Notes: a model not told the origin generated them from the sequence alone. A stretch of 64,000 nucleotides of DNA from Thiohalobacter thiocyanaticus (GCF_002356355.1 NZ_AP018052.1:248001-312000), one strand, 5' to 3'; counted from the first letter of the stretch, positions 1 to 64,000 are shown. Made by a program: numbers and translations.

Positions 1-14
1 GAGGGTAATCAAAA

Positions 15-1847
15 ATGTGCGGAATCGTCGGAGCCGTAGCCCAGCGTGATGTCGCGCCCATCCTGCTCGAGGGCCTGAAGCGACTGGAATACCGCGGCTA
101 TGACTCGGCCGGCATGCTGGTGGTCACGCCCGAGCACAAGTTCAGCCGCAAGCGCGCCATGGGCAAGGTGGCCGTCCTGGGTGATGCCCTGAGCAGTGAT
201 CCGCTGCCCGGCCACACCGGCATCGCCCACACCCGCTGGGCCACCCACGGCCGGCCCAGTGAAGGCAATGCCCATCCGCATGTGTGCAACGAGACCATCG
301 CCGTGGTGCATAACGGCATCATCGAGAACCACGATGCCCTGCGCGCACAGCAGAAGGAACTCGGCTACCGCTTCACCTCTGAGACCGACACCGAGGTCAT
401 CGCCCATCAGCTGCATCATCACTACTCGCAGTCGCACGATCTGCTCGCCGCGGTACAGGCCGCCGTGGGCGATCTCGACGGTGCCTATGCCCTGGGCGTG
501 GTCACCAACAGCGATCCGGAGCGCATCATCGTTGCCCGCCGCGGCAGCCCACTGGTCATCGGCCTGGGCGTGGGCGAGAACTTCATCGCCTCCGACGTCG
601 CTGCCCTGGTGCCGGTAACCCAGCAGTTCATCTTTCTGGAAGACGGTGATATCGCGGAGATCAAGCGCGACGCCATCACCATCTACGACCACGAAGGCCA
701 TGAGGTCACGCGCCCCGTGCGCCAGTCGGAACTGACCGCTGACGCCGTCGAGCGCGGCCAGTACCGCCATTACATGCTGAAGGAAATCTTCGAGCAGCCA
801 CGTGCCGTGGCCGACTGCCTCGAAGGCCGCATCAGCGGTGACAAGCTGCTGGAGGCCGCTTTCGGCCATGAGGCCTCTGAAATATTCGACCAGGTTCAGG
901 GCGTGCACATCATCGCCTGTGGCACCAGCTACCATGCCGGCATGGTCGGGCGCTACTGGCTGGAGTCCATCGCCGGCATCCCCTGCAGCGTGGAGGTGGC
1001 CAGCGAGTTCCGCTATCGCAAGCCGGTGGTGCGCAACAACTCGCTCATCGTGACCCTGTCGCAGTCGGGCGAGACCGCCGACACCCTGGCCGGTCTGCAG
1101 GAGGCCAAGCGTCTCGGGTTCGGTCATTCGCTGGCCATCTGCAATGTGCCCGAAAGCTCGCTGGTGCGTGAATCCGATCTCACCCTGATGACGCGCGCCG
1201 GTCCCGAGATCGGCGTGGCCTCCACCAAGGCCTTCACCACCCAGCTGGTCTCACTCTTGATGCTGGTCATCGCACTGGGCCGACGCAATGGCCTGGACCC
1301 GTTCGTCGAGGCCAAGATGATCCAGCAGCTGGAGCACCTGCCCGGCAAGATCGATCATGTGCTGCAACTCGACGACCGCATCCGGGAAATCGCGGAGGGC
1401 TTCGCCGACAAGCACCACACCCTGTTCCTCGGCCGCGGTGCCCAGTACCCGGTGGCGATGGAAGGGGCGCTGAAGTTGAAAGAGATCTCCTACATCCACG
1501 CCGAGGCCTACCCCGCCGGCGAACTCAAGCACGGCCCCCTGGCCCTGGTCGATGCCGAGATGCCCGTCATCGCCGTCGCACCCAACAACGAGCTATTGGA
1601 AAAGCTCAAGTCCAACCTGCAGGAAGTCAGCGCCAGGGGCGGCGAGTTGATCGTCTTCGCCGATGAACACGCCGGCGTGGTCGAAAGCGAGAACATGACC
1701 GTATTGCCCGTCGCGCCAACCGATGACTGCATTGCTCCCATCATATTCACCATCCCGCTGCAGCTGCTGTCGTATCACGTGGCGGTGCTGAAGGGGACGG
1801 ATGTGGATCAGCCGAGGAATCTGGCGAAGTCGGTTACGGTTGAATAA
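15..1847 (+). CDS. glmS: Glutamine--fructose-6-phosphate aminotransferase
   Basis: Makes glucosamine-6-phosphate from fructose-6-phosphate and glutamine, the first step to UDP-GlcNAc for peptidoglycan and LPS. The 610-aa product begins MCGIVGAV, giving the N-terminal Cys2 nucleophile of class II amidotransferases, with HTRWATHG following. Two SIS sugar-isomerase domains fill the second half ([10 protein letters not shown] near residue 297, SQSGETADT near 350), and the end [15 protein letters not shown] is the family's conserved C-terminus. Length matches the family. A GAGG ribosome site lies just before the start. The last coding bases form the classical TnsD/attTn7 target, and an element with Tn7-like ends begins 25 bp after the stop. 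A decayed copy of its 3' end lies at 13158-13377. Confidence 0.98.
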
Positions 1848-1867
1848 TCACAGGGCTTTGAGGCGGT

Positions 1868-1872
1868 CGACC
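1868..1872. repeat. Target-site duplication CGACC, glmS side
   Basis: Five bases CGACC directly before the TGT terminus of the element. The same five bases directly follow the ACA terminus at 11560-11564. Their centre is 23 bp after the glmS stop, the canonical insertion distance of Tn7. Tn7-family transposition creates 5-bp duplications. Confidence 0.9.
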
Positions 1873-1880
1873 TGTGGTGG

Positions 1881-1940
1881 GAAAAAATAATCCTTTCCTG
1901 GAGAATAAAATCCTTTCCTGGGAATAAACTTCTTTCCCGA
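1881..1940 (+). repeat. Right-end TnsB-like sites, three tandem 20-bp units
   Basis: Units at 1881-1900, 1901-1920 and 1921-1940 share an AATAA core followed by TCCTTTCCTG; the third unit is degenerate. The exact 20-bp period without spacers resembles the packed TnsB sites of a Tn7 right end. The first unit starts 8 bp from the TGT terminus. Confidence 0.8.
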
Positions 1941-2134
1941 TAAGGCCTGACGTAACCAACTGTAAATTCGAGAATTAATGCGGGACGGATGAGACCGACC
2001 TCCACTACCTCAACTGATCGCTCTACCTATCTTTATGATTACACTTGCGTTTCTAGGCTGCGATGGTCCAGAAAGCCACGGTCAGTTCCAAGCTGGTGGC
2101 CAACCAAAATGCTTCCGGCGAGAATTCTCCTAAG

Positions 2135-2169
2135 AGAGGGGAGCAGAATTTGGCCAATCGCTCCCCTCT
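2135..2169 (+). terminator. Stem-loop upstream of hsdM remnant
   Basis: AGAGGGGAGC at 2135-2144 pairs with GCTCCCCTCT at 2160-2169 around a 15-nt loop, giving a perfect 10-bp stem. A weak T-rich run follows. It may terminate transcription entering from glmS or control the HsdM gene. The remainder of 1941-2249 shows no gene. Confidence 0.45.
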
Positions 2170-2249
2170 TTGCATAACAATCTGTAAAATCATAGGCTTA
2201 GTACCCATGCCAGCTTAGCTGTACTCCCAGGGCCCTCCTAAGAGACACT

Positions 2250-3905
2250 ATGGATCACTCAGTTCATAACAAAATCGTATCCTTTATCTGGTCTATTGCT
2301 GACGACTGCTTGAGAGATGTTTACGTTCGGGGAAAATATCGCGACGTCATCCTGCCAATGGTGGTCTTGCGCCGTCTGGATGTCCTACTCGAACCGACCA
2401 AGGACAAAGTCCTCGAAGAAGTCAGCTTCCAGCGCGACGAAGCCGGTCTAACAGACTTGGATCCAGAGGGCTTGCGCGAGGCCTCTGGTTACGTGTTCTA
2501 CAACACCTCGCCCTGGACGCTGAAAAAGCTCTACGACACGACCGTCAACAACCGCCAGATCCTGGAGGCTAACTTCAAGGCCTATCTTGATGGGTTCAGC
2601 GATAACGTCAAGGAGATCGTCGAGAAGTTCAAACTCCGTTCCCAGGTCAAACACATGGCACAGAAAGACGTGCTACATGAGGTCCTGGAGAAATTTGTCG
2701 ATCCACGTATCAATCTCACACCACAGGAGGCGCAGGATCCCGATGGCCGCAAGCTACCGCCCCTGACAAACCTCGGGATGGGTTATGTCTTCGAGGAGCT
2801 GATCCGCAAATTCAACGAAGAGAACAACGAAGAGGCTGGGGAGCATTTCACGCCACGTGAAGTTATCGACCTGATGACCCATCTGGTCTTTGAGCCGGTT
2901 AAAGATGCGCTACCACCAGTAATTACCGTGTATGACCCTGCGTGCGGTTCCGGTGGCATGCTCACAGAGTCGCAGGATTTCATTAGCCATCCTGATGGAC
3001 GCATCCAAGCTAAGGCCGACGTATATCTCTATGGTAAGGAGATCAACGACGAAACCTATGCCATCTGTAAGTCTGACATGATGATCAAGGGCAATAACCC
3101 GGCCAACATCAAGTCAGGCTCGACGTTAAGCACCGACGAATTCTCAGGTCTGCGTTTCGATTACATGCTTTCCAATCCGCCCTATGGTAAATCATGGGCA
3201 AGCGAGCAAAAGCATATTAAGCAAGACGGCGAAGTAATCGATGATCGCTTTATTGTCACTCTTAAAGATTACTGGGGTAATGAAACGACAGTTGATGCTA
3301 CGCCACGTTCCAGTGATGGACAATTACTATTCCTGATGGAGATGGTCAGCAAGATGAAAGACCTTGCAGCCAGTCCCCATGGCTCTCGCATCGCCTCAGT
3401 CCATAATGGCTCCAGCCTGTTCACGGGCGATGCCGGTAGCGGTGAGAGCAATATCCGTCGTCATATCATCGAGCAGGATATGCTGGAGGCCATCATTCAG
3501 CTGCCCAATAACATGTTCTACAACACGGGTATCACTACGTATATCTGGCTACTGTCTAACAACAAAGCGGCAACGCGAAAAGGCCAAATACAGTTAATCG
3601 ACGCCAGTCAACTCTACCGTAAACTGCGCAAAAATCTGGGCAATAAGAACTGCGAATTCTCCCCAGAGCATATTGATCAAATTACCCAGACTTATCTGAA
3701 ACTGTCGGCAATAGAGCGCAGTGCGGATGAAGAAGGTATTGCGAGTCAAGTGTTCGATAACGACGAATTCGGTTATTACAAGGTCAATATCGAGCGCCCC
3801 GATCGTCGCAAGGCTCAGTTCAGCGTTGAAAGAATAGAAACTTTGCGCTTCGACAAGACACCTCGCCTGGTTAATAATAAGAATCAGTTTTTGTCCTTAC
3901 GATGA
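2250..3905 (+). CDS. hsdM: Type I DNA methyltransferase subunit HsdM, C-terminally shortened
   Basis: N6-adenine methyltransferase subunit of a type I restriction-modification system. The 551-aa product has the HsdM N-terminal helical domain (residues 1-150), the AdoMet motif DPACGSGGM (about 229) and the catalytic NPPYG motif (about 309), then GITTYIWLLSN and a PDRRKAQFSVER segment. Close relatives of this subtype usually continue well past this point, but here the frame stops soon after and overlaps the 3' end of the convergent gene by 22 bp. No hsdS or hsdR is nearby, so it is probably an orphan, truncated cargo gene. Methylation motifs are intact, so activity cannot be excluded. Confidence 0.85.
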   Translation: MDHSVHNKIVSFIWSIADDCLRDVYVRGKYRDVILPMVVLRRLDVLLEPTKDKVLEEVSFQRDEAGLTDLDPEGLREASGYVFYNTSPWTLKKLYDTTVNNRQILEANFKAYLDGFSDNVKEIVEKFKLRSQVKHMAQKDVLHEVLEKFVDPRINLTPQEAQDPDGRKLPPLTNLGMGYVFEELIRKFNEENNEEAGEHFTPREVIDLMTHLVFEPVKDALPPVITVYDPACGSGGMLTESQDFISHPDGRIQAKADVYLYGKEINDETYAICKSDMMIKGNNPANIKSGSTLSTDEFSGLRFDYMLSNPPYGKSWASEQKHIKQDGEVIDDRFIVTLKDYWGNETTVDATPRSSDGQLLFLMEMVSKMKDLAASPHGSRIASVHNGSSLFTGDAGSGESNIRRHIIEQDMLEAIIQLPNNMFYNTGITTYIWLLSNNKAATRKGQIQLIDASQLYRKLRKNLGNKNCEFSPEHIDQITQTYLKLSAIERSADEEGIASQVFDNDEFGYYKVNIERPDRRKAQFSVERIETLRFDKTPRLVNNKNQFLSLR

Positions 3906-4540
3906 TGTGATTTTAACTTCTCGCGGATAATTCGGAAGTTACGCATAAGCGAATTGTGTGCGATACCTAGGGTATACTCGATCTGAGTGAACGTCCTGCC
4001 CTCCGAAAGTAGTTCTATCAAACGTCGTTGACGCCTGGTGAGTGCAGTGCGGATTGCAACGACAGCCTCATTGTGGTCAATAGGGCCGAGGTGTTCAGAG
4101 CAAATGGCCTCACGTACACCATACCAAGGCATGCCGTCATCGTCATTCGATAGAATGGATTCGTCTATCTGGAGTTCTTCAGGTAGGGCGTCCCAGACTA
4201 TGGGCGCAGCGAGATGACCTGGCTTGGCATATTGAGTGCCGTCGCTCCTGAATCGGAAAGCTGAACCCGGTAGACGCACAGCGCCGCCAAGATCTCGACG
4301 TAGCTTGAGGGCCGTGGTGAAAGCAATCCTGTGGGCATAAGAGGCTGTTTCGCCCATGCTGTAATCCGCGCTGGCTTCAGCACCGAGCCAGGCGATTCGG
4401 ATTTCTTGGGCTGCATCATCCCATAACGAATGACTGAGTCCAGCTTTGGCAACTGCCAGGCGTATCAGCTTCTGCTCTAAGCCACATGCACAGACGTGTT
4501 CATATAAATTTGCGCGGTCGCTTGGCTTATGGCTGCACAT
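3884..4540 (-). CDS. Divergent sigma-70-like/HTH regulatory protein
   Basis: A 218-aa protein of uncertain role. An N-terminal DDAAQEIRIAWL helix followed by a helical stretch resembles sigma region 2, and residues about 165-210 (ALTRRQRRLIELLSEGRTFTQIEYTLGI) form a convincing region 4-type helix-turn-helix. A basic tail ends SHHRKDKN. The middle part does not match known sigma factors, so it may be a mobile-element sigma-like regulator. It is convergent with hsdM (22-bp overlap) and divergent from the nuclease gene at 4911, placing its promoter in the shared 370-bp AT-rich gap. Fold assignment is inference from motif resemblance. Confidence 0.6.
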   Translation of the reverse strand: MCSHKPSDRANLYEHVCACGLEQKLIRLAVAKAGLSHSLWDDAAQEIRIAWLGAEASADYSMGETASYAHRIAFTTALKLRRDLGGAVRLPGSAFRFRSDGTQYAKPGHLAAPIVWDALPEELQIDESILSNDDDGMPWYGVREAICSEHLGPIDHNEAVVAIRTALTRRQRRLIELLSEGRTFTQIEYTLGIAHNSLMRNFRIIREKLKSHHRKDKN

Positions 4541-4910
4541 GCTCCCTCCTACATGAATTTCTACGCCCTAGAAGAAGTTAAGCAGCTATACGGCCGTAGA
4601 CCCTACTCCTGCTACCTTCCTGTTCAGTTAGTAGCAATTAGAAAGCTGTATGATTTTGTAATAATAACGTATCTTATTGATTACAGTTGGAAATAATCGG
4701 GATATACGTGAAGTAGGTTCTGAAAAGGTAATAATTCTGAGTATTCGGAATATCTAAATTTGCAAGTTTGCAGGTCAGTGACGAATTGTTACAGAATGTC
4801 CACATAGCAAGACGTAAGGACTCAACTCAGGGGAAGGCAAAGACCTTATGTAATCCGCTGAAACTGTATACAAAGATAAGAAATCAAGCATATAAGACAT
4901 AAGCCTAAAA
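4541..4910. other. AT-rich divergent intergenic region
   Basis: A 370-bp stretch between the start of the sigma-like gene (minus) and the start of the NucS-like nuclease gene (plus). It has no credible reading frame. It is the likely promoter region for both cargo transcription units. I see no clear palindromic operator. Confidence 0.5.
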
Positions 4911-5969
4911 ATGCCGATATATACCATCACAGATCAGGGTCTCATACCTATCCATGTAACGAGATTCGCTGACGAGGGGCTGCGTGAACGCGACCACCTC
5001 CAGCAACTGTTGAGAGACCAGATCGAGGTTATCGAGCCCGATATTCTTGTGATCAGTGAAGAATTTGGCAGTTGGGAAGACAGCCGGCGCCGCATCGATC
5101 TTCTTGCAATCGACAAGAGTGCCAATTTAGTTGTAATCGAGTTGAAGCGGACTGACACCGGAGGGCACATGGAGCTCCAGGCAGTCCGGTATGCTGCAAT
5201 GGTCTCGGCATTAACGTTCAGAGGGACAGTTGATATATACGAGCGGCATCTCGATGCAACTGGCGACAAATCGGGTGATGCAAGAGAGAAACTACTTGAA
5301 TTTCTGGAATGGGAAGAGCCTGACGATGATCAGTTCGCGCAAGATGTCCGCATCATCCTGGCAGCGGCCGAGTTCTCCAAAGAAATTACGACCTCAGTGC
5401 TGTGGCTGATTGACCATGGCTTGGATATCAAGTGTATCCGACTGCGACCTTACAAAGACAATGACAAATTGCTACTGGATGTACAGCAGGTTATCCCGTT
5501 ACCGGAGGCTGAGGAATATCAAATCAAGATCCGTGACAAAACCCGAATGGAGCGGGTGTCACGCACGCAATCACGTGATTTCACAAAGTTTGACCTGAAA
5601 ATCAACGGAGAGTTGATGGAGCGTCTTCCCAAGCGGCAGGCAATATTCCACATCATTAAAGCTCTTTGTCAAAATGGTGTCGATCCGGAAGCAGTCCGCG
5701 AAACCATCTCATGGCGCCGCGATGCCCTACGAAAAATTGAAGGCGTCCTTGACGCCCAGGAATTTGAAAAGAAACTTGCCGAACAACTCCTTTCTGAGGG
5801 AAAGAAACCGTATGCAAGCCGCTATTTCATCAATGATGAGGATCTTATAATAGCGAATGAAAGTACGTACGCCGTAACCAAGATGTGGGGGAAGCGTACG
5901 ACAGAAGCGATTAACTTATTGTTGAAAGAGTTCCCAGGACACAATATTAGCTATGAGACCGTTAGTTGA
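4911..5969 (+). CDS. DUF91/NucS-like PD-(D/E)XK nuclease
   Basis: A 352-aa protein with a PD-(D/E)XK nuclease core in its N-terminal third: RRRIDLLAID with Asp63, then NLVVIELKRTD with Glu77 and Lys79, then a helix AVRYAAMVS. This arrangement is typical of DUF91/NucS-type and related endonuclease-fold proteins. The C-terminal 200 residues are charged and mixed alpha/beta and I do not recognise them; they may sense substrate. It is the first of four same-strand genes (nuclease, SIR2-like, DUF3883, HNH) with gaps of 52-104 bp. A role in defence against foreign DNA is inferred from fold and context, not shown. Confidence 0.75.
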   Translation: MPIYTITDQGLIPIHVTRFADEGLRERDHLQQLLRDQIEVIEPDILVISEEFGSWEDSRRRIDLLAIDKSANLVVIELKRTDTGGHMELQAVRYAAMVSALTFRGTVDIYERHLDATGDKSGDAREKLLEFLEWEEPDDDQFAQDVRIILAAAEFSKEITTSVLWLIDHGLDIKCIRLRPYKDNDKLLLDVQQVIPLPEAEEYQIKIRDKTRMERVSRTQSRDFTKFDLKINGELMERLPKRQAIFHIIKALCQNGVDPEAVRETISWRRDALRKIEGVLDAQEFEKKLAEQLLSEGKKPYASRYFINDEDLIIANESTYAVTKMWGKRTTEAINLLLKEFPGHNISYETVS

Positions 5970-6034
5970 TATTATGGTTGGTGCTCTGATAAAGCCAACA
6001 CACCGCATGCTGCTCGATTGCATTAACAAGTAGA

Positions 6035-7102
6035 ATGAAGCGCAAGGAAAACAGAAAGCGTGTGAAGCGGTTGTTCATCTTCGGGGCCGGAGCGTCATAT
6101 GGCGCGTCGGCAGCTCGGGGAGGGAAGCCAGAGCGGCAGACACCACTCGATATTCAGTTCTGTCAACGAATCGAACAACTGGACACTCAGAAGCCGACCT
6201 GGGTGAGTAATTCAAGAGATTTCATTCTCAAAGAGTGGAAAGATCATGTTCAATTTTCGACATTAGGTCTTGAGCGAGCGATCATTCGTCAAATGGGCCA
6301 TATGGACTTCATTGATGGAATCCATCCGCGCCGAAAGAAGAATAACGTCTCTAAAGCAAATTATCTGAATTCGTTGTCACATCTAATCTGTTATGTATTG
6401 AGAAGAGCGAAGGAGCCGAAGAATTCCCTGTACAAGGCATTGGCAGACAAATATTTTTCTAACGATATTGATGACATCGACGACAGGATTATCACATTTA
6501 ATTATGATGAGCTTCTCGATAACTGGTTGCTCCATATGCACACTCCGCAGAGTCTGTATTTCGACCGAATTAAACGATCAAAAGAGGCCGCAAATAGAAG
6601 GACGATTAAATGTGACCATCCTTTAATGATCAAACTGCATGGTTCGGTAAACTGGAGGTGCACCACTACCGAATTTGAGCAAATAGTGGCCGGCAAATCC
6701 AACGAAGAGAAAGCATACAGAATAGAATCAATCTGGATGTCAAAACGTGGTACACCGGCACCACACGACGATTCCTCGCCATTAATAATACCACCGCTTC
6801 CACAGAAACCGATCACAAGAATCGAGTTGTTTTGCTTTCTATGGACAAAAGCCTACGAATATCTTCATGAAGCAGAAGAACTCATAATCTGCGGGTATTC
6901 GTTGCCTGATACAGACAATCTAGCGCAATCCTTGTTTTCGAACTTTACTAATCGAAAGCTTAAGAATATTACAATAGTTGATCCGAATCCCGGGATAATG
7001 AAGAAATGGCGCGATCTAATGAGAAGAAAAAATGTCAACCCGGGGGCGCGTTGGTCGTACTTTGAAAGCTTTGAAGAATATATGAGCGTGATGGACTCAT
7101 AA
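6035..7102 (+). CDS. SIR2-like domain protein
   Basis: A 355-aa protein with the SIR2-like NAD-binding fold: FGAGASYGAS (Gly17-x-Gly19) at the N-terminus, FNYDE (Asn156, Asp158), KLHGSVNW with the expected catalytic His202, and a C-terminal half-site IICGYSLPDTD followed by ITIVDPNP. Known: SIR2-like proteins of this layout act in several anti-phage systems (Thoeris ThsA, SIR2-HerA, DSR) by depleting NAD+. Here no TIR, HerA or Argonaute partner is adjacent. The neighbours are two PD-(D/E)XK proteins and an HNH nuclease. NADase activity is inferred from the conserved Asn/His. Base composition is AT-rich compared with the core genome. Confidence 0.8.
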   Translation: MKRKENRKRVKRLFIFGAGASYGASAARGGKPERQTPLDIQFCQRIEQLDTQKPTWVSNSRDFILKEWKDHVQFSTLGLERAIIRQMGHMDFIDGIHPRRKKNNVSKANYLNSLSHLICYVLRRAKEPKNSLYKALADKYFSNDIDDIDDRIITFNYDELLDNWLLHMHTPQSLYFDRIKRSKEAANRRTIKCDHPLMIKLHGSVNWRCTTTEFEQIVAGKSNEEKAYRIESIWMSKRGTPAPHDDSSPLIIPPLPQKPITRIELFCFLWTKAYEYLHEAEELIICGYSLPDTDNLAQSLFSNFTNRKLKNITIVDPNPGIMKKWRDLMRRKNVNPGARWSYFESFEEYMSVMDS

Positions 7103-7206
7103 GATAAGGTCAATCGTTGACTCGCGGGGAGGGGAGATCGGTCAACTAAACGCGGGCAGGCCTGAATCAAAAGTCAAATAAAGCAGCTTAGGTGGATCGT
7201 TTTCAT

Positions 7207-8187
7207 ATGAAGGTTCTGTTCTGCAATATAGGTTGGATGGAATTCTACCGTGGCCTCACGGAGGCGGATAGAATCATTGGCGGAGGTGCTTACGTCAAAC
7301 AAGAAGGGATGGGGCATGAGGTCTGTAACTTTGCCGAAGACGGTGGAAAAGTATATGGGTACGTTCAGCCCCCTCGGGCAGAAGGACAGCCAGGACAAGG
7401 ACAAATCAATATCGACCGCTTAGATGGGAAGGGGTTAGATGTTGTAGAGGGCGTATTGGTTGTGTGGACAGCCTCCCGACGAGATGGTGGGACCGTCGTA
7501 ATTGGCTGGTATAAGAATGCAACAGTGTATCGATATTTTCAGACCTTTGACCGATTGCCAATGCTCCATCAAGATAACGGCTTGCGCGGTTACCGAATCA
7601 AGGCAAATGCAGCCGACGCCACGCTCCTCCCTTTGGATCAACGCACATGTGCGATCCCGAGGCGGATTAAAGGCGGTATGGGGCAATCAAATGTGTGGTT
7701 CGCCTCTGCACCGGAAAGCCGAGATACCGTTAGAAAGGTTATGAAGCTAATTGATGGGGGGGCAAAAACGCCAAGCAAGAAGCGTTCTCGAATTACCGAT
7801 CCTGATCACAATGCAAAGGTCGAAAAAGCCGCGATCGACATCGTTCGCGATTACTACGAGGAATACGATTATACTGTAGAAAGTGTCGAAACAGACAATC
7901 GCGGCTGGGACCTAGAAGCGGTACTTGGCAATTTGATATTACGAATCGAGGTAAAAGGACTGTCGGGGTCGTCCGCAGTTGCCCAACTTACTCCAAATGA
8001 ATACAAAGCATTTGCTAGAAGATCCACACGTTACCGCCTAGCGATTGTTACAGATGCGCTTACATCACCTCAAATGAGAATCTGTAGGTATAGTACTGAG
8101 AACAATCGCTGGGTAGTAGATGGGGAGGCGGAGTACGAAGTTGGCGTCGATACACAAGAAAGTGCGACGATTAAACTTAGTATTTGA
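7207..8187 (+). CDS. DUF3883 (NO VEIN-like) nuclease-fold protein
   Basis: About 326 aa from the ATG at 7207 (MKVLFCNIGWM), preferred over an upstream in-frame GTG at 7192 because AGGTGG precedes it. The N-terminal half is a conserved-looking beta-rich domain (GHEVCNF, YGYVQPP) that I cannot name. The C-terminal half is a DUF3883 PD-(D/E)XK domain: AAIDIVRDYYEE, DNRGWDLEA (Asp235), then LRIEVKGL (Glu248, Lys250) and a Gln/Asn-rich helix. DUF3883 domains occur in many restriction and phage-defence proteins. It lies between the SIR2-like and HNH genes on the same strand and probably belongs to the same transcription unit. Confidence 0.75.
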   Translation: MKVLFCNIGWMEFYRGLTEADRIIGGGAYVKQEGMGHEVCNFAEDGGKVYGYVQPPRAEGQPGQGQINIDRLDGKGLDVVEGVLVVWTASRRDGGTVVIGWYKNATVYRYFQTFDRLPMLHQDNGLRGYRIKANAADATLLPLDQRTCAIPRRIKGGMGQSNVWFASAPESRDTVRKVMKLIDGGAKTPSKKRSRITDPDHNAKVEKAAIDIVRDYYEEYDYTVESVETDNRGWDLEAVLGNLILRIEVKGLSGSSAVAQLTPNEYKAFARRSTRYRLAIVTDALTSPQMRICRYSTENNRWVVDGEAEYEVGVDTQESATIKLSI

Positions 8188-8239
8188 AATAGACGACAAA
8201 AACACAGCTCTACAAATTTGTAGATTGAGAAGAATTTTT

Positions 8240-8683
8240 ATGGGGCTGAGTCGAAAGACCATCCGAGACATTAAGAAAGGGTTGCTCCCTAAGTATGGGC
8301 ATGGGTACCATTTTATGCCCCTGGTAGATTATTACGACACAACGACGTGGGAGGGTCTGCGAACTGCTGCATTAAAAAGGGACAACGGTGTTTGCGCTGA
8401 GTGCGGCACCTCGATAAACCTACAGGTACATCATGTTCGCTATCCTGAATCATATTTCATCGGTCGTGACAGATACATCAACATTGAGGCGGACGAGATT
8501 GGCAATCTTGTGACGTTGTGTGAACAGCATCATTCCGAAAGGCACTCTCACATAATCCAAAATATCCACAGGGGTGAGCGAGTCACATATCTTTATGAAG
8601 AAGATATGCCACAAGAAGAGATAGATTTCCGTACAGTTACATTTTTTGGAGAGGATCCATCGGAGGAAGATGGTGGTGTGTAA
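8240..8683 (+). CDS. HNH endonuclease
   Basis: A 147-aa protein from the ATG at 8240 (MGLSRKTIRD); a longer frame from 8120 overlaps the upstream gene and its extra residues are low complexity. It carries a zinc-type HNH motif: VCAECG (Cys52, Cys55), LQVHHVRY (His64-His65), then an NLVTLCEQHHSERH segment that completes the metal-binding centre. Small HNH nucleases of this type nick or cut DNA. It is the last gene of the four-gene same-strand run. A GCCGAAA/TTTCGGC stem-loop at 8686-8709 follows directly and may end the transcript. Confidence 0.75.
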   Translation: MGLSRKTIRDIKKGLLPKYGHGYHFMPLVDYYDTTTWEGLRTAALKRDNGVCAECGTSINLQVHHVRYPESYFIGRDRYINIEADEIGNLVTLCEQHHSERHSHIIQNIHRGERVTYLYEEDMPQEEIDFRTVTFFGEDPSEEDGGV

Positions 8684-8787
8684 TAGCCGAAAACTGAGGT
8701 GGTTTCGGCTTGATGTGGTGACCGATCCGAAGGGTGTCGGATGAGATGAGGCAATATCCGCAACTGTCAGATCAAGTCTAAACCATT

Positions 8788-9132
8788 TCAGATTAAGCTA
8801 TGTTGCAGATTTGAAATTATTTTGTGAGCCCTCTCTGCTTGCTCGTCCGATTCAATGAGATCAATTTGGCGCTCCCCGCCGAGTGCGCGATTCGGCTTGA
8901 ATATCCACGATACCGATTTGTCAATATCATTGAAATACGACATTGCGTGATCGAGTAAATACTCCAATCTTCCAGCAGTCTCTGTGTCAGAGCCAATTTC
9001 AGAAAGCCACTGGATATCTTCTTCGATACGATTAATCTTTCTTTTTAGGATATACGTTATGATCATATATGCATGACCAGTATCAATGCTGCTACCCGTT
9101 CCAACATCATTTTTAGAATCATCGTCAGCCAT
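8788..9132 (-). CDS. Hypothetical small acidic cargo protein
   Basis: A 114-aa acidic, helical protein (MADDDSKNDVG start; EEDIQWLSEIGSDTETAGRLEYLLDHA middle). I do not recognise the family. It has no signal peptide or membrane segment. It is the first of four consecutive minus-strand genes in the distal half of the Tn7-like element and lies convergent to the HNH gene. Confidence 0.5.
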   Translation of the reverse strand: MADDDSKNDVGTGSSIDTGHAYMIITYILKRKINRIEEDIQWLSEIGSDTETAGRLEYLLDHAMSYFNDIDKSVSWIFKPNRALGGERQIDLIESDEQAERAHKIISNLQHSLI

Positions 9133-9263
9133 GCGATTGCCTGTGTATTGATGCAGAAGAAAGGTATTGCCTGATTCCGTACCTCTTTCGGAGGATTGCT
9201 GTATAAAACTTGGGCTATTCCAAGCTTTTTACCGCATCATTGTGGGTTTGGGTATAGGCATTG

Positions 9264-9611
9264 CTACGAGTAATCTCCGTGCTCAATTCTTCCTAATAAA
9301 TCATCGACCTGTTGTATACCCTCATCGCTGGTGAGTAGATCTGACGGGGTATGCATACCAAGACCGCGCTGAGGTGAGGTCATCCATTCGGCCGCAGCCT
9401 CATGGGAATGAAATACTCTATCGGCATGTTCATACACAGCCAACACCTGACTTGACAGGTTGTGTCCCCTGGAATCATGTGGGGCAGCCTTTGTAACTGT
9501 GATCCTGTCATTTATCAGGAAGCAGGCTAGTTCATCGCCTGGTCCCAGACCAGCCTGTTTGCACAGATTCTCAGGTAGAGTAATGCGCCGTCTTGAGTCG
9601 AGTTTTGGCAT
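9264..9611 (-). CDS. AbrB-type DNA-binding/MbcA-ParS-Xre antitoxin fusion
   Basis: A 115-aa protein from MPKLDSRRR. Residues 1-42 are a SpoVT-AbrB swapped-hairpin DNA-binding domain (RRRITLPENLCKQAGLGPGDEL). Residues about 65-115 match the MbcA/ParS/Xre toxin-binding domain (DUF2384): AAEWMTSPQRGLGMHTPSDLL ending in DDLLGRIEHGDYS. Usual MbcA/ParS/Xre antitoxins carry an Xre-like HTH; an AbrB head is an unusual swap. No RES toxin gene is adjacent, so this is an orphan antitoxin, unlike the complete RES/Xre pair at 14267-15360. It may act as an anti-toxin or repressor; that is inference. Confidence 0.75.
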   Translation of the reverse strand: MPKLDSRRRITLPENLCKQAGLGPGDELACFLINDRITVTKAAPHDSRGHNLSSQVLAVYEHADRVFHSHEAAAEWMTSPQRGLGMHTPSDLLTSDEGIQQVDDLLGRIEHGDYS

Positions 9612-9863
9612 ATGCGTTCGTGTTATGCAGTAATGATATATCCATAAGCTAAATGGAATCACCATAGCTGATGGAACATAGAGTAACCTCATGAACTACC
9701 ATATTTGCGGAGTTTGCGCCTAATCCATGGAAGGTTGAGTTAAGCGTAATTCGTCACCTCGGATCAGCTTTTTGTATCCGTAACTGTTTAGCACATTGTC
9801 GTTTAGGTACGCGTAACGCATCTCAGTACCATTCGGTGTCCGAATCCCGCCGTGTAGCATTCG

Positions 9864-10025
9864 CTATTGTGGTTCGCTACCGCCTAGACGTGACAGCTGA
9901 CGTGCGCTTTCGCGCTCAATTAGTGCCTGAAGTCCTTTTTGCACCAGACTGACGTTGTCCGATATGCCTGTAAGCCATTTGGCTTGCTCCAGGAGTTCGT
10001 CGTCGAGATTCAGGTATATACGCAT
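9864..10025 (-). CDS. Orphan VapB-like antitoxin
   Basis: A 53-aa reading frame too short for routine calling. Its translation MRIYLNLDDELLEQAKWLTG continues with a helix ending LVQKGLQALIERESARQLSRLGG, matching type II antitoxins of the VapB/DUF2191 kind (ribbon-helix-helix head plus an IERESARxLxRLGG tail). The next 140 bp downstream contain no PIN-domain VapC toxin. It is either a stranded antitoxin or a remnant of a lost module. Confidence 0.65.
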   Translation of the reverse strand: MRIYLNLDDELLEQAKWLTGISDNVSLVQKGLQALIERESARQLSRLGGSEPQ

Positions 10026-10054
10026 GTTGTAATCCCACGGACTTGTTTTGGAGG

Positions 10055-11245
10055 TCAGGTGTCAGATTGATCCTGCAAAAGTTTTGAGTACTCATGGAGC
10101 AAAGACTCGAAATTGTTCAGAGGATTCAGTGATATTTTCACACTATCGGCCCACGTAAGCCACTCTTCTAGGTCCGGACTGGTGGGAATCATGCCGACTT
10201 CCATTCCATGTTTGACGGCTTCAATGAATGATGTAACCTCCTCTGCTTTACGCCAATCACGAGCCTTATCAAATAACTGCTGGCGCTTCTCTTTCTCGAT
10301 CTTTGCGTTACGTTCACGGCGCAACTGTTCGCGGTAAGCGGCCTCCCAGCGCTGTTTATCTGCCTCACGTTTTTCACGCAACTGTCGAGCGGCGTCGGCT
10401 GCATGAATGAATCCCGTCAAGATGGCTTCAAGTTGATCTTCGATCAGAGCCTTATTCGAATCAGACCATCGTGTACGGCTGACCATGCCGTGAAGGTAGG
10501 ATTCAATGCGCAAAGACAATTTACCAGTCGGTATATAGTCGAAGCGCTGAGACACGCGCCACCCAATCTGCCGATCCTGAAGTTCCTCTTCTTTTGATGG
10601 CTCATGATCGACCTGCTTCACTATCTCCTTCAGCTGGAAAAATAAGCGCTCACCATCGATCTCCATGTAGATTGTTTCCTTTCGCTCATCGATCCCACAT
10701 CTCCAGCCGACTTGCTCAGCCAGGGTTAGAAATCCGTGCATAAAGCGATGAGCTCTTGTTGTAGACCCAGCTGTTATCTTGAGATCAAGAACCGGAGGAT
10801 CACCGTATCGTTGGTGAAGAAACCCATATCGGTCTGTAAACTGGTTTTTAAGGTAAGCGCGAGAATCACGGACGAGTGGGTGATATCGGCTGATTCTCTC
10901 AGGCCATTTAAATTCTCTGGCTGCTACTAGTCGTGGATCAGCTGCGTCAATAGTTTCGGAGGCTGCGCTTGATCGCCCAGAATAAGATGATGGCTGAATC
11001 TCGATAGTCTCCAGAGAGGCGTCATCGACTGGCGGCAGCGGAGTGCGTTTGATCTTGTGCCCGGCGGCAAGGCGCTGCCAATGTCCCTGTGGAGGCTTTG
11101 GTACTTTGTGGCGTTTGCATTTTTTGACGAGACCCTGATCGGAGATCCCAAACTGCCCGGCGAGCTTCGTCATCGGCGTAGACCAGACGAGTTCGTACAA
11201 CTCTTTACGAGACAACACTGTCTTTTGAGGTCTCGGACTCTCCAT
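10055..11245 (-). CDS. HTH/coiled-coil cargo protein of unknown function
   Basis: 396 aa from the ATG at 11245 (MESPRPQK); an upstream in-frame start adds 39 residues running into the transposon end and is less likely. Residues about 10-55 (LSRKELYELVWSTPMTKLAGQFGISDQGLVKKC) look like a winged or HTH DNA-binding segment. A beta-rich central part follows, then a long basic coiled coil at about 285-345 (REKREADKQRWEAAYREQLRRERNAK, shown in part) and a helical tail. I do not know the family. It is the last cargo gene before the dispersed left end. Confidence 0.55.
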   Translation of the reverse strand: MESPRPQKTVLSRKELYELVWSTPMTKLAGQFGISDQGLVKKCKRHKVPKPPQGHWQRLAAGHKIKRTPLPPVDDASLETIEIQPSSYSGRSSAASETIDAADPRLVAAREFKWPERISRYHPLVRDSRAYLKNQFTDRYGFLHQRYGDPPVLDLKITAGSTTRAHRFMHGFLTLAEQVGWRCGIDERKETIYMEIDGERLFFQLKEIVKQVDHEPSKEEELQDRQIGWRVSQRFDYIPTGKLSLRIESYLHGMVSRTRWSDSNKALIEDQLEAILTGFIHAADAARQLREKREADKQRWEAAYREQLRRERNAKIEKEKRQQLFDKARDWRKAEEVTSFIEAVKHGMEVGMIPTSPDLEEWLTWADSVKISLNPLNNFESLLHEYSKLLQDQSDT

Positions 11246-11409
11246 GCCGCCCTCCCCCGGAAATGAGTCTGTTGGTGCCGGAAAGGTCTCCTCAGTCCAA
11301 TTATCAAGCCGTTTTTGGGCATTCGGCAAACTGTTCGCGAAGGCAAATGTAACCCTACACAAACCCCAGTCGGATGCTATAATTCATTGTATTGAAAAGA
11401 TAATTCAAT

Positions 11410-11551
11410 CAGGTAAGAACTTTATTCGGATAGGATCTGGAACTGGACGAGCATAGCGCTCTTCCAGGTAAGAACTTTTATTTTTGAGATGGGTAGTGGC
11501 ACCACACAGAATCAAGAGGTTACGTCCGTTCTAAGTAAGAACTTTTTTTGC
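11410..11551 (-). repeat. Left-end TnsB-like sites, three spaced 20-bp units
   Basis: Units at 11410-11429, 11465-11484 and 11532-11551 share GTAAGAACTTT. Read on the minus strand, the inner unit matches right-end unit 2 (1901-1920) at 15 of 20 positions, with the shared pattern GAATAAA then CTT then CCTG. The outer unit ends 8 bp from the ACA terminus, mirroring the right end. Spacing of 55 and 67 bp matches the dispersed site layout of Tn7 left ends. Confidence 0.8.
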
Positions 11552-12388
11552 CAAGGACACGACCTTTCCGGCAAAGAATCGCTCAGTCCAGAGCTTCAGG
11601 CTTTCCTTCTCTGCAGGGCCGAGGAAGCGCTCGACATCCCGGCGTGCCTCATTCCAGTCGATCCGGGCAATCCTGTCGGATAACGTGCCGGCGAGCCAAT
11701 CCATATCCACAGTAATGTGTTCGCCTTTCCAGGGGCCGAACTGATCAAGAGCAGCTTCAAGATGCGGCAGGTTTGGGGTAATGCCCTGTTTCACATACCA
11801 GTTAAAATCGTACCAGTCCCGGCCTTTAATGTAAGGACGACATAACAAGGCATGAAGTTTAAGCGAAAAATTACTGCTCAAATCCTGATGGCAGACCTCG
11901 AAATCGAGCGGAAAATCCAGATAACTATAATCAAACTCTGATCCGGCCGGGGGATGAGCATCAATCTCCAGCTTGATTTTCAACTTCTGATCGCGCTGAC
12001 CTTGATAGAAGGACAGGTTCAGCTGTTGGGCAACTGAATCATCCTTCAGCAGTGCTGTTCTGACGGGCCTCTCCATCTGCTGTTTATCCAGCACTTCGGA
12101 TCTGAGTCCAAACTCCTCCAAACCTTTCAGGAGCTTCCCCAGAAAAGGTTCCCATGCAAAATCGGCATCGGGTTGCTTGAGAATGAAATCGAGGTCTTCT
12201 GAGAATCTGGGCAGCTTATGCAGGATGCGCAGACTGGTGCCACCCTGAAAGGCGGCAACTTCAAAGAAATCGGCACGCCATAGCGAGTACAGTGCGACTT
12301 CCTGGAGAATCTCCTTGAGCGCCTGTTCCTCCTCAATCGGATTAGAGATCTGGTAGCTGTCGAGCCGTTGCTGGATAAGATCAATCAT
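11531..12388 (-). CDS. abiEii: AbiEii/AbiGii nucleotidyltransferase toxin
   Basis: Toxin of a type IV AbiE abortive-infection module. The 285-aa product has the DUF1814 nucleotidyltransferase signature: FQGGTSLRILHKLPRFSEDL, with Gly49-Gly50-Thr51-Ser52 and the SEDLD acidic motif (Ser63-Asp67). Its start overlaps the antitoxin gene by 8 bp. The last ten codons (from about residue 277) come from the transposon end. Joining the flanks across the CGACC duplication restores a C-terminus KVDRLKAL whose TGA abuts the glmS TAA. The core fold lies upstream of the changed tail, so activity may be retained. Confidence 0.9.
   Translation of the reverse strand: MIDLIQQRLDSYQISNPIEEEQALKEILQEVALYSLWRADFFEVAAFQGGTSLRILHKLPRFSEDLDFILKQPDADFAWEPFLGKLLKGLEEFGLRSEVLDKQQMERPVRTALLKDDSVAQQLNLSFYQGQRDQKLKIKLEIDAHPPAGSEFDYSYLDFPLDFEVCHQDLSSNFSLKLHALLCRPYIKGRDWYDFNWYVKQGITPNLPHLEAALDQFGPWKGEHITVDMDWLAGTLSDRIARIDWNEARRDVERFLGPAEKESLKLWTERFFAGKVVSLAKKVLT
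11560..11564. repeat. Target-site duplication CGACC, abiEii side
   Basis: CGACC directly after the ACA terminus at 11557-11559, identical to 1868-1872. It falls inside abiEii codons near residue 276. Confidence 0.9.
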
Positions 12389-13034
12389 TGCCTAATTCCC
12401 TGGCCAGTGATTTGAGGAATGCCCTGACCCGTTTCTGCTTATAGACCGCCTCCAGCGTACGGATTTCAGCGCTGGTGATCCCGCGCAGAAGCTCATACTC
12501 GATGCGCAGGCCCCGGGTCAGCCAGTCCAGACCCTGCCACTCCACCTTGCGCAGACACACCAGGTCCATCATCGCGCGCATGGGGCGCGCGACCAGCATG
12601 GTCTGGTGCAGCCGCTGTTCCCGGTCGACCAACTCAAGAAACCGGCCGGTCTGGATCGCCAGCGGATGGAAGGTGAATTCGCCGAATTCGGAGTGAGAGT
12701 AGGAAAGCGATTTCCGCCCCGGTGTCACGCTGGCCGTGACCCGGACCGCCTCGGGAATCCATCCGTGATGCGCCAGGGCGGTCTCGAACGAGACATAGCT
12801 GCCCGGCACATAGGCCTGGGCCAGCGCAAATGGGTGGACAGGATAATCGCGGAAGCGGCTATCGAGGACATAGCTGCCCCGCCGCAGACGCAACAACTCC
12901 CCGGCCTTCATGGCGCGATTGACCAGGTGATAGCGCCTTTGCCTGCTGCCCGTAATAATCCGATCCAGCTGCTTCTCGTTAAGAATACGATTTTTCAGTT
13001 CTGAATCAATGAGTTGTTCAGTCAGTGTCTGCAC
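12381..13034 (-). CDS. abiEi: AbiEi family antitoxin/autorepressor
   Basis: Antitoxin partner of AbiEii. The 217-aa protein has an N-terminal winged-helix region (RQRRYHLVNRAMKAGELLRL, GSYVLDSRF) and a C-terminal AbiEi domain (YVPGSYVSFETALAHHGWIP, VTPGRKSLSYS), the standard layout of AbiEi. It begins with GTG at 13034 and overlaps abiEii by 8 bp, giving coupled translation. Known: AbiEi represses its own promoter by binding inverted repeats; a 43-bp palindrome lies immediately upstream here. Confidence 0.9.
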   Translation of the reverse strand: MQTLTEQLIDSELKNRILNEKQLDRIITGSRQRRYHLVNRAMKAGELLRLRRGSYVLDSRFRDYPVHPFALAQAYVPGSYVSFETALAHHGWIPEAVRVTASVTPGRKSLSYSHSEFGEFTFHPLAIQTGRFLELVDREQRLHQTMLVARPMRAMMDLVCLRKVEWQGLDWLTRGLRIEYELLRGITSAEIRTLEAVYKQKRVRAFLKSLARELGND

Positions 13035-13037
13035 ATA

Positions 13038-13080
13038 AAAATTCTACAAACTTCCATATTTAGGAAGTTTAGAGAATTTT
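13038..13080. promoter_or_regulatory. Palindromic operator upstream of abiEi
   Basis: AAACTTCC (13048-13055) and GGAAGTTT (13063-13070) flank a 7-nt spacer. AAAATTCT (13038-13045) and AGAATTTT (13073-13080) form an outer pair about the same centre, 13059. It starts 4 bp before the abiEi start codon, where AbiEi autoregulatory binding is expected. Confidence 0.7.
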
Positions 13081-13157
13081 ATTTGAATTGCAACTGATCC
13101 AGCAGGTTTCCCGCCTCCACGCTCCAACAGCCGCTGGAGAACTCGAACCAAACCTGC

Positions 13158-13377
13158 CAGCGTCCGCGGCGGCAAGCTGATCGTCTTTGCCGATGAACAT
13201 GCCGGCGTGGTCGAGAGCGAGAACATGGCCGTGCTCCCCGTCGCGCCCACCGACGATTGCATCGCGCCCAGCATCTTCACCATCCCGCTGCAGCTGCTGT
13301 CGTATCACGTGGCGGTGCTGAAGGTGACGGATGTGGATCAGCCGAGGAATCTGGCGAAGTCGGTTACGGTCGAGTGA
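13158..13377 (+). pseudogene. Duplicated, decayed 3' end of glmS
   Basis: This 220-bp segment aligns without gaps to 1628-1847 (offset 11,530) with 23 differences by my count; the last 95 bp before the stop region differ at one base. That change turns the conserved GTDVDQ into VTDVDQ. Weaker similarity with small deletions continues upstream to about 13105, so the reading frame is broken. With the intact glmS it brackets abiE plus the Tn7-like element. It marks either an older insertion boundary or the displaced resident glmS end, and retains an attTn7-like target. Confidence 0.88.
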
Positions 13378-13387
13378 ATTATGCGCT

Positions 13388-14158
13388 TCAGCCTCTAAAG
13401 ACATGCTGTCTGTGGTGATAAAGAAATTCCTTTAGAGGAGGAAACTTTTCTGGCAAGTCTATAGGCTTGTTTTCATAGTATTTGATCGCGATTTTGTAAA
13501 ACGAGTCCTCTCCAGAATGTTCCACATCCGATACCCGCAGGGTCATATCGTCATTTATCGTGATTAATCCAATGTCGAATGCTTTGTCATGCAGCATCGA
13601 TAATGCTAATCCGTTACTGGGGTTTAATCTGTTTCTCTCATCTGTTCGCCATGGGATTATGTGGCTGGCAACTAAAAGTTCAGGAATGGCGAGTCCTGTA
13701 ATACAGCATCTGTAATTATATGCACTTAATACAGCGCGCCTGAAGAAATTCTGCTTAATCCTTGCCTTTGATTTTATTTCCTTTTCGGTCCCGGAATAGT
13801 CTTCCATTCCTGTTAAATCGTTTTCCCTCGCGATAGGCTGATCATTATTCATGGCGACAATCAGCGCCGATTCTGATTCTATTGCAAAGCTTTCCCAGTC
13901 ACTTTGCATTTCATCCCACATTCTCTTGTCGGAAGCGGATGCGCCGGAGAGTCCCTTGCGCCCTGTGGAAGTTATTGCAGGATCGAGGCTTGCAATGTTC
14001 GTCAATTTCATTGCCAATGCCGAAGGCGTTCTTCCGATACTTTCAGCGAATTTGATGATCTCAGGATTTCTCGAGTGGAGCTTGCCAAAAGGCATTTGAC
14101 AATAAAGACCGAATGCAACCAGTAATTGCCAACGTGTCCATCCTTTATTACCGTTCAT
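13388..14158 (-). CDS. HNH endonuclease (HNH_2 type)
   Basis: A 256-aa protein. The N-terminal half is helical (GKLHSRNPEIIKFAESIGRTPSALAMKL). The C-terminal HNH_2-type domain has YRCCITG, LLVASHIIPW, NPSNGLALSMLHDKAFDIGL and ends YHHRQHVFRG, typical of putative restriction-type HNH nucleases found beside defence genes. Its stop lies 11 bp from the stop of the glmS pseudogene, repeating the tail-to-tail arrangement inferred for abiEii and glmS. Confidence 0.82.
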   Translation of the reverse strand: MNGNKGWTRWQLLVAFGLYCQMPFGKLHSRNPEIIKFAESIGRTPSALAMKLTNIASLDPAITSTGRKGLSGASASDKRMWDEMQSDWESFAIESESALIVAMNNDQPIARENDLTGMEDYSGTEKEIKSKARIKQNFFRRAVLSAYNYRCCITGLAIPELLVASHIIPWRTDERNRLNPSNGLALSMLHDKAFDIGLITINDDMTLRVSDVEHSGEDSFYKIAIKYYENKPIDLPEKFPPLKEFLYHHRQHVFRG

Positions 14159-14266
14159 GGGCGGCCCTGAGATATGTCTGGGTTATATAGTTATGATGTG
14201 TGTGTATGCTGCGCCGTACATCGCAATCCGAATCGTCGGCCACATATTGTGAAGTCATATTCAGCC

Positions 14267-14953
14267 TCAGGGGAAGTCGCTTTTCCTGTAGACATTGCTG
14301 ATGCGCTCCCCATCCCAGACATAACACAGATGCGGCCCCTGCACTGCCGGCTGCAGGACCTTCGGCCTGAACACGGCGACACACTCACCGCCCGGGCCAC
14401 GCACGCTGCTGTAGACGATGCCGTTCGAGCCGGCGTCACGCAGGCTGCGGGCGAAGCGCTGGGCGGCGGCGTACCGGGTCGGGTCGGGATCGTACAGTTC
14501 CGGTAGCCTGTCCTGGCAGTCGGCGATATCGTGCAGTTCGGCATCGATGTCTGAGGCATAACTGCGCATGTCGATCTCGAGCGGGGGCTCCCGAGTGGCG
14601 GCGAGGAAGCGGGCGCGGTGGAAGGCGGTCTCCGCGACCGCGGTCTCAAGGCTGTCGGCGGCGTAGTACACGCCATAGGTGCCGTCGCTGAAGCGGCTGC
14701 CTGTCGGGTTGATATGGGTGAAGGCGGCCATGATGGGGGTGGTGCCGGGGCCGTGGATGCGGTCGGCTTCCGGTACCAGGTGGATGTCGCCGATCTCGTC
14801 GCGCAGGCGGTCGTTGGTCAGGCCCTCGATCTCCAGGATAATCTCCAGGTCCTCGTCACGCGTCACCCGGTCGAACAGGTCAACGGGAGGAAAGCGGCTG
14901 GAGACCAGGCGCCAGGACGGGCACCAGCACACCCGGCGCAGTTCCGGGGTCAT
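14267..14953 (-). CDS. RES-domain toxin
   Basis: Toxin of a RES/Xre (type II) pair. RES toxins are ADP-ribosyltransferase-fold enzymes that deplete NAD+. The 228-aa protein from MTPELRRVCW shows the RES signature: NPTGSRFSDGTYGVYYAADSLETAVAE with the R-x-Y-E pattern (Arg, Tyr, Glu residues), and later SNGIVYSSVRGPGG. The long frame upstream of this start is an artefact overlapping the antitoxin. The start overlaps the antitoxin stop by 4 bp (ATGA), so the two are translationally coupled. Confidence 0.88.
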   Translation of the reverse strand: MTPELRRVCWCPSWRLVSSRFPPVDLFDRVTRDEDLEIILEIEGLTNDRLRDEIGDIHLVPEADRIHGPGTTPIMAAFTHINPTGSRFSDGTYGVYYAADSLETAVAETAFHRARFLAATREPPLEIDMRSYASDIDAELHDIADCQDRLPELYDPDPTRYAAAQRFARSLRDAGSNGIVYSSVRGPGGECVAVFRPKVLQPAVQGPHLCYVWDGERISNVYRKSDFP

Positions 14954-15360
14954 GACCAGCCGCGCTGAGCATCCAGGTACTGGCGGACCACATACAGGTC
15001 GGCGACGTTGCCGGAGAGCATGCGATCCAGTGCGGAGCGGTCGCCGAACAGGGTGGCGTCGTTCGGTCGGTGAATCCACTGATCGGCGGATTCCGCCTTC
15101 GGTAGCAGGATCTGCAGGTCCTTGTAGATCCCGAAGATGTATGACAGCCGTTCCAGCTTTTCCCGGCTCAACCGGGCGCTTTCCGGCTCGCGTTTCCATT
15201 TGAAGAAGGTGCTGCGGGTGCGCTCATCGAAGCCGAGCAGCGTCATGGCCTGTTCGGTGTTCAGGTTCCAGTCCCGGACAATATTGAAATAGGTCCGCAG
15301 CGCGGCACCTGCGGTCCGGGCGGGGTCGCGGGCGAGTTGCTGTTCAGCGGCGGTGGGCAT
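14950..15360 (-). CDS. MbcA/ParS/Xre antitoxin
   Basis: Antitoxin cognate to the RES toxin. 136 aa from MPTAAEQQ, preceded by an AGGAGG ribosome site. The N-terminal part is an Xre-like helical DNA-binding domain (EQAMTLLGFDERTRSTFFKW) and the C-terminal part a toxin-binding domain (DQWIHRPNDATLFGDRSALDRML). A cluster of inverted repeats upstream is the probable autoregulatory operator. Confidence 0.85.
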   Translation of the reverse strand: MPTAAEQQLARDPARTAGAALRTYFNIVRDWNLNTEQAMTLLGFDERTRSTFFKWKREPESARLSREKLERLSYIFGIYKDLQILLPKAESADQWIHRPNDATLFGDRSALDRMLSGNVADLYVVRQYLDAQRGWS

Positions 15361-15412
15361 GGTTGCCTCCTGTTGCCTGTCCGCTCTGATCAATGGTTCG
15401 GCGGGTATTATT

Positions 15413-15439
15413 TAATACTTAATATTATATTTAGTATTA
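15413..15439. promoter_or_regulatory. Inverted repeat operator of the RES/Xre pair
   Basis: TAATACT (15413-15419) and AGTATTA (15433-15439) form an inverted repeat in a very AT-rich promoter 53 bp upstream of the antitoxin start. Related half-sites (GTATTA at 15406, CATACTA at 15443) sit on both sides, suggesting cooperative binding. Confidence 0.55.
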
Positions 15440-15550
15440 TTTCATACTAAAAGCAAGCCTTGGTGACCTCTTGTAATTGCCCATATTTTGTTGGGTTTAC
15501 ATCAAGGCAGCACTATTAAGATGTATTTACATTATTATGGGTGATCCGCA

Positions 15551-15844
15551 ATGAGCTCTCTCAATACAGCCCGACAGCCCGATGCCGCCGCGACCGGACC
15601 AGTCTGCGCCGCGGGAATAGACGGCTTCGAAGACGTCTCGGCCCGGGACCCGCAGCGCGGTATCAACCTTGCCCTGTTCCATCCCGGGGCGCTGGCAGGG
15701 TCGGGTCCGGTATGGCAGCAGGCCTGGCTGTGCGATACCCGCGCGGAGGGCGTCGCCTTCTACAGCAGGGAATACGGGGCGGCCTGCCGATTTCCGCAGG
15801 CGCTGTTCGAGGTGGAGAGCATGCTGCCGACGCCGGCGGTGTAA
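15551..15844 (+). CDS. Hypothetical small protein
   Basis: A 97-aa frame (MSSLNTARQP start, EVESMLPTPAV end) with plausible GC-rich codon use, no recognised family, no signal peptide and a weak ribosome site. Two other frames overlap here; this one looks most protein-like (LFHPGALAGSGPVWQQAWLC). Confidence 0.4.
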   Translation: MSSLNTARQPDAAATGPVCAAGIDGFEDVSARDPQRGINLALFHPGALAGSGPVWQQAWLCDTRAEGVAFYSREYGAACRFPQALFEVESMLPTPAV

Positions 15845-15910
15845 CCCGGGCGATATCGTCTGAACGCTGGGCTGGCGGAAACGGTGTTGAGCCGAATGGC
15901 AGTTATTTTA

Positions 15911-15996
15911 CGTCATGGCGAGTCCAGCGTGGCAATCTCATACTGCAGAATCAGTCGGTTGGAGATTGCCATGTCACTTCGGTTCCGCGCAATGAC
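15911..15996. repeat. Palindromic repeat family A, copy 1
   Basis: An ~86-bp element: CGTCATGGCGAG, GGCAATCTC, a variable loop, GGAGATTGCC, CGCAATGAC. Inverted arms are shared with copies at 19184, 24805 and 63445. Flanking GAGCCGAAT/ATTCGGCTT extends the palindrome. Confidence 0.8.
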
Positions 15997-16076
15997 AGGT
16001 GTTATTCGGCTTAACTGAGTACCATTCGGAGTTGAGCCCTGATTCAGCCCGGGTTTGCACCCAGGCCCGACCGGGA

Positions 16077-16574
16077 TCAGGAATCATCGCTGTCCTTCAC
16101 ACGCATCTCGAAGGCGCGCTGATCGGCGGCCCGCAGCCGGCGGCAGACGTCGCGGGCCATGTTTATGTACAGTACCAGGTACTGATCAGGAAATTTTCTA
16201 TACAGATCATGCAGGTGTCGGCTGGTCAGTTCGATGGCCGAACTGCCGGTCAGGGCCAGGGTCGAGGTGTTGCGCGGCCCCAGGTCGATCAGCGCCACCT
16301 GACCGAAGCTCTCGCCCCGCTCCAGGCTGTGGATGCGGTAATCGCGCCCCTCCCAGCGCTTGTACATGGCGACCTTGCCGGACTCCAGCACGAACATGGA
16401 CTGCGCCGGCTCGCCCTCATGATAGAAATACTCCCCCTTCTGCCGCTGTACCACATGGGTGAGGCCAAGCAGGTATTCCAGCGTGGCGTCGTTGAGCCCG
16501 CCGAAGGCGGCCATGGACTGCAGCAGCCGGATGCGCTCGGAGGTGGGGCGTGTCTGTGAGGTGGCGCGTCGCAT
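16077..16574 (-). CDS. Cyclic nucleotide-binding domain protein
   Basis: A 165-aa protein with a single Crp-type cNMP-binding domain: a beta roll with KGEYFYHEGEPAQSMFVLESGKV, then GESFGQVALIDLGPRNTST in the phosphate-binding cassette position, and a long C-helix (KFPDQYLVLYINMARDVCRRL). There is no C-terminal HTH, unlike Crp/Fnr transcription factors, so it probably senses a nucleotide and acts on a partner, or is a degenerate sensor. It is divergent from the MarR gene. Confidence 0.8.
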   Translation of the reverse strand: MRRATSQTRPTSERIRLLQSMAAFGGLNDATLEYLLGLTHVVQRQKGEYFYHEGEPAQSMFVLESGKVAMYKRWEGRDYRIHSLERGESFGQVALIDLGPRNTSTLALTGSSAIELTSRHLHDLYRKFPDQYLVLYINMARDVCRRLRAADQRAFEMRVKDSDDS

Positions 16575-16759
16575 GGGTGGTCAGCCAGGTTTCCTGTCCC
16601 GTTGGACATTGCCAGTGTCCGTGAGTGCCGGCCGCCGGGAGGGCGTCCGTTCAGCCTTGGCATGGGTAAGTATAACCTATTGAATTTTATTCTGAATGGA
16701 CAGATGCGAAAAAAAATGATATTGTGCAAAAGTTTTTCGCGCAAATATTTTCTGGTGCA

Positions 16760-17299
16760 ATGACGGCTGATCCCAACGCTGCCCCCGGCTCTACGCCGGA
16801 GGCGGGCCAAGACAGAGAAATCCGCAGCATCATCCAGCAGCTGCGCATTGTCTATCGCGCCATGCAGGAGCATTCGCGCTGGGTGGAGCGTCAGTGCGGG
16901 GTCTCCGCGGCCCAACTCTGGGCGCTGTGGGAGATGCACAAGCGGCCCGGCATGCGGGTCTCGGAGCTCTCGAGGAGCCTGTCGCTGCATCAGTCCACGA
17001 CCAGCAACATGCTGGATAAGCTGGAGAAAAAAGGCCTGATCGAGCGCCGCCGCGGCGGCCCCGACCAGCGTGTGGTCAAGGTCTACCTGACCGCTGCCGG
17101 CGCCGCCATCGTCAAGCAGGCGCCGCAGCCGGCCCAGGGCACCATCAGCGACGCCCTGCTGCGTCTGCCGGAACAGCGACTGGCACAACTCGACCAGGGC
17201 CTGCAGGCCATGGTCGCGGCAATGGTAATCAAGGACAGTGAGGCGGCGCTCAGGCACATGTCTGACACCGATGACAGACAGGAGAAACGTTTTGAATAA
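16760..17299 (+). CDS. MarR family transcriptional regulator
   Basis: A dimeric winged-HTH repressor family that senses small ligands or oxidants. 179 aa from MTADPNAA; a GTG at 16724 would add 12 residues. The wHTH region shows RVSELSRSLSLHQSTTSNMLDKLEKKGLIER followed by wing residues RRGGPDQRVVKVYLT. Helices on both sides form the dimer interface. The next gene starts 7 bp after its stop, so the two are probably co-transcribed. The AT-rich region upstream is the likely promoter shared with the divergent cNMP-binding gene. Confidence 0.85.
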   Translation: MTADPNAAPGSTPEAGQDREIRSIIQQLRIVYRAMQEHSRWVERQCGVSAAQLWALWEMHKRPGMRVSELSRSLSLHQSTTSNMLDKLEKKGLIERRRGGPDQRVVKVYLTAAGAAIVKQAPQPAQGTISDALLRLPEQRLAQLDQGLQAMVAAMVIKDSEAALRHMSDTDDRQEKRFE

Positions 17300-17306
17300 G
17301 GACCGG

Positions 17307-17573
17307 ATGTTTTATTGCCTCCCGCAGCAGGCCTACATGCGTACGGACAACTGCCAGAAGCTGCGCAAGCGGCCGACCGGCAAGGTGCCCGCCGGCGCCC
17401 AGCCCAAGCTGCGTGCCTGCGAGGGCTGCACCATGTATCCGCTGGTGGACAAGGACAAGGTACCGACCGTCACCCTGACCGAATATCTCGGCGGCCAGAA
17501 ACCGGAGATCGCGAATCTGCACTCGGCGACCAACAAGAAGCTGATCCAGGCCCACCTGAAAGAGGCCGGCTAG
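17307..17573 (+). CDS. Small Cys-containing protein of unknown function
   Basis: 88 aa from ATG 17307, with AAGGA just upstream. Three cysteines in spaced motifs (FYCLPQQAYMRTDNC, ACEGC, giving C-x(n)-C and CxxC) could bind metal. The C-terminal half is hydrophilic (LTEYLGGQKPEIANLHSATN). I do not recognise the family. It directly follows the MarR gene and precedes the KamA-like gene by 169 bp. Confidence 0.6.
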   Translation: MFYCLPQQAYMRTDNCQKLRKRPTGKVPAGAQPKLRACEGCTMYPLVDKDKVPTVTLTEYLGGQKPEIANLHSATNKKLIQAHLKEAG

Positions 17574-17742
17574 CCGCTTTTCGGCACATCTGCAACGAAA
17601 TCCCCCGGGTCCGCCGCCAGGCGGCCCAGCCAAGACAACCAGGGTCGGCCGGCACAATCCGCTGCCGGACAGCGCCTCATCATTCAATCATCCATCAGGC
17701 AACGGATGGGGTAACGGCCTTGAGATATGAGGAGAGACTCCT

Positions 17743-19131
17743 ATGTCCCAAGTCATGAACCTGAATCGCAAAACCGCGCCGAGCGCGACGCTGACCCGGA
17801 ACACGCGTTTCGAGGTCTATACCGAGCGCCAGTTCGATCGCATCAGTCCACTGCAGCGCCTGCCCGAGGAGCAGCGTTTCGCCATGCGCGTGGTTGCCAA
17901 TGTGCTGCCCTTCCGGGTCAACCGGTACGTCATCGACGAACTGATCGACTGGGAGCGGGTACCGGAGGATCCGGTGTTCCAGCTCACCTTCCCGCAGCCG
18001 GGCATGCTGGATGAGGCCGATTTCAACCGCATGGCCGCCGTCCTGCGCAAGGGAGGCGAGCGCGCCGAGGTCAGGGCAGTGGCGCGCGAGATCCAGGCCG
18101 GACTGAACCCGCACCCGGCCGGGCAGCAGGAAATGAACGTGCCGCAGCTCAATGGCGAACCCCTGCCCGGCGTACAGCACAAGTACCGCGAGACGGTGCT
18201 GTTCTTCCCCAGCCAGGGTCAGGTCTGCCACAGTTACTGCACCTTCTGTTTCCGCTGGGCGCAGTTCGTGGGCGACAAGTCATTGCGCTTCGCGGCCAAC
18301 GAGGCCTCCAACCTGCATCAGTACCTGGCGCAGCATCCGGCAATCAGTGATCTGCTGGTGACCGGCGGCGACCCGATGGTGATGAAGACCGCGCATCTCA
18401 AGGCCTACCTGGAACCGTTGCTGCGTCCGGAGCTGGAACATGTGCAGACGGTGCGCATCGGCACCAAGTCGCTGACCTTCTGGCCGCAGCGCTTTGTCAC
18501 CGACGAGGATGCGGATGATCTGCTGCGCCTGCTGGAGAAGCTGGTCGCCGGGGGCAAGCATGTGGCCCTGATGGCGCACTTCAATCACTGGCGCGAAATG
18601 GACACACCGGTCGTGCGCGAGGCCATCCGCCGCATCCGTGCCACCGGCGCCCAGATCCGCACCCAGGCGCCATTGCTGCGTCACATCAACGATGACGCCG
18701 GAGTCTGGGCCCGGATGTGGCGCACCCAGGTGCACCTTGGTCTGATCCCGTACTATATGTTCGTCGAGCGCGACACCGGTGCCCGGCAGTATTTCGAGGT
18801 GCCGCTGGTGCGTGCCTGGGAGGTCTACCGCGAGGCGATGCAGCGGGTCTCCGGCCTGGGGCGCACCGCGCGCGGTCCGAGCATGAGCGCGGCCCCCGGC
18901 AAGGTGGAGATCCAGGGCGTTGCCGAGATCCAGGGCGAGAAGGTGTTCGTGCTGCGGTTCATCCAGGGCCGCAACCCCGACTGGGTGCAGCAGCCCTTCT
19001 TCGCGAAATACGATCCCGAGGCCACCTGGCTGGATCAGCTCGAGCCCGCCTTCGGCGAGAACAAGTTCTTCTTCGAGGACGAGTTCAACGCCATGCAGGA
19101 CAAGCCGGTGACGGTGCGTCGGATCGCCTGA
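17743..19131 (+). CDS. KamA family radical SAM protein
   Basis: A lysine 2,3-aminomutase-like radical SAM enzyme, 462 aa. The [4Fe-4S] motif is CHSYCTFCF (Cys162, Cys166, Cys169). Further barrel motifs include DLLVTGGDPMVMK, VRIGTKSLTFWPQRF and ALMAHFNHWREMDT. The characterised enzymes have a PGGGGK motif whose Lys binds PLP; here the equivalent region reads SAAPGKVEI, so the substrate may differ. Length is greater than in EpmB-like proteins. A GAGGAGA ribosome site precedes the start. It stands downstream of the MarR pair. Substrate is not assignable from sequence. Confidence 0.85.
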   Translation: MSQVMNLNRKTAPSATLTRNTRFEVYTERQFDRISPLQRLPEEQRFAMRVVANVLPFRVNRYVIDELIDWERVPEDPVFQLTFPQPGMLDEADFNRMAAVLRKGGERAEVRAVAREIQAGLNPHPAGQQEMNVPQLNGEPLPGVQHKYRETVLFFPSQGQVCHSYCTFCFRWAQFVGDKSLRFAANEASNLHQYLAQHPAISDLLVTGGDPMVMKTAHLKAYLEPLLRPELEHVQTVRIGTKSLTFWPQRFVTDEDADDLLRLLEKLVAGGKHVALMAHFNHWREMDTPVVREAIRRIRATGAQIRTQAPLLRHINDDAGVWARMWRTQVHLGLIPYYMFVERDTGARQYFEVPLVRAWEVYREAMQRVSGLGRTARGPSMSAAPGKVEIQGVAEIQGEKVFVLRFIQGRNPDWVQQPFFAKYDPEATWLDQLEPAFGENKFFFEDEFNAMQDKPVTVRRIA

Positions 19132-19183
19132 CGCCCGGCGTTGCCGCGGAGCGGTTTTGACGGCATCCTGTTACCTGGTGCCT

Positions 19184-19268
19184 GTCATTGCGGGCAGGGC
19201 GTGACAATCTCATAATGCGGCAGAAGCCGGTCGGAGATTGCCGCGGCACGTCGTGCCTCGCAATGACG
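19184..19268. repeat. Palindromic repeat family A, copy 2
   Basis: TGTCATTGCGGG, GACAATCTC, GGAGATTGCC and CGCAATGACG arms in the same order and spacing as the other family A copies, between the KamA-like gene and the sucrose operon. Confidence 0.8.
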
Positions 19269-19301
19269 GCTGATTTGAGTGTTCATTGACCGCCGTCCAC
19301 C

Positions 19302-20225
19302 ATGGCCACGACACCTGATGCCCAGTCCGGAACCGCCCCCGACCGCCCGGTGATCTTCGGCGAAGTGCTCTACGACTGCTTCGCCGGTGGTCCGGAGGTG
19401 CTCGGCGGCGCGCCCTTCAATGTCGCCTGGCACCTGCAGGGCTTCGGTCAGCAGCCGCTGCTGATCAGCCGTGTCGGCGAGGATGCGCACGGCGACGCGC
19501 TGCTGGCGCAGATGCAGTCCTGGGGCATGGATACCCGCGGCGTGCAGCGCGATCCCGATCATCCCACCGGCCGGGTCGAGATCGTCCAGGACGGCAGCCG
19601 CCACAGTTTCGATATCCTTCCCGACCAGGCCTACGACCACATCGACGCCGACACCGCCTGCGAACTGCTGCTGGAGATCAATGTCGCACTGCTCTACATC
19701 GGCAGCCTGGCGCGCCGCCACCCGGTCTCGTGCCGGGCGATGGAGTCGCTGCAGGCACAGGGTCATCCCGCCTTCGTCGACATCAATCTGCGCGCGCCCT
19801 GGTGGGACGAGGCCGGCGTGCGGGCGCTGCTGCGGCAGGCGCGCTGGTTCAAACTCAATGACGAAGAGCTCCGGCTGCTGGAGCCGCCCGCCGCCACGAC
19901 CAACGAGACCGGGGCCGCACGCGCCCTGCTGGAACAGAACGGCCTGGAACTGCTGATTCTCACCCGCGGAGCGGCCGGCGCGCTGCTGCTCAGCCGCGAT
20001 GCGCAGTTCGAGGGGCGGCCACCGGAATTGGAGCGGCTGGTCGACACGGTCGGGGCGGGTGATGCCTTCAGCGCGGTGACCATTCTCGGCCTGTTGCGGG
20101 GCTGGACGCTGGAGCAGATCCTGGAACGGGCCCTGACCTTCGCCGCGCGCGTCACTGAGCAGCGTGGCGCGACCGCGGCCGATCCGGCACTGTATCAACA
20201 TTACCGCGAGCGATGGGGGCTCTGA
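19302..20225 (+). CDS. PfkB family fructokinase
   Basis: Phosphorylates fructose to fructose-6-phosphate, feeding sucrose-phosphate synthase and recovering fructose released by sucrose synthase. The 307-aa product has the PfkB start (VIFGEVLYDCF, VLGGAPFNVAWHLQGFG) and the second signature DTVGAGDAFSA with catalytic Asp near residue 253. It is 2 bp upstream of the SPS start, heading a three-gene operon. The assignment to fructose rests on operon context and the GGAPFNVAWHL motif shared with fructokinases. Confidence 0.9.
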   Translation: MATTPDAQSGTAPDRPVIFGEVLYDCFAGGPEVLGGAPFNVAWHLQGFGQQPLLISRVGEDAHGDALLAQMQSWGMDTRGVQRDPDHPTGRVEIVQDGSRHSFDILPDQAYDHIDADTACELLLEINVALLYIGSLARRHPVSCRAMESLQAQGHPAFVDINLRAPWWDEAGVRALLRQARWFKLNDEELRLLEPPAATTNETGAARALLEQNGLELLILTRGAAGALLLSRDAQFEGRPPELERLVDTVGAGDAFSAVTILGLLRGWTLEQILERALTFAARVTEQRGATAADPALYQHYRERWGL

Positions 20226-20227
20226 GC

Positions 20228-22408
20228 ATGCAGGGCAAGGCGACAGGGAGCAGCAGCGAAAAGGGTCGCTACATCATCCTCATCAGCATCCACGGCCTGA
20301 TCCGGGGCGAGCACCTGGAGCTGGGGCGTGATTCCGACACCGGCGGCCAGACCCTGTACGTGGTGGAACTGGCCCGCGCCCTGGCCCGCCACCCCGATGT
20401 GTGGCGCGTGGATCTGCTCACCCGCCAGGTCATCGATCCCAAGGTCGACGACGACTATGCCCAGCCGCTGGAGCCGCTGGGCGACAAGGCCTATATCGTG
20501 CGCCTGCCTTGCGGCCCGCGTCGCTACCTGCGCAAGGAGGTACTCTGGCCCTATCTGGACGGCTTCACCGACGCCGCGCTGCAGCATGTGCGCAGGATCG
20601 GGCGGCTGCCGGATTTCGTCCACAGTCACTACGCCGATGCCGGCTTCGTCGCCTCGCGCCTGACCGCGCTCCTCGGCGTGCCCATGGTGCACACCGGACA
20701 TTCGCTGGGCTGGCCCAAGCGCGAGCGGCTGCTGGAACAGGGCGTGCGCGAGGAGCAGATCGAACAGCACTACAACCTGTCCCAGCGCATCGAGGCCGAG
20801 GAGATGGCGCTGGAGAACGCCCAGCTGGTGGTGGCCAGCACCCGCCAGGAGGTCGAGCAGCAGTACGCGCGCTACGACAACTACCAGCCCAAGCGCATGG
20901 AGGTGATCCCGCCGGGCACCGACCTGACCCGATTCCGGCCGCCGAAGCAGCGCGAGCGCTGGCCGCCGATCTGGGAGGAACTGCAGCGCTTCCTGCGCCA
21001 TCCGAAAAAACCCATGATCCTGGCGCTGTCGCGCCCGGACGAGCGCAAGAACATCCTCACCCTGGTCGAGGCCTACGCCATGCACCCCACCCTGCGTGAC
21101 CTGGCCAATCTGGTGATCGTGGCCGGCAACCGCGATGACATCAGCCACATGGAGCGTGGCCCGAAGACAGTGCTGACCAACCTGCTCATGTGCATCGATC
21201 GCCATGATCTGTACGGCCACATCGCCTATCCCAAGCATCACGATGATACCGACGTGCCGGACCTGTACCGCCTCGCCGCGCGGCTGAAGGGCGTGTTCGT
21301 CAACCCGGCGCTGACCGAGCCCTTCGGCCTGACCCTGATCGAGGCCGCCGCCAGCGGTGTGCCCATCCTGGCCACCCACGACGGCGGACCGCGCGACATC
21401 ATCCGCCACTGCAGGAACGGCTATCTGATCGACCCGCTCAAACCCAAGCGCATGGCGCGCCGGCTGGAGCAGATGCTGATCGACCCCGAGCAGTGGGGGC
21501 AGTGGTCGCAGAACGGGCTCAAGGGCGTGCACAAGCACTACTCCTGGGACAGCCATGTGGAGAAGTATCTCAAGGCCGTCAGGCGCACCTCGAAGGGCAA
21601 GTACCGGCCGCAGCATGCGTGGGGGCCGAGCAGCCGCATGCCGACCATCGACCGGCTGATCGTCTGCGCCCTGGACAATGTCCTGATGGGCGACGAAGAG
21701 GCGCAGCAGGAACTGGTGTCACGCCTGGAGAAATCGGGCGAACACATCGGCTTCGGGGTGGCCACCGGCCGTACCCTGGACAGCGCCATGAAGCTGATCA
21801 AGGCCTCGGCCCTGCCCATGCCGGATGTGCTCATCACCTCGGTCGGCTCCGAGATCCACTACGGCCACCGCATGGTGCACGATCAGGCCTGGCTACGGCA
21901 CATCGACTTCCGCTGGGAGCCGGACAAGCTCAGGGATGCGATGAAGCAGTTCAAGGGCATGAAACTGCAGCCTAAGACTGAACAGCACCCCTACAAGATC
22001 AGCTATTTCATCGACAGCAGGAAAGGCCCCAGCCGGCGCGAAGTGGTGCGCCATCTGCGCAAGCTGGATCTGCACGCCAATGTGCTCTTCTCGCGCAACA
22101 TGTTCGTCGACCTGCTGCCCATACGTGCCTCCAAGGGCACTGCCCTGCGCCATGTCAGCGTGCGCTGGAACATCCCGCCGGAGAAGATCCTGATCGCCGG
22201 CAGCTGTGGCAACGACGCCGATGTGCTCAGCGGCAACACCCTGGGCGTGGTGGTGGGTAATCACAGTGACGAGATCGAACGGCTGCGCGGATGGCCGCGA
22301 GTTTACTTCGCCGAGGGAGAGCACGCCTGGGGTATCCTCGAAGGCATCAACTACTACGACTTTCTGGGCGTGATCCACATCCCCAACGATGAATACGAGG
22401 AGGCCTGA
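20228..22408 (+). CDS. Sucrose-phosphate synthase with SPP-like domain
   Basis: Makes sucrose-6-phosphate from an NDP-glucose and fructose-6-phosphate. 726 aa from ATG 20228. The GT-B/GT4 part covers residues 1-460 (SIHGLIRGEHLELGRDSDTG, ALSRPDERKN, ALTEPFGLTLIEAAASG with the E-x7-E motif). Residues ~475-720 are a HAD-type SPP-like domain (VATGRTLDSA, KGTALRHV, GNDADVL). The HAD nucleophile position is Ala481 in VCALDNVL where active phosphatases have Asp; Asp483 remains. So this domain is probably not a phosphatase, as in plant SPS. It overlaps the next gene by 1 bp. Confidence 0.92.
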   Translation: MQGKATGSSSEKGRYIILISIHGLIRGEHLELGRDSDTGGQTLYVVELARALARHPDVWRVDLLTRQVIDPKVDDDYAQPLEPLGDKAYIVRLPCGPRRYLRKEVLWPYLDGFTDAALQHVRRIGRLPDFVHSHYADAGFVASRLTALLGVPMVHTGHSLGWPKRERLLEQGVREEQIEQHYNLSQRIEAEEMALENAQLVVASTRQEVEQQYARYDNYQPKRMEVIPPGTDLTRFRPPKQRERWPPIWEELQRFLRHPKKPMILALSRPDERKNILTLVEAYAMHPTLRDLANLVIVAGNRDDISHMERGPKTVLTNLLMCIDRHDLYGHIAYPKHHDDTDVPDLYRLAARLKGVFVNPALTEPFGLTLIEAAASGVPILATHDGGPRDIIRHCRNGYLIDPLKPKRMARRLEQMLIDPEQWGQWSQNGLKGVHKHYSWDSHVEKYLKAVRRTSKGKYRPQHAWGPSSRMPTIDRLIVCALDNVLMGDEEAQQELVSRLEKSGEHIGFGVATGRTLDSAMKLIKASALPMPDVLITSVGSEIHYGHRMVHDQAWLRHIDFRWEPDKLRDAMKQFKGMKLQPKTEQHPYKISYFIDSRKGPSRREVVRHLRKLDLHANVLFSRNMFVDLLPIRASKGTALRHVSVRWNIPPEKILIAGSCGNDADVLSGNTLGVVVGNHSDEIERLRGWPRVYFAEGEHAWGILEGINYYDFLGVIHIPNDEYEEA

Positions 22409-24795
22409 TGCAAGCGCTCGAGGAGCACCTGCGGCATCACCGGGACAAGCTGTTCATGCTGCTGCGTCACTATGCCTCGCTGGAGCGCGCCTTCCTGCTG
22501 CAGTCGGACCTGTGGGACGAGTATCAGGTTTTCTGTGACCGGGCCGAGAACAGCGCCAGTTGCGACAACGCCATCGCCGAGCTGATCGGGGTTGCGCAGG
22601 AAGCGGTGGTGGAGCACCCCTGGGTGTATCTGTCAGTGCGCCCGAGCATTGCCCGCTGGAGCTATCTGCGCTTCCATCTTGAGGCCGGCGATTACGAAAC
22701 GATCAGCGGCCAGGAGTTTCTGGCCTTCAAGGAACGTCAGGTGCGCGACGGCGCAGCCCTGTCGGACTTCGTGCTGGAGGTCGACCTCGGCCCCTTCAAC
22801 CGCGAATTTCCCAAGCTCAAGGAATCGCGTTCCATCGGTCGCGGGGTGGAATTCCTCAACCGGCGCCTGTCCAGCCAGCTGTTCCAGGAACTGGGCCGCG
22901 GCGACAAGCGGCTGCTGGAATTCCTGCGCATGCATCAGTGCCACGGCGTTCAGTTGATGGTCAATGAACGCATCACCGATGTGGAGGAACTGCAGCAGGC
23001 CCTGCGCCGGGCCGAGGAGTACCTGTCCGGGCAGCCGCCCGAAGCCGGCTGGGACCAGGTCGGCCATCAGCTGCAGGCGCTGGGCCTGGAGATCGGCTGG
23101 GGCCGCACCGTGACCCGCATGCGCTACACCCTGCACCTGCTTTCCGACATCCTGGAGGCGCCGGAGCCGCAGAACCTGGAGCGTTTCCTGGGCCTGATCC
23201 CCATGATCTTCAGCCTGGTGATCCTGTCCCCGCACGGTTTCTTCGGTCAGGCCAACGTGCTGGGCAAGCCGGATACCGGCGGCCAGGTGGTCTACATCCT
23301 GGATCAGGTGCGGGCGCTGGAGCACGAGATGCGCCAGCGCCTGCAGGAACAGGGTCTGGACATCGAGCCGCAGATCCTGGTCATCAGCCGGCTGATCCCC
23401 GAGGCCCAGGGTACGACCTGCGACGAACGCAAGGAACATATTGTCGGCACTCAGAACGCCTATATCCTGCGTGTGCCCTTCCGCAATCCCCAGGGCGAGG
23501 TCATTGCCCACTGGATCTCGCGCTTCGAGGTCTGGCCCTATCTGGAGACCTTCGCCCAGGACGCCGAACGCGAACTGCTGGCCGAACTGGGTTCGCGTCC
23601 CGATCTGATCATCGGCAACTACTCCGACGGCAACCTGGTCGCCACCCTGCTCTCCCAACGCCTGCACGTGACTCAGTGCAACATCGCCCACGCGCTGGAG
23701 AAGGCCAAGTACCTGTACTCCGATCTGTACTGGCATGACAACGAATCCGAATATCACTTCGCCGCTCAGTTCACCGCCGATCTGATCGCCATGAACTCGG
23801 CCGACTTCATCATCACCTCCACCTACCAGGAGATCGCCGGCGACGGCAAGAGCGTGGGCCAATACGAGAGCTACGGCAACTTCACCATGCCCGATCTGTA
23901 CCGGGTGGTGAACGGCATCAACGTGTTCGATCCCAAGTTCAATATCGTGTCGCCCGGGGCCGATGTCGACACCTACTTTCCCTATCACAAAAGTGAGCGG
24001 CGAAAGCATGATCTGCAGGCGTCGTTGGAAGAGTTGATCTGCGGCGGGCCTGGAGAAAACGCCCGCGGCGAGTTCAGCGATCCCGACAAGCCTCTGATCT
24101 TCAGCATGGCGCGGCTGGATCACATCAAGAACATTACCGGCCTGGTGCAGTGGTACGCCGAATGCGCGCCGCTGCGCGAGACCGCCAACCTGCTGGTGGT
24201 GGCCGGTCACGTCGATGCGGCCAGATCCAATGACCGCGAGGAGCAGGCCCAGATCGCGCGTATGCACCAGCTGATGGACGAATACGGGCTGGACGGCCAG
24301 GTGCGCTGGCTCGGGTCACACCTGAACAAGCCCATGGCCGGCGAGTTGTACCGGGTGATCGCCGACCGGCGTGGCGTATTCGTGCAGCCGGCGCTGTTCG
24401 AGGCCTTCGGTCTGACTGTGATCGAGGCCATGAGCTCGGGCCTGCCCACCTTCGCCACCCGCTACGGTGGTCCGCTGGAGATCATCATCGACGGCGAGTC
24501 CGGCTTTCATATCGATCCCAACCACGGCGACGCCGCCGCCGAGCGGTTGCTGCAGTTCTTCCGCCGTTGCGGGAAGGATGCCGGTTACTGGGAGGGCATC
24601 TCCGAGGGCGGAATCAACCGGGTGGAGGCCTGCTACACCTGGCGGTTGTATGCCGAGCGCATGATGACCCTGTCGCGCATCTACGGCTTCTGGAAGTTCG
24701 TCACCAATCTGGAGCGTGACGAGACCCGCCGCTATCTGGAGATGTTCTACGCCCTGCAGTACCGGCCGCTGGCGCAGCGGGTGCTGCAGGGGTGA
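22408..24795 (+). CDS. Sucrose synthase
   Basis: Reversibly converts NDP-glucose plus fructose to sucrose plus NDP. The 795-aa length matches bacterial and plant sucrose synthases. The N-terminal ~250 residues are the regulatory/EPBD region (LGPFNREFPKLKESRSIGRG); the GT-B catalytic part has GQANVLGKPDTGGQVVYILD, NIAHALEKAKYLYSDLYW, FSMARLDHIKNITGLVQWY and LFEAFGLTVIEAMSSGLPTF. It starts on the SPS stop (TGATG), so translation is coupled. With fructokinase and SPS it forms a sucrose cycle used for compatible-solute synthesis or glycogen-linked carbon storage; that role is inference. Confidence 0.95.
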   Translation: MQALEEHLRHHRDKLFMLLRHYASLERAFLLQSDLWDEYQVFCDRAENSASCDNAIAELIGVAQEAVVEHPWVYLSVRPSIARWSYLRFHLEAGDYETISGQEFLAFKERQVRDGAALSDFVLEVDLGPFNREFPKLKESRSIGRGVEFLNRRLSSQLFQELGRGDKRLLEFLRMHQCHGVQLMVNERITDVEELQQALRRAEEYLSGQPPEAGWDQVGHQLQALGLEIGWGRTVTRMRYTLHLLSDILEAPEPQNLERFLGLIPMIFSLVILSPHGFFGQANVLGKPDTGGQVVYILDQVRALEHEMRQRLQEQGLDIEPQILVISRLIPEAQGTTCDERKEHIVGTQNAYILRVPFRNPQGEVIAHWISRFEVWPYLETFAQDAERELLAELGSRPDLIIGNYSDGNLVATLLSQRLHVTQCNIAHALEKAKYLYSDLYWHDNESEYHFAAQFTADLIAMNSADFIITSTYQEIAGDGKSVGQYESYGNFTMPDLYRVVNGINVFDPKFNIVSPGADVDTYFPYHKSERRKHDLQASLEELICGGPGENARGEFSDPDKPLIFSMARLDHIKNITGLVQWYAECAPLRETANLLVVAGHVDAARSNDREEQAQIARMHQLMDEYGLDGQVRWLGSHLNKPMAGELYRVIADRRGVFVQPALFEAFGLTVIEAMSSGLPTFATRYGGPLEIIIDGESGFHIDPNHGDAAAERLLQFFRRCGKDAGYWEGISEGGINRVEACYTWRLYAERMMTLSRIYGFWKFVTNLERDETRRYLEMFYALQYRPLAQRVLQG

Positions 24796-24804
24796 GGACG
24801 ATTA

Positions 24805-24890
24805 CGTCATTGCGAGCGCAGCGTGGCAATCTCGTAAGGCAGTATTTTTGGGTTGGAGATTGCCACGGCGCTACGCGCCTCGCAATGACG
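24805..24890. repeat. Palindromic repeat family A, copy 3
   Basis: CGTCATTGCGAG, GGCAATCTC, GGAGATTGCC, CGCAATGACG in the same 86-bp arrangement, directly after the sucrose synthase stop. Confidence 0.85.
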
Positions 24891-24941
24891 AAAGTATCAG
24901 CAATATAGAGAGGCTCAGCGTCCCTCATCCCGTTCCATGGA

Positions 24942-25217
24942 CTAGGCCAGCTGTTGCAGAATCTGCTCCGGCTCCTGGGTCTGCTGCAGGATGCCGCGCA
25001 CCCGGTTGAAGGCCTCGGCCGCGGTCTCGGGATGGGCGGCATAGGTGGTCAGGCGTTCGTATTTCCAGCCGGCCGCCTTCAGCACCCGGGTCTTGAACTG
25101 CGTACCCTCGACCCCGTTGCCGCCGATGGCAATCAGCGCGGTCTCGATCTCCTGGTGCGGCAGGCGCTCCAGGGTGATGCGGGTGAAATCCTCCGCGTTC
25201 ACCTCGGTAAACTGCAT
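24942..25217 (-). CDS. Conserved-looking hypothetical protein
   Basis: 91 aa from MQFTEVNAEDF, with AAGGA upstream. It is soluble and helical (ALIAIGGNGVEGTQFKTRVLKAAGWKYERL, shown in part). I do not recognise the family. It is divergent from the FMN reductase gene. Confidence 0.55.
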   Translation of the reverse strand: MQFTEVNAEDFTRITLERLPHQEIETALIAIGGNGVEGTQFKTRVLKAAGWKYERLTTYAAHPETAAEAFNRVRGILQQTQEPEQILQQLA

Positions 25218-25399
25218 CTGTGTATCCTTCTCTGTCTGGTGGTCGGACACGAACCGGCCCGTGAAACTGTGTCGTCCGCTGTGGCCGGGGCCTTGAGCCG
25301 GATCACGGGCGCGGACAAATACCCATTTCCATTCAGGGATTTACAGAATGGTATCCAGCCTTGATACACTGGCGCGGACAACAGAGGACAGGGGAAGAC

Positions 25400-26014
25400 A
25401 TGAAGCTCACCATCATCAGTGGCAGCCACCGGGAAGAGGCCCAGAGCCTGAAGGTGGCCGGATATGTTGAACGCACACTTCAGGAAAAACAGCTGTGCGA
25501 GGAGACCGCCTTGATCAGCCTCTCGGGCAATCCGCTGCCCCTGTGGGACCAGGGCATCTGGGACAAGGATCCGGCCTGGGAGGCGCACCTCAATCCCATC
25601 CGCGCCGAACTGTCCGCGAGCGATGGTTTCGTGGTGGTCTCGCCCGAGTGGCATGGCCAGGTCCCGGCCGGGCTGAAGAATTTCTTTCTCATGTGCAGCC
25701 GCTTCGAGGTCGGGCACAAGCCGGCGCTGATCGTCACCGTGTCCAGTGCCGACGGCGGCGCCTATCCGGTGGCCGAACTGCGCATGAGCAGCTACAAGAA
25801 CAACCGCATCTGCTACATTCCTGAGCAGGTGATCGTGCGCAATGTGGAGAGCGTGCTCAACGACAACCCGGACGACAACAACCCGGATGCCGATCAATAC
25901 TTCCGCGAACGCTTCGAGTGGAGCCTGGGCATCCTGCGCGAATACGCGCTGGCGCTGCGTCAGGTGCGCGCCAGCGGCGCAACCGACACGGACAAATTCA
26001 AGAACGGGATGTGA
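25400..26014 (+). CDS. NADPH-dependent FMN reductase-like flavoprotein
   Basis: A flavodoxin-fold NAD(P)H:FMN/quinone reductase. 204 aa from MKLTIISGSHREEAQSLKVA (the FMN phosphate loop SGSHREEAQS), then GFVVVSPEWHGQVPAGLKNF, the SPEWNG-type motif that binds the flavin ring in the NADPH_dep_FMN_red family. A GGGGAAG site precedes the start. The C-terminal third (NDNPDDNNPDAD, REYALALRQVR) is longer than in minimal members. A small membrane protein gene follows by 2 bp. Confidence 0.85.
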   Translation: MKLTIISGSHREEAQSLKVAGYVERTLQEKQLCEETALISLSGNPLPLWDQGIWDKDPAWEAHLNPIRAELSASDGFVVVSPEWHGQVPAGLKNFFLMCSRFEVGHKPALIVTVSSADGGAYPVAELRMSSYKNNRICYIPEQVIVRNVESVLNDNPDDNNPDADQYFRERFEWSLGILREYALALRQVRASGATDTDKFKNGM

Positions 26015-26016
26015 AC

Positions 26017-26241
26017 ATGATGCAGTGGCTGCAGCGCCTGCCCTGGGCTGTCCTGATCATCGGCACTCTCACCCTCGGTCTGGCGCCCTTCGTGCCCGAG
26101 CCGCACCTGGTCGAGAAACTGCGAATGCTGTTTCAGGGGCAGTTGAGCCGGCCGATCGATATCTTCGATCTGGTGATGCACGGCGCCTTTCCGGCGCTGC
26201 TGCTGGGCAAGGCCGCGCTGGTGGTGCGTAGGCCGGAATAA
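26017..26241 (+). CDS. Small inner-membrane protein
   Basis: 74 aa starting MMQWLQRLPW, with a hydrophobic N-terminal segment (AVLIIGTLTLGLAPFVP) and a second one near the end (VMHGAFPALLLGKAALVV). Two membrane passes are likely. It follows the FMN reductase by 2 bp, so it is probably co-expressed. Function unknown. Confidence 0.65.
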   Translation: MMQWLQRLPWAVLIIGTLTLGLAPFVPEPHLVEKLRMLFQGQLSRPIDIFDLVMHGAFPALLLGKAALVVRRPE

Positions 26242-26350
26242 GGGCCGTGTGCCCCGTTTCCGGCGATGGACACGGTCACCGGCGGCATCGCCGGGAACGC
26301 TGTGCTTATCCCGGCCTACGTGTGGGTGTCTACCGCATCTTCGCAGCGTA

Positions 26351-26430
26351 GTAGGTCGGATTAGCCCGCAGGGCGTAATCCGACTCGGGCCGCGCCCCCG
26401 TCGGGTTACGCTGCGCTTACCCGACCTACG
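26351..26430. repeat. Palindromic repeat family B, copy 1
   Basis: GTAGGTCGGATTAGC...GGCGTAATCCGAC, then GTCGGGTTACGCTGCGC...ACCCGACCTAC: outer arms GTAGGTCGG/CCGACCTAC plus an inner hairpin on each side. Confidence 0.85.
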
Positions 26431-26605
26431 TGTCGTGATTGTCCGTATCCGCGTAGTCACTGCCCAGGTCGATGCCCAGTTCCTCGGCCACCGCCTGCCA
26501 GTAGGGCTCGGCCTCGCAGCTGCAGCAGTCGCACCAGGGCGCGATGCCATCGTGCATGCTGAGGCTGCGGCGCTTTTCCTTCCGCTCTGTCGTTTCGTCG
26601 TTCAT
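26426..26605 (-). CDS. Small Cys-rich hypothetical protein
   Basis: 59 aa from MNDETTERKEKRR, with a CDCCSCEAE cluster (four Cys in six residues) and an acidic tail. The cluster might bind a metal. The 3' end runs into repeat B1. No known family. Confidence 0.45.
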   Translation of the reverse strand: MNDETTERKEKRRSLSMHDGIAPWCDCCSCEAEPYWQAVAEELGIDLGSDYADTDNHDT

Positions 26606-26684
26606 GACCCGAGTGTAGGTCGGATCAAACGAGGTGCAAGCGAGGTTGCGCGGGTCGAGTGAAACGCAAAAGCCCAGCCGCACC

Positions 26685-28580
26685 CTACAATTGTTCTGCC
26701 TCGAGCTGCTCGGACAGTTCCAGCCAGCGCGTCTCCACCGTCTCCAGTTCCCGGTCGATCTCGGCCTTGTCCTGCAGGACCTGTTGCAGTTCGGGTTTGG
26801 CGTTCTCCTGGTACAGCGTGCTGTCTGCCAGGCGGTGTTCCAGTTCCTGTTGCCGGTCGGTCAGTCGTTCCAGCCGGGTTTCCAGGGATTTGAGCTCCTT
26901 GCGCAGCGGGGCGAGCTGGCGCCGCTGCTCGGCCTGGTCGCGGCGCTGCTGCTTGCGATCCGCGGGCCTGGTGCTGCCCGCCTGCGCCGGTTTTTCCTCT
27001 GCAGTACCCGCCTCGCGCTGCAGCAGCCAGCGCCGGTAGTCTTCCAGATCGCCGTCGAAGCGGGATAGCCGGCCGCTGTCGATCAGCCACAACTCGTCGG
27101 CGATGCTGCGCAGCAGGTGACGGTCGTGCGAGACCACCACCAGGCCGCCGGTGTATTCCTGCAGCGCCAGTTCCAGTGCCAGGCGCATTTCCAGATCCAG
27201 GTGATTGGTGGGTTCATCCAGTAACAGAAGGTTGGGTCGCTGATAAACGATCAAGGCCAGTGCCAGGCGTGCCTTCTCCCCGCCGGAGAAGGGGGCGACC
27301 TCAGCCAGCGCCTGGTCGCCGTGAAAGCCGAAGCCGCCGAGGAAGTCGCGCAGCTCCTGCTCCCGCGCCCGGGGATCGAGTGCCTGCAGGTGCTGCAGCG
27401 GGGAACGGTCAGGCCGCAGCTGCTCCAGCTGGTGCTGAGCGAAATAACCGACCGCCAGGTCCCTGGCCGGCAGCGCCTCCCCGGCAAGCACCGGCAGTTC
27501 ACCGACCAGGCACTTGATCAGGGTGGATTTGCCGGCACCGTTCGGGCCGAGCAGGCCGATGCGTGCCTCCGGGGTGAGCGACAGTTTCACCTGTTCCAGC
27601 AGTGGCCGGCGGTCATAGCCGATGCTGCAGTCCTTCAGCTGCAGCAGCGGGTTGGGCAGCTTGCGTGGCGCCGGAAAACGGAAACGGAAGGGCGAGTCCA
27701 CATGCGCCGGGGCGATCAGCTGCATGCGCTCCAGCGTTTTCAGGCGGCTCTGGGCCTGGCGTGCCTTGCTGGCCTTGGCACGGAAGCGCGCGACGAAACG
27801 CTCGATGTGGGCGACCTCGCGCTGCTGGCGTTCAAAGGCGCTCTGCTGCTGCGCCAGTTGTTCGGCATGCTGGCGCTCGAAGCTGCTGTAGTTGCCGCTG
27901 TAGAGGGTGATCGAACCCCGTTCGAAGTGAGCCACGGTATCGACGATGGCATCGAGAAAGTCGCGGTCGTGCGAGATCAGCAGCAGGGTACCGGGATAGG
28001 CGCGCAGCCAGTCCTCCAGCCACATGACCGCATCCAGATCCAGGTGGTTGGTCGGCTCGTCCAGCAGCAGCAGATCGGAGGGGCTCATCAACGCGCGGGC
28101 CAGATTCAGGCGCATGCGCCAGCCGCCGGAAAACTCGGTGACCGGCCGATCATGACTGGCATCGGCAAAGCCGAGGCCGTGCAGCAGGCGGGCGGCGCGA
28201 TGGCGGGCGCGGTAGCCGTCGATGGCCTCGAACTCGGCATGCAGGGCGGGCAGCCGGTCCGGAATAGGGTCGCGTTCGGCAGCGGCGATGGCCTGGTGAA
28301 GTTCCCACCAGCGGGCGTCGCCCTGCAGGACATGCTCGATGGCGCTGGCATCGGTGGACGGCATTTCCTGCGCCACACCGGCGATCACCCAGTCGGGCGG
28401 CAGTGTGAGTTCGCCGCCGTCGGGCGGCAGCACGCCCTGGATGAGATTGAACAGACTGGTCTTGCCGCAGCCATTGGCGCCGGTGATCCCGACCTTCTGG
28501 CCGGGATGAACGCGCAGCGAGACATCCTGCAGCAGCATCCGGTCGCCGCGCTGCAGGGCGAGATTCTTCAGTTCCAGCAT
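26685..28580 (-). CDS. ABC-F family ATPase (YheS/Uup-like)
   Basis: A soluble twin-ATPase ABC-F protein acting on ribosomes rather than membranes. 631 aa with two nucleotide-binding domains: Walker A GANGCGKTS and GPNGAGKST; signature motifs FSGGWRMRLNLARAL and FSGGEKARLALAL; Walker B LLLDEPTNHLDLD and LLLDEPTNHLDLE; and the linker between them (ERQQREVAHIERFVARFRAK, part). The C-terminal ~100 residues are a charged coiled coil. The closest match by layout is YheS. It is a single gene, divergent from the carbonic anhydrase gene. Confidence 0.93.
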   Translation of the reverse strand: MLELKNLALQRGDRMLLQDVSLRVHPGQKVGITGANGCGKTSLFNLIQGVLPPDGGELTLPPDWVIAGVAQEMPSTDASAIEHVLQGDARWWELHQAIAAAERDPIPDRLPALHAEFEAIDGYRARHRAARLLHGLGFADASHDRPVTEFSGGWRMRLNLARALMSPSDLLLLDEPTNHLDLDAVMWLEDWLRAYPGTLLLISHDRDFLDAIVDTVAHFERGSITLYSGNYSSFERQHAEQLAQQQSAFERQQREVAHIERFVARFRAKASKARQAQSRLKTLERMQLIAPAHVDSPFRFRFPAPRKLPNPLLQLKDCSIGYDRRPLLEQVKLSLTPEARIGLLGPNGAGKSTLIKCLVGELPVLAGEALPARDLAVGYFAQHQLEQLRPDRSPLQHLQALDPRAREQELRDFLGGFGFHGDQALAEVAPFSGGEKARLALALIVYQRPNLLLLDEPTNHLDLEMRLALELALQEYTGGLVVVSHDRHLLRSIADELWLIDSGRLSRFDGDLEDYRRWLLQREAGTAEEKPAQAGSTRPADRKQQRRDQAEQRRQLAPLRKELKSLETRLERLTDRQQELEHRLADSTLYQENAKPELQQVLQDKAEIDRELETVETRWLELSEQLEAEQL

Positions 28581-28708
28581 GGAGGCGGCATTCTACTCCA
28601 ATGCAACCGCACCGGCATCGAAGTACCCCGGGATGGCCGGGTGTCGCATTACTCCCCCTGCTTGCATAGACTGTCTGCCAGCACAGCCTACGAAGGATTG
28701 CCCCACCC

Positions 28709-29245
28709 ATGCCCATCCGCACATTCGAGACCCACACCCCTGTCATCGATGGCTCCGCCTACGTCGATCCCACCGCGCTGGTCATCGGTCAGGTGGAGAT
28801 CGGGGCGGACAGTTCGCTCTGGCCCAACGTGGTGGCCCGCGGCGATATTCATCACATTAAAATAGGGGCCAGCACCAATATTCAAGATGGCTCTGTTCTT
28901 CATGTCACCCACGACAGCGAGTTCGCGCCCGGCGGGCATCCACTGGAGATCGGTCACGCCGTCACAGTGGGCCACATGGTGGTGCTGCACGGCTGTACAA
29001 TCGAAGATAACTGTCTGATTGGAATGGGTTCCATGATCATGGACGGGGCGCGTGTCCAGACCGGGGCCATGCTGGGGGCAGGCAGCCTGGTTCCACCCGG
29101 CAAGGTGCTGGACGGGGGCTGGCTGTGGGTAGGCCGACCGGCCAAAGCGGTGCGGGAGCTGACCGAACAGGAAACCCTGTTTCTGGAATACTCTGCGCGG
29201 CATTATGCCCGGCTCAAGGATCGCCACCTGGCGGGCAGCGACTGA
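28709..29245 (+). CDS. Gamma-class carbonic anhydrase-like protein
   Basis: A 178-aa left-handed beta-helix protein of the YrdA/CaiE family. Hexapeptide repeats run from VIDGSAYVDPTALVIGQVEIG to ARVQTGAMLGAGSLVPPG. Zn ligands are visible in VLHVTHDSEF and VTVGHMVVLHGC (His residues). The C-terminal helix packs on the trimer. Many members have weak or no CO2 hydration activity, so the catalytic role is uncertain. Confidence 0.88.
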   Translation: MPIRTFETHTPVIDGSAYVDPTALVIGQVEIGADSSLWPNVVARGDIHHIKIGASTNIQDGSVLHVTHDSEFAPGGHPLEIGHAVTVGHMVVLHGCTIEDNCLIGMGSMIMDGARVQTGAMLGAGSLVPPGKVLDGGWLWVGRPAKAVRELTEQETLFLEYSARHYARLKDRHLAGSD

Positions 29246-29420
29246 CTGGCGGGGACGGGAAAAAGGCCCTACAATCAAACCGGGAAGGCGATCAATGTGA
29301 TGCCTGGCCAACATCAGGCCCGCGGGCGGCAGCATGGGCCCTGCCGCAGAGCCCCGACAGGAATCTTTCTCTACCAGGGATGTCGAAGAACAACACAGGC
29401 CCTGGTTTCAGGAGAAAGCC

Positions 29421-29777
29421 ATGATGCTATTCATCGGTAATCTGCCCCAGTCGGCCACCACGGCGCGGCTCGCCGATGCTCTGCGCCTGGGGCATGAGGA
29501 TGCTCACCGCCTGCGCATTATCCGCAAGCCCGGCCGTCACGGCGGAGTGCAGCGCTATGCTGTGCTGCAGGTGCGCACCCCGGCCGCGGCCAACCGGTTG
29601 CTGGGGCGCAGCAACAAGATCAAGCTCAACGGTCAGCCGCTGGAGTTGCGCGAGTTCTGCAAGCGCATTGCCAACAACGAACGCCGCGCGCTGAACTGGC
29701 GCAGCAAGACCTGGCCGCATGCCGAGCGTCGCTGCAACGAACGTCGCTGCACCGCAGGCGAACGACAGGCCGCCTGA
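29421..29777 (+). CDS. RRM-like RNA-binding protein
   Basis: 118 aa from MMLFIGNLP, preceded by AGGAG. The start has an RNP2-like strand (LFIGNLPQ) and residues ~45-52 an RNP1-like strand (GVQRYAVLQV), in an RRM beta-alpha-beta order with helix TTARLADALRLGHEDAHRL. The C-terminal tail is Arg/Cys-rich (AERRCNERRCTAGE), suiting RNA contact. RNA binding is inferred from fold resemblance. Confidence 0.65.
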   Translation: MMLFIGNLPQSATTARLADALRLGHEDAHRLRIIRKPGRHGGVQRYAVLQVRTPAAANRLLGRSNKIKLNGQPLELREFCKRIANNERRALNWRSKTWPHAERRCNERRCTAGERQAA

Positions 29778-29915
29778 CAGCCCCCCGGCCGCGCCGGGGT
29801 GGACAGCCATCGGTGCCGCCGCAACCGCGGCGTGTGCATGCGCGTTGCCCCGTCCTTTACGCCATCCCGATTTGACTTCATGCAGATTCATGACTAAGGT
29901 GTGCACACCGTAGAC

Positions 29916-30091
29916 AGGTGCTGGCAAGCTGTTCAGTGTTGCCAGTGAAACGGGAAGCCGGTGAGAAACCGGCACTGCCCCCGCAACGGTAATTGGGTCA
30001 AGGCGCTTCATCCAGGCCACTGTGCGCAAGCATGGGAAGGCGAAGCGTCGAGCCGTACGGCTCTACCCATAAGTCCGGAGACCGGCCTGCC
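29916..30091 (+). promoter_or_regulatory. Cobalamin riboswitch
   Basis: Conserved B12-riboswitch elements in order: AGGTG and P3 stem (CTGGCAA/TTGCCAG), CGGGAAGCCGGTGAGAAACC, GCACTGCCCCCGCAACGG, CCACTGTG, GGGAAGGCGAAG and AGTCCGGAGACCGGCCTGCC. It lies 150 nt upstream of the TonB receptor start, so adenosylcobalamin or another corrinoid should repress the receptor operon. Confidence 0.95.
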
Positions 30092-30243
30092 TACTACGCT
30101 GCATCCGCATGACGGAGGCGGCGGCACTCGGCGCTACGGAGGGTATCGCCAGGGGCAGGCTACCCGCCAATCGCACTGGCGTTTCGCCTTTCTCCCGATT
30201 TGTCCTCCGCGGCGCGTGTATGCGTGTACTGGCGGAGGGCCAA

Positions 30244-32334
30244 ATGTGTAATCCCGGACGACCCCGGCATGCCGGGCGGTCGATAATTCCACTACTATGC
30301 AGCGTCCATGATGCATCGGTCCTGGCCCGACTCGGTGCGTTCTGTCTCGGCCTGACGGTGCTGTCCGTCAGCGCGGACGAGCCGTTCGAACTGGACGATA
30401 TCGTGGTCACTGCGGCCTCCCCGGATACACCTGTACTGGCCACGCCGCGCAGCGTTTCGGTCATCACGGCGCGCGACCTTGACAATGCCACCACCACCGA
30501 TCTGGCCGAACTGCTGTCGCGCGAGGCCAATGTCAATCTGCGCAGCTTTTTCGGCGGCAACAAGTATTCCAATATCGACATCCGCGGCATGGGCGAGACC
30601 AGTGTCAGCAATGTCATTTTCCAGGTTGACGGCTTCCGTCTGAATGCGCCCGATCTGTCGGGTGCGGATCTGTCGAGCATTCCGCTGTCGCAGATCGAGC
30701 GTATCGAAATCCTGCGCGGCGCCAACGGGGTGCGCTATGGCGACGGTGCGGTCGGCGGTGTGGTCAATATCATCACCGGCCAGCCGCAGGCCGGAGTGCA
30801 GGGTCATGCTGAATATACCCGGGGTTCATTTGACAGTGACGCGACCACGGCGGATATCAGTGTGGGCGGACGCCATGCCCGCGCACGCCTGAGCCTGGCG
30901 CATGCCGACAGCGACGGCCACCGGGTCAACAGCGCCAGCCGCGAACGCGATGCCGCGCTGCGGCTGAATCTGTATCCACTGCCGGCGCTGGAGCTTGATC
31001 TGCGCGCGAGCTACCACGACGACCGGTTCGGTTTTCCCGGGCCGGTGAGCCAGACGGCGTTCCAGACACGGGAGGGCCGCGAAGGCTCCAACTCGCCGAA
31101 CGACTTCAGCGAAACCACCGATCATCGCTATCAGGCACGGCTGGGCGCCGACCTGAACCGCTACGGGCGCCTCACCCTGCACGCCAATGTGCGCGACCGG
31201 GACAACCCCTATGTGCTGGGCTACACCCCGCTACTCAGCATCGAGGATCAGCAGGGCGAGATTTCCGAACGCTCACAGCATGTCGGCCTCGAGCATACCG
31301 TCGCCGTCACAGCGGCCGGGCTGCCGCTGGACATCGCCTGGGGCGCGACCGGCTTTTTCAGCGACTATGTCCGGCGCGAGAACGGCACCGATGTACCGGA
31401 CCAGAGTAAGCGCACCGCCGGAGACATTGAGGAGGCGGCCGCCCACATCATTATCGACGCCGCGCCGGCCGATGCCTGGCTGCTCAGTGCCGGCTATCGC
31501 CTCGATCGCTTCCGGGTCGAGCGGCTGGATGAAAGGCTGGTACAGCTCTATACCGGCACCTTTCCCTTTTTCATTCCGGCGGGTGCGCAGTGGCAGAACA
31601 CGCTGGATGAAACCACCACCTGGCACAATAACGCCGGCGAGATCGGCCTGAGCTGGCTGCCCACCGACAGCCTTGCCGCCTATCTCAACTATGCCCGCAG
31701 CTTCCGCAATCCCAACATCGACGAACTGGCCCTGTCCGCCCCCGAGCTCGCGCCCCAGTCCGGCTGGCAGGCGGAGGCCGGCCTGCGCTATCGCCGGCGC
31801 TGGCTGGAGGCGGCGGTGTCGGTGTTTCACATTGCCATCGACGACGAGATCTATTACGGCGAGGAGCCGTCCACCGGCGCGCGGGTCAATCGCAACTACC
31901 AGGACACCACGCTGCGCACCGGCGCCGAACTGGAACTGAAATTGCGCACGCTTCCCGATCTCTATCTCTGGGGCAATCTGTCCTATACCGATGCGCGTTT
32001 CGAGGACAGCGGCAACGCCATCCCGCATGTCCCGCAGCTGCAGGCCAATGTCGGGCTGGAATGGGTGCCGGTGCCGGAGGTCTCAGTGGTGCTGAGTTCC
32101 AGCTACACCGGCTCGCGTTTCGATGGCAACGACCTGAACAATGACCTGTATGCAAAGCTCGATGCCTACCAGGTCGCCGATCTGAAGCTGAGTTGGGAGC
32201 ATCGGGCGGTTCGGCTGTTTGCCGGCGCGAACAACCTGTTCGACGAGGTCTACAGCACAGTCGGTTACAGCGAGAACTACTACCCCATGCCCGAGCGGAA
32301 TTTCCATGCCGGGCTGGCAGTCACCCTCAACTGA
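30244..32334 (+). CDS. TonB-dependent cobalamin receptor (BtuB-like)
   Basis: Outer-membrane receptor for corrinoid uptake. About 696 aa from ATG 30244, chosen for the GGAGGG just upstream; other in-frame starts lie at 30220 and 30109. A signal segment (LARLGAFCLGLTVLSVSA) is followed by the TonB-box-like FELDDIVVTAAS, a plug (ITARDLDNATTTDLAELLSR, IDIRGMGE, QIERIEILRGANGVRYGDGA) and a 22-strand-type barrel ending with the aromatic C-terminal strand HAGLAVTLN. Substrate is inferred from the upstream cobalamin riboswitch. Two VPLPA-CTERM protein genes follow in the same operon. Confidence 0.92.
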   Translation: MCNPGRPRHAGRSIIPLLCSVHDASVLARLGAFCLGLTVLSVSADEPFELDDIVVTAASPDTPVLATPRSVSVITARDLDNATTTDLAELLSREANVNLRSFFGGNKYSNIDIRGMGETSVSNVIFQVDGFRLNAPDLSGADLSSIPLSQIERIEILRGANGVRYGDGAVGGVVNIITGQPQAGVQGHAEYTRGSFDSDATTADISVGGRHARARLSLAHADSDGHRVNSASRERDAALRLNLYPLPALELDLRASYHDDRFGFPGPVSQTAFQTREGREGSNSPNDFSETTDHRYQARLGADLNRYGRLTLHANVRDRDNPYVLGYTPLLSIEDQQGEISERSQHVGLEHTVAVTAAGLPLDIAWGATGFFSDYVRRENGTDVPDQSKRTAGDIEEAAAHIIIDAAPADAWLLSAGYRLDRFRVERLDERLVQLYTGTFPFFIPAGAQWQNTLDETTTWHNNAGEIGLSWLPTDSLAAYLNYARSFRNPNIDELALSAPELAPQSGWQAEAGLRYRRRWLEAAVSVFHIAIDDEIYYGEEPSTGARVNRNYQDTTLRTGAELELKLRTLPDLYLWGNLSYTDARFEDSGNAIPHVPQLQANVGLEWVPVPEVSVVLSSSYTGSRFDGNDLNNDLYAKLDAYQVADLKLSWEHRAVRLFAGANNLFDEVYSTVGYSENYYPMPERNFHAGLAVTLN

Positions 32335-32358
32335 ACGACAAGCAAAAAGGAGAAGGAA

Positions 32359-33171
32359 ATGAAAAAACTGCTTCCCGTTATGTTATCCGCCTGCCTGCCC
32401 GGTGTGGCGGTTGCGGGTCCCTTCGCGCCCGCCGCCGGTCAGAGCGGCAGCACCGCCATACATATGAACGATCCGATCTTTGCCGGCTGGGCCAGCGGGT
32501 GGCAGGACTACCTGCCGGGCAGCAATGTCGATGCGCAATGGCAGACGCCGCAGAAGGCCCTGGGCAAGGCGGTGGGAGATTCCTACGACATCGTCTCGCT
32601 GGGACGAGGCGGATCGATCACCCTGACCTTCGACGCCCCCATCGTCGACGGCCCCGGCGCCGACTTTGCCGTGTTCGAGAACAGCTTCAGTGACACCTTC
32701 CTGGAATTGGCCACGGTGGAGGTGTCCTCCGACGGAATCAACTTCAGCCGGTTCAGCGGCTACTCCCTGACCGCGTCGCCGGTCGGCGGCTTCGGCGCGG
32801 TCGATCCCACCAATATCCACGGTTATGCCGGCAAGTACCGCCAGGGCTACGGCACGCCGTTCGATCTGGGCGATCTGGTGGCGGCCAGCATGCTGGATCT
32901 GAACAACATCCAGTATGTGCGGCTGGTCGACATCGTCGGAGACGGTAGCTTCATGGACGACACGCCGGCCGCTGCAGGCGGCCCGCGCCCGGTGTACGAC
33001 CCCTATCCCACCGTCCAGAGCGCCGGCTTCGACCTCGATGCCATCGGCACGATCAATGCCGGCGTCGCGACCTCGCCGGTCCCGCTGCCAGCCGCGGCAT
33101 GGCTGTTCCTGAGCGGAATGGCCGGGCTGGGCGTCATCGGACGCCGGCGCACACGTGCCCGGACAGAATAA
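32359..33171 (+). CDS. Secreted VPLPA-CTERM protein
   Basis: 270 aa with a signal peptide ([20 protein letters not shown]) and a C-terminal sorting signal [21 protein letters not shown] followed by basic residues, the VPLPA-CTERM form recognised by exosortase. The mature domain ([38 protein letters not shown]) resembles beta-rich surface proteins found beside btuB genes in other phyla. A strong AAAGGAGAAGG site precedes it, 24 bp after the receptor. Its role in corrinoid capture is inferred from operon position. Confidence 0.82.
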
Positions 33172-33195
33172 GATAACACAAGAGGAGTCGATAAC

Positions 33196-34020
33196 ATGCA
33201 ATTGGAACAGAAAACAGCACTCACGGCCGGAATCATGCTCCTGGCCAGCGGCGCTGCCGGCGCCGCCACCGTCAGCGGCTTCGATGACCTGGCACTGGCG
33301 CCCGAGTCCTATCACGCCGGCGTGACCGGCGCCCTGTACACGCCCAATACCACCAGCTTCACCAGCGGCCCGGCCACCTATTACAACGAGGCCACCGACT
33401 GGGGGGGTAGCACCTCCTGGCAGGGTTGGGCCTACTCCAACACCACCGACACGAGCACGCCCGGCTACCTGAATCAGTACAGCGCCTATACGGGCGGTGG
33501 GTACAATTCGTCGAATTACGGTGTCGCCTTCACCAGTACGGGCGCGGCCAGCGTGGTCAGTTTCGCCCAGCCGTCACAACTGACCGGCGCCTACTTCACC
33601 AACACCACATACGCCGCCCTGTCGATGCTCAATGGCGATCAGTTCGCCAAGCAGTTCGGGGGAGCCAGCGGCGACGACGAAGACTGGTTCAGGATGACGA
33701 TCACCGGCAAGGACAGCACTGATGCGGTGACCGGCACCCTGGACATGTATCTGGCCGATTATCGCTTCAGCGACAACAGCCAGGACTACATCCTGGATGC
33801 CTGGACCTGGCAGGACTTGGGGGCACTGGGCACGGTGAGCAGTCTGGAGTTCACGCTGAGTTCCTCGGATGTGGGCGACTACGGCATGAACACGCCGGCC
33901 TATTTCGCGATGGACGATCTGCAGGTCAGCGCCGTGCCGTTGCCGCCGGCGCTGTGGCTGTTCGCCAGCGGCCTGTTGCTGCTGGGGCGTCGGGTGCGCC
34001 GGGCAGCACCACCGGCCTGA
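33196..34020 (+). CDS. Secreted DUF4465-like VPLPA-CTERM protein
   Basis: 274 aa with a signal peptide (LTAGIMLLASGAAGA), a DUF4465-like beta-sandwich (FDDLALAPESYHAG, WQGWAYSNTTDTSTPGYLNQ, GGGYNSSNYGVAF, GMNTPAYFAMDDL) and a C-terminal VPLPPALWLFASGLLLLG sorting signal with basic tail. DUF4465-type proteins commonly accompany cobalamin receptor genes, which suits a surface corrinoid-binding role; no binding residue can be assigned here. Follows the previous gene by 24 bp with an AGAGGAG site. The operon ends here. Confidence 0.8.
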   Translation: MQLEQKTALTAGIMLLASGAAGAATVSGFDDLALAPESYHAGVTGALYTPNTTSFTSGPATYYNEATDWGGSTSWQGWAYSNTTDTSTPGYLNQYSAYTGGGYNSSNYGVAFTSTGAASVVSFAQPSQLTGAYFTNTTYAALSMLNGDQFAKQFGGASGDDEDWFRMTITGKDSTDAVTGTLDMYLADYRFSDNSQDYILDAWTWQDLGALGTVSSLEFTLSSSDVGDYGMNTPAYFAMDDLQVSAVPLPPALWLFASGLLLLGRRVRRAAPPA

Positions 34021-34141
34021 CCCGGTCCCCACAGAACTCCGGGCCGGCAGGAATGCTGTGTCGCGCAGGGAGGCGCGGCCGGTTGGGAGCCCTGTTCAAA
34101 TCGAAGCCGTGCCGGGGGCCGGCGCCATGTTTGCTGCCGTG

Positions 34142-34987
34142 TCAGAGTCCGCTGCGCAGCGCCGCGATTACCGGCGGTGTGTCCGGCCGCAGTCCCCGCC
34201 ACAGATAGAACGACTCCGCCGCCTGTTCCACCAGCATGCCCAGACCGTCTATGGCCAGCGCGGCCCCGTGGTTGCGCGCCCATTGCACGAAGGCCGTCGG
34301 CTGGCTGGCGTACATCAGGTCATAACAGCAGCAGTGCTCCCCGATGATGGAAGTCGGAATCGCCGGCACCTCGCTGTCCAAACCGGCCGCAGTGGCATTG
34401 ATGATCAGATCGAAGCGGTTATCGGCCAGTTCGTCCAGACCGCTGCCCTCGACGTTGCCCGCGTCCTGAAACACCCCGGCCAACTCGCGCGCCTTCTCCG
34501 CGGTGCGATTGGCGATGCGCAGCCCCGCCGGATGGGTCTCCAGCAGCGGTCCGATCACCCCGCGCGCGGCCCCGCCCGCACCCAGCAGCAGGATCCGGCG
34601 ATCGGTGAGCACCTGCTCCAGATTCTCGGTCAGGTCGCGTACCAGGCCGATGCCGTCGGTGTTGTCGCCGATCAGCCGACCGTCGTTGCCCCACAGCAGC
34701 GTATTGACCGCTCCTGCCCGCTCGGCCCGCGGATTGAGCACCTCGGCCAGGCGCCAGGCATCCTGCTTGAAGGGCACGGTGATGTTCAGCCCCTGGCCGC
34801 CAGCCTGGCGGAACAGGGCGATGGCGGTGGCCAGATGCCCCGGCTCGACCCGGATGGCCTCGTAGACCAGGTGCTGGTGGGTCTGGCGTGCGAACAGTGT
34901 ATGGATCTGCGGCGATTTGCTGTGGTCGATGGGGTTGCCCATCACAGCGTAGCGATCGGGCGGCGCTGCGGTATCTGCCATGCTCAT
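34142..34987 (-). CDS. aroE: Shikimate dehydrogenase
   Basis: NADPH-dependent reduction of 3-dehydroshikimate to shikimate in aromatic amino acid synthesis. 281 aa: substrate-binding motif YAVMGNPIDHSKSPQIH, catalytic Lys in NITVPFKQDAWRLA, NADP loop LLGAGGAARGVIGPL, NRT in RIANRTAEKA, and YDLMYASQPTAF with C-terminal GLGMLVEQA. Length is typical. The hemB stop is 8 bp upstream, so the two are likely co-transcribed. Confidence 0.95.
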   Translation of the reverse strand: MSMADTAAPPDRYAVMGNPIDHSKSPQIHTLFARQTHQHLVYEAIRVEPGHLATAIALFRQAGGQGLNITVPFKQDAWRLAEVLNPRAERAGAVNTLLWGNDGRLIGDNTDGIGLVRDLTENLEQVLTDRRILLLGAGGAARGVIGPLLETHPAGLRIANRTAEKARELAGVFQDAGNVEGSGLDELADNRFDLIINATAAGLDSEVPAIPTSIIGEHCCCYDLMYASQPTAFVQWARNHGAALAIDGLGMLVEQAAESFYLWRGLRPDTPPVIAALRSGL

Positions 34988-34995
34988 GACGGAAT

Positions 34996-36105
<1,110 letters not shown>

Positions 36106-36118
36106 CTAGTCTGAAGTC

Positions 36119-36673
36119 ATGCAGACCCCTGATCTCGAAGCCCTGCTGCAGGAGTGCCCGCCGAGTTCGATGCTGCGGCTGGCGGACTGGTATGCCGAAC
36201 CGCTGGTGCAGGCGCCGGCCCGCGCGTTGCTGGAGCAGGCCAGGCGGCGGCGGCAGACCGCGCTCAGGGCGGGACAGCCGGCGTTCACCGCGCGGCTCAT
36301 CGAACTGATCGCAGGCGGGTGGTGCGGCCAGGATCTTGCCATGCATCATGCCTCGCTGGGGGCGGAATGCAGCGCGCCGCAGGAACAGGCACTGCTGGAA
36401 CTGGTCACGGGACAGCTGCTGATCAGCCGCCGGCTGGACGGCGCACATGCCTGTCTCAAGCGCGGCTTCGCGCTGGCCGCGCCGCTGCTGCCGGCGCAGG
36501 ACTACTTTCGGGTGCTGAAGCGCCATGCCCTGCTCGAGGCATTGCCGCTGGGGAGCAGGCCGGCGCCGGCCTGCGGCCTGGACGAGCTGCTGACCGAGGC
36601 CGCGGTGATCCGGCGGTTGCAGGGCCGCCAGGCCCGGGGCGGCCGCGCCGATCCCGCTGACACCCTGGGCTGA
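36119..36673 (+). CDS. Hypothetical helical-repeat protein
   Basis: 184 aa, fully helical in appearance and rich in Leu, Ala and Arg (MLRLADWYAEPLVQAPARAL, LISRRLDGAHACLKRGFALA). The layout suggests a TPR-like repeat protein, but repeats are weak. No signal peptide. Divergent from hemB. Family not recognised. Confidence 0.55.
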   Translation: MQTPDLEALLQECPPSSMLRLADWYAEPLVQAPARALLEQARRRRQTALRAGQPAFTARLIELIAGGWCGQDLAMHHASLGAECSAPQEQALLELVTGQLLISRRLDGAHACLKRGFALAAPLLPAQDYFRVLKRHALLEALPLGSRPAPACGLDELLTEAAVIRRLQGRQARGGRADPADTLG

Positions 36674-36775
36674 TCCCGCGCCGCGCCGACCGGCCTCAAG
36701 CCGGCGGGCGGACACGCCGATAGCCACGGTGATTGCGTCAGCCACGAACAACAAAAACACGCGGGAGACCTGCCC

Positions 36776-37411
36776 ATGCGACCCACTTCATACCCAGTCC
36801 CTCCATTACGCCGCCTCTGCGCCCTGCTGCTCGGTGGACTGCTGTGGGCCGGCGCCGGGCTGGCCTCCATCCCGACGTCTCCCGAGGAAGTGGTGCGCCA
36901 GGCCTCGGAGCAGGTGCTGGCGCGGCTTCAGGCCGAGCCGGCGGTGCAGACCCAGACCGAGCGCCTGCACGCGCTGGTCGATGAGGTACTGATCGACCAC
37001 ATGGACATGGATCGCATGGCGCGCTGGGTGCTGGGCAAGTACTCGCGGCGCGTCGACGAGGACCAGCTGGCCCGTTTCAGCGCGGCCTTCCGCGGCCTGC
37101 TGGTGCGCACCTATGCCACGGCACTGACCGAGTACAACGGCCAGGCCATGCGCTTCCTGCCGGTGCGTCAGGATGCCGAGGACCGGGTCACGGTACGCAC
37201 GGTGATCGAACAGCCGGCCGGGCCCGCCATTCCCATCCATTTCAGCCTGCACAATCGTGACGGGGCCTGGAAGGCCTACGACATCGCCATCGACGGGGTG
37301 AGCATGCTGGCCAGTTACCGCACCAGCTTCGCGGCCGAGATCCGCCGCGGCGGCATCGAGCAGCTGATCGAGTCGCTGCAGGCGCAGCAGACGCAGGGGC
37401 AGGGCTTCTGA
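36776..37411 (+). CDS. MlaC/Ttg2D-like phospholipid-binding periplasmic protein
   Basis: Periplasmic carrier of the Mla pathway, which moves phospholipids between outer and inner membranes. 211 aa with signal peptide (RLCALLLGGLLWAGAGLASI), then the MlaC fold: VLIDHMDMDRMARWVLGKYS, FSAAFRGLLVRTYATALTEYNGQ (part), VRTVIEQPAGPAIPIHFSLH, WKAYDIAIDGVSMLASYRTSF. The other mla genes are not in this window, so it is either an isolated copy or a paralogue. Confidence 0.87.
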   Translation: MRPTSYPVPPLRRLCALLLGGLLWAGAGLASIPTSPEEVVRQASEQVLARLQAEPAVQTQTERLHALVDEVLIDHMDMDRMARWVLGKYSRRVDEDQLARFSAAFRGLLVRTYATALTEYNGQAMRFLPVRQDAEDRVTVRTVIEQPAGPAIPIHFSLHNRDGAWKAYDIAIDGVSMLASYRTSFAAEIRRGGIEQLIESLQAQQTQGQGF

Positions 37412-37585
37412 GCTCCGGATCCCGCCGCCCAGGCGGCGTGAATCCGTCGCCATGGCGTCAAACCTTCTTCCCGGGCACCCGGTTCGAACCGCCGCACCTT
37501 CGATGCGGCATTCATAACCATCCGTTATTCATAGGCTAACAGGAATCCAGCATAACCTGGCACGGGGAATGCAGTAGTTGTTCTG

Positions 37586-37899
37586 CAGGCAGCTGACGCC
37601 GGATTTAAAGTCCGCTTCGGACCGGCCGATAAGCTGCCTGAGGGACACAGTCAACTGTGGCATGGGTCCGGTCAGGGTCTGAACCCGAACACACCGAACC
37701 CGCTGGGCGGCCGCCGACGTGGTGAGCAGGTCCGCACGACGGAAAGCCTGAAGCGTCGCGCCGCCCGAAAGTGAACAGGCCGGTTCCGATTCCACGGGCC
37801 CATGCCACAGTTGACCATCAGCAGCATAGTCCCGGATCGACTCCTCCGACGCTGAAAAGCGTTTTTATACCCCGCACCTTTTCTGCGGGGTTTTTTTTG
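37586..37899 (+). ncRNA. Candidate structured RNA with rod-like fold
   Basis: In a 500-bp gap without genes. First hairpin: CAGGCAGCT (37586) with AGCTGCCTG (37632), inner GCCGG/CCGGC and GTCCG/CGGAC. Then a 16-bp perfect stem, TCAACTGTGGCATGGG (37651-37666) with its complement (37799-37814), extendable by four pairs including one wobble. Inside it nest GGGT/ACCC, GGGCGGC/GCCGCCC (37705, 37760) and CGACG/CGTCG. A terminator ends the region. The closed rod with internal bubbles recalls 6S RNA, but conserved 6S sequence is not clear enough to name it. Confidence 0.5.
37870..37899 (+). terminator. Rho-independent terminator
   Basis: CCCCGCA (37870-37876) pairs with TGCGGGG (37884-37890), followed by eight T residues on the plus strand. 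It closes the candidate RNA (or the mlaC-like transcript). Confidence 0.9.
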
Positions 37900-37914
37900 T
37901 CCTGCCGACGCCGG

Positions 37915-38082
37915 TCAATCCATCTCGATCATTTCGAAGTCGGATTTGCCCACGCCGCAGTCGGGGCAGACCCAGTCCTCCGGGATATCCTCCCAGCGGG
38001 TGCCGGGTGCGATGCCCTCATCGGGCAGGCCCTCGGCCTCGTCATAGATGAAACCACATACAATGCACTGCCATTTCTTCAT
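37915..38082 (-). CDS. Rubredoxin
   Basis: A small one-electron carrier with a single Fe(Cys)4 centre. 55 aa from [11 protein letters not shown], with CxxC (Cys6, Cys9) and VCPDCGVGK completing the metal site, and the typical [20 protein letters not shown] loop. Length and spacing are standard. Likely partners are oxygen or nitric-oxide reductases or alkane-type monooxygenases; none is adjacent. Confidence 0.96.
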
Positions 38083-38172
38083 TGCCTTACCTGTAAGTCC
38101 GGGATTATGGGGAAAATTGAAACGTATTCTTGAGGGTGCGCTGCCGGGATACAACCCTACGGCCAGCGCGGT

Positions 38173-39261
<1,089 letters not shown>

Positions 39262-39314
39262 CCGTTGTGCAAACGGGTCGGTTTGCGCGTGTGCTGCGGG
39301 GTGTCGGGGATTCC

Positions 39315-40355
39315 TCAGGCCGCCGGGGCCTGGCTTTCCACCGCGACGCGGTTGCGTCCGGAGTGCTTGGCCTGGTACAGCGCCATGTCGGCGCGCTCGA
39401 CGAAGGCGTGCACCGGTTCCCCGGACTGGTAGCGGGCCAGGCCCAGGGACAGGGTCACGCTGCCGATCGGGTCCTGGGTATCCTTGCGCCGCAGCCGCTG
39501 CTGCTGGACAGTGGCGCGCAGGTGCTCGGCCACGGCCAGCGCCCCGTGCAGGGGCGTATTCGGCAGCAGGATGGCGAATTCCTCGCCGCCGAAACGGGCC
39601 ACGATATCCTGGCCCTTGACGTTTTCCCTGAGGATGCCCGCGACCAGCTGCAGCAGCCGGTCGCCCACGATGTGGCCGTGGGTATCATTGAAACGCTTGA
39701 AGTGATCGATGTCGGCCATGATCAGGCACAGGCTCTCGCCGTCTTCCCGGGCCCGGCGGGTATAGTCGCGCAGCTTCTCATCCAGGGTCATGCGGTTGTG
39801 CAGGCCGGTCAGGGCATCGGTGGAGGCGGCCATGCGCGCCTCCTCAAGTTGTTCACGCATGCGGTCAAGCTCGCCCCGGGTCTGGTCCAGCTGGTCCTGC
39901 AGCGCCCGGTTGGTCTCCTGCATGGTCTGGGTCTCGCGGATGAATTCGTTGAGCAGGCCGCGGAATTCCTCGGTGCTCATGTCCTGTGCCAGGCTGTTCT
40001 CGTAACGGCCCAGCAACTCGCCGTAGTGCAGGGTCTGGTCGCCCGACAGACTGACCTGCTCCAGGATCTGGGCCAGGCGCGCGCGTACCTCGTTGCGCAG
40101 CGATTCGGCCAGCTGCATCTCGGCCTGGCGGAAATGCTCCTCGAACAGTGCGGTGCTGAAGTCCACCGACACCGGCTGGCGTGGATCATGGATGGCCTGT
40201 TCAATGCTTTCCTGCAACACCGGGTTGCGGCCGGCTACGTATTCATACCAGACCGTGTAGTGCTGGGGCGTGGCGGGGATGGCGTGCTTGGCCATCAGCG
40301 GCAGGGCCAGGCGGACATACTCCGCGGCCTGATCGAAGCTTTCATTGTATTGCAT
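39315..40355 (-). CDS. GGEEF domain diguanylate cyclase
   Basis: Makes the second messenger cyclic di-GMP. 346 aa from MQYNESFDQA. The N-terminal ~170 residues are a cytosolic helical sensor region followed by a coiled coil (MQETNRALQDQLDQTRGELD). The C-terminal GGEEF domain has ASTDALTGLHNRMTLDEKL, ADIDHFKRFNDTHGH and RFGGEEFAILL with intact GGEEF. The inhibitory RxxD site expected five residues before GGEEF reads KGQD, so product feedback is probably absent. There are no membrane segments. Confidence 0.93.
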   Translation of the reverse strand: MQYNESFDQAAEYVRLALPLMAKHAIPATPQHYTVWYEYVAGRNPVLQESIEQAIHDPRQPVSVDFSTALFEEHFRQAEMQLAESLRNEVRARLAQILEQVSLSGDQTLHYGELLGRYENSLAQDMSTEEFRGLLNEFIRETQTMQETNRALQDQLDQTRGELDRMREQLEEARMAASTDALTGLHNRMTLDEKLRDYTRRAREDGESLCLIMADIDHFKRFNDTHGHIVGDRLLQLVAGILRENVKGQDIVARFGGEEFAILLPNTPLHGALAVAEHLRATVQQQRLRRKDTQDPIGSVTLSLGLARYQSGEPVHAFVERADMALYQAKHSGRNRVAVESQAPAA

Positions 40356-40478
40356 TGGTGCGATGTCTCCCTGCGGTGGATAGGGACTTCCTTTGTTATC
40401 TGTATTGTGAGCGACGGTCACTCGTCGCATCGCCAGGCAAAAGCATATTTCATGCCATGTGGCTCGTGCCCCTCCCCT

Positions 40479-41054
40479 TCAGGCGGGCCGCAGGACCTCG
40501 CCGGTGAGGGCATCGCGGATGGGGGTGGGGCCGGTCGCGCCCACGCAGGGGCCGTACAGGATGGCGTCCACCCCGGTCGGGAAATACTGGTGTACCCGCA
40601 ACGGCGAGCGGGCCGGCCGCCGGCCGGCCGGATTGGCGCTGGTCGAGACCAGCGGCCCGCCAAAGGCCGCGCACAGGGCCCTGGCCAGCGGATGGGCGGT
40701 GACCCTGACGGCCAGGCTGGTATGGGCGCCGCGCAGCCAGACCGGCACCGCTTCGGATACCGGCCAGACCCAGGTGTGCGGCCCCGGCCAGCTCGCCAGC
40801 ACTGTCCGCCGCCGCGTCGCCGGCAGCGGCGTCAGCCAGGGTTCGAGCTGGGCGAACTCCGCCGCGATCAGGATCAGGCCCTTGTGCATGGGCCGCTGCT
40901 TGAGCGTGAGCAGGCGTTGTACCGCCTCGGGGTTCAGCGGATCGCAGCCCAGCCCGTAGACGGCCTCGGTGGGATAGGCGGCCAGGCCGCCGCTATCAAG
41001 CGCATGCACGGTGCGGCGCAGCTGCCAGGGACGGATGACGGGGTAGTTCGGCAT
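40479..41054 (-). CDS. tsaC: Threonylcarbamoyl-AMP synthase
   Basis: Makes L-threonylcarbamoyl-AMP from threonine, bicarbonate and ATP for the tRNA t6A37 modification. 191 aa of the short TsaC/YrdC form: LAAYPTEAVYGLGCDPLNPEA, LKQRPMHKGLILIAA, TWVWPVSEAVPVWL, SLAVRVTAHPLARALC and PLVSTSANPAGRRPA. Length matches TsaC rather than the longer Sua5. Confidence 0.94.
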   Translation of the reverse strand: MPNYPVIRPWQLRRTVHALDSGGLAAYPTEAVYGLGCDPLNPEAVQRLLTLKQRPMHKGLILIAAEFAQLEPWLTPLPATRRRTVLASWPGPHTWVWPVSEAVPVWLRGAHTSLAVRVTAHPLARALCAAFGGPLVSTSANPAGRRPARSPLRVHQYFPTGVDAILYGPCVGATGPTPIRDALTGEVLRPA

Positions 41055-41109
41055 GATGGGTGTTGTATCACAAAAGCAGGCCCAGGGATGAATGGCCCGA
41101 GCTTGGCCG

Positions 41110-41237
41110 CGTCATTCCCGCGACGGCGGGACAAAAGCGCGGAGCGCGTTGAACGCCCGAAGGGCGAGCGCAGCGAGTAATCCATGGTGAGGCATGGCAA
41201 CTGAACGCTGGATCCCCGCCTTCGCGGGGATGACGGG
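41110..41237. repeat. Repeat family C, copy 1
   Basis: GTCATTCCCGCGACGGCGGG at one end and GGATCCCCGCC TTCGCGGGGATGACGG at the other, forming two small hairpins in inverted arrangement. Shared with 59288-59428. Confidence 0.75.
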
Positions 41238-41277
41238 AAAAGCGGAATGCGGCTTATGATAAATACCATTCTGATCA

Positions 41278-41306
41278 TAAAAAAACGGGCGCCATGAGGC
41301 GCCCGT
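41278..41306 (-). terminator. Rho-independent terminator of the glnK-amtB-porin cluster
   Basis: ACGGGCGCC (41285-41293), loop ATGA and GGCGCCCGT (41298-41306); on the minus strand this 9-bp stem is followed by a run of T. It lies 24 bp beyond the porin stop. Confidence 0.9.
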
Positions 41307-41330
41307 CGGTCCGGGGTTGAAGGAGGTGTC

Positions 41331-42050
41331 TCAGAAGCTCTTGGAGGCGGTGAACACGGCCCGGCCGTCGCAGAAGTCCGTGCCGCCGAAGCAGTCGGAG
41401 TTGCTCAGGTCGGTGTCGATGTAAGCCAACTCCAGATCCAGGCCCATGGCTGAGGTGGTCAGGCCGAGCTTCCAGTCGTAGTAGTCCGGCGTGCCGAAGG
41501 TGTTCTCCTCATCGATGGACTGGTAGCCCACGCTGGCGTTGAAGCCGAAGCTGTCGGACAACGGCAGGGAGACGGAGGCATTGAGGTAGTAGGAGTCACC
41601 GGACTCGGCGTAGTAGTCGGGCGAGATGTTGATGGACAGGCCCACGTCGGCGGAACCGACGCTGGTGCCCAGGCTGCCGTAGTACTCGAAGAAGTCCAGC
41701 TTGTCGGTGCCGGGGTACCAGAAGTACAGCAGGCCGACATCGTAGCTGAGGCCGCCCATCTCGCCGGAGTAGCCACCGTAGATGTCCATCTCCATATCGG
41801 CGATCTCGCCGTCGCCGTCGGCATCGGCCAGTTCGACATTGGAGGCCCAGGTGCCGATATACAGCCCGCTCTCATGACCGAAGTCGAAACCGCCCGAGAT
41901 GGCCGGCTCGATGGCGTCCTCGCCGGTCTGCGAGATGCCGCGGAACATGTAGTTGGAGGACAGGGCCACGTTCGCGCTGGCTTCGGCATAGGCCGCACCG
42001 GTGGCGCTCAGCATGACAACGCTTGCGAGGGTGTGAGTGAGGTATTTCAT
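41331..42050 (-). CDS. TorF family putative outer-membrane porin
   Basis: 239 aa from MKYLTHTLASVVMLSATGAAYA (signal peptide; start set by the CAGGAG 9 nt upstream). The mature part is a beta-barrel with alternating aromatic strands, beginning ASANVALSSNYMFRGISQT, the hallmark start of the TorF/TIGR02001 family, and ending in the Phe-terminated strand VFTASKSF. Located 121 bp downstream of amtB on the same strand and closed by a terminator, so it is probably part of the nitrogen-regulated cluster. Substrate unknown; passage of small nitrogen compounds is a guess from context. Confidence 0.85.
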   Translation of the reverse strand: MKYLTHTLASVVMLSATGAAYAEASANVALSSNYMFRGISQTGEDAIEPAISGGFDFGHESGLYIGTWASNVELADADGDGEIADMEMDIYGGYSGEMGGLSYDVGLLYFWYPGTDKLDFFEYYGSLGTSVGSADVGLSINISPDYYAESGDSYYLNASVSLPLSDSFGFNASVGYQSIDEENTFGTPDYYDWKLGLTTSAMGLDLELAYIDTDLSNSDCFGGTDFCDGRAVFTASKSF

Positions 42051-42171
42051 CGTTTGCATCTCCTGTTGTGAAGTCGATATTGCTTGCTGTTTCAGTCTGG
42101 ATTCAGGGTGGCGGACGCCAGGCGGCGTCCGCCGTATCCATCCATGGACAAGGGGAACACGTTGCATGGCC

Positions 42172-43431
<1,260 letters not shown>

Positions 43432-43472
43432 GGTTCATTCCTCCGCTACGAGTTGTCGGAAATCGTTGATGA

Positions 43473-43862
<390 letters not shown>

Positions 43863-43959
43863 TCACTGAGTTGTGCGGGTGGTTCCGATCTGGCTGCGGT
43901 GGGGATCGCTGGTGTGTCCACACCGGTGCCTGCACGGGTAATCACGACACCCGGGTCAT

Positions 43960-43976
43960 TGCAGAAGCCGTGCCAT
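43960..43976 (-). promoter_or_regulatory. Sigma-54 promoter of glnK-amtB
   Basis: Minus-strand TGGCACG-GCTT-CTGCA fits the -24/-12 consensus TGGCACG-N4-TTGCA, with one mismatch. Distance to glnK (about 150 bp) is suitable. It implies NtrC-type activation under nitrogen limitation. Confidence 0.75.
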
Positions 43977-44150
43977 TAAAAAATTGCTATTGATTACATA
44001 TGGATGGAGAGGATGTGTGGAACTGAGGAGGGGAGCGTGCACCAGGATGGTGAGTCCGGTTGCGGGCTGCACCGGCAGTTGGCACCACAATGGTGCGGGC
44101 TGCATGGGTCGGCTGGACCCCCGGGGTGTGCATGCGCTAGAGTGGCGAAC

Positions 44151-44453
44151 ATGCCGGATCCCAAGATACTTGACGAGATTGCCCAGCGGCTCAGCCAGGC
44201 CATGCCTGCCGGGGTGAAGTCCCTGCAGTCGGACCTGGACAAGAACCTGCGCGGCGCACTGGCTTCGGCCCTGGAGCGGCTCGACCTGGTCACCCGCGAG
44301 GAGTTCGAGGTGCAGGCCGCCGTACTGGCCCGCACCCGCGAGAAGCTGGACGCCATGAACGCGCGTGTGGCCGAACTGGAGCGCCGGGTGTTGGGACAGT
44401 CGCCGCAGGACAATGCCGCGGACGGCTCCGGCGAGGATATGGACGGCGGTTGA
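44151..44453 (+). CDS. ubiK: Ubiquinone biosynthesis accessory factor UbiK
   Basis: 100 aa from MPDPKILDEIAQRLSQAMP; earlier in-frame codons are unlikely. The central helix and coiled coil (LDLVTREEFEVQAAVLARTR followed by EKLDAMNARVAELERRV) are the BMFP/UbiK signature; UbiK forms an accessory complex with UbiJ for ubiquinone synthesis. Here UbiJ is encoded 13 kb away. The acidic tail (DNAADGSGEDMDGG) is variable. Confidence 0.9.
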   Translation: MPDPKILDEIAQRLSQAMPAGVKSLQSDLDKNLRGALASALERLDLVTREEFEVQAAVLARTREKLDAMNARVAELERRVLGQSPQDNAADGSGEDMDGG

Positions 44454-44505
44454 GACCCCTCCTGTCCGTTATCCAGGCCTGTTTTGTCGGACCGGAAAAA
44501 CACTG

Positions 44506-44609
44506 AACCGCAAAGTTGCCCAAGGCGCGTGAAGGATCCATCGAAATCGTGATCCTGTGACGTTGCGGGTTCTCTGAACCTTCGCGCGCCTTCTTCGCCT
44601 TTGCGGTTT
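44506..44609. repeat. Inverted repeat in ubiK-comM gap
   Basis: AACCGCAAAG near 44506 and CTTTGCGGTT near 44600 are exact inverted copies, with AAGGCGCGTGAAGG and CCTTCGCGCGCCTT as a second inner pair. Similar CGCAAAG text appears near 63365. Possibly a regulatory or transposable palindrome. Confidence 0.6.
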
Positions 44610-44657
44610 GAAGATGAAACCCTGCACGGACGCAGGATGGACAGAGGAAGGGAAGCC

Positions 44658-46163
44658 ATGTCACTGGCCGTGGTCTACAGCCGCGCCCAGCTGGGGATCG
44701 CCGCGCCGCTGGTCAGCGTCGAGGTCCACCTGAGCAACGGCCTGCCGGGTCTGTCCATCGTGGGTCTGCCGGAGACGGCGGTGCGCGAGAGCAAGGACCG
44801 GGTACGTGCCGCGTTGATGAACAGCGGTTTCGAGTTTCCGGCCCGCCGCATCACCATCAACCTGGCCCCGGCCGACCTGCCCAAGGAAGGCGGGCGTTTT
44901 GATCTGGCCATCGCGCTGGGCATTCTGGCCGCCTCCCGACAACTTCCCCCTGAGCCGCTGCAGGATCACGAATTCACCGGCGAACTGTCACTGTCCGGCG
45001 AACTGCGCCCGGTCACCGGCGTGCTGCCCTGTGCCCTGCAGTGCCGGCAGGCCGGGCGGACCCTGGTCGTGCCCGAGGCCAACGCCGCCGAGGCCGCGCT
45101 GGTCGCCGACGGGCGTGCGCTGCAGGCGGGCCATCTGCTGGCGGTGACCGCTTACCTGCGTGAAGATCAGTCATTAGAGCCGGCCCGCGTTTGCGCCGGC
45201 GCTGCGGGCCCGGACACCCCCTTGCCCGATCTGGCCGAGGTGCGGGGCCAGGCCCAGGCCCGCCGGGTGCTGGAGATCGCTGCCGCCGGCGGTCACAGTC
45301 TGCTGATGGTCGGCCCGCCCGGGACCGGCAAGACCCTGCTGGCCCAGCGCCTGCCCGGCATCCTCCCGGCGCTGGATGCGGCCGAGGCGGTGGAGACGGC
45401 CGCCTTGCGCTCCATCTGCGGCTGCCGCATCGACCCAGGCGCCTGGGGCCGCCGTCCCTTCCGGGCCCCGCACCACACTGCCTCGGCCGTGGCCCTGGTC
45501 GGCGGCGGATCCAATCCCCGCCCCGGCGAGATTTCGCTGGCGCACAATGGGGTGTTGTTCCTCGACGAGCTGGCCGAGTTCGAGCGCCGGGTGCTGGAGG
45601 CGCTGCGCGAGCCGCTTGAGACCGGCAGCATCACCATCTCGCGCGCCGCCCGTCAGGCCGAGTTCCCGGCCCGCTTTCAGCTGGTGGCCGCCATGAACCC
45701 CTGCCCCTGCGGCTACCACGGTGATCCCACCCGGGCCTGCCGCTGCAGCCCGGACCAGATCCGACGTTACCGCGGTCGCCTGTCCGGGCCGCTGCTGGAC
45801 CGCTTCGATCTGCAGATCGAGGTGCCGCGCCAGGCGCTGGACTGGCAGAGCGCCGGCGGCGGCGAACCCAGCGCGGTGGTGCGGGAGCGGGTGCTGGCGG
45901 CGCGCGCAGCTCAGCAGCGTCGCGCGGGTCGGGTCAACGCCCGCCTGGAGGTGCGCGCCCTGACGCGGGACTGCGACCTCGTGCCGGAGCTGCAGCGCTT
46001 CCTGCAGCAGGCGATCGAGCGTCTGGATCTGTCCGCCCGCGCCGCCCACCGGGTGCTGCGGGTGGCGCGCACCATCGCCGATCTGGCTGGCGCCGAGGCG
46101 CTGGCGCTGGCGCATCTGAGCGAAGCACTGCAGTACCGTGTCCTCGACCGGCCGCTGCCCTGA
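44658..46163 (+). CDS. comM: ComM/YifB Mg-chelatase-like AAA+ ATPase
   Basis: A hexameric helicase that promotes branch migration during natural transformation. 501 aa from MSLAVVYSRAQLGIAAPLV: N-terminal domain with SIVGLPETAVRESKDRVRAA, AAA+ core with Walker A GPPGTGKTLLAQRL, Walker B-like NGVLFLDELAEF, AAMNPCPCGYHGD with its Cys pair, sensor and arginine motifs, and the Mg-chelatase C-terminal lid. Full length, not interrupted: comM is a frequent island target in other gammaproteobacteria but is intact here. Confidence 0.95.
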   Translation: MSLAVVYSRAQLGIAAPLVSVEVHLSNGLPGLSIVGLPETAVRESKDRVRAALMNSGFEFPARRITINLAPADLPKEGGRFDLAIALGILAASRQLPPEPLQDHEFTGELSLSGELRPVTGVLPCALQCRQAGRTLVVPEANAAEAALVADGRALQAGHLLAVTAYLREDQSLEPARVCAGAAGPDTPLPDLAEVRGQAQARRVLEIAAAGGHSLLMVGPPGTGKTLLAQRLPGILPALDAAEAVETAALRSICGCRIDPGAWGRRPFRAPHHTASAVALVGGGSNPRPGEISLAHNGVLFLDELAEFERRVLEALREPLETGSITISRAARQAEFPARFQLVAAMNPCPCGYHGDPTRACRCSPDQIRRYRGRLSGPLLDRFDLQIEVPRQALDWQSAGGGEPSAVVRERVLAARAAQQRRAGRVNARLEVRALTRDCDLVPELQRFLQQAIERLDLSARAAHRVLRVARTIADLAGAEALALAHLSEALQYRVLDRPLP

Positions 46164-46322
46164 GATTGACTGCAGAAGGCAGGGTTTCAGGTGTTCGGCG
46201 GTCGATCCCGGTATAATCGATTCGAAATCAGGCACAGGCCCGGAACCGCCTCAGTCCGGGTGTTATGCCGGCCCGTTATGGCGTAAAGTCAGAACAGGCC
46301 CAAACCTATCGGGACCATAGAC

Positions 46323-46751
46323 ATGACGATGGAAATCCCTGACGATCCCCGCTTCAAGCGGGCGGTATCGGCCCTGGAGCAGGGCCGGTTCCAGGACTCC
46401 TTCGCCCTCGCCCGTCAACTCGCCGGCGAAGGCGATGCCATGGGCATGCATTTCCTCGGCTGGCACTACCACAAGGGCATCGGGATCGAACAGAATGATG
46501 ATGTTGCCGTAACCTGGTGGCAGCGGGCCGCGCACCTGGGCTGCGCCAACGCGGTCAAGGGACTGGGCTGGGCCTGCGAGACCGGGCGCGGCCTGGCGCG
46601 CGATCCTCAGGCCGCCTATCACCATTACCTGCGCGCCATCATGCTCGGCGACGACAGTGCCCGCGAGGCCCTGTTCGAACTGGCGCTGCAGATGCTGCCC
46701 GAGGACATCAAGCGGGCCGAGGCCCAGGCGCAGACTTCCCGCGACGAGTAG
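46323..46751 (+). CDS. Sel1-like repeat protein
   Basis: 142 aa with Sel1/TPR-like repeats (GMHFLGWHYHKGIGIEQNDDV, VKGLGWACETGRGLARDPQA). These repeats mediate protein-protein contacts. No signal peptide is visible. It is 41 bp from the convergent gpsA. No specific role assignable. Confidence 0.75.
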   Translation: MTMEIPDDPRFKRAVSALEQGRFQDSFALARQLAGEGDAMGMHFLGWHYHKGIGIEQNDDVAVTWWQRAAHLGCANAVKGLGWACETGRGLARDPQAAYHHYLRAIMLGDDSAREALFELALQMLPEDIKRAEAQAQTSRDE

Positions 46752-46792
46752 GGATTGCCGGTGCGGGCACTGTAACCGCTGATCCCGATATC

Positions 46793-47794
46793 TCAGCCCA
46801 GGGTTTCGGGCTTGGGTTCGCGCGCCAGCAGGTCATGCACCGCGGCCTGCGGCGAATGGCCTTCATACAGGACCTTGTAGACCTGTTCGCAGATCGGCAT
46901 CTCGACCGCATGGGCGCGGCCGATGTTGTGGATCTCGCGCGCCGTATCTGCCCCCTCCACCACCTGGCGGATCTCCGCCTCGGCCTCGGCGCGACTGCGC
47001 CCGGCGCCCAGCGCCAGACCCAGACGGCGGTTGCGCGACTGGTCGTCGGTGCAGGTCAGCACCAGGTCGCCGATGCCGCTCAGACCCATGAAGGTCTCGC
47101 GCTGCCCGCCCAGGGCCTCGCCCAGACGCATCATTTCCACCAGGCCGCGGGTGATCAGCGCCGCGCGGCTGTTGGCGCCGAAACCCAGGCCGTCGGAGAT
47201 GCCGGCGGCGATGGCCAGCACATTCTTGATCGCCCCTCCGAGTTCCAGCCCGATGCTGTCATCACTGGTGTAGGCACGGAAGGTCTCGCCCCGCAACAGG
47301 GCGGCGAAGTGACCGGCAACGGCCGGGTCCGGCGCGGCCACGGTGGCGGCGGTGGGCAGACCCCGGGCGACTTCGCGGGCGAAGGTGGGGCCGGAGACCA
47401 CGGCGCAGGCGACCTGCTCGCCGAGGACCTCGGCGGCGACCTGGTGCAGCAGCTTGCCGCTGGCCATCTCCAGGCCCTTGGTGCCCCAGAGGATGCGTCC
47501 GAGCGTGCGGGCCCGGTCACGGATCTGCTGCAGGACTTCACGGAAGGCGTGGCTGGGGACGACGATCAGCAGGTCCTCCGCAGCCAGGGCGGCCTCCAGG
47601 TCGGCGACCGCTTCCAGCCCCGGCGGGAAGGCGATGCCGGGGAGGTAGTCAGGGTTCTCGCCGGCGCTGGCCATGGCCTGCATGGCCGCCGGTTCATGCC
47701 CCCAGAGCCGGACCCGGTGGCCGTTGCGGGCCAGCAGGATGGCCAGCGCCGTGCCCCAGGAGCCGGCGCCGAGGACCGCGATATCCGGATTCAT
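46793..47794 (-). CDS. gpsA: Glycerol-3-phosphate dehydrogenase [NAD(P)+]
   Basis: Reduces dihydroxyacetone phosphate to sn-glycerol-3-phosphate for phospholipid synthesis. 333 aa: Rossmann loop IAVLGAGSWGTALAILLARNG, then LIVVPSHAFREVL, GTKGLE, VSGPTFAREVARGLPTA, LGGAIKNVLAIAAGI with the catalytic Lys, and SRNRRLGLALG. It is 18 bp from secB, the usual secB-gpsA pairing in gammaproteobacteria. Confidence 0.97.
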   Translation of the reverse strand: MNPDIAVLGAGSWGTALAILLARNGHRVRLWGHEPAAMQAMASAGENPDYLPGIAFPPGLEAVADLEAALAAEDLLIVVPSHAFREVLQQIRDRARTLGRILWGTKGLEMASGKLLHQVAAEVLGEQVACAVVSGPTFAREVARGLPTAATVAAPDPAVAGHFAALLRGETFRAYTSDDSIGLELGGAIKNVLAIAAGISDGLGFGANSRAALITRGLVEMMRLGEALGGQRETFMGLSGIGDLVLTCTDDQSRNRRLGLALGAGRSRAEAEAEIRQVVEGADTAREIHNIGRAHAVEMPICEQVYKVLYEGHSPQAAVHDLLAREPKPETLG

Positions 47795-47812
47795 CGTCGT
47801 GGCCGGGCGGGA

Positions 47813-48283
47813 TCAGTGTCCGGCGGTGGTGGGATCGGTGACCTGGGCCTGGACCTCGTTGACCTGCTGGGCGTAGAGGGCATCGAAGTTGATCGGCGCC
47901 AGCAGCAGGGGCGGGAAGCCGCCGCGCTGGATCAGGTCGGCCACGGTTTCCCGGGCGAAGGGATAGAGGGTGTTGGGGCAGAAGGCGCCCAGCATCGGTT
48001 TGATCTCGTCTTCGCTGAAACCGGCCATGGTGAAGATGCCGGCCTGCTGCACCTCGGCCAGATAGGTGGTTTTCTCGCCCTGGGTGGCGGTGACAGTGAG
48101 TTTCAGTACCACCTCGTAGACATTCTCGGCAATGCCGTGGGATTCGGTGTTGAGGTTGAGATTGACCTCGGGCTTCCATTGCTCGGTAAACACGGCCGGG
48201 CTGTTGGGCGTCTCGAATGAGAGGTCCTTGACGTAGATTTTCTGGATGGCGAATTGCTTGTCGTCGGCGTTGGCTTCACTCAT
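47813..48283 (-). CDS. secB: Protein-export chaperone SecB
   Basis: Keeps preproteins unfolded and delivers them to SecA. 156 aa from [56 protein letters not shown] and [17 protein letters not shown] with [14 protein letters not shown] are diagnostic. Part of the rhodanese-grxC-secB-gpsA block as in many gammaproteobacteria. Confidence 0.97.
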
Positions 48284-48390
48284 GAGAACGGTTCCGTCTT
48301 GGTTTTGTAGTAGGGGTGAGGCGGCCTTGTACGGCACGTTATTCTAGCGGCTAATTGTGACAGATGTCCGACCCCCGGCAAGCCCGCGGC

Positions 48391-48648
48391 TCACTCCGCC
48401 AGCAGCGGATCCAGCCTGCCCTGCGACTCCAGTGCATAGAGTTCGTCGCAGCCGCCGATGTGATGCTCGCCGATGAAGATCTGCGGCACCGAGGTGCGGC
48501 CCCCGGCGCGGCTTTCCATTTCCTCCCGCCGGTTGGGCTCCAGGTCGATGCGGATTTCCTCGAACTCGGCCCCCTTGGACGTCAGCAGCATGCGCGCCCG
48601 CACGCAGTAGGGGCAGTAGGGGGTGCAGTACATGACAACCTTGGACAT
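48391..48648 (-). CDS. grxC: Glutaredoxin 3
   Basis: Glutathione-dependent thiol oxidoreductase, 85 aa. Dithiol active site CPYC (Cys12, Cys15) with MYCTPYCPYCVRA, cis-Pro region TSVPQIFIGEHHIGGCDEL. Between the rhodanese gene (6 bp gap) and secB, the standard order. Confidence 0.96.
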   Translation of the reverse strand: MSKVVMYCTPYCPYCVRARMLLTSKGAEFEEIRIDLEPNRREEMESRAGGRTSVPQIFIGEHHIGGCDELYALESQGRLDPLLAE

Positions 48649-48654
48649 GGTGCT

Positions 48655-49083
48655 TTACTTCCTGCTGAGGGGAAGGTTGGCATTTTCCCAGGCCAGGATG
48701 CCGCCGGCCAGGTTGTAGACCTGCGTGTAGCCGGCCTTGCGCAGCTGGGTGGCCGCCTTGTTGGAGCGGCTGCCGCTGCGGCAGTAGGCCACCACGGGTT
48801 TGTCCTTCCCGGTCTTGAGTTCCGCCAGGCGCTGGCTGAGCTGACCCAGCGGGATATGCCTGGCGTTGGGGATGCGGCCGGTCTCGGCGAGTTCCTTGTC
48901 CTCGCGTACGTCCAGCAACAGGGCGCCGTCGCGATTGAGGATCTGGATGGCCTGGTTGGGGCCGACCTGGGGAATACCATAGCGGCGGCGCTGGATCTCG
49001 CCGCCCAGCAGCAGGCCGAGCAGGACGAAGAAGGCGCTCCAGAGGATCCAGTGATTTACAACGAATTCAACAAACTGCGACAT
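48655..49083 (-). CDS. Membrane-anchored rhodanese-like protein (YibN type)
   Basis: 142 aa with an N-terminal membrane anchor (WILWSAFFVLLGLLLGGEI) and a rhodanese domain (LLLDVREDKELAETGRIPNA, the active-site loop VVAYCRSGSRSNKAA with Cys, and NLAGGILAWENANLP). Possibly handles persulfide sulfur at the membrane. It is 6 bp from grxC in a conserved block. Confidence 0.93.
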   Translation of the reverse strand: MSQFVEFVVNHWILWSAFFVLLGLLLGGEIQRRRYGIPQVGPNQAIQILNRDGALLLDVREDKELAETGRIPNARHIPLGQLSQRLAELKTGKDKPVVAYCRSGSRSNKAATQLRKAGYTQVYNLAGGILAWENANLPLSRK

Positions 49084-49160
49084 GAGAAGGCCGGAGGTTC
49101 AGTGCAAGTGGCGGGTGACGGCCATGCGGCCGGCACCGGTGTTCGGCGGCGTTTCGGGCT

Positions 49161-49481
49161 TCAGCTGCTCGAGCAGAAGACCTCGCGCATCATCCCGATC
49201 AGGGCCAGGGTGCGCGCATCGCCGACGCGATAATGCACGCGATTGGCGTCCTTGCGCGAGGTGAGGATGCCCTTGTCGCGCAGGATGGCCAGGTGCTGGG
49301 AGATGTTGCTTTGGGAGGTGCCGACCCGCTCGACGATCTCCTGCACGCTCACTTCCTGGTCACCCAGGGTGCAGAGGATCTTCAGCCGTAGGGGATGGGA
49401 CATGGCTTTGAGGGAACGTGAGGCACGATCGATGTCTTCTTCGCGTGTGATCAGTTCGTCGCTGGTCGCTTCTAATGTCAT
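49161..49481 (-). CDS. ArsR family transcriptional regulator
   Basis: 106 aa from MTLEATSDELI. Winged helix: SLKAMSHPLRLKILCTLGDQ, EIVERVGTSQSNISQHLAIL (recognition helix) and the wing RKDANRVHYRVGD. There is only one Cys near the end (EVFCSSS) and no metal-binding CVC motif in alpha3, so a redox or sulfur signal is possible (as in SqrR/BigR-type members). Adjacent to the rhodanese gene but in the same direction, 77 bp apart, and divergent from gpmI. Confidence 0.88.
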   Translation of the reverse strand: MTLEATSDELITREEDIDRASRSLKAMSHPLRLKILCTLGDQEVSVQEIVERVGTSQSNISQHLAILRDKGILTSRKDANRVHYRVGDARTLALIGMMREVFCSSS

Positions 49482-49705
49482 GGAACTCGCCTCGCTGAAT
49501 GCGCAGCACAGGGGGAAGGCTGCGGGCAATGGATCGGTCATGTCGGGGGTGCCTGCACTGACTTTTATCATCAAAACATTATACAATAATAAGCCATTTG
49601 AAAAGTGGGGCAACCGCGCCGGGGCAATGGACGCGCGCGCACTGGTTGCCGAACCGGATTCGGGTTAGACTTAATCTAAACTTGGGAGCCGACTTGAGTA
49701 ATACG

Positions 49706-51289
49706 ATGCCTGCTGCGCCAAAACCGCTGGTTTTGCTGATCCTGGATGGCTGGGGCTATCGCGAGGAAACCGACTCCAATGCCATCGCCAATGCTCGCAC
49801 GCCGGTGTGGAATCACCTGTGGAATGACTATCCGCATACCCTGATCCGCACCTCGGGCGCGGCCGTGGGTCTGCCCGGCGACCAGATGGGCAACTCCGAA
49901 GTCGGGCATCTCAACCTGGGCGCCGGCCGCGTGGTCTATCAGGAGTTCACCCGCGTCAGCCGCGCCATCAAGACCGGCTCCTTCTACACCAACCAGACCC
50001 TGACCGACGCGGTCGACCTGGCGATCGACAGCGACAAGGCCGTGCATATCCTCGGCCTGCTCTCACCCGGCGGCGTGCACAGCCACGAATGCCACATCCA
50101 TGCGATGGCCGAACTGGCGGTCCAGCGCGGGGCCAGGCAGGTCTACATGCACGCCTTCCTGGACGGGCGCGATACCCCGCCGCGCAGCGCGGCCGATTCC
50201 ATCGAGAAGATGGAAGAGAAGTTCCGCGAGTTCGGCGGTGGCCGCTTCGCCTCCATTGTCGGGCGCTACTATGCCATGGACCGCGATCACCGCTGGCCGC
50301 GCATCCAGGCCGCCTACGATGTCATTACCCAGGGCAAGGCGGAGTTCCAGGCCCCGGATGCCGCCACCGGTCTGCAGATGGCCTATGCGCGCGACGAGGG
50401 CGACGAGTTCGTCCAGGCCACGGCCATCGTGCCCGAGGGTGAGGCCCCGGTGCACATCGAGGACGGCGATGTGGTGGTGTTCATGAACTACCGCTCCGAC
50501 CGCGCCCGCCAGATCACCCGGCCCTTCATCGAGCCCGACTTCGACGGCTTCGAGCGCGAAGTGGTGCCGAAACTGGGGCGCTTCGTCAGCCTCACCGAAT
50601 ACAACTCCGAATTCGACATCCCGGTGGCCTTCCCGCCGGAGCGGCTGGAGAACGTCTTCGGCGCCTACCTGTCCCGACTGGGCATGCACCAGCTGCGCCT
50701 GGCCGAGACCGAGAAATATGCCCACGTCACCTTCTTCTTCAACGGCGGCGTGGAGGAGCCCTACGAGGGCGAGGATCGCATTCTGGTCCCCTCCCCCATG
50801 GTCGCCACCTATGACCTGCAGCCGGAGATGAGCGCCCACGAGGTGACCGACCGGCTGGTCGAGGCCATCCAGGGCAAGAAGTACGATGTCATCATCTGCA
50901 ACTACGCCAATCCGGACATGGTCGGTCATACCGGCAACTACGAGGCCGCGGTCAAGGCCATCGAGGCGCTGGACAAGTGCCTGGGCCGGGTCTACGAGTC
51001 GCTGCGCGAGGTCGGCGGCGAAATGCTCATCACCGCCGATCACGGCAACGCCGAACAGATGCAGGGCGAGGGCACCGGCCAGGCCCACACGGCCCATACC
51101 TCCAACCTGGTGCCTTTTGTCTATATCGGCCGCAGCGCCACCCTGGCCTCGACCGGGTCGCTGTGCGATGTCGCACCCACCATGCTTTATCTGATGGGGC
51201 TGGAGCAGCCCATGGAAATGACCGGCACCAGCCTGGTCGAACTCGAGGACCAGCAGGCGCCCACCGCAATGGAGCGCCGTGAGGCCTGA
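49706..51289 (+). CDS. gpmI: Cofactor-independent phosphoglycerate mutase
   Basis: Interconverts 2- and 3-phosphoglycerate with Mn2+ ions. 527 aa from [20 protein letters not shown]; a TTG at 49694 with GGGAG before it is an alternative. The phosphorylated Ser64 lies in [18 protein letters not shown]. Other metal and substrate blocks: [43 protein letters not shown] and [10 protein letters not shown]. The next gene overlaps its 3' end by 11 bp. Confidence 0.97.
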
Positions 51290-52469
51290 CCCGGCCCTGC
51301 GCCCGCTCCTGCTGGCCCTGTTGCTGGCCGGCCTGCCTCACCCCGCTGCTGCCGAGGCGCAACTCGATCCCGAACAGGCATCGGCCCGGCTGGAGGCGCT
51401 GCGCGACCGCATCCAGGCCATCGAACACAAGCTCGATCGCTCGCGGGCGGAGGAATCCCGGGTCAACCGGTCGCTGCGCGAGGTCGAGACCCGGCTGTCC
51501 CGGACCCGGCGGGAACTGGCCGAGACCGCTCGGCGGCTCGAACACCAGCAGACACGGCTGCAGGCGCTGCAGCAGGAACAGGCGCAGCTCGACCGGGAAC
51601 TGGCGCAGCATCGCGAGGGTCTGGAACAGTATCTGCGCACCGCTTTCATGCTGGGCCGGCAGGAGTCGATCAAACTGGTACTGAACCAGGAAGATCCCCA
51701 GCGCCTCGGCCGGACCCTGACCTATTACCGCTACCTGGCCCGGGACCGGGCCGAGGCCGTCAGCCGGGCCCGTCAGGCCCTGCAGGAACTGGCCGCCGTT
51801 GAACGTGACATCGATGCCCAGCTCGCCGCCCTGGAAGCCACCCGGGCACGGCGGGCCGAACAGCACCAGGACCTGAAGCGCCAGCAGGCAGATCGCGGTA
51901 CCCTGCTGGCTCGGCTGCGCAAGGAGATCCGGACCGACCAGGATCAGCTTGCCCGGATGGAGCAGGACGAGCAGCGGCTGCAGGCGTTGCTGGAGGAGTT
52001 GCGCCGGGCCCTGGACGATGTGCGCGAACTGGACCGCCACCAGCGCCCCTTCGCCAGCCTGCGCAGTGAACTGGCCTGGCCGGTGGCGGGAAAGTTGATC
52101 CACCGCTTCGGCCAGGCCCGTGAGCACCGTGGCCTGCGCTGGCGCGGCGTCTACATCGCCGCCGCGGACGGCGATCCGGTGCGGGCCGTTTCCCGCGGCC
52201 GGGTGGCCTTCGCCGATTGGCTGCGCGGTTTCGGCCTGCTCATCATCGTGGATCACGGCGACGGTTACATGAGCCTGTACGGCCACAACCAGGCCCTGTT
52301 CCGCGAGCCGGGTGACTGGGTCGAGGGCGGCGAGGTGCTGGCCCGGGTGGGCGACACCGGCGGAGCGTTGGAGACAGGGCTGTACTTCGAACTGCGCCAC
52401 GAGGGGAAGCCGATCGATCCGCTCAAGTGGTGCGCCGGTGAGCCGACAGACAAGAGGGCATCCCGTTAG
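51279..52469 (+). CDS. envC: Murein hydrolase activator EnvC-like
   Basis: 396 aa beginning with GTG, inside the gpmI 3' end (11-bp overlap). Signal peptide ([15 protein letters not shown]), then a long coiled coil (about residues 25-260; [20 protein letters not shown]), then a LytM/M23 domain ([40 protein letters not shown]). The HxxxD zinc ligand region reads [11 protein letters not shown], lacking the canonical His and Asp, so it is a catalytically inert activator of amidases at division, as in E. coli EnvC. Confidence 0.93.
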
Positions 52470-52603
52470 CGCAAGCCGTTGATGCCCGAGAGGATTTGCG
52501 CCACGCCGCCGCTGTGCTAAGGTCGCACCCAGGACCTGTGTATATAGCCTGTTGTTATAATGGAATTTTTTGACAGAGCCCGGACAGGGCCGATGGATGG
52601 ACG

Positions 52604-53935
52604 ATGACTAGACCGATACAGAAGCTTTCGCTGATCACCACGGGGGTGGTGCTGGGTGTCACCCTGAGCCTGGGCCAGGGGGTATTCGCCGACCGCGACA
52701 ATGACGCCGCCAGCCTGCCGCTGGAGGAGTTGCGCGGTCTGTCCGACGTATTTGCCCGGATCAAGAACGACTACGTCGAGCCGGTCGAGGACAAACAGCT
52801 GCTGGAGAGCGCGATCCGCGGCATGCTAACCGGACTCGACCCGCATTCGGCCTATCTGGATCCGGAACAGTTCAAGGAACTGCAGGTCGGTACCAGCGGC
52901 GAGTTCGGCGGCCTCGGCATCGAGGTGGGCATGGAGGACGGCTTCGTCAAGGTGATTGCCCCCATTGACGACACCCCGGCCCAGCGTGCCGGTATCCAGG
53001 CCGGCGATCTCATCATCCGGCTCGACGACACCCCGGTGAAGGGGATGAGCCTGGGCGAGGCGGTCAAGATCATGCGCGGCAAGCCCGGCTCGGACATTAC
53101 CCTGACGGTGGTGCGCGAGGGCGAGGAGAAGCCGCTCAAGATCGTCATCACCCGCGCTATCATCAAAGTGAAGAGCGTCAAGAGTCGCATGCTGGAGCCC
53201 GGCTACGGCTATGTGCGCATCTCCCAGTTCCAGGCCGCCACCGGCGACAGCCTGGCGCGCACTGTCTCCGAGCTGCGCCGGGAGGCCGATGGCGGGATCA
53301 AGGGGCTGGTGCTGGATCTGCGCAACAATCCCGGCGGCGTGCTCAATGCGGCGGTCTCCGTCTCCGACGCCTTCCTGGACAAGGGCCTGATCGTCTACAC
53401 CGAGGGCCGGGTGGCGGATTCGCGTCTGCGCTTCAATGCCACGCCCGGGGATGTGATCGAGGGGGCGCCGTTGGTGGTGCTGGTCAACCAGGGCTCGGCC
53501 TCGGCCTCCGAAATCGTCGCCGGCGCGCTGCAGGATCACCGCCGCGCCATCATCGTCGGCCGCGAGACCTTCGGCAAGGGCTCGGTACAGACCATCGTGC
53601 CGCTGAACAACGGGGCGGCGGTCAAGCTCACCACGGCGCGCTACTACACGCCCAACGGGACCTCCATCCAGGCCGAGGGCATCGTGCCGGACATCAAGCT
53701 CGACGATGTGCGCATCTCGCTGGTCGACTCCGGTTTCGATCCGATCAAGGAAGCCAACCTCTCGCGTCATCTGCGCAACGGCAATGCCGATGACAGCAGC
53801 GGCACCGACAACGTCGAGCAGCCGGCGGATCAGGAGAGCGAGGGCGAGGAGCCTCTGGCCAAGACCGATTACCAGCTCTATGAGGCGCTCAATCTGCTCA
53901 AGGGGCTGGTGATCCAGGCGGAGCGCATGCGGTGA
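52604..53935 (+). CDS. C-terminal processing S41 peptidase
   Basis: A periplasmic CtpA/Prc-like serine protease, 443 aa with an N-terminal signal or anchor (LSLITTGVVLGVTLSLGQGV). A PDZ domain (residues ~95-175; GEFGGLGIEVGMEDGFVKV, GDLIIRLDDTPVKGM) precedes the S41 core, with the Ser in VNQGSASASEIVAGA and the Lys in RETFGKGSVQT. Forms with envC and yibQ the conserved envC-ctpA-yibQ cluster. The stop overlaps the next GTG by 4 bp. Confidence 0.95.
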   Translation: MTRPIQKLSLITTGVVLGVTLSLGQGVFADRDNDAASLPLEELRGLSDVFARIKNDYVEPVEDKQLLESAIRGMLTGLDPHSAYLDPEQFKELQVGTSGEFGGLGIEVGMEDGFVKVIAPIDDTPAQRAGIQAGDLIIRLDDTPVKGMSLGEAVKIMRGKPGSDITLTVVREGEEKPLKIVITRAIIKVKSVKSRMLEPGYGYVRISQFQAATGDSLARTVSELRREADGGIKGLVLDLRNNPGGVLNAAVSVSDAFLDKGLIVYTEGRVADSRLRFNATPGDVIEGAPLVVLVNQGSASASEIVAGALQDHRRAIIVGRETFGKGSVQTIVPLNNGAAVKLTTARYYTPNGTSIQAEGIVPDIKLDDVRISLVDSGFDPIKEANLSRHLRNGNADDSSGTDNVEQPADQESEGEEPLAKTDYQLYEALNLLKGLVIQAERMR

Positions 53936-54783
53936 GTCGACTCCCGGCCTGGCTGCGCAGCGGACTGTTCCTGCTGCTCGGCCTGCCGGGGCTGGCACCG
54001 GCCGCCTCGGGGCTGCCCGAGGCCGGCCGCGACCCCGGCCGGCCGGCCGAGATCGCCATTATCATCGACGACATGGGCCGCCGGCTGGCGGCGGGCCGGC
54101 GCGTACTCGACCTGCCCGGCCCGGTCGCCTGCGCCTTCCTGCCGCACGCCCCCCATACCGACAGCCTCGCCCGCGCCGCCCATGCCCGCGCCAGGGAGAT
54201 CCTGCTGCATCTGCCGATGCAGGCCATGGATTCCCGCCGTCTCGACGCGGGTGGGTTGGAACTGGACATGACGCAGCGGGCCTTCCTGTCTACACTTGAG
54301 GACAATCTCGGGCGGGTGCCGCATGTGCAGGGCGTGAACAATCACATGGGCAGCCTGCTCACCCGGCATCCCGGGCACATGCTGTGGCTGATGCAGGCCC
54401 TGCGCGAGCACGGCGGCCTGTATTTCGTCGACAGCCGCACCAGCCGCCATACCATCGCGCGCCAGATCGCCCGCGAGCAGGCCGTGCCCAGTATCGAGCG
54501 CGACGTGTTCCTGGACGATGACCCCCGCCTCGAGGCGGTGCGCGCCCAGTTCGAGCGGCTGCTGCAACTGGCCCGTCGCCAGGGCAGCGCGGTGGCCATC
54601 GGCCATCCGCATGCCAGCACCCTGCGGGTGCTGGAAGAGGCCCTGCCACGGCTGGCCGAGCGCAACGTGCGCCTGGTGCCGGTGTCACGCCTGGTGCAAC
54701 AACAGTATGTGAGGGATTCCCAATGGCGACTGTCCTTATCCCCCTGGCCCAGGGCTGCGAAGAACTCGAGGCCGTCACCCTGA
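53932..54783 (+). CDS. Divergent polysaccharide deacetylase (YibQ-like)
   Basis: 283 aa starting at GTG with GTGA overlap. Signal peptide (RSGLFLLLGLPGLAPAASG), then the family blocks EIAIIIDDMGRRLAAGRRVL, PVACAFLPHAPHTD, EILLHLPMQAM, VNNHMGSLLTRHPGHMLWLM, FVDSRTS and AIGHPHASTLRVL. These keep the NodB-like barrel His/Asp residues in altered form. A cell-envelope role is inferred from neighbours. Its 3' end overlaps the DJ-1 gene by 61 bp. Confidence 0.9.
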   Translation: MSRLPAWLRSGLFLLLGLPGLAPAASGLPEAGRDPGRPAEIAIIIDDMGRRLAAGRRVLDLPGPVACAFLPHAPHTDSLARAAHARAREILLHLPMQAMDSRRLDAGGLELDMTQRAFLSTLEDNLGRVPHVQGVNNHMGSLLTRHPGHMLWLMQALREHGGLYFVDSRTSRHTIARQIAREQAVPSIERDVFLDDDPRLEAVRAQFERLLQLARRQGSAVAIGHPHASTLRVLEEALPRLAERNVRLVPVSRLVQQQYVRDSQWRLSLSPWPRAAKNSRPSP

Positions 54784-55283
54784 TCGATCTGCTGCGTCGC
54801 GCCGGCATCGAGGTGATCACCGCCGGCCTGGACGAGCAGCCGGTCAAGGCCTCGCGCGGTACCGTCCTGGTGCCCGACACCACCCTGGATACGGTGAAAG
54901 ACCGCGACTTCGACATGATCGTGCTGCCCGGCGGCCTGCCCGGCGCCGATCATCTGGATGCCGATGCGCGGCTGCGCGAGATGCTCAGGCGGCACACCGA
55001 GCGCGAGCGTTATGTCGCCGCCATCTGCGCGGCGCCCAAGGTGCTGGCCAGTGCCGGCCTGCTGGACAACCGCAAGGCCACCAGTTTCCCCGGTATCCTG
55101 GACGGCGCCGGCGTGGCCGGGCTGGAGTATCAGACCGACGCCGTGGTGCAGGACGGCAGGATCGTCACCTCGCGCGGCCCCGGCACCGCCATGGACTTCG
55201 CCCTGGCGCTGATCGAACTGCTGGCCGGGCAGGCCAAACGGATCGAGGTGGAAGGGCCGCTGCAGCGGCCGCAGGTGGTCTGA
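54723..55283 (+). CDS. DJ-1/YajL family protein
   Basis: 186 aa: MATVLIPLAQGCEELEAVTL with the conserved Glu (E15/16 region), then FDMIVLPGGLPGADHL and the nucleophile elbow VAAICAAPKVLA with reactive Cys near residue 106. This family detoxifies glyoxals and acts on protein thiols. It starts inside the yibQ gene (61-bp overlap), so either the yibQ frame is longer than needed or the two are tightly coupled. Confidence 0.93.
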   Translation: MATVLIPLAQGCEELEAVTLIDLLRRAGIEVITAGLDEQPVKASRGTVLVPDTTLDTVKDRDFDMIVLPGGLPGADHLDADARLREMLRRHTERERYVAAICAAPKVLASAGLLDNRKATSFPGILDGAGVAGLEYQTDAVVQDGRIVTSRGPGTAMDFALALIELLAGQAKRIEVEGPLQRPQVV

Positions 55284-55303
55284 GTTTTGTGACGAGTAGT
55301 CGA

Positions 55304-55389
55304 GTAGGATGGGTGAAGGCGTGCAGCGCTGTGACCCATCAACCGGCCGGCGGACAACGATGGGTTGCGCTGCGCTTCACCCATCCTAC
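55304..55389. repeat. Palindromic repeat family B variant, copy 3
   Basis: GTAGGATGGGTGAAGGCG...CACCCATCCTAC with inner ATGGGTT arms, matching the 39181 variant. Confidence 0.85.
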
Positions 55390-55409
55390 AGGCTGCGTTG
55401 TTGAGTTTT

Positions 55410-55487
55410 GTAGGTCGGGTTAGCCTGAAAGGCGTAACCCGACAATCGCCGTGGCCTGTCGGGTTACGCTGTGCTAACCCGACCTAC
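55410..55487. repeat. Palindromic repeat family B, copy 4
   Basis: GTAGGTCGGGTTAGCCTG...GGCGTAACCCGAC and GTCGGGTTACGCTGTGC...CCGACCTAC, 20 bp beyond copy 3; the two copies are adjacent in the ubiB-DJ-1 gap. Confidence 0.88.
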
Positions 55488-55524
55488 GTCAGGTTGCGGT
55501 TTCCCCCTGGCCCTGGCACCCGGT

Positions 55525-57174
55525 TCATTCCCCCCAGGCGCTGACCAGAAACCCCAGCCCCGCAATCCCGAGCACCCAGGTCAGCAGCGGCGCGCCGCCG
55601 ATCATGAGCGGGGCATAGCCGTCCAGACCATAGATCAGCGCGGCCGAGACGATCAGGCCGCTGCCGGTGATGGCCATCACATTGCGCCGGTTGGCGCGAC
55701 GCAACTCGTGACGCAGTTTTCTGACCTCCTCGGACTGCCATTGCACAGTGAGGTTGCCGTTGGTGGCCTGGCTCAGGGTGCGGTGGATCAGCATGGGCAG
55801 TTCCGGCAGGGCCTCGGTCCATTGCGGAATGCTCTGTTTGAGATTGCCGATGAAGGCGCGCGCCCCCACCTGCTCGCTCATCCAGCGCTCCAGAAAGGGC
55901 TTGGCGGTGCGCCACAGATCGAGCTCGGGGTTGAGCTGCCGGCCCAGGCCCTCGATGTTGAGCAGCGTCTTCTGCAGCAGCACCAGCTGCGGCTGCACCG
56001 TCATGTCGAACCGGCGCGCGGTCTGGAACAGCCGCAGCAGCAGCTGGCCGAAGGAGATATCCTTGAGCGGACGCTCGAAGATGGGCTCGCAGACGGTGCG
56101 GATGGCGGCCTCGAACTCGTCCACCCGGGTGCTGCGCGGCACCCACTCCGACTCCACATGCAGTTCGGCCACGCGGTGATAGTCGCGGCGGAAGAAGGCG
56201 AGGAAGTTCTCGGCCAGGTAGCGCTGGTCCTCGGGGCTGAGCGTACCCATGATGCCGAAGTCCACCGCCAGGTAGCGATTGTCGGCGCCGACGAAGATGT
56301 TGCCCGGGTGCATGTCGGCGTGGAAGAAATTGTGCTTGAACACCTGAGTGAAAAAGATCTCCACCCCGCGTTCGGACAGCAGCTGCAGATCCACGCCGGC
56401 CTGGCGCAGGGCCTCGATGTCGCTGACCGGGATGCCGCTGATGCGTTCCATCACCATGACGTTGCGCCGGCACAGCGGCCAGTAGACCTCGGGGACGTAG
56501 AGCATCCCGGAGTCGCTGAAGTTGCGCCGCAGCTGCGAGGCATTGGCCGCCTCGCGCAGCAGATCCAGCTCGTCCATGATGGTGGTCTCGAACTCCTGCA
56601 CCACCTCCACCGGCCGCAGGCGGCGCGCCTCGCGCGAATAGCGTTCGGCCAGCCCCGCCATGTAATAGAGCAGCGAGACATCATTGGCGATGGTGCGCTC
56701 GATGCCCGGGCGTACCACCTTGACCACCGCCTCGCGCCCGTCATGCAGGGTGGCGGCGTGGACCTGGGCGATGGAGGCCGAGGCCAGCGGGGTGTCCTCG
56801 AAACTGGCGAAGCTCTCGGCGATGGACTGGCCCAGCGCCGATTCGATCAGGGTGCGCGCGCGCTCCGAGGGGAAAGGCGGTACCCGGTCCTGCAGCCGGG
56901 CCAGTTCGGCGGCGATGTCGTCGGGCAGCAGGTCGCGGCGGGTGGACAGGATCTGGCCGAATTTCACATAGATCGGTCCCAGCGCCTCCAGGGCCTGGCG
57001 GATGCGCACCCCGCGCGGATCGCGCTTGCGATGAAACCAGTTCCAGGGCAGCAGGTAGAGGACGAACCGGAACGGCCGGAACAGGTGGATGGCGAACACC
57101 ACCTCGTCCAGGCCGTAGCGGATGAGCACCAGCTGGATGGTGAAGATACGCCAGAGCTGTCGAAAACCGGGCAT
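55525..57174 (-). CDS. ubiB: Ubiquinone biosynthesis kinase-like protein UbiB
   Basis: Atypical protein-kinase-like ATPase needed for ubiquinone synthesis. 549 aa with the KxGQ motif [40 protein letters not shown] catalytic motifs, the A-rich loop [12 protein letters not shown], and two C-terminal membrane helices ([40 protein letters not shown]). Last of the ubiE-RDD-ubiJ-ubiB series on this strand, 185 bp from ubiJ with a repeat between. Confidence 0.96.
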
Positions 57175-57249
57175 GCGGGGTCCTGTTCAGATTATTCTGT
57201 GTTGCGTGTCTACGGGTGTCCGGATGCTTCTGCGTCTGTAACGCAGCGT

Positions 57250-57333
57250 GTAGGTCGGGTTAGCGCAGCGTAACCCGACAGGCCGCGGCTGCAACGTGTT
57301 GGGTTACGGCGCTATGCGCCTAACCCAACCTAC
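57250..57333. repeat. Palindromic repeat family B, copy 5
   Basis: GTAGGTCGGGTTAGCGCAGCG...GTAACCCGAC and GGGTTACGGCGC...AACCCAACCTAC in the ubiJ-ubiB gap. It separates ubiB from the upstream coupled genes. Confidence 0.88.
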
Positions 57334-57358
57334 ACAACTGCGTCCTCTGCGTTCCCCG

Positions 57359-57973
57359 TCACTCACTTTCCGACAACCTCCGCTCCAGCCGTTGCAGCCG
57401 CGCCTCCAGGCGTTCAACGTCGTCGCGCAACACGTCCACGTCGGCATGGAAGAGTTCGAGCTCGGGCCGGCTCGGGAGCAGTCGCGCCTCTTCGGTCAGG
57501 TACTCGCTGAGGTCCGCGCGCAGGGTGCGGGAGGTGCGGGAGGCGTAGTCGCGGCCGTGGCGAACGGCACGGCCGGTCTGGTGCGCCAGTTGGTCGCCCA
57601 CCAGCCGGGCGAGCTGTTCCTCCCAGTCCACCTGCACCGACTGCAGCAGTGCCTGGAAGCGCTGGGCCAGGCCGGTGTCGCCGCGCAACTCCACCGCATC
57701 GCTGAACAGGCCCTCGCCCGGCCGTTCGGCCAGGGCCAGGCGGGCCAGGGCCAGCGGGGTGCCGGCGATGGTGGCATCCGCGGCGTCCTCGCACTGCTGC
57801 AGGATCTGGATGTCATGCTCGCCGGGCAGAAAGAACAGCCGCAGGCCCAGCCCGCGCAACTCCAGCGCGATCACCCGCCCTGCCAGCGGTGTCAGCCGCG
57901 CCCGGGCCTCGGGGTCGAGGGCCAGGTAGCGGTTCAACGCGGTCTCCAGCGCGGCGGTCAGGATGGTGCTCAT
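57359..57973 (-). CDS. ubiJ: Ubiquinone accessory factor UbiJ
   Basis: 204 aa from [20 protein letters not shown]-terminal SCP2 lipid-binding domain (LAGRVIALELRGLGLRLFFL, IAGTPLALARLAL) and a C-terminal coiled coil (ADVDVLRDDVERLEARLQRL) for contact with UbiK. Overlaps the RDD gene by 4 bp. Position between ubiE and ubiB is the gammaproteobacterial norm. Confidence 0.93.
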   Translation of the reverse strand: MSTILTAALETALNRYLALDPEARARLTPLAGRVIALELRGLGLRLFFLPGEHDIQILQQCEDAADATIAGTPLALARLALAERPGEGLFSDAVELRGDTGLAQRFQALLQSVQVDWEEQLARLVGDQLAHQTGRAVRHGRDYASRTSRTLRADLSEYLTEEARLLPSRPELELFHADVDVLRDDVERLEARLQRLERRLSESE

Positions 57974-58437
57974 GCGCCGGCCTCTCGCAGGAGGCTGGCG
58001 AGGCTCCTGGTCGCCTCGTCCTCCTGCACCAGCCGGGTGCCGGAGAGGATATCCTGCCAGCCGCGCCGCTCGCGGTCCCACAGCATCCACAGGATGCCGA
58101 GCAGTGCCACGGCCAGGGCGGGGATGTAGGCCAGCAGGCGCAGCAGGCACTGTCGCGCGCCGGGCGGTCTGCCCTGCCCATCCACCAGGCGGATGCCGAT
58201 CAGCAGTGCGCCGGGGGTGGCCTGCAGCCGTAGCCAGAACAGCAGGATGGTCAGCACCAGCGCCGCCGTCAGGATCAGGGGGGCGGCGGGATTGCTGAAG
58301 GCGTGGTCCAGCCCGTTTTCCACCCCACCGCGGCCGAGCAGCCAGAGCAGCCAGTTGCCCGCCCCCAGCACGAACAGGACCAGCAGCAGGTCGAGGCCGA
58401 AGGCGCCCAGCCGTTGCAGCGGGCGGGCCGGGGTCAC
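57970..58437 (-). CDS. RDD family membrane protein
   Basis: 155 aa beginning GTG (GTGA overlap with ubiE) and ending with ATGA overlap into ubiJ. RDD-type core: [40 protein letters not shown] and a third hydrophobic segment, ending [14 protein letters not shown], with three predicted membrane helices. Role unknown; its insertion between ubiE and ubiJ with translational coupling suggests a link to quinone metabolism or a chance gain. Confidence 0.85.
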
Positions 58438-59180
58438 AGCTTGTAGCCCCGGTGCAGGGCCACGATGCCGCCGCTGAGGTTGTGATACTCCGCCCGCTCG
58501 AAGCCGGCGGCCTGCATCATTCCCTTGAGCGTTTCCTGATCGGGGTGCATGCGGATGGATTCGGCCAGGTACTGGTAGCTGGCGGCGTCGTTGGCGATGA
58601 GCTTGCCCATCAGGGGCAGCATGCGGAAGGAATACAGATCGTAGAGCGGTCGGAAGCCCGGCAGGGTCACCTGCGAGAATTCCAGGATCAATACCCGGCC
58701 GGCAGGCCGCAGGACGCGATACATCTCGCGCAGCGCGGCGTCCTTGTCCGTGACGTTGCGCAGCCCGAAGGCGATGCTCACGCAGTCGAAGTGGTTGTCG
58801 GGAAAGGGCAGGCGCTCGGCGTCGGCCTGGACGTACTCGATATTGCCCGCCACGCCCTGGTCGAGCAGCCGGCGGCGGCCCTGTTCCAGCATGCTGGCGT
58901 TGATGTCGGAGACGACCACCTCGCCCTCCGGGCCGACCATGCGTGCAAAGCGTGCGGCCAGGTCGCCGGTGCCGCTGGCGATGTCCAGCACCCGCTGGCC
59001 GCGGCGTACGCCGCTGCGCTCGAGAGTGAAGCGTTTCCACAGCCGGTGGATGCCGAGCGACATCAGGTCGTTCATGACATCGTACTTGTCGGCCACCGAG
59101 TCGAACACGCCACGCACCTGGCGTGCCTTCTCCTCGAGGGGCACCTGCCTGAAACCGAAATGGGTGGTCCTGTCGCTCAT
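58434..59180 (-). CDS. ubiE: Ubiquinone/menaquinone C-methyltransferase
   Basis: SAM-dependent methylation of demethylmenaquinone and of the ubiquinone precursor. 248 aa from [22 protein letters not shown] site [20 protein letters not shown] and [16 protein letters not shown]; family blocks [40 protein letters not shown] and [15 protein letters not shown]. First gene of the ubi series on this strand. Confidence 0.97.
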
Positions 59181-59287
59181 GCTGTCCGGCCCGTAGCTAT
59201 AAGGGATGCCGGGCAGTATACCAGCCGCAGGCGGGGCTTTCTCAACGCGCAGTCGGGTCCAGAGAAGAATGGTGCAGACCTCGAGAC

Positions 59288-59428
59288 GCGTCATCCCCGC
59301 GCAGGCGGGGATCCAGCGTAGAGCGCGTCGCCGGGAATTGTGTAGCTGTAGTCATCCCCGCGCAGGCGGGGATCCAGCGTCTATCGGCTCTCCCGGGCAC
59401 TGGATTCCCGCCTGCGCGGGAATGACGG
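59288..59428. repeat. Repeat family C, copies 2-4
   Basis: Two direct copies of GTCATCCCCGCGCAGGCGGG (59290 and 59351 regions) with GGATCCAGCG following each, and one inverted copy ending CGCGGGAATGACGG at 59428. Each copy folds into a small hairpin. Confidence 0.8.
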
Positions 59429-59478
59429 CCAGGTTGATATTCGCCCTGTGTTGGGCGCCATTCAGCTTGGGAGGGGTG

Positions 59479-61428
59479 TCAGCCGGTCTTGACCACCAGC
59501 ACGGCGCAGGGGGTTTCGTTGAGGATGCGCTCGGAGACGCTGCCGATGAGCACGCGCTCCAGCCCGCTGCGTCCATGGCTGCCGGTGACGATCAGATCGG
59601 CATTGCGTTCACGGGCCAGGCCGGTGATGACCTCGGAAGGAACCCCTTCCTGGACCAGACCTTCCACCTCGGTGCCTTCGTTGCGCATGTGTTCGACCAC
59701 CCGGTCCACGGCCTGCTGGGCCTCGGTCCGGCGCTCGGGGCCGTGGCTGGGGGTGGTCACCGAGACCACGCTGACCCTGGCGTCGCAGAACTGGGCCAGG
59801 CGGGCGGCGGTCACTGCCGCGGCATCGGCATAGCGCGAGCCGTCGGTAGCCAGCACCAGGTGGCGCCCCTCGATGTGGGCGGCGCGCGGCACCACCAGCA
59901 CGCTGCAGTGCGCGCTGCCGATGACCTGGGCGGTGGCGTGACCCAGCATCAGGCGGGCCAGGCCGCGCCGACCGCGCCGACCCATGATGATCAGATCCGC
60001 CTGCACCTGGTCGGCCAGGGCGACGATCTCCTCGTCCACGGCACGGCCATGGATGGCGTGGGTCTGGCACTTGATGCCGGCGGCCTCGGCCTCGGTCCTG
60101 ATCCGGTCCAGGTTTGACTGCACCATCTCCAGTTCCTGCTTGAGGATGGATTCGCCCAGGGCCTCATGCTCGGCGCCGGTGGCCAGCAGCGACATCACAT
60201 GCACCTCGGCGCCGCACTTGGCGGCCATGCCGAGCGCCTCGCGCACGGCCGCGGCGCTGAATTCGGAGCCGTCGCTGGCGACCAGGAAACGCTCGAAGCG
60301 GCCCAGCGGCGAGAGCTGACCGGCCTCGGCGGCGGCCGGGGCCACCGCCGGAGTGGCCGGTGCCGCGGCCGCGGCGGCCTCGGTGGCCAGGCGATGTTCC
60401 CGGATACCCTGCATCAGCGCCTTGAGGATCATCACCGCGCCGAACAACAGGGCGAAGGCGAGAATGCCCTGGCCGATGCCGTCCAGCACCGAGCGGGTGT
60501 CCGGGGCCAGCTCGGCGGTGAAGCCCAGTTCGCCCAGGTAACCGGGGATATAGAAGAAACGGCTGACCAGCACCAGCAGCATGATGGTGGCCATGACGAA
60601 CTTGACCACATGGTCCTTGACGTAGGTGGTGCCGATGGCGCCGATCTGGATGCCGAACAGCGAGCCGGCCAGGATGATCATGGCCAGTCGGATGTCGACG
60701 AAGCCGTCCAGGGCGTAGAACAGGCTGCCGCCCATGCCCATGACGAAGGCGATCACCAGCTCGGTGGCGCTGGCCATCAGCGCCGGCAGGCCCAGGATAT
60801 AGATCATGGCCGGTACGCCGATGAAGCCGCCCACGGCGATGGTCGAGGCCAGCATGCCGGTGGCGAAACCCAGCGGCGCGATCACGATGAAGGAGATGCG
60901 CGCATTGATGCTCTTGAAATGGATCATGGTGCCGGGGATGTTCAGGGTGCGCACCCAGCGGGCGACCTTGTTGAGTTGTTTGGGCTCGCCCTGGGTTGCC
61001 TCGCCGCGTTTTTCGCGAATGGCGTCGCGCAGAACGAAACCGCCGACGATGCCCAGCACCACCACGAACACGGCCGAGACGTACAGATTGGTGCCGGCGC
61101 CGCCCAGGGCGTCGCGGATGTCCACCATCAGTCCCTTGCCGAAGAAGACCCCGGCCTCGGCGAACACCCCCATCACCAGGCCGAGCTTGATGTCGACCTG
61201 GCCGTAGCGGTTGCGCTTGATCGCACCGACCAGGGATTTGGGGAACTTGTGGGCCATGTTGCTGGCCACGGCGATCACGCCCGGCACGCCCAAGCTCATC
61301 ATGGCCGGAGTGAGCACGAAGGCGCCGCCGGAGCCGATGAAGCCGCTGACCATGCCGCCGACAAAACCCACCAGGAACAGGATCAGGGCGGTGGTGGCGT
61401 TGATATCGATGAACTGCAGGGTGTCCAT
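59479..61428 (-). CDS. TauE/SafE-type transporter fused to two UspA domains
   Basis: 649 aa. Residues ~15-340 are a TSUP/TauE-SafE transporter (GFVGGMVSGFIGSGGAFVLT, NMAHKFPKSLVGAIKRN, GFATGMLASTIAVGGFIGVP) carrying sulfite- or organosulfonate-type anions. After an Ala-rich linker come two UspA domains (from FERFLVASDGSEFSA and HLVLATDGSRYAD), each with the ATP-binding G2xG9xG motif (GRRGRRGLARLMLGHA; GSHGRSGLERVLIGSVS). Two Usp modules fused to a transporter suggest ATP- or energy-state control of transport. It is 15 bp from the small membrane gene upstream. Confidence 0.9.
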   Translation of the reverse strand: MDTLQFIDINATTALILFLVGFVGGMVSGFIGSGGAFVLTPAMMSLGVPGVIAVASNMAHKFPKSLVGAIKRNRYGQVDIKLGLVMGVFAEAGVFFGKGLMVDIRDALGGAGTNLYVSAVFVVVLGIVGGFVLRDAIREKRGEATQGEPKQLNKVARWVRTLNIPGTMIHFKSINARISFIVIAPLGFATGMLASTIAVGGFIGVPAMIYILGLPALMASATELVIAFVMGMGGSLFYALDGFVDIRLAMIILAGSLFGIQIGAIGTTYVKDHVVKFVMATIMLLVLVSRFFYIPGYLGELGFTAELAPDTRSVLDGIGQGILAFALLFGAVMILKALMQGIREHRLATEAAAAAAPATPAVAPAAAEAGQLSPLGRFERFLVASDGSEFSAAAVREALGMAAKCGAEVHVMSLLATGAEHEALGESILKQELEMVQSNLDRIRTEAEAAGIKCQTHAIHGRAVDEEIVALADQVQADLIIMGRRGRRGLARLMLGHATAQVIGSAHCSVLVVPRAAHIEGRHLVLATDGSRYADAAAVTAARLAQFCDARVSVVSVTTPSHGPERRTEAQQAVDRVVEHMRNEGTEVEGLVQEGVPSEVITGLARERNADLIVTGSHGRSGLERVLIGSVSERILNETPCAVLVVKTG

Positions 61429-61443
61429 GCCGTCTCCTCGTGA

Positions 61444-61698
61444 TTATTTCTTGGCCCGCAGGCCCAGCAGCTCCCAGAACCGCCCGGTGAAGGCGCCGTG
61501 GACGAAGGAAAAGACCAGGGCGATGACGATGGGGATCAGGGCGTAGAGCTTCTCGCCCTGGCGGGTGGCGGCGGCCAGTTCGACCAGCCGGTCCGAGTAC
61601 AGGAACAGCAGGAAATACAGGCCGGCGCTGACGGCCCCGAGCAACAGGGTCACGGCCAGGGCCCGGGCCGAGCCGCCGGTCAGGCTGAATCGAGTCAT
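61444..61698 (-). CDS. Small membrane protein upstream of TSUP-Usp gene
   Basis: 84 aa from MTRFSLTGGSA, chosen because GGGAG lies 8 bp before it; an earlier ATG lacks a site. Two or three hydrophobic segments (ALAVTLLLGAVSAGLYFLLF, ALIPIVIALVFSFVHGAFTG). It is 15 bp before the transporter and probably co-translated, perhaps an accessory subunit. Divergent from the LysR gene across a 170-bp AT-rich gap. Confidence 0.75.
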   Translation of the reverse strand: MTRFSLTGGSARALAVTLLLGAVSAGLYFLLFLYSDRLVELAAATRQGEKLYALIPIVIALVFSFVHGAFTGRFWELLGLRAKK

Positions 61699-61868
61699 CG
61701 AGTGAGCTCCCATGAATGGATTCGATGTCCCGATGAACGGGACAGGGCGCGCAAGTTTAGGGAACCATGGAGAATAATAAAAACGATATATAGTCGATGA
61801 TTTATGAAAAATTATTGTATAATATTGTTTTTATATAATCTTTTGTCCTTCCGGCAGCCGCAGACAGC

Positions 61869-62696
61869 ATGGAAACCGAACTCCTGCGGACCTTTCTCGA
61901 GGTCCACCGCATGCACTCCTTCAGCCAGGCGGCGGAGAACCTGTCGGTCACGCCCTCGGCGGTCAGCGCCCGCATCCGCCAACTCGAGGGCGAGATCGGT
62001 CGCCCCGTGTTCCGGCGCAGCAGCCAGCAGGTCACCCTGACCCCGGCCGGGGAACGCCTGCTGCGCCATGCCCAGGGCATCGTTCAGGCCTGGGAGCGGG
62101 CCCAGCGCGCCGCCGGCGAGGACGAACGGACCCAGATCGTGGTGGCGGGCGTGGCCAGTTTCTGGGATATCTTCCTGCAGGATTGGCTCAACCGTGTGTA
62201 TCGCGAACTCCCGGGCATCGCCCCCTGGGTTGAGGTCAGCACTGCTGCACGGGTGGCGGAGAAACTGATTCAGGGCGACGTGCATCTGGGGTTCCTCTAC
62301 AGCCCGCCGCAGCATGCCGGTCTGGTGCTGCGTGAGGTCGAGCGCATGGAACTGGTACTGGTCTCGACCCGGCCGGGGCAGGCGCCCGAGGAGGCGCTGG
62401 CGCGTGACTATGTGTTCGTCAACTGGGGTACGGCCTTCAGCAGCCAGCATGACCGCCAGTTCCCGCATCGGCCGCCGGGCGCGGCGCGCAGCAATTCCGG
62501 GCGGGTAGCGCTCGGTCTGATTCAGGCCTGCGGGGGTGGGGCCTATCTGCCCCTGGCGCTGGTGCGCCGCGACCTGGATGCCGGCCGGCTGTACCGGTTG
62601 GAGGATGCGCCGGTGTTCGAGTTGCACGCCTATGCGGCCTGGTCGGCCCGCGGCGAGCATGCCGAGCTGGTCGAGCGGATGCTGGGGTGTCTGTGA
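61869..62696 (+). CDS. LysR family transcriptional regulator
   Basis: 275 aa: N-terminal HTH (LLRTFLEVHRMHSFSQAAEN, LSVTPSAVSARIRQLEGEI, RSSQQVTLTPAGERLL) and a C-terminal substrate-binding domain (VGFLYSPPQ-type segment, VNWGTAFSSQHDRQFPH). Divergent from the TSUP-Usp transporter pair across an AT-rich intergenic region, the usual arrangement for a LysR activator and its target, so it may regulate that transporter. Confidence 0.9.
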   Translation: METELLRTFLEVHRMHSFSQAAENLSVTPSAVSARIRQLEGEIGRPVFRRSSQQVTLTPAGERLLRHAQGIVQAWERAQRAAGEDERTQIVVAGVASFWDIFLQDWLNRVYRELPGIAPWVEVSTAARVAEKLIQGDVHLGFLYSPPQHAGLVLREVERMELVLVSTRPGQAPEEALARDYVFVNWGTAFSSQHDRQFPHRPPGAARSNSGRVALGLIQACGGGAYLPLALVRRDLDAGRLYRLEDAPVFELHAYAAWSARGEHAELVERMLGCL

Positions 62697-62735
62697 GGGC
62701 GGTTGCTGCAGGCAGGCGTAGATTCAATGCAACAG

Positions 62736-62820
62736 GTAGGTCGGATTAGCCCGAAGGGCGTAATCCGACGCCCCGTGGCCATCCGTCCTTGTCGGGTTAC
62801 GCTGCGCTAACCCGACCTAC
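62736..62820. repeat. Palindromic repeat family B, copy 6
   Basis: GTAGGTCGGATTAGCCCG...GGCGTAATCCGAC and GTCGGGTTACGCTGCGC...CCGACCTAC downstream of the LysR gene; nearly the same text as copy 1 at 26351. Confidence 0.9.
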
Positions 62821-62886
62821 GCAACTTTTGTTTTTCTTTGCGTCTCCGCGTCTCTGCGTTGAAATGAATCTCAGTCAACAGCAATC

Positions 62887-63258
62887 TCAGATGATTTGGC
62901 TGGGGTCGCGGCGCTTGTGGCCGGCTTCGTCCAGCCGCTTCAGGTAATCCTGCCAGTAGGTGTCATAGTTCCTGCCCAGGTCGTACAGGGTGTCCCAGGA
63001 ATAGATGCCGGTGTTGTGGTTGTCGTCGAAATGCAGCTGCACGCCGTAGCTGCCTACCGGCGTGATGTTCTCGATGTTGACGTCTTCCTTGCCGACCTGC
63101 AGCACGCCCTGCCCCGGGCCGTGGCCCTGGACCTCGGCCGAGGGCGAATGCACCCGCAGGTATTCCGCCGGCAGGTTGAAGGTCTCGCCGGTGTCGAAGC
63201 TGATCTCCAGGGTGCGGGACTTCTGGTGCATGTTGATCTCGGTGGGGTGCGCGCTCAT
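62887..63258 (-). CDS. DUF971 protein (gamma-butyrobetaine hydroxylase N-terminal-like)
   Basis: 123 aa from MSAHPTEINMHQKSRTLEIS. The DUF971 block is seen: FDTGETFNLPAEYLRVHSPS, GKEDVNIENITPVGSYGVQL, TGIYSWDTLYDLGRNYDTYW. Members adopt a beta-rich fold and are linked to iron-sulfur or quinone metabolism by gene neighbourhood. It follows hslU on the same strand, the usual order (hslU, DUF971, ubiE), though a LysR/TSUP insert now separates it from ubiE. Confidence 0.9.
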   Translation of the reverse strand: MSAHPTEINMHQKSRTLEISFDTGETFNLPAEYLRVHSPSAEVQGHGPGQGVLQVGKEDVNIENITPVGSYGVQLHFDDNHNTGIYSWDTLYDLGRNYDTYWQDYLKRLDEAGHKRRDPSQII

Positions 63259-63444
63259 GTCTGTCTTCCTCGGAAAAATCGGGTTGGTTCGCTGGTGCCA
63301 CCTTAGCCAAAGCCGTGTTGGCGGGCAAAATCCCCTGCAACTTGTGGGCGTCGGCAGCGAGTCACGCAAAGGCCGCAAGGGCAAAAAAGTGCAGGGATTT
63401 TTGAATCCAATCCAAATGCTGCCTTACTTGAGCCGAATCATGCT

Positions 63445-63530
63445 CGTCATTGCGAGGAACGAAGTGACGCGGCAATCCCCAACCGGTTGATTCTGCGGTA
63501 CGAGATTGCCACGCTGCGCTCGCAATGACG
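63445..63530. repeat. Palindromic repeat family A, copy 4
   Basis: CGTCATTGCGAGG, GGCAATCCC, CGAGATTGCC, CGCAATGACG, flanked by GAGCCGAAT upstream and GGCTAATTAAGTGCCATTC downstream as in copy 1. Confidence 0.85.
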
Positions 63531-63588
63531 GCTAATTAAGTGCCATTCAAATCGACTACCCCTTTGCGCTTGAGTCGCTAAGGTATGA

Positions 63589-64000
63589 TCAGAGGATATA
63601 CCGGCTCAGGTCGTCGTCGCCCGCCAGATCCGCCAGGTGCTTGTCGACCAGGGCGGCATCGACGCTGATGGTCTCGCCGCTGCGGTCGGCGGCCTCGAAG
63701 GAGATCTCCTCCAGCAGCCGCTCCATCACCGTGTGCAGGCGCCGGGCGCCGATGTTCTCGGTGCGCTCGTTGACCTCCCAGGCGAAGCGGGCGATCTGCT
63801 CGATCCCCTCCGGGGTGAACGCCAGCGTCACCCCCTCGGTGGCCAGCAGGGCGGTGTACTGTTCGGTCAGCGAGGCGTCCGGCTCGGTCAGGATGCGCAC
63901 GAACTCCTCCACCGCCAGGGCATCCAACTCCACCCGGATGGGCAGCCGGCCCTGCAGCTCCGGGATCAGGTCCGAGGGCTTGGCCAGATGGAAGGCACCG
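63589..64000 (-). CDS. hslU: HslU ATPase, C-terminal part (continues beyond window)
   Basis: ATPase and unfoldase subunit of the HslUV protease. Only the last ~136 residues are in the window; the rest lies beyond position 64000. Visible: [79 protein letters not shown] (sensor 2 region with the Arg) and the invariant C-terminus DDDLSRYIL that inserts into HslV. Confidence 0.96.

Follow-up and report, generated by a model that had tools for sequence, protein, structure and literature searches.

A Tn7-type element without transposition genes behind glmS in Thiohalobacter thiocyanaticus

A 9.7 kb element located behind glmS of Thiohalobacter thiocyanaticus was almost certainly inserted there by Tn7-type transposition and is no longer autonomous. 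It can be regarded as either a stranded or a hitch-hiking relative of Tn7. The element lies in the window, i.e., the whole stretch of 64,000 nucleotides analysed here, which corresponds to positions 248001-312000 of the single-contig 3.23-Mb genome. All coordinates are counted from the first letter of the window.

Element boundaries and ends

The element proper occupies positions 1873-11559, starting with TGT (1873-1875) and ending with ACA (11557-11559). An earlier note, made from the sequence alone, had reported these termini and the identical CGACC bordering them, and both are found in the sequence as described; the extent of 1868-11564 given there is right only if the two duplications are counted in. 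TGT...ACA termini are thus combined with a perfect 5 bp duplication. The following features define the ends:

1868-1872, no strand: target-site duplication CGACC, glmS side (sequence)
1873-1940, plus strand: glmS-proximal (R-type) end, TGT and three sites of 19-20 bp that abut one another at 1883-1901, 1903-1921 and 1922-1940 (sequence, motif scan, site spacing)
11409-11559, minus strand: distal (L-type) end, three spaced sites at 11409-11427, 11464-11482 and 11531-11549 with the terminal ACA (sequence, motif scan, comparison with relatives)
11510-11530, within the distal end: far-end spacer AACGnnCGnAACCnnTTGATT
11560-11564, no strand: target-site duplication CGACC, distal side (sequence)

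The six sites are copies of one motif, which point inwards and abut at the glmS side and are inverted and spaced at the far side. Scanning of the 64 kb with up to three mismatches has found five of the six end sites and nothing else, while four mismatches added the sixth site together with two stray ones. The sites lie at offsets of 10/30/49 from the terminus at the glmS end and 10/77/132 at the far end, the outermost repeats being equidistant from their own termini (8 or 10 bp, depending on the register). The motif scan and the offsets therefore bear out the earlier reading of the ends, which had seen three unspaced repeats beside glmS, three spaced inverted ones at the far side and equally placed outermost copies as the Tn7R/Tn7L plan. 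The putative TnsB sites of approximately 20 bp form arrays, contiguous at R and with gaps at L, that are spaced as in the complete relatives described below. GC content of the element is 47%, compared to 65% in its surroundings.

Insertion site

The element is inserted between glmS and an abortive infection gene pair:

15-1847, plus strand: glmS (610 aa), its 3' end being the attTn7 target (ORF list; full-length GlmS is 64-96% identical in genomes of the same family)
11531-12388, minus strand: abiEii, a flanking gene whose last codons were replaced by the insertion (PF08843, PADLOC AbiEii, empty-site reconstruction)
12381-13034, minus strand: partner gene upstream of abiEii, probably coding for the AbiEi antitoxin, without a Pfam match (position)

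The glmS stop codon ends at 1847, leaving a gap of 25 bp before TGT, exactly as had been noted before, and the end with abutting sites adjoins glmS. Both the distance and the fixed orientation are those of Tn7-like insertions, found about 23-25 bp downstream of glmS.

With the element in place, the abiEii product ends in KVVSLAKKVLT. Joining 1872 to 11565 gives an empty site, reconstructed from the window sequence rather than observed in an allelic strain, in which the C-terminus becomes KVDRLKAL and the abiEii stop codon directly adjoins that of glmS. The Sphingobium AbiEii homologue has KLDRL in place of KVDRL. Removal of the element raises the alignment score for two of three AbiEii homologues (889 vs 874 and 842 vs 836; 878 vs 881 for the third). 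Since the natural C-terminus of AbiEii is restored in this way, the gene provides independent evidence for the element boundaries. It also follows that AbiE was located beside glmS before the insertion and is a part of the flank; the AbiE pair, lying outside the duplication, was accordingly rejected as cargo. A gene of similar size precedes abiEii in a comparable position in Sphingobium, Novosphingobium and Agrobacterium plasmids.

These observations bear on the possibility that homologous recombination or an integrase built a defence island at this hot spot behind glmS, which resembles a Tn7-like element by accident. The region does show recombination: another partial glmS tail is present 1.6 kb further on, and the genes behind glmS are different in another genome of the genus. 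However, the perfect duplication, the matched site spacing, the far-end spacer common to relatives and the restored abiEii frame all argue for transposition, and profile searches gave no match to an integrase family among the cargo genes tested; an integrase-borne island would be marked by an integrase gene and att-site repeats. We consider such an origin very improbable.

Complete relatives

A motif search in 369 genomes of the class revealed a complete element in gammaproteobacterium G174. When 84,980 species genomes were scanned for the pattern of glmS end, 22-27 bp, TGT and the motif, five records were returned, including Rhodoferax sp. BLA1. The earlier note had called for a search of other genomes for this type of end behind glmS and for a complete tnsABCD relative carrying it; the genome-wide scan has found the former, and the BLA1 and G174 elements represent the latter.

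The G174 element includes tnsA (PF08722, PF08721), tnsB (Mu_transpos_C), tnsC (AAA_22, TniB), tnsD (PF15978, TniQ) and one further gene; in BLA1 the genes are arranged in this order, too. The product of the fifth gene aligns with an annotated TnsE over 240-276 positions at 24-25% identity (E=5e-8 and 1e-11). The four Tns proteins of BLA1 and G174 are 46-53% identical to each other, and the fifth proteins 39%.

Like the window element, the BLA1 element (NZ_SZVI01000012.1, about 393.5-416.4 kb, ~22.9 kb long) is located at glmS and has a perfect 5 bp duplication, ATAAC in this case. Its offsets, 10/30/50 and 10/77/133, differ from those in the window by a single base at the innermost site of each end. 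Unlike the window element, it carries tnsABCD and the TnsE-like gene, and its cargo is unrelated. The G174 element is also found at glmS, 24 bp after the stop codon, with a perfect 5 bp duplication (CCGGT). It differs in having four abutting sites (offsets 10/30/50/70 and 10/76/121), tnsABCD with the TnsE-like gene and an HsdM-bearing restriction-type cargo, and is about 26.5 kb long.

The far-end spacer AACGnnCGnAACCnnTTGATT is exactly the same in the window and G174 and has two mismatches in BLA1. The far end of the window element is identical to that of BLA1 at 39 of 60 positions, while the maximum at 108,400 other window positions is 29; for G174 the value is 36 of 60 against a maximum of 30 elsewhere in the window. 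Raw identity of the glmS end (36/70) is marginally above chance, the maximum elsewhere being 35, so this end is supported by its site spacing instead.

Other elements share the same plan. A TnsABCDE element with clpK on E. coli plasmid NZ_KY416992.1 has three abutting sites at 10/30/50, nearly as in the window, with the AAATAAAG core; unlike the window element, it is plasmid-borne, autonomous and carries heat-resistance cargo. The right end sequence of Tn7 itself is borne out by 115 E. coli records that match it, 112 of them over most of its length. Tn7 has the same R-end plan, with steps of about 20 bp from offset 10 (10/30/51/71), and the same glmS target, and its site sequence is related, matching the relatives' consensus at 14 of 19 positions. 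It differs in site sequences, in the number of R sites (four) and in carrying tnsABCDE. Apart from minor variation, the window ends follow the TnsABCDE plan of Tn7, and the element is assigned to the Tn7 branch. The "distinct family" suggested previously was an overstatement: these are Tn7-type sites in variant form, their offsets are nearly those of Tn7R, and the difference lies in the site sequence only.

The relatives are also informative as to whether the element may be a remnant of a CRISPR-associated Tn7-like transposon (CAST), some of which likewise target glmS with TnsD (PMC11406308). Both BLA1 and G174 elements encode TnsABCD and a TnsE-like protein, with no Cas gene recognised in their cargo when read by eye, and profile searches gave no credible match to a Cas gene or TniQ among the window cargo genes tested, so the element does not qualify as a CAST. 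This origin appears exceedingly improbable.

The same type of end was also observed behind glmS in Gracilibacillus orientalis (L060), a member of another phylum. It is accompanied by TnsB-like fragments with stop codons and, by eye, a TnsA-like reading frame, i.e., by a decayed element.

Two further genomes, G032 and G179, were considered as whole relatives and rejected, since each has one end site only. Both have a solitary Tn7-type end behind a glmS tail (locus L031 of G032, reverse complement, from about 2532; locus L057 of G179). Downstream sequence shared by the two genomes starts exactly at TGT, and the preceding 24-25 bp differ, which fits TGT as a true boundary. In G032, the solitary end is followed by a gene with a SIR2-like-looking start.

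Absence of transposition genes

No tnsABCDE gene was detected in the element, in agreement with the earlier observation that no such gene is inside, and no remnant of one was found in the element or elsewhere in the window. TnsA or TnsB of this kind are not detectable in the complete 3.23-Mb genome either. An autonomous element would contain tnsA, tnsB, tnsC and a targeting gene, a set which is lacking here. The element is therefore classed as a non-autonomous derivative rather than an autonomous Tn7-like element, and its sequence and that of the genome show that it is unable to move by itself.

Cargo genes

The cargo comprises the following genes:

2250-3905, plus strand: truncated type I methylase HsdM, 551 aa, NPPY intact (PF02384, PF12161; PADLOC MTase_I; comparison with the Methylobacter plasmid operon)
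3884-4540, minus strand: 218-aa protein with weak sigma-70/LuxR-type DNA-binding matches (Pfam profile search)
4911-5969, plus strand: PD-(D/E)XK nuclease of the PADLOC candidate family PDC-S11, full length, D-ELK motif (PDLC04909, E=7.7e-140; motif by eye)
6035-7102, plus strand: SIR2-like protein with GAGAS, ITFNYD and LHGSVNW motifs (PF13289, E=1.8e-6; motifs by eye)
7192-8187, plus strand: NOV_C/DUF3883 protein, D-EVK (PF13020; motif by eye)
8120-8683, plus strand: HNH endonuclease with CAECG/HH motifs (PF01844 weak; IscB-HNH-like, E=6e-6; motifs by eye)
8788-9132, minus strand: orphan Xre/MbcA/ParS antitoxin without an adjoining toxin (PF09722, NF049845)
9264-9692, minus strand: orphan antitoxin with an AbrB/MazE-like N-terminus and an Xre/MbcA C-terminus (PF09722, E=5e-15; NF049845)
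9864-10025, minus strand: orphan VapB antitoxin without VapC (PF09957)
10055-11362, minus strand: 435-aa protein with no match in Pfam, PADLOC or NCBIfam and no function assigned by them (profile searches)

Over 539 aa, the HsdM product is 78% identical to the N-terminal part (residues 1-539) of a 789-aa homologue encoded on a Methylobacter plasmid. On that plasmid the methylase gene is followed by PDDEXK, S and R genes. None of these partners is present in the window, and the C-terminal rest of the methylase is missing as well, so that a complete type I restriction-modification system (full HsdM with HsdS and HsdR) is not found. The methylase had been described as an orphan; it does lack S and R partners, and is in fact a truncated HsdM. 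SIR2, HNH, antitoxin and the first of two supposed PD-(D/E)XK genes also hold from the earlier list of cargo, while the second PD-(D/E)XK gene codes for the NOV_C/DUF3883 protein.

No close relative of the SIR2 gene was found among 94 genomes of the class or on plasmids. The N-terminal part of the NOV_C/DUF3883 protein matches a Pseudoalteromonas plasmid protein annotated as an HNH endonuclease. Its gene overlaps the HNH gene (7192-8683), and the Pseudoalteromonas match suggests that this domain is joined to exchangeable nucleases. The 435-aa protein has plasmid homologues with 27-30% identity, annotated as hypothetical. Judging by their families only, the remaining cargo genes (PDC-S11 nuclease, SIR2, NOV_C and HNH) most likely serve anti-phage defence.

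The three antitoxin genes at 8788-10025 are of two kinds and have no toxins alongside. A complete RES/Xre pair is located outside the element at 14267-15393.

Origin of the non-autonomous state

Insertion was most likely carried out by TnsABC+TnsD proteins such as those encoded by the BLA1 and G174 elements. By analogy with Tn7 biochemistry, TnsD would read the 3' end of glmS and TnsB would bind the three sites at each end. The element entered 25 bp downstream of glmS with its abutting-site end on the glmS side and a 5 bp duplication, as the observed boundaries, orientation and duplication show. According to the reconstruction, the landing place was the last codons of a pre-existing abiEii facing glmS. 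After the insertion, the element would have been immobile.

Loss of the tns genes by internal deletion after insertion of an autonomous ancestor seems somewhat more likely than insertion in trans, although nothing firmly separates the two. We lean towards the former since truncated hsdM and antitoxins without toxins fit internal decay. The 435-aa gene counts against it: only some 50 bp separate its start from the innermost site of the far end, near the place where the TnsE-like gene of BLA1 ends, so a deletion in place must have stopped very near the far end and spared that end.

Alternatively, the element may be a true satellite, whose tns genes were already gone when the Tns proteins of a different element with matching ends, possibly one on a plasmid, inserted it in trans. 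We regard this as a serious possibility, though with odds below even. Both ends are complete and the duplication is perfect, yet no trace of tns is present, and fully autonomous elements with matching site spacing do exist in other bacteria. On the other hand, the same genome has no helper, no second tns-less copy with the same cargo was found in the searched genomes (only scattered pieces of 66-83% identity and, on plasmids, the methylase alone), and there are the signs of internal decay. The earlier suggestion that the defence package moves in trans is thus unproven, with neither a helper in the genome nor a second copy found.

Tn7-like elements with defence cargo are already known: Benler et al., 2021 (PMC8649781) described 6,549 Tn7-like elements, delimited through TnsB sites, with defence genes as common cargo. 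Those elements were found through core tns genes, so that tns-less ones like the window element would be missed. The latter, with its full matching ends, is therefore a variant which gene-based surveys overlook. Our limited literature search has found no dedicated study of tns-less Tn7-like elements. We tentatively propose, while considering it rather doubtful at present, that tns-less satellites of the Tn7 family exist as compact defence packages with intact ends, moved to attTn7 by proteins of Tn7 relatives that are resident or carried on plasmids, and overlooked by tns-based surveys. Site spacing, far-end spacer and target duplication together fix the limits of a tns-less element to the base, so that a census of such elements is possible. 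If moved in trans, they would be Tn7 satellites and would add another way for defence genes to gather behind glmS; if not, the window element shows how islands become fixed there.

Second glmS tail and neighbourhood

A second copy of the glmS end is located behind the AbiE pair:

13158-13377, plus strand: incomplete second copy of the glmS 3' end (identical to glmS at 193 of the final 216 bp)

A comparable arrangement is found in G032, which belongs to another family: here glmS is separated from a 213-bp tail of glmS by a gene that looks Fic-like by eye, and it is the distal glmS copy that is next to the Tn7-type end. The tails in the window and in G032 start near the same codon and have similar 5' edges. 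Among the matches listed from 166 genomes of the class, a clear internal fragment of the glmS tail is present only in the window genome and G032, a few contig-edge fragments aside; in E. coli, 5,377 places with a glmS tail were found in 5,375 records. As to an integrase island marked by the second tail, no integrase was seen near it in the window or G032, and searches of phages and plasmids pointed to no particular element with only a glmS tail. The simplest idea is that the second tail arose by recombination through the glmS tail.

Genome G002 of the same genus has other genes behind glmS and no ends of this type. Between glmS and the RES/Xre genes, an HNH_2 gene (13388-14158) is found in the window and an unrelated gene in G002 (L026, 1440-2310, reverse complement). 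Since genomes of the same genus differ in this gap, it is variable even without a transposon.
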